Source of the DNA: Chloroflexota bacterium
Lineage (GTDB): Bacteria > Chloroflexota > Anaerolineae > Promineifilales > Promineifilaceae
Direction: 5' to 3'
Length of the DNA stretch: 8,642 nt
NCBI GenBank assembly: GCA_008501785.1
Contig: QQUD01000904.1
Location: forward strand, 1 to 8,642
The notes beneath the pieces are model-generated. The model was not told where the DNA came from and did not search any database. It was given only the letters and a program-made list of their open reading frames with translations. Made by a program: the position numbers and the translations under genes. Below, piece by piece: positions 1 to 8,642 of this stretch (position 1 is the first letter of the stretch; the number at the start of each line of letters is the position of its first letter).

Positions 1-1
1 A

Positions 2-565
2 ACGAAGCTGGAGGGAGAGTTTATTGCCCAAAAGTAGAGGGAGGCGGGAGACATTCCGATTTCGATTTTTAGACCAGCGGGCATTTACGGACCAGGGGAT
101 TTGCGGTTTTTGAAGTTGATTAAGTCGGTTAAAAACGGCCGTTTTCTCATGATCGGCTCCGGCGAAATCGACTACCACATGGTGTATATTGATGATTTAG
201 TTGATGGCATTTTGCTTTGTGGCGAAAAAGAAGAAGCCGTTGGCAATATTTACATCTTGGCAGGTGAGGAAATCGTTAAACTCAACCGGCTGGTGCAAAT
301 TATATCTGATCTAGTTGGCACACAGCCACCTCGGTTCAAAGTGCCGTTTAAACCCGTTTATCTAGCAGGGCATTTGTGCGAAATTGTGTGCAAGCCATTT
401 GGTATTAGTCCACCCATATTCCGTCGTCGTGTTGATTTCTTCCGCAAAACACGCTCGTTTGACATTTCCAAAGCTAAAAATGGGCTAGGCTATCAGCCCA
501 AAGTTAATCTGGAAACAGGATTAAAAAGAACCATTGATTGGTATACAAAAGAAGGATTGCTGTAA
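2..565 (+). pseudogene. NAD-dependent epimerase/dehydratase (extended SDR), 3' part, with an in-frame stop
   Basis: C-terminal part of an extended short-chain dehydrogenase/reductase, probably acting on a nucleotide sugar in the cytoplasm. Codons from base 2 read TKLEGE, then a TAG at 35-37, then REAGDIPISIFRPAGIYGPG. TKLEGE resembles the segment carrying the catalytic Lys of the family's YxxxK motif; the Tyr and the Rossmann domain lie before the window. RPAGIYGPGD (71-100), VYIDDLVDGI (about 184-213) and the C-terminal DISKAKNGLGYQP segment (461-502) are typical substrate-domain landmarks. The TAG interrupts sequence that is family-like on both sides, so the gene looks broken by a nonsense change, or there is a sequence error. 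A TTG at 101 could only restart a fragment lacking the cofactor domain. Its stop (563-565) overlaps the next ATG, so the two genes are co-transcribed. Family assignment is firm; exact substrate is unknown. Confidence 0.8.
132..145. repeat. AACGGCCGTT palindrome, copy 1 (14-bp perfect)
   Basis: AAAACGGCCGTTTT is a perfect 14-bp palindrome inside the epimerase remnant, read there as Asn-Gly-Arg with flanking codons. Confidence 0.85.
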
Positions 566-1326
566 TGGTTGAGATAAATGAACAAGCAGTAAATAAAACG
601 CCACTTTCGGAACAATTAAGCAGCTCTGGTGGTTCAGCACTCGATCGCTACCGGCAAAAAGCGGCTGGCGATATGTCAGTGATGCGTTTGTTGCAATATG
701 AGTTGGGGATGACCCTATTCTCAAATATGGCCGGTGGGGCGGGCTATTTATTGCGGAAATGGTTTATTAGCTCACTCTTTGGCGAGGTTGGCAGCGGCCT
801 GATATTGGGGCGCGGTGTGACTTTGCGTCATCCTGGCAAGATGGCGATTGGGAAAAATGTGGCGATTGATGATTATGTGATGATTGATGCCAGTGGTGCC
901 GGTGAAAATGGCGTTCGCATTAATGATCAAGTGATCGTTTCCAGAAATTGTGTCGTTCAAGGGAAAACTGGTTATGTTCATATTGGTAAGAAGGCCGATA
1001 TTGGTTGCAATACAATGATTACATCCGCGACCGGTATTTCCATAGGCAAATATGTTTTGATTGGTGGGAATTGTTATATCGGCGGAGGGCGCTACTTTGC
1101 AGATAAATTAGATGTGCCCATGATGATGCAGGGCGTCTTTTCCAAAGGACCGGTTATCATCGAAGATGATGTCTGGTTAGGTGCCAATGTGACAGTTCTA
1201 GATGGCGTGCGTATTGGAAAGGGGAGCATCATTGGTGCGGGGGCAGTTGTTACCAAAGATATTCCAGACTATAAGATTGCGGTTGGTATGCCAGCCAGAG
1301 TTATTGGAGATCGACAGGCCAAATAA
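565..1326 (+). CDS. Hexapeptide-repeat acyltransferase (LbH, WcaF/maltose O-acetyltransferase-like)
   Basis: 253-residue left-handed beta-helix acyltransferase, probably O-acetylating a sugar or glycan precursor with acetyl-CoA. Residues 1-75 are a helical, low-similarity N-terminus. Hexapeptide repeats run from about 80 to 232, with repeated IG/VxIG-type turns (AIGKNVAI, HIGKKADIG, SIGKYVLIGG, RIGKGSIIGAGAVVTKDIP). The end, VGMPARVIG (240-248), is the usual closing strand of the family. The ATG at 565 is chosen because it overlaps the upstream stop (TAATG) and has GAAGGA at 551-556, 8 nt away; the in-frame TTG at 538 lies inside the previous gene and has no good ribosome site. The loop before the KGPVIIEDDVWLG segment (172-193) has no His where maltose-acetyltransferase relatives often carry the catalytic one, so the acyl-transfer chemistry is less certain than the fold. 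Downstream gene follows after 49 nt. Confidence 0.88.
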   Translation: MVEINEQAVNKTPLSEQLSSSGGSALDRYRQKAAGDMSVMRLLQYELGMTLFSNMAGGAGYLLRKWFISSLFGEVGSGLILGRGVTLRHPGKMAIGKNVAIDDYVMIDASGAGENGVRINDQVIVSRNCVVQGKTGYVHIGKKADIGCNTMITSATGISIGKYVLIGGNCYIGGGRYFADKLDVPMMMQGVFSKGPVIIEDDVWLGANVTVLDGVRIGKGSIIGAGAVVTKDIPDYKIAVGMPARVIGDRQAK

Positions 1327-1375
1327 GCGTCTGATCTCTCAAAATGCAAACAACAACTTGCTAAAGGTTCATCTC

Positions 1376-2374
1376 ATGGAAAAAACACAGGCAGCCTTGG
1401 AACCACCTACAAAACCAATGGCTACACCGCAAGAAAATTTACGAAAAACTGTTTTTAGCGTGCTAAAAATAGTTGTTTCTGCTGGACTCATTTTTTGGAT
1501 TTTGCGAGGCACCAATTTAGCTGAAATCTGGTTTGCTTTTCAAGCCGCCGATTTTCGTTTACTCGCATTAGCTTTTTCACTACACATCTTTGGTTATATG
1601 TATAGTGCCTTTCGTTGGCGTTTATTATTACGGTCTCGTGGTTCAGATTGTTCGATAGTGTTTCTAATGATCTCCTACCTTGTTGGGGCATTTTTTAACA
1701 ACTTGCTGCCATCGACTATTGGGGGCGACGTTTACCGTGCATATGATTCCTATCGATTAGGACAAAGCAAATCAAGTGCGCTTGCGGTTGTATTTGTCGA
1801 TCGGTTTTTGGGTTTATTGGCTTTAATGGTGTTTGCGCTATTGGCTTTGTTAAGCTCCAATAAACTGACTGAAAATATTCCATATCTATTTGTATGGGTT
1901 CTTTTGGGGACGTTGGGCATGTCTGCGTTTGTCTGGCTTATTTTCTGGCCTCCCAAATGGTTGCCCGGTCTAATTGCCAATATGAGGCTGCCATTTGGCA
2001 ATAAAATCAAGGGAATTATTCAGGCCTTTCTGGATTTTGAAGGGCAACGTACCGTTTTGATTAAGGCCTTTTTATGGTCTGTTATGTTACAGGCAAACGT
2101 TATTTTGCATTATTATTTGATTGCCCTGGCATTAGGATTGCCCATCCCATTTTTAAGTTTTTTCCTGATTATTCCTCTGGCAACTGTTATCACAATGCTG
2201 CCAATTTCTGTAAATGGCATCGGTGTTCGTGAAAACATCTATATCTTTTTCTTCGCCTCATTTGCAGTGACAAAACCCGAGGCAATTGCGTTTGCCTGGG
2301 CAGCTTATGGTGTTCTTTTGCTTCAGGGTGTGATGGGTGGAATCATTTACGCTTTTCGAAAACATCGTGATTAG
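1376..2374 (+). CDS. YbhN/UPF0104-type polytopic membrane protein (LPG synthase TM-domain family), copy 1
   Basis: 332-residue inner-membrane protein of the flippase-like UPF0104 family (PF03706), the transmembrane half of lysylphosphatidylglycerol synthase. Relatives are proposed to flip or handle lipids and lipid-linked intermediates; substrate here is unknown. Residues 1-22 are soluble, followed by some eight hydrophobic segments (about 25-43, 62-77, 97-112, 136-160, 168-190, 230-254, 258-278, 286-325). Family landmarks are present: RWRLLLR (80-86), LPSTIGGDVYRA (111-122), the Asp-Arg of VDRFLGL (141-147) and LPISVNGIGVRE (275-286). The start ATG has AAAGG at 1363-1367, 8 nt upstream; a longer frame opening at 1202 would overlap the acyltransferase and has no hydrophobic or family sequence before this Met. 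Lies 49 nt after the acyltransferase, likely same transcript, and is closed by the hairpin at 2428-2456. A divergent second copy is at 7263. Confidence 0.87.
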   Translation: MEKTQAALEPPTKPMATPQENLRKTVFSVLKIVVSAGLIFWILRGTNLAEIWFAFQAADFRLLALAFSLHIFGYMYSAFRWRLLLRSRGSDCSIVFLMISYLVGAFFNNLLPSTIGGDVYRAYDSYRLGQSKSSALAVVFVDRFLGLLALMVFALLALLSSNKLTENIPYLFVWVLLGTLGMSAFVWLIFWPPKWLPGLIANMRLPFGNKIKGIIQAFLDFEGQRTVLIKAFLWSVMLQANVILHYYLIALALGLPIPFLSFFLIIPLATVITMLPISVNGIGVRENIYIFFFASFAVTKPEAIAFAWAAYGVLLLQGVMGGIIYAFRKHRD

Positions 2375-2427
2375 GTAATGTGTGCCGTTTCCACTATTTT
2401 TGTTTGAGATGAAACTCTATAATTTAC

Positions 2428-2456
2428 AAGTCAGCTCTCGTTTAGAGGGCTGACTT
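2428..2456 (+). terminator. Rho-independent terminator-like hairpin after the first operon
   Basis: AAGTCAGCTCTC (2428-2439) pairs with GAGGGCTGACTT (2445-2456): a 12-bp stem with one T-G wobble and a 5-nt loop GTTTA. It begins 54 nt after the stop of the membrane-protein gene and is followed by a short, impure T tract (ACTTTGTT). It probably ends the epimerase-acyltransferase-YbhN transcript, although leak into the glycosidase gene 32 nt further on is possible. Confidence 0.7.
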
Positions 2457-2487
2457 TGTTGCATAAAGTTGAGGGCATTGAATAGAT

Positions 2488-4632
2488 ATGATTGTTCAAC
2501 TCTTTTTTTTCGGATTGTCGCTTCTTCTTCGAGGGGAAGGTGTTTTGTTACGTCGCAAAGATGTGGCATTTGGGATGCGATTGTTGGGCTGGTTTTTGTG
2601 TATGGCTGGCTGGTGGAGCATGTTGGTTGGGTTTGGCGCGTTTGCGCGCCTCTGGCCGATTTTTCCTGCTGCAATCATTGGCGCTGTTTTGCATCATCGT
2701 TGGCATGATGGGGCACAAGAATATGCAGTTCTTATTGGCGTTGATCTCGTGATGGTTATGGCCACTGGGCTGCTGGCTTTGCCTCCGCTTGCTTTTGTGG
2801 AGCTGATTGGTATCGCATTTTTGTTAGCCCTGGTGGGTTTGATAATTGAACTGGCCGCACGATTTACAACGCAGCGGATTAGCTGGTTGTGGTTGTCGGG
2901 GCTTGGTGTTGTTGTCCTGTTCGCACTTGTCGTGTTTCCCGTGACTCGTGGCACGATGGTGCGTATTTTTGAATCACGGTTTTTGTATTTGGTGCCTGAG
3001 GTGTTGGTTGCGGATGTGACGCCTTTTCCAACGCCGCGTCCCACATTAACGCCATCACCTACTGTGGCAGTAGTGGAGACGGTTGAGGTATCTCCAACGA
3101 TAGTTGTGACACCTGTTCCCGAGGAGTCGACGATGACGCCTGTGGAGACGCCTGTTGGGGAGGAAACGGCCGTTCCCTCCCCCAAAACCATCGGCCAACA
3201 ATGGACTCCATACCTTGAATGGGAATATCCCAACCCATCCTATCAAGGCAATCCATTTGATTTAGCAGCATCCGCAACCTTCACCCATGCAGAAAGTGGC
3301 GAAACAATTTCCACAAACCTGTTTTATGCTGGTGATGACACCTGGCATTTGCGTTTTACCGGCACATTGCCAGGTATTTGGTCATTCGAAACGATCAGCA
3401 ACGACCCAGAACTTGATGGGCATCAAGATGTCGTGCAAATTGAACACAACCCAGGCGTGGCTGGATTTGTCACCCAATATGAAAATAAATGGGGACGAAC
3501 AGGCATTGATCGCGCATTTGTACCGCAATATTTAATGATTGGTGGACCCCAAACCTATTATCAAAATCCTGGAGAACTTGATTATATCCGGCAGACGTTT
3601 ATGGTTGAGCATGGTTTTAATGGTGTGCATACTTTGGTGTTTTGCCGCTGGTTTGATATTGAGCAAAAACAATGTAGTCGGGTTAATGTTGCTGATCCCA
3701 ACCCAGATTTGCGCACCTTTGAGGCATTAGAGGACCTCATTACAATGGTTCACGCCAATGGGGGCGTGGTGCATATTTGGATGTGGGGAGACGATTCTCG
3801 CAGTGAGAATCAAAAACGATGGGGAATTAATAGTGAAGCTGATAAACGGCTGCAGCGATATATTGCTGCGCGACTTGGTCCGCTCCCCGGCTGGACGATG
3901 GGATATGGTTATGATCTGTATGAATGGGCAACCGGAGATGAACTGACTGAATGGCATGACTATATGCAAGCACATCTAGGATGGTCACATTACCTTGGCG
4001 GTCGATCTCAACCAGACCCGGCTATATCCCAGCTATCTGAAGAATTGGATTATTCAGCTTATGAGCAGTTAGAGCCAACCTATGATGATTTTGTGGCTGC
4101 TTTTGACGATAGACCGTATAAACCCTCTTTTTCTGAAGACCGTTTTCGGATTCAAGAAGATTCTCGATATGAAAATCGGAATTGGTCGATGGATGAGGTG
4201 CGGCTTGCGCTTTGGCACTCGACATTGGCTGGTGGGGTGGCCAATATCTGGGGAAACATATCAATCGATAAGGGTGCGAATGGTGGTGAAAGCATTTCTG
4301 AGCCGTTCCCAAATCCTGAGCAAGTAAAAACGTATGCTTTGTTTTTTGAAAATCGCTTTTGGGTAGATATGGTGCGGTGCAATGAGTTGACAGATGGGTA
4401 TTGTTTAATGCGGCCGACAAATGCACATTATGTTTTTTATGCTGAAGATGCGGATTCGGTTCAGATGGATTTGACGGGGATGTTGGAAGGGGAAACGGCC
4501 GTTGCCATAGACACCCGGTTGGCATATGAAGAAATTTCTTTAGGTGAACTCAATCCAGAAGATCAAATATGGACTGCTCCCTATCAATCTGATTGGGCGA
4601 TTGCAGTTGGAGAATTCCCTCGAAATCCATAA
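2488..4632 (+). CDS. Membrane-anchored DUF5060 / TIM-barrel (DUF4038-like) glycosidase-like protein
   Basis: 714-residue protein in three parts. Residues 28-153 contain about five hydrophobic helices (roughly 28-50, 56-68, 80-98, 101-121, 134-152). Residues 176-237 are a Pro/Thr/Val-rich spacer (PTPRPTLTPSPT at 181-192). From W239 comes a DUF5060-like beta domain (PYLEW, GNPFDLAASATF, AGDDTWHLRFTGTLPGIWSF, to about 320), then a TIM-barrel region like DUF4038/apiosidase-type glycosidases (about 325-630) and a C-terminal beta domain. Candidate catalytic acids by position are E479 (in YDLYEW) and E550 (in KPSFSEDRF); neither is proven. The enzyme part is presumably extracytoplasmic, trimming or cleaving a surface glycan. 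ATG 2488 has GAGGG at 2471-2475, a rather long 12 nt away. The helical block is unusual: the paralogue at 8435 has only a signal peptide. The coding strand of the helical block is G/T-rich, changing abruptly to A/C-rich after the palindrome at 3165. Confidence 0.82.
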   Translation: MIVQLFFFGLSLLLRGEGVLLRRKDVAFGMRLLGWFLCMAGWWSMLVGFGAFARLWPIFPAAIIGAVLHHRWHDGAQEYAVLIGVDLVMVMATGLLALPPLAFVELIGIAFLLALVGLIIELAARFTTQRISWLWLSGLGVVVLFALVVFPVTRGTMVRIFESRFLYLVPEVLVADVTPFPTPRPTLTPSPTVAVVETVEVSPTIVVTPVPEESTMTPVETPVGEETAVPSPKTIGQQWTPYLEWEYPNPSYQGNPFDLAASATFTHAESGETISTNLFYAGDDTWHLRFTGTLPGIWSFETISNDPELDGHQDVVQIEHNPGVAGFVTQYENKWGRTGIDRAFVPQYLMIGGPQTYYQNPGELDYIRQTFMVEHGFNGVHTLVFCRWFDIEQKQCSRVNVADPNPDLRTFEALEDLITMVHANGGVVHIWMWGDDSRSENQKRWGINSEADKRLQRYIAARLGPLPGWTMGYGYDLYEWATGDELTEWHDYMQAHLGWSHYLGGRSQPDPAISQLSEELDYSAYEQLEPTYDDFVAAFDDRPYKPSFSEDRFRIQEDSRYENRNWSMDEVRLALWHSTLAGGVANIWGNISIDKGANGGESISEPFPNPEQVKTYALFFENRFWVDMVRCNELTDGYCLMRPTNAHYVFYAEDADSVQMDLTGMLEGETAVAIDTRLAYEEISLGELNPEDQIWTAPYQSDWAIAVGEFPRNP
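3157..3182. repeat. AACGGCCGTT palindrome, copy 2, within a 26-bp near-perfect palindrome
   Basis: The core AACGGCCGTT (3165-3174) is flanked by GGGGAGGA and CCCTCCCC; 12 of 13 base pairs of symmetry hold (the 3164/3175 pair fails). It lies in the linker of the membrane-anchored glycosidase, read as Glu-Thr-Ala-Val, ten residues before the DUF5060 domain. Confidence 0.85.
4491..4506. repeat. AACGGCCGTT palindrome, copy 3
   Basis: Core 4494-4503; outer GG (4491-4492) and CC (4505-4506) continue the symmetry after one mismatch. It lies in the C-terminal beta domain of the same glycosidase, again read as Glu-Thr-Ala-Val. Confidence 0.8.
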
Positions 4633-4660
4633 GAGAAAATTCAATTAACCCCCATCATTC

Positions 4661-4699
4661 CGGCGAAAATCTGCATTTTACCAATGCGGATTTTCGCCG
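4661..4699 (+). terminator. Strong hairpin after the membrane-anchored glycosidase
   Basis: CGGCGAAAATC (4661-4671) pairs with GATTTTCGCCG (4689-4699); one T-G wobble (4672/4688) and GCATT/AATGC extend it to a 17-bp stem around the 5-nt loop TTACC. It starts 28 nt after the glycosidase stop and is followed by CATTATTT, a weak U tract. The best reading is a transcription terminator for the 2488-4632 gene. Because both arms contain A/T runs, it could function from either strand, but there is no gene on the minus strand here to need it. Confidence 0.72.
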
Positions 4700-4759
4700 C
4701 ATTATTTGCACAATGTAGATCGTAAGGTTCGTTTTAACAATTATTCGTTATGATTTGAT

Positions 4760-4799
4760 TCAATAATCATCTTAAAATGGAAAACAGATGATTTATTGA
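4760..4799. repeat. Imperfect AT-rich inverted repeat
   Basis: TCAATAATCATCT (4760-4772) is complementary to AGATGATTTATTGA (4786-4799) with a single extra T on the right arm, around a 13-nt loop. It could be an operator, a transcript hairpin in a long leader, or chance in AT-rich DNA. Confidence 0.4.
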
Positions 4800-4921
4800 T
4801 TAAATTATTTAGAAAAGTAATTCTGAATAAACGGATTTAGCGGACGACACACTCTACTTCTTAGCAGCAATACCCATAAATACGTTATTTCATCACTGCA
4901 TTTTAAAGTAAACCAAACAAG

Positions 4922-4953
4922 ACAATTTGATAACCAGATAAGGTTGAAATTGT
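4922..4953. promoter_or_regulatory. Spaced inverted repeat upstream of the deacetylase, possible operator
   Basis: ACAATTT (4922-4928) and AAATTGT (4947-4953) form a perfect 7-bp inverted repeat with 18 nt between. The right arm overlaps the poor -35 candidate for the 5041 gene, the position expected for a repressor or activator site. No known regulator motif is recognised and such short AT repeats can arise by chance. Confidence 0.25.
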
Positions 4954-5040
4954 GGTACCTTCACATGCAAATTTTATAACTGAGTCTTGAATTACAAGTC
5001 AAAGTTATTATTATTTCTAAATTAACCAACAGGTCTCATT

Positions 5041-6177
5041 ATGTTACGCAGGAAGTTTGCTAAAGCACTTAATGAAATCCCGATTGAAATTCAACGATTA
5101 CGAAAGAACAAGTATCCGAGATTTGTAACAACGTCAATTAACCGTTTTTTTGTAGATGAAGTGCCTGTTTTCATGTTCCACAGCGTCACAGCGGCGCAAT
5201 TTGAATTCCAACTTCGATATTTAAAAGAAAATCAATACGAAACATTAACTTTGAAACAGTTTATGGCTTTTTTGTCTGGTGCGTTTTCTCCAATAAACCC
5301 ATCAGTACTGCTAACTTTTGACGATGGTGATAAAAGTTGGTACGAAGTTGCATACCCCTTGCTGCAAAAATATGATTATCATGCCGTTGGCTTTTTGGTA
5401 CCTTCCTACATTTGCGAAGAAACCAGCCTTGATAGTGCATGGATGTCTTGGGATGAAGTGCGCGAGATAGAAAGTAGTGGTGTAATGGAGATGGAATCAC
5501 ATACATTCCACCATGCTCGCGTGTTTACAGGAAGACAGGTGATAGATTTCTATCATCCTCAGTATAACTTCAATCCTTTGAATTTGGATATTCCCTGGGT
5601 TATGAGGGGAGATCAATTTCATAATCAATTAGATTGGGGAACGCCGATTTATCAACATGAATCTCTTTATGCAGGCTCTGTTCGATATTGTGACGACGAA
5701 GTGATTCGTGAGAAGTGTGTTGCCTGGGTAAAGCGGCAAGGTGGTGTTAAATTTTTCAATGAGGCCAATTGGCAGAAAAAGATTCAAGCATTTTATAAAT
5801 CCCTTGATGCAGAACTTACAAATCAGGTCCCAAGGTATGAATCCTCAGAGGATAGAGATGCTGCGATTTATTCTGATTTGCTGAAAGCAAAACATACTTT
5901 AGAGGAAAAGCTGCAAAAACGAATTAGCCATCTTTGTTATCCTTGGGGGGCAGGGAGCGAAAAAGCAGTCAATTTGAGTCGCCAGGCAGGGTATGAAAGC
6001 AACTTTTGGGTTGTTAATAATGTGAGGAATTGTAATCGTCAAGGCGACTCGCCTTTTTATAATTCCCGCTTGAAGGATGATTATTTAGTTCGATTACCGG
6101 GGCAGGGGCGCCAACCATTGTCAAAAATTTTTACAATGAAAATCTCTCGCCGGTTTCAAAAAACGAATATTTATTGA
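5041..6177 (+). CDS. Polysaccharide deacetylase (NodB-like, CE4), with a long insertion
   Basis: 378-residue NodB-homology protein, expected to remove N- or O-linked acyl groups from a glycan with a divalent metal. The opening strand is VPVFMFHSVT (41-50). Motif 1 is TFDDG (92-96), giving the catalytic base Asp and a metal Asp. Motif 2 is SHTFHH (153-158), with metal ligands H154 and H158. Motif 3 appears as YPWGAGSEKAV (300-310), after which AGYES (316-320) is typical. Between motifs 2 and 3 lie about 140 residues, more than in a compact NodB domain; 165-280 is hydrophilic, Trp/Tyr/His-rich and without recognised domain. No convincing signal peptide is visible: the first 25 residues are strongly basic with no long hydrophobic run, so it may act in the cytoplasm or be peripheral. 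ATG 5041 has only a weak AGGT (5031-5034) as ribosome site. Next gene starts 29 nt downstream. Confidence 0.85.
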   Translation: MLRRKFAKALNEIPIEIQRLRKNKYPRFVTTSINRFFVDEVPVFMFHSVTAAQFEFQLRYLKENQYETLTLKQFMAFLSGAFSPINPSVLLTFDDGDKSWYEVAYPLLQKYDYHAVGFLVPSYICEETSLDSAWMSWDEVREIESSGVMEMESHTFHHARVFTGRQVIDFYHPQYNFNPLNLDIPWVMRGDQFHNQLDWGTPIYQHESLYAGSVRYCDDEVIREKCVAWVKRQGGVKFFNEANWQKKIQAFYKSLDAELTNQVPRYESSEDRDAAIYSDLLKAKHTLEEKLQKRISHLCYPWGAGSEKAVNLSRQAGYESNFWVVNNVRNCNRQGDSPFYNSRLKDDYLVRLPGQGRQPLSKIFTMKISRRFQKTNIY

Positions 6178-6206
6178 TTGTAGTTATAGTTGTATAGGAT
6201 GTACCA

Positions 6207-7238
6207 ATGAAAGCAAAAAAAGTAACAATCGGCGTTGTTAATTACAATGGCATCAATGTTTTACCAGAAACTTTGCATGCGGTAAACAATCTCACGTATC
6301 CTTATTTTGACATAATGATTGTTGATAACGGCTCCACAGATGGGAGTCGTGAATGGGTTGAAGCGCGTTATCCTCAAGTCTGCATTTGTGCTTTAGGAGA
6401 AAATGTTGGTTTGCCAGGTGCCCGAAATATAATCATCCAAGAAGCAAAATCAGACTACCTATTTATAATGGATAATGACATTAGCGTTGAACCTAATATG
6501 CTTACGCAATTGATGGACGTGATGGAAAAAGTTGATGGGGTTGGTGTTTGCCACCCTGAGATTTGCGATGAAAATGACCCAAGTGTCTACCATTACAATG
6601 GCGGTCATATTCATTATTTATGCTCCTTAATCTCTCGCAAAAAACCATTACCCTATGCAGAAAGACCTTTGTATGAACAATTTGATGTAATTTCAGGTGC
6701 GGCTATGTTAATGCGTCGTCAAACTGCGTTAGAAATTGGCGGATTTGATGCTGACTACTTCTTTAATTGGGAGGATGGTGATTTTACTGCTCGCATGACA
6801 TTGGCTGGTTATAAGTGCTTGAATATCCCACATGCGTTTGTGCATCACAGAAGCAAACCTCGGGGAACCTCCAAAGCATTTTATCAGGTGCGTAACCGCT
6901 GGTATTTCATTTTAAAATTATTTAGCTGGCGTACGATCTTACTAATTACACCCATGCTCGTTTTGTTTGAGCTGACGCAAGCTGGTCTGTTACTTCTTAA
7001 AGGTGCTGGAAAAGAGTATTTACGAGGTACTGTTGCTGTTTTTAAAGATATGCCCATGATTTTAAAGAAGAGGAATGATTTTCAAAAATTGAAAATTGTA
7101 AAAGATGAAAAATGGCTGCATCGTGGAGAGATGTTTGTTCCTAGCCATTTGATGGACCGAAAAATCATGGATATCTTGAACAAAATAGTGTGTAATTGCT
7201 TTAACTTCTATTGGCATTGCGCAACAGTCTTGCTTTAA
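6207..7238 (+). CDS. Family 2 glycosyltransferase (GT-A fold, rhamnosyltransferase-like)
   Basis: 343-residue GT2 enzyme that transfers a sugar from a nucleotide-activated donor to a glycan or lipid-linked acceptor at the cytoplasmic face. The nucleotide-binding start is VTIGVVNYNG (6-15) followed by IMIVDNGSTDGS (36-47) and GENVGLPGARN (64-74). The metal-binding DxD is DND (89-91), in LFIMDND. Acceptor-side motifs are SGAAMLMRR (163-171), GGFDADYFFNWEDGDF (178-193) with the ED pair E189-D190 as likely catalytic base region, and HHRS (213-216). After residue 220 come a basic amphipathic stretch (QVRNRWYF) and a hydrophobic segment (243-264), suggesting membrane attachment. AGGA at 6196-6199, 7 nt before ATG, supports the start. 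Placed 29 nt after the deacetylase and 24 nt before the membrane protein, so one operon is likely. Donor and acceptor cannot be read from sequence. Confidence 0.9.
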   Translation: MKAKKVTIGVVNYNGINVLPETLHAVNNLTYPYFDIMIVDNGSTDGSREWVEARYPQVCICALGENVGLPGARNIIIQEAKSDYLFIMDNDISVEPNMLTQLMDVMEKVDGVGVCHPEICDENDPSVYHYNGGHIHYLCSLISRKKPLPYAERPLYEQFDVISGAAMLMRRQTALEIGGFDADYFFNWEDGDFTARMTLAGYKCLNIPHAFVHHRSKPRGTSKAFYQVRNRWYFILKLFSWRTILLITPMLVLFELTQAGLLLLKGAGKEYLRGTVAVFKDMPMILKKRNDFQKLKIVKDEKWLHRGEMFVPSHLMDRKIMDILNKIVCNCFNFYWHCATVLL

Positions 7239-7262
7239 TAATTTGCATTTTGGGAAAATTCT

Positions 7263-8258
7263 ATGAAATTTACAAAACAGAACCTTCTGTCGATTGTGAG
7301 GTTGGTGATCACAATTGGACTACTATATTTTTTAGTCAGCAGGATTGGAACTGAACAGCTTAAAACAGTATTCAATTCGCTGAACCCTATATATTTGGCG
7401 ATTATCTTTGGGTTGTTGTTAATTGATACAATCATTCGCTCTCTGAATTGGCGGTTATTGTTACAGGTTCAAAGCTACCAAATACCTGTTGCTAAAATGA
7501 TTTATTCTTATATGGTAGGTGGTTTTTTTGGTGCATTTATTCCTTCGAGTTTGGGAACCGATTTTGCAAGAGCTTTGCTTGTTACTCAACAGCACAAGGT
7601 AACTTCTCATAAATCGATGGCTGCGATTGTAGCGCTTAATTTAATCAATTTGCTTGCTCTATGCATCATTGGATTGATAAGCTCCGTTCTTGTCCTTTTA
7701 ATAATGGATAATAGCAGTTTCGCCATTTTGGTTATTCTGGTTTCGGCTGCATATCTTGTATTGTTTCCTGTTTTGGTGAAAGGGCGGATTATTTATCCAG
7801 AAAAATTGATGAAAAATTCGATTATTTCGAAGTTTATGCGAAAGTTACAGGATTTTTCGGATGCACTGAATCAATATGCTGTCCAGCGCAATATTTTGTT
7901 TAAAGCAATTGGGTTAGCGCTTATCAATCAATCTTTTAGTATTATTATTGTTTATTCAATATCCTTATTCTTAGATTTGAAAATAGGGTTTGTTTATTTT
8001 GTCATGTTTATTCCGATTATTACGATTAGCAGACTGATTCCCATTTCTATCGCTGGATTAGGTGCAGAGCAGGGGATTTTTGTCTTTTTCTTTGCACAAG
8101 TGGGTGTTTTGCCTGCGGAATCTTTTTTGATTTCCCTGGTGCTCTCAATTTCTATTCTTCTTTTCTCGCTATCGGGTGGGGTTTTGTATACGGCCGTTAA
8201 CCTATTCTCATTTATAAATTCACCCAAACAGGTTTTGTATAATCAAAAAGAAAGTTAG
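7263..8258 (+). CDS. YbhN/UPF0104-type polytopic membrane protein, copy 2 (divergent)
   Basis: 331-residue relative of the 1376-2374 protein, with the same length and order of about eight hydrophobic segments. Shared landmarks are NWRLLLQ (62-68), FFGAFIPSSLGTDFARA (88-104), PISIAGLGAEQGIFVFFF (260-277) and a hydrophobic end (286-309) before a basic tail. It differs where the family is usually conserved: GGDVYR of copy 1 is GTDFAR, the Asp-Arg of VDRFLGL is replaced by an NLINL stretch (126-130), and GIGVRE becomes GLGAEQ (265-270). It may therefore handle another substrate or have lost one activity. ATG 7263 has GGGA at 7252-7255, 7 nt upstream. It follows the glycosyltransferase by 24 nt and precedes a DUF5060 glycosidase gene, the same order as copy 1. 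An ACGGCCGT palindrome lies within codons 309-312. Confidence 0.85.
   Translation: MKFTKQNLLSIVRLVITIGLLYFLVSRIGTEQLKTVFNSLNPIYLAIIFGLLLIDTIIRSLNWRLLLQVQSYQIPVAKMIYSYMVGGFFGAFIPSSLGTDFARALLVTQQHKVTSHKSMAAIVALNLINLLALCIIGLISSVLVLLIMDNSSFAILVILVSAAYLVLFPVLVKGRIIYPEKLMKNSIISKFMRKLQDFSDALNQYAVQRNILFKAIGLALINQSFSIIIVYSISLFLDLKIGFVYFVMFIPIITISRLIPISIAGLGAEQGIFVFFFAQVGVLPAESFLISLVLSISILLFSLSGGVLYTAVNLFSFINSPKQVLYNQKES
8190..8197. repeat. ACGGCCGT palindrome, copy 4 (8-bp core)
   Basis: 8-bp core only (left flank T, right flank T). Near the C-terminus of the second YbhN-type protein, read as Thr-Ala-Val after a Tyr. Confidence 0.75.
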
Positions 8259-8434
8259 AATTCCGTCACTGCTTTATTTTGCGTTTCTCTAGTACTTTAT
8301 TCCTGTTGTGAATTCCTTTAATTGCGTTTTAATCATCTAGGAGTGTGACAAGCTGTTGAATAGAATGTTTCCTTGTTTGTGCCAATACCTTTTTTCCTGA
8401 AATAAATTTTGTAGTATGCATAGGAGCAGAAATA
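8259..8434. promoter_or_regulatory. Intergenic leader before the second glycosidase; weak promoter candidate
   Basis: 176 T-rich bases without a gene or a convincing terminator. TAGTAT at 8412-8417 could be a poor -10, but no -35 stands at the right distance, so the glycosidase may be read through from the upstream operon. The only clear site is the ribosome-binding AGGAG at 8422-8426. Confidence 0.3.
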
Positions 8435-8642
8435 GTGAAAAATAATGTATTCAAGATTGTTTATGTGTTGATTTTTATTTTATTTGTCCCCCTTTTTGTA
8501 TCGAGTTCAGAAATACCGGAAATTCGGGCGGAAACGGCCGTTATATTTCCACATCAAAGTAGCACACTTTGGTCCCCTTATTTGGAATGGTCCCTTACAA
8601 ATTCATCTTTTTCAGGCAATCCATTTGACCTTATTGCTACCG
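8435..8642 (+). CDS. Secreted DUF5060-type glycosidase, 5' end only (cut by window)
   Basis: 69 codons of a second DUF5060 protein, running off the window. GTG start with AGGAG at 8422-8426, 8 nt upstream. Residues 1-24 form a signal peptide: Lys/Asn-rich start, hydrophobic core about 8-22, then VSSSE as a possible cleavage zone. Residues 33-36 are ETAV, and W46 opens the DUF5060 domain (WSPYLEW, later SGNPFDL). About 15 of the 24 residues from W46 match residues 239-262 of the protein at 2488-4632, and ETAV lies nine residues before that Trp in both. So this is a paralogue without the membrane-helix block. Likely exported, acting on extracellular glycan. The rest of the enzyme lies beyond the window. 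It is 176 nt after the membrane-protein gene, with no clear terminator between. Confidence 0.82.
   Translation, partial: MKNNVFKIVYVLIFILFVPLFVSSSEIPEIRAETAVIFPHQSSTLWSPYLEWSLTNSSFSGNPFDLIAT
8533..8542. repeat. AACGGCCGTT palindrome, copy 5
   Basis: Between signal peptide and DUF5060 domain of the second glycosidase, read as Glu-Thr-Ala-Val; shares the 13 bases GGAAACGGCCGTT with copy 2. Confidence 0.82.

Follow-up and report, generated by a model that had tools for sequence, protein, structure and literature searches.

The perfect palindrome ACGGCCGT occurs genome-wide in many members of one order of the Anaerolineae, of which it is characteristic among the Anaerolineae sampled, and very probably represents a HIP-class element: an order-specific word, conserved in position over eight bases and recognised by a putative sequence-specific protein. 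The window, the whole 8,642-nucleotide stretch of DNA analysed here, holds five copies, with 0.06 expected (s.d. 0.23), and in none of 200 dinucleotide shuffles are there at least five. It is the only palindromic 8-mer with three or more copies in the window. A recount bore out the original prediction that four of the five copies are extended to the 10-mer AACGGCCGTT, the exception being the copy at 8190 (TACGGCCGTT), and that five of the six CGGCCG hexamers lie within the octamer. The sixth (4411..4416, in a GCGGCCGA context) is the single lone core in the window.

The first site (135..142, 10-mer AACGGCCGTT at 134–143) is read as AAC GGC CGT (N-G-R) in an ORF at 101–565. The second (3166..3173, 10-mer 3165–3174), read as ACG GCC GTT (T-A-V), and the third (4495..4502, 10-mer 4494–4503), in the same T-A-V frame, both belong to a DUF5060/apiosidase-like gene (2488–4632). 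The T-A-V frame recurs at the fourth site (8190..8197), in an LPG_synthase_TM gene (7263–8258), and at the fifth (8534..8541, 10-mer 8533–8542), where a second gene begins that is similar to 2488–4632 and runs from 8435 to the window end. None of these sites, nor the lone hexamer, is assigned a strand. Four genes carry copies, as originally claimed, but they are not all unrelated: sites 3166 and 4495 fall in the same gene, which the gene at 8534 resembles. Sites 3166 and 8534 occupy the matching spot of these two similar genes (EETAV...WTPYLEW and AETAV...WSPYLEW) and, judging from their sequence, may have a common ancestry; a Pfam search with the 69-residue fragment of the second gene (8435 to the end) gave no match. 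The DUF5060 protein has a match in 11 of 56 genomes of the order. The best, in G321, is 61% identical over residues 236–711, and G321 is without the octamer; those in G415, G366 and G416 are 41–48% identical. From these matches and the ACGGCCGT word itself, we infer that the window belongs to the ACGGCCGT-rich order.

In that order, 30 of 56 genomes contain 421–2102 copies of ACGGCCGT per Mb, with a maximum of 15,176 copies, and every genome outside it in a class sample of 396 Anaerolineae genomes has 430 copies or fewer. The counts cover relatives, the window's own genome lying outside them; record titles describe the 19 named carriers as MAGs, and the completeness of the genomes is not stated. 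In 400 kb of one relative, G011, ACGGCCGT is the top-ranked palindrome at 8 bases, with 632 copies vs 25 expected from an order-3 Markov model. The massive over-representation across whole genomes is thus a property of the relatives, where the word is neither near its expected frequency nor confined to one locus, either of which would have counted against the original prediction, but present in thousands of copies. Chance is ruled out as its origin by the window shuffles and by the Markov expectations in relatives. A process of pure mutation or composition, or of codon or protein constraint, acting with no recognition of the site, could account for the mild CGGCCG excess in lineages that lack a sharp octamer (86 vs 47 in G054, 227 vs 160 in G086), but not for the 924 copies observed in G011 vs a masked Markov expectation of 13, nor for the scarcity of the reversed control word in ACGGCCGT carriers. 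This explanation is already largely refuted and hardly credible. A spread of the word beyond Chloroflexota is rejected as well: the loci from other phyla (23 among the 80 listed of 119 stretches, counted as loci and not as whole genomes) have 2–3 octamers each in 3.5–8 kb, which is about what the search itself demands.

The layout of the sites, analysed in G011, shows that they are dispersed, independently of any single gene family and of intergenic repeats. Their density is 1.60 per kb within ORFs and 1.47 per kb outside, those in ORFs occupy all three frames (318/166/79), and their spacing is Poisson-like, i.e. exponential, with a CV of 1.06. They are evenly distributed along genes, which rules out a preference for protein termini; the impression that most copies lie in linkers and termini does not hold as a general rule.

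The positions of the sites are often conserved between related species. G010 retains 150 of the 184 sites of G011 (79% identity) vs 2432 of 8488 (29%) GC-matched octamers, and a second comparison (82% identity) gives 47 of 58 sites vs 636 of 2361 controls. Against G009 (69–73% identity), 8/9, 9/12 and 9/11 sites are retained, with controls at 8–10%; in the reverse direction, of 15 G009 sites just 8 are found in G011, 9 in G010 and 9 in G001. In a single-gene comparison, retention of G011 sites by A-type relatives ranges from 2/7 (G008) to 12/12 (G001), and the few comparable non-coding sites are retained in 4/6 and 5/8 cases. The check for conservation beyond codon constraint, proposed with the original prediction and run on relatives, found synonymous retention far above background. 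Site codons show no synonymous change in 148 of 153 cases vs 1420 of 2142 elsewhere (G010) and are unchanged in 95 of 96 vs 742 of 1112 in another comparison, whereas amino-acid conservation at the sites exceeds that of the same codons in other places by a small margin (153/168 vs 2142/2398, G010). In the window protein, the residues at site 3166 differ in all three aligned relatives (distant, 39–45% identical) and those at 4495 in all four (39–61% identical); these distant relatives are without the octamer. Synonymous conservation together with the changed residues rules out codon constraint and, apart from the possible common origin of sites 3166 and 8534, shared protein ancestry, and weighs further against a mutational or compositional origin. 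Conservation is 0.91–0.97 within the eight bases and 0.71–0.87 outside, so that conservation spans exactly eight bases.

One-off variants of the word concentrate at its outer bases. Edge variants number 278 in G011 (94.6 expected) and 96 in G010 (38.8 expected), with inner variants at 130 vs 180.5 and 26 vs 49.6, respectively; edge variants of its own word are also enriched in G405 (16 vs 5.3). The enrichment is missing in G113 (6 vs 9.9 expected) and G198 (10 vs 10.9) and is not seen in G408. Sister lineages bear TCGGCCGA, GCGGCCGC, TGCCGGCA or bare CGGCCG, and ACGGCCGT is absent from those with other palindromes. In this way, ACGGCCGT is replaced by TCGGCCGA in G113 (95 copies in 60 kb vs 1.4 expected) and G405 (75 vs 0.9), by GCGGCCGC in G198 (85 vs 2.0) and by TGCCGGCA in G408 (24 in 27.6 kb vs 1.0). 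Two of the 30 high-density genomes, G169 and G296, have mainly the bare CGGCCG form. Between G113 and G405 (68% identity), 2 of 6 TCGGCCGA positions are retained, compared to 13 of 373 control positions. Switching of outer bases at fixed sites is rejected, as TCGGCCGA of G113 is found at 0 of 13 aligned ACGGCCGT places of relatives (plus-strand alignments only). The T-type sites of G113 lie off the A-type sites, and neither set was therefore made from the other by an in-place change of outer bases.

These patterns bear on what could maintain the word. A nucleoid-associated protein or topoisomerase binding the palindrome about every 0.5–1 kb would organise the DNA, and the even, Poisson-spaced sites of G011, independent of gene context, agree with such an architectural role, as does a palindrome, which suits a dimer. 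However, neither an invariant 8-bp motif nor a sharp difference between sister lineages is obviously needed for structure, and we regard this role as improbable. Elhai's model for HIP elements is methylation-directed repair: an orphan methyltransferase would mark CGGCCG or the octamer and mismatch repair would favour completing the marked sites, the palindrome accumulating as a side effect or as a signal for strand discrimination. The HIP1-like density and edge-biased deviations speak for this model, as do relatives with alternate palindromes, a feature shared with cyanobacteria in the available part of PMC4390886. The lack of edge enrichment in G113 and G198 speaks against it, and Elhai's GmC rule, as read here, does not predict an outer A or T.

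The distribution of enzymes bears on methylation as well. The searches covered C5 methyltransferases (PF00145), PF01555 and D12, and the 30 high-density genomes have no C5 or PF01555 family in common; the original prediction suggested looking for an orphan methyltransferase, and no family searched is universal. PF00145 has no match in 14/30 high-density and 16/26 other genomes, which excludes a C5 methyltransferase as the common cause, and three high-density genomes of the former group (G009, G005 and G406) lack any PF01555 match better than 6e-5 as well. Of the roles originally proposed, methylation is thus unsupported as a general rule. Strong D12 matches (E < 1e-40) are found in 26/30 high-density vs 11/26 other genomes, a difference uncorrected for kinship that favours the model. 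The two D12 proteins scanned are of the Dam family, the usual target of which is GATC, and the A-, T- and G-type octamers all lack GATC, so Dam is rejected as the reader. MutL is present in 28/30 high-density genomes, which favours the model, but it is nearly as common in those outside the high group (22/26) and does not mark carriers. A missing enzyme is not fatal to methylation-directed repair, because in four cyanobacteria that belong to neither group A nor group B, HIP1 occurs with no recognised CGATCG enzyme (PMC4390886, available part). Taken together, the model is possible but rather unlikely here; a C5 methyltransferase is apparently not required, which suggests a restriction of this leading model.

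Some viral contigs are dense in ACGGCCGT: 1.71 sites per kb in L348 (portal and head protease genes), 1.82 in L358 (tape measure) and 2.16 in L364 (capsid), with up to 3.7 per kb in other pieces of the viral collection. The scans targeted closely spaced sites only, so these contigs are a selected set, and even so, density stays below 1 site per kb in 10 of the 25 stretches from the first scan and in 9 of 14 from the second. Viral contigs with the motif at host density argue against a DNA uptake sequence, in which competent cells would import motif-bearing DNA and recombination would restore and spread the motif. The palindromic form also argues against it, as to our knowledge no known uptake sequence is a palindrome. 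In favour of an uptake role are a density of ~1–2 per kb, conservation that looks like restoration, and dialects among lineages, the last resembling the DUS dialects described for Neisseriaceae (PMC3630211), but on balance we regard this origin as improbable.

A candidate dimeric protein that would read the palindrome as double-stranded DNA is suggested by its two-fold symmetry, by the sharpness of the 8-bp footprint and by outer bases that vary with lineage. The specificity of this protein would differ by lineage: the core is CGGCCG in most, flanked by A, T or G or by no fixed base. The most likely role of the word, which we put forward tentatively, is a self-DNA address for repair, recombination or DNA surveillance; given the dense viral contigs and the symmetry, both the chromosome and resident phage DNA would benefit from carrying it. 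A more specific version, unlikely at present, is a methylation-independent code for self DNA, where the dimeric reader would score DNA by the density of the lineage word (AACGGCCGTT, ACGGCCGT, TCGGCCGA, GCGGCCGC, TGCCGGCA or CGGCCG) and phages would have taken up the host word to pass as self, resident phages bearing it at equal or higher density (1.7–2.2 per kb where structural genes are present). For any such reader, specificity is expected to shift where the dialect shifts, so that gene-content comparison and direct binding offer ways of finding it.

Several known systems share features with ACGGCCGT. Chi recombination sites are over-represented genomic self-markers too, but they are asymmetric and read on one strand, and ACGGCCGT is a perfect palindrome. 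Restriction sites tend to be avoided in genomes; CGGCCG-type restriction–modification sites are likewise palindromic, whereas ACGGCCGT is strongly enriched and is tracked by no enzyme family searched. The uptake sequences of Neisseriaceae and Pasteurellaceae are, in the sources available in part, also short, very frequent, conserved and split into dialects among relatives; unlike the palindrome described here, dense in some viral contigs, they are non-palindromic as far as we know and tied to competence. The dimeric repressor TTHA0973 of Thermus can bind DNA with AACGGCCGTT, since one of its bound promoter sites begins with it, but its operator has the consensus AACnAACGTTnGTT and a few promoter sites, compared to thousands of ACGGCCGT (PMC6651687, available part). 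A literature search, with subscription papers mostly outside its coverage, turned to ACGGCCGT and to HIP or over-represented palindromes in Chloroflexi/Anaerolineae and found no paper that, judged from titles, abstract openings and passages, reports this element; the HIP literature found concerns cyanobacteria, and the function of these elements is left open in the accessible text of Elhai 2015 (PMC4390886). The parallel to HIP1 drawn by the original prediction is supported by density, dispersal, palindromic form, edge-biased variants, conservation beyond codons and alternate palindromes. According to the same partial source, HIP1 (GCGATCGC) and the alternate cyanobacterial HIPs are likewise palindromic octamers built around a CG-rich hexamer; they reach hundreds to thousands of copies per Mb, show one-off variants at outer positions and have other palindromes in their place in some relatives. 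ACGGCCGT differs in sequence and phylum (its carriers are Anaerolineae), in the lack of GATC in its core, in carriers that share no C5 or PF01555 methyltransferase family and in its density in some viral contigs, a search of PMC4390886 for words beginning with "phage" giving no hit. ACGGCCGT thus behaves like a HIP-class element yet is not HIP1, and, as an independent example from a different phylum that comprises several dialects in one order as well as viral carriers, it offers a comparative system for the class.

Five copies of the palindromic octamer ACGGCCGT are present in the window against 0.06 expected (0.049 and 0.037 under Markov models of order 1 and 2), and none of 200 dinucleotide shuffles contained five; the 10-mer extension, AACGGCCGTT, occurs four times (Markov expectation 0.006). 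The original prediction had counted five octamers and six CGGCCG cores, five of them within the octamer, and both counts were confirmed. The site at position 135 lies in an ORF without a Pfam match (101–565), which can be read as the end of a sugar epimerase, those at 3166 and 4495 lie in a DUF5060/apiosidase-like gene (2488–4632), and that at 8190 in an LPG_synthase_TM gene (7263–8258). The fifth (8534) falls at the beginning of another gene, which resembles the DUF5060 gene over the residues printed and whose 69-residue fragment gave no match in the Pfam search. Since the sites at 3166 and 8534 occupy equivalent positions in two similar genes, the claim that the copies sit in unrelated genes is only partly right. 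All aligned DUF5060 protein relatives from octamer-free lineages carry different residues at the 3166 and 4495 sites (3/3 and 4/4). This supports, without proving, the reading that Thr-Ala-Val (T-A-V) may be set there by the DNA word and not by the protein, as these relatives are distant (39–61% identity).

The window encodes a polysaccharide gene cluster with two LPG_synthase_TM proteins (1202–2374 and 7263–8258) and two similar DUF5060-like genes (2488–4632 and 8435–8642, the second by resemblance only), and this pairing suggests a duplicated module. A terminator-like hairpin of 17 pairs (4661–4699) lies 3′ of the DUF5060 gene, although such sites are no commoner than in shuffles, and a second hairpin 5′ of it (2427–2460), noted on visual inspection alone, is missing from the list of terminator-like sites.

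Scanning GTDB at one genome per species for pairs of AACGGCCGTT within 6–36 bases gave at least 119 stretches. Among the 80 listed, 57 have titles naming Chloroflexi, Chloroflexota or an Anaerolineae, -ales or -aceae taxon, and the remaining 23 contain only 2–3 octamers each in 3.5–8 kb. The 57 come from 19 genomes, all of which were searched: 18 contain 564–5060 copies of AACGGCCGTT and one contains five, versus 1–42 copies of the reversed control. Among 396 genomes sampled from the class, 20 have at least 396 copies, three have 79–149 and 373 have at most 29. All 23 with at least 79 copies belong to one order of 56 genomes, that of G004, in which octamer density is 421–2102 per Mb in 30 genomes (the high-density group), 155–179 in three and at most 132 in 23. 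In two of the high-density genomes (G169 and G296) the count comes mainly from the bare CGGCCG form. Outside the order, octamer maxima in the class sample are 430 and 408 copies. The genome counts of relatives thus bear out a genome-wide excess rather than copies confined to the window locus. The nearest named relative of a protein from the high-density genome G011 is an Ardenticatenaceae bacterium (89%), with Candidatus Promineofilum at 67%.

No other 8-base palindrome in 400 kb of G011 is as over-represented as ACGGCCGT (632 versus 25 expected), and core substitutions within the 10-mer occur about as rarely as expected by chance. With sites masked in 580 kb, 924 octamers were observed versus 13 expected; outer-base variants are enriched (278 versus 94.6) and inner variants are not (130 versus 180.5). 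Inner variants also fall below expectation in the element-free G086 (15 versus 29.9), so nothing is drawn from their deficit. Site density is 1.60 per kb within ORFs and 1.47 per kb outside, with even distribution along genes, exponential spacing and codon frames T-A-V (318), x-G-R (166) and x-R-P (79). The fraction of octamers extended to AACGGCCGTT depends on lineage (G004 0.82, G007 0.84, G011 0.35, G009 0.06), and the window's AACGGCCGTT resembles the G004/G007 form, given their high share. The G011 pieces L120–L139 are also depleted of other GC-rich palindromes, namely GGCGCC, GCCGGC, CCGCGG, GTCGAC and CTCGAG (4–48 copies versus 24–351 expected) and mildly of GATC.

The sites are conserved as DNA. 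Where G011 and G010 align (109 kb, 79% identity), 150 of the 184 sites in G011 and 150 of the 190 in G010 have an identical counterpart in the other genome, versus 2432 of 8488 GC-matched control octamers. For G011 and G001 the figures are 47/58 and 47/57 (controls 636/2361), and for G001 and G010, 46/56 and 46/52 (controls 627/2396); these pairwise comparisons overlap in regions and are not independent. G009 (69–73% identity, ~7 kb) keeps 8/9, 9/12 and 9/11 sites of G011, G010 and G001 (controls 8–10%), and in the reverse direction just 8, 9 and 9 of its 15 sites were found in these genomes. An initial comparison of 29 loci, most of them from a single gene, was more mixed: A-type relatives, which use ACGGCCGT, keep from 2/7 (G008) and 3/7 (G388, G003) through 5/7–8 (several) to 12/12 (G001) of the G011 sites; G198, G305 and G086 keep 0/7–8 and G410 keeps 1/7. 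Where the amino acid is the same, site codons are unchanged in 95/96 (G001) and 148/153 (G010) cases, and the same codons elsewhere in 742/1112 and 1420/2142; the amino acids themselves show little extra conservation (96/98 versus 1112/1222; 153/168 versus 2142/2398). Non-coding sites are kept in 4/6 and 5/8 cases. Per-base identity is 0.91–0.97 across exactly eight bases and 0.71–0.87 alongside (184 sites, chosen in G011).

Sister lineages use other words. In samples of ~12–60 kb from 18 of the 26 genomes outside the high-density group, the T-type word TCGGCCGA is abundant in G113 (95 versus 1.4 expected) and G405 (75 versus 0.9), GCGGCCGC in G198 (85 versus 2.0) and TGCCGGCA in G408 (24 versus 1.0; 3665 copies in the whole 4.0-Mb genome). 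In G408 and G349, two members of the order of G004 (loci L260, L261 and L262), this last word, which served as the reversed control, is itself a palindrome of high copy number in the former and weaker in the latter (886 copies in 4.7 Mb). A CGGCCG hexamer with little or no preference at the outer bases shows 3.4- to 7.6-fold enrichment in G415, G220 and the high-density G169 and G296. Others sampled, e.g. G086, G305, G239 and G133, have no strong word, which the smallest samples might miss. In a one-gene tree (25 rows), G113 and G405 pair together (98/96), both on branches that the program flags as long, and G198 joins them (95/94). At none of the places compared does a G113 site fall on an A-type site, so the two sets probably arose separately.

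The methylation-directed repair model of Elhai (PMC4390886) would account for the density and edge bias of the element; the outer A and T fall outside its account, and the methyltransferase families searched revealed no shared cytosine methyltransferase. No C5 methyltransferase (PF00145) was matched in 14 of the 30 high-density genomes and 16 of the 26 others. MutL, a rough marker of completeness, is present in 28/30 versus 22/26, so draft quality alone is an unlikely explanation for the 14 absences. PF01555 reaches best E-values of only 1.8e-5 to 5e-4 in G001, G406, G009 and G005; the last three have no PF00145 match either, and G005 is also without MutL. A strong D12 methyltransferase (E < 1e-40) occurs in 26/30 high-density genomes versus 11/26 others, an association uncorrected for kinship, and both D12 proteins examined match the Dam family model. 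Among the 56 genomes, G415, G366, G416 and G220 have no D12 match whatever, and G415 and G220 are of the bare CGGCCG form.

The preferred reading is a double-strand site that a dimeric protein would recognise and that would serve as an address of self DNA in repair, recombination or surveillance. Symmetry, footprint and dialects point to the recognition step; for the self-address step the viral contigs, and only these, are the ground. Scanning viral contigs for the same paired sites gave 25 stretches, 15 with 1.19–3.72 sites per kb of piece and 10 with less than 1; eight of the 15 dense pieces are at least 5 kb long, and in the short ones the required pair makes up a large part of the density. 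Scanning again, this time for three octamers close together, gave 14 stretches, 13 of them new; four of the 13 reach 1.5–3.5 per kb (one from a contig already found). Gene content was inspected in six pieces, which encode portal and head-protease proteins (L348), a tape measure (L358), a capsid (L364), ParA, anti-repressor, FtsK and transglycosylase (L341) and a helicase loader (L340); two L360 proteins had no match. ACGGCCGT reaches 1.7–3.7 per kb in L340, L341, L348, L358, L364, L371 and L376, some exceeding the host range of 0.4–2.1. Both scans select for density and so demonstrate the existence of such contigs, not their frequency.

The Thermus repressor TTHA0973, which according to PMC6651687 binds a promoter site starting with AACGGCCGTT, may hint at what sort of dimeric protein could read the palindrome. 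No report of the element was found in the literature within the search's reach, which excluded most subscription papers. By its behaviour the element is of the HIP class, and it differs from HIP1, the highly iterated palindrome of cyanobacteria, in both sequence and host.
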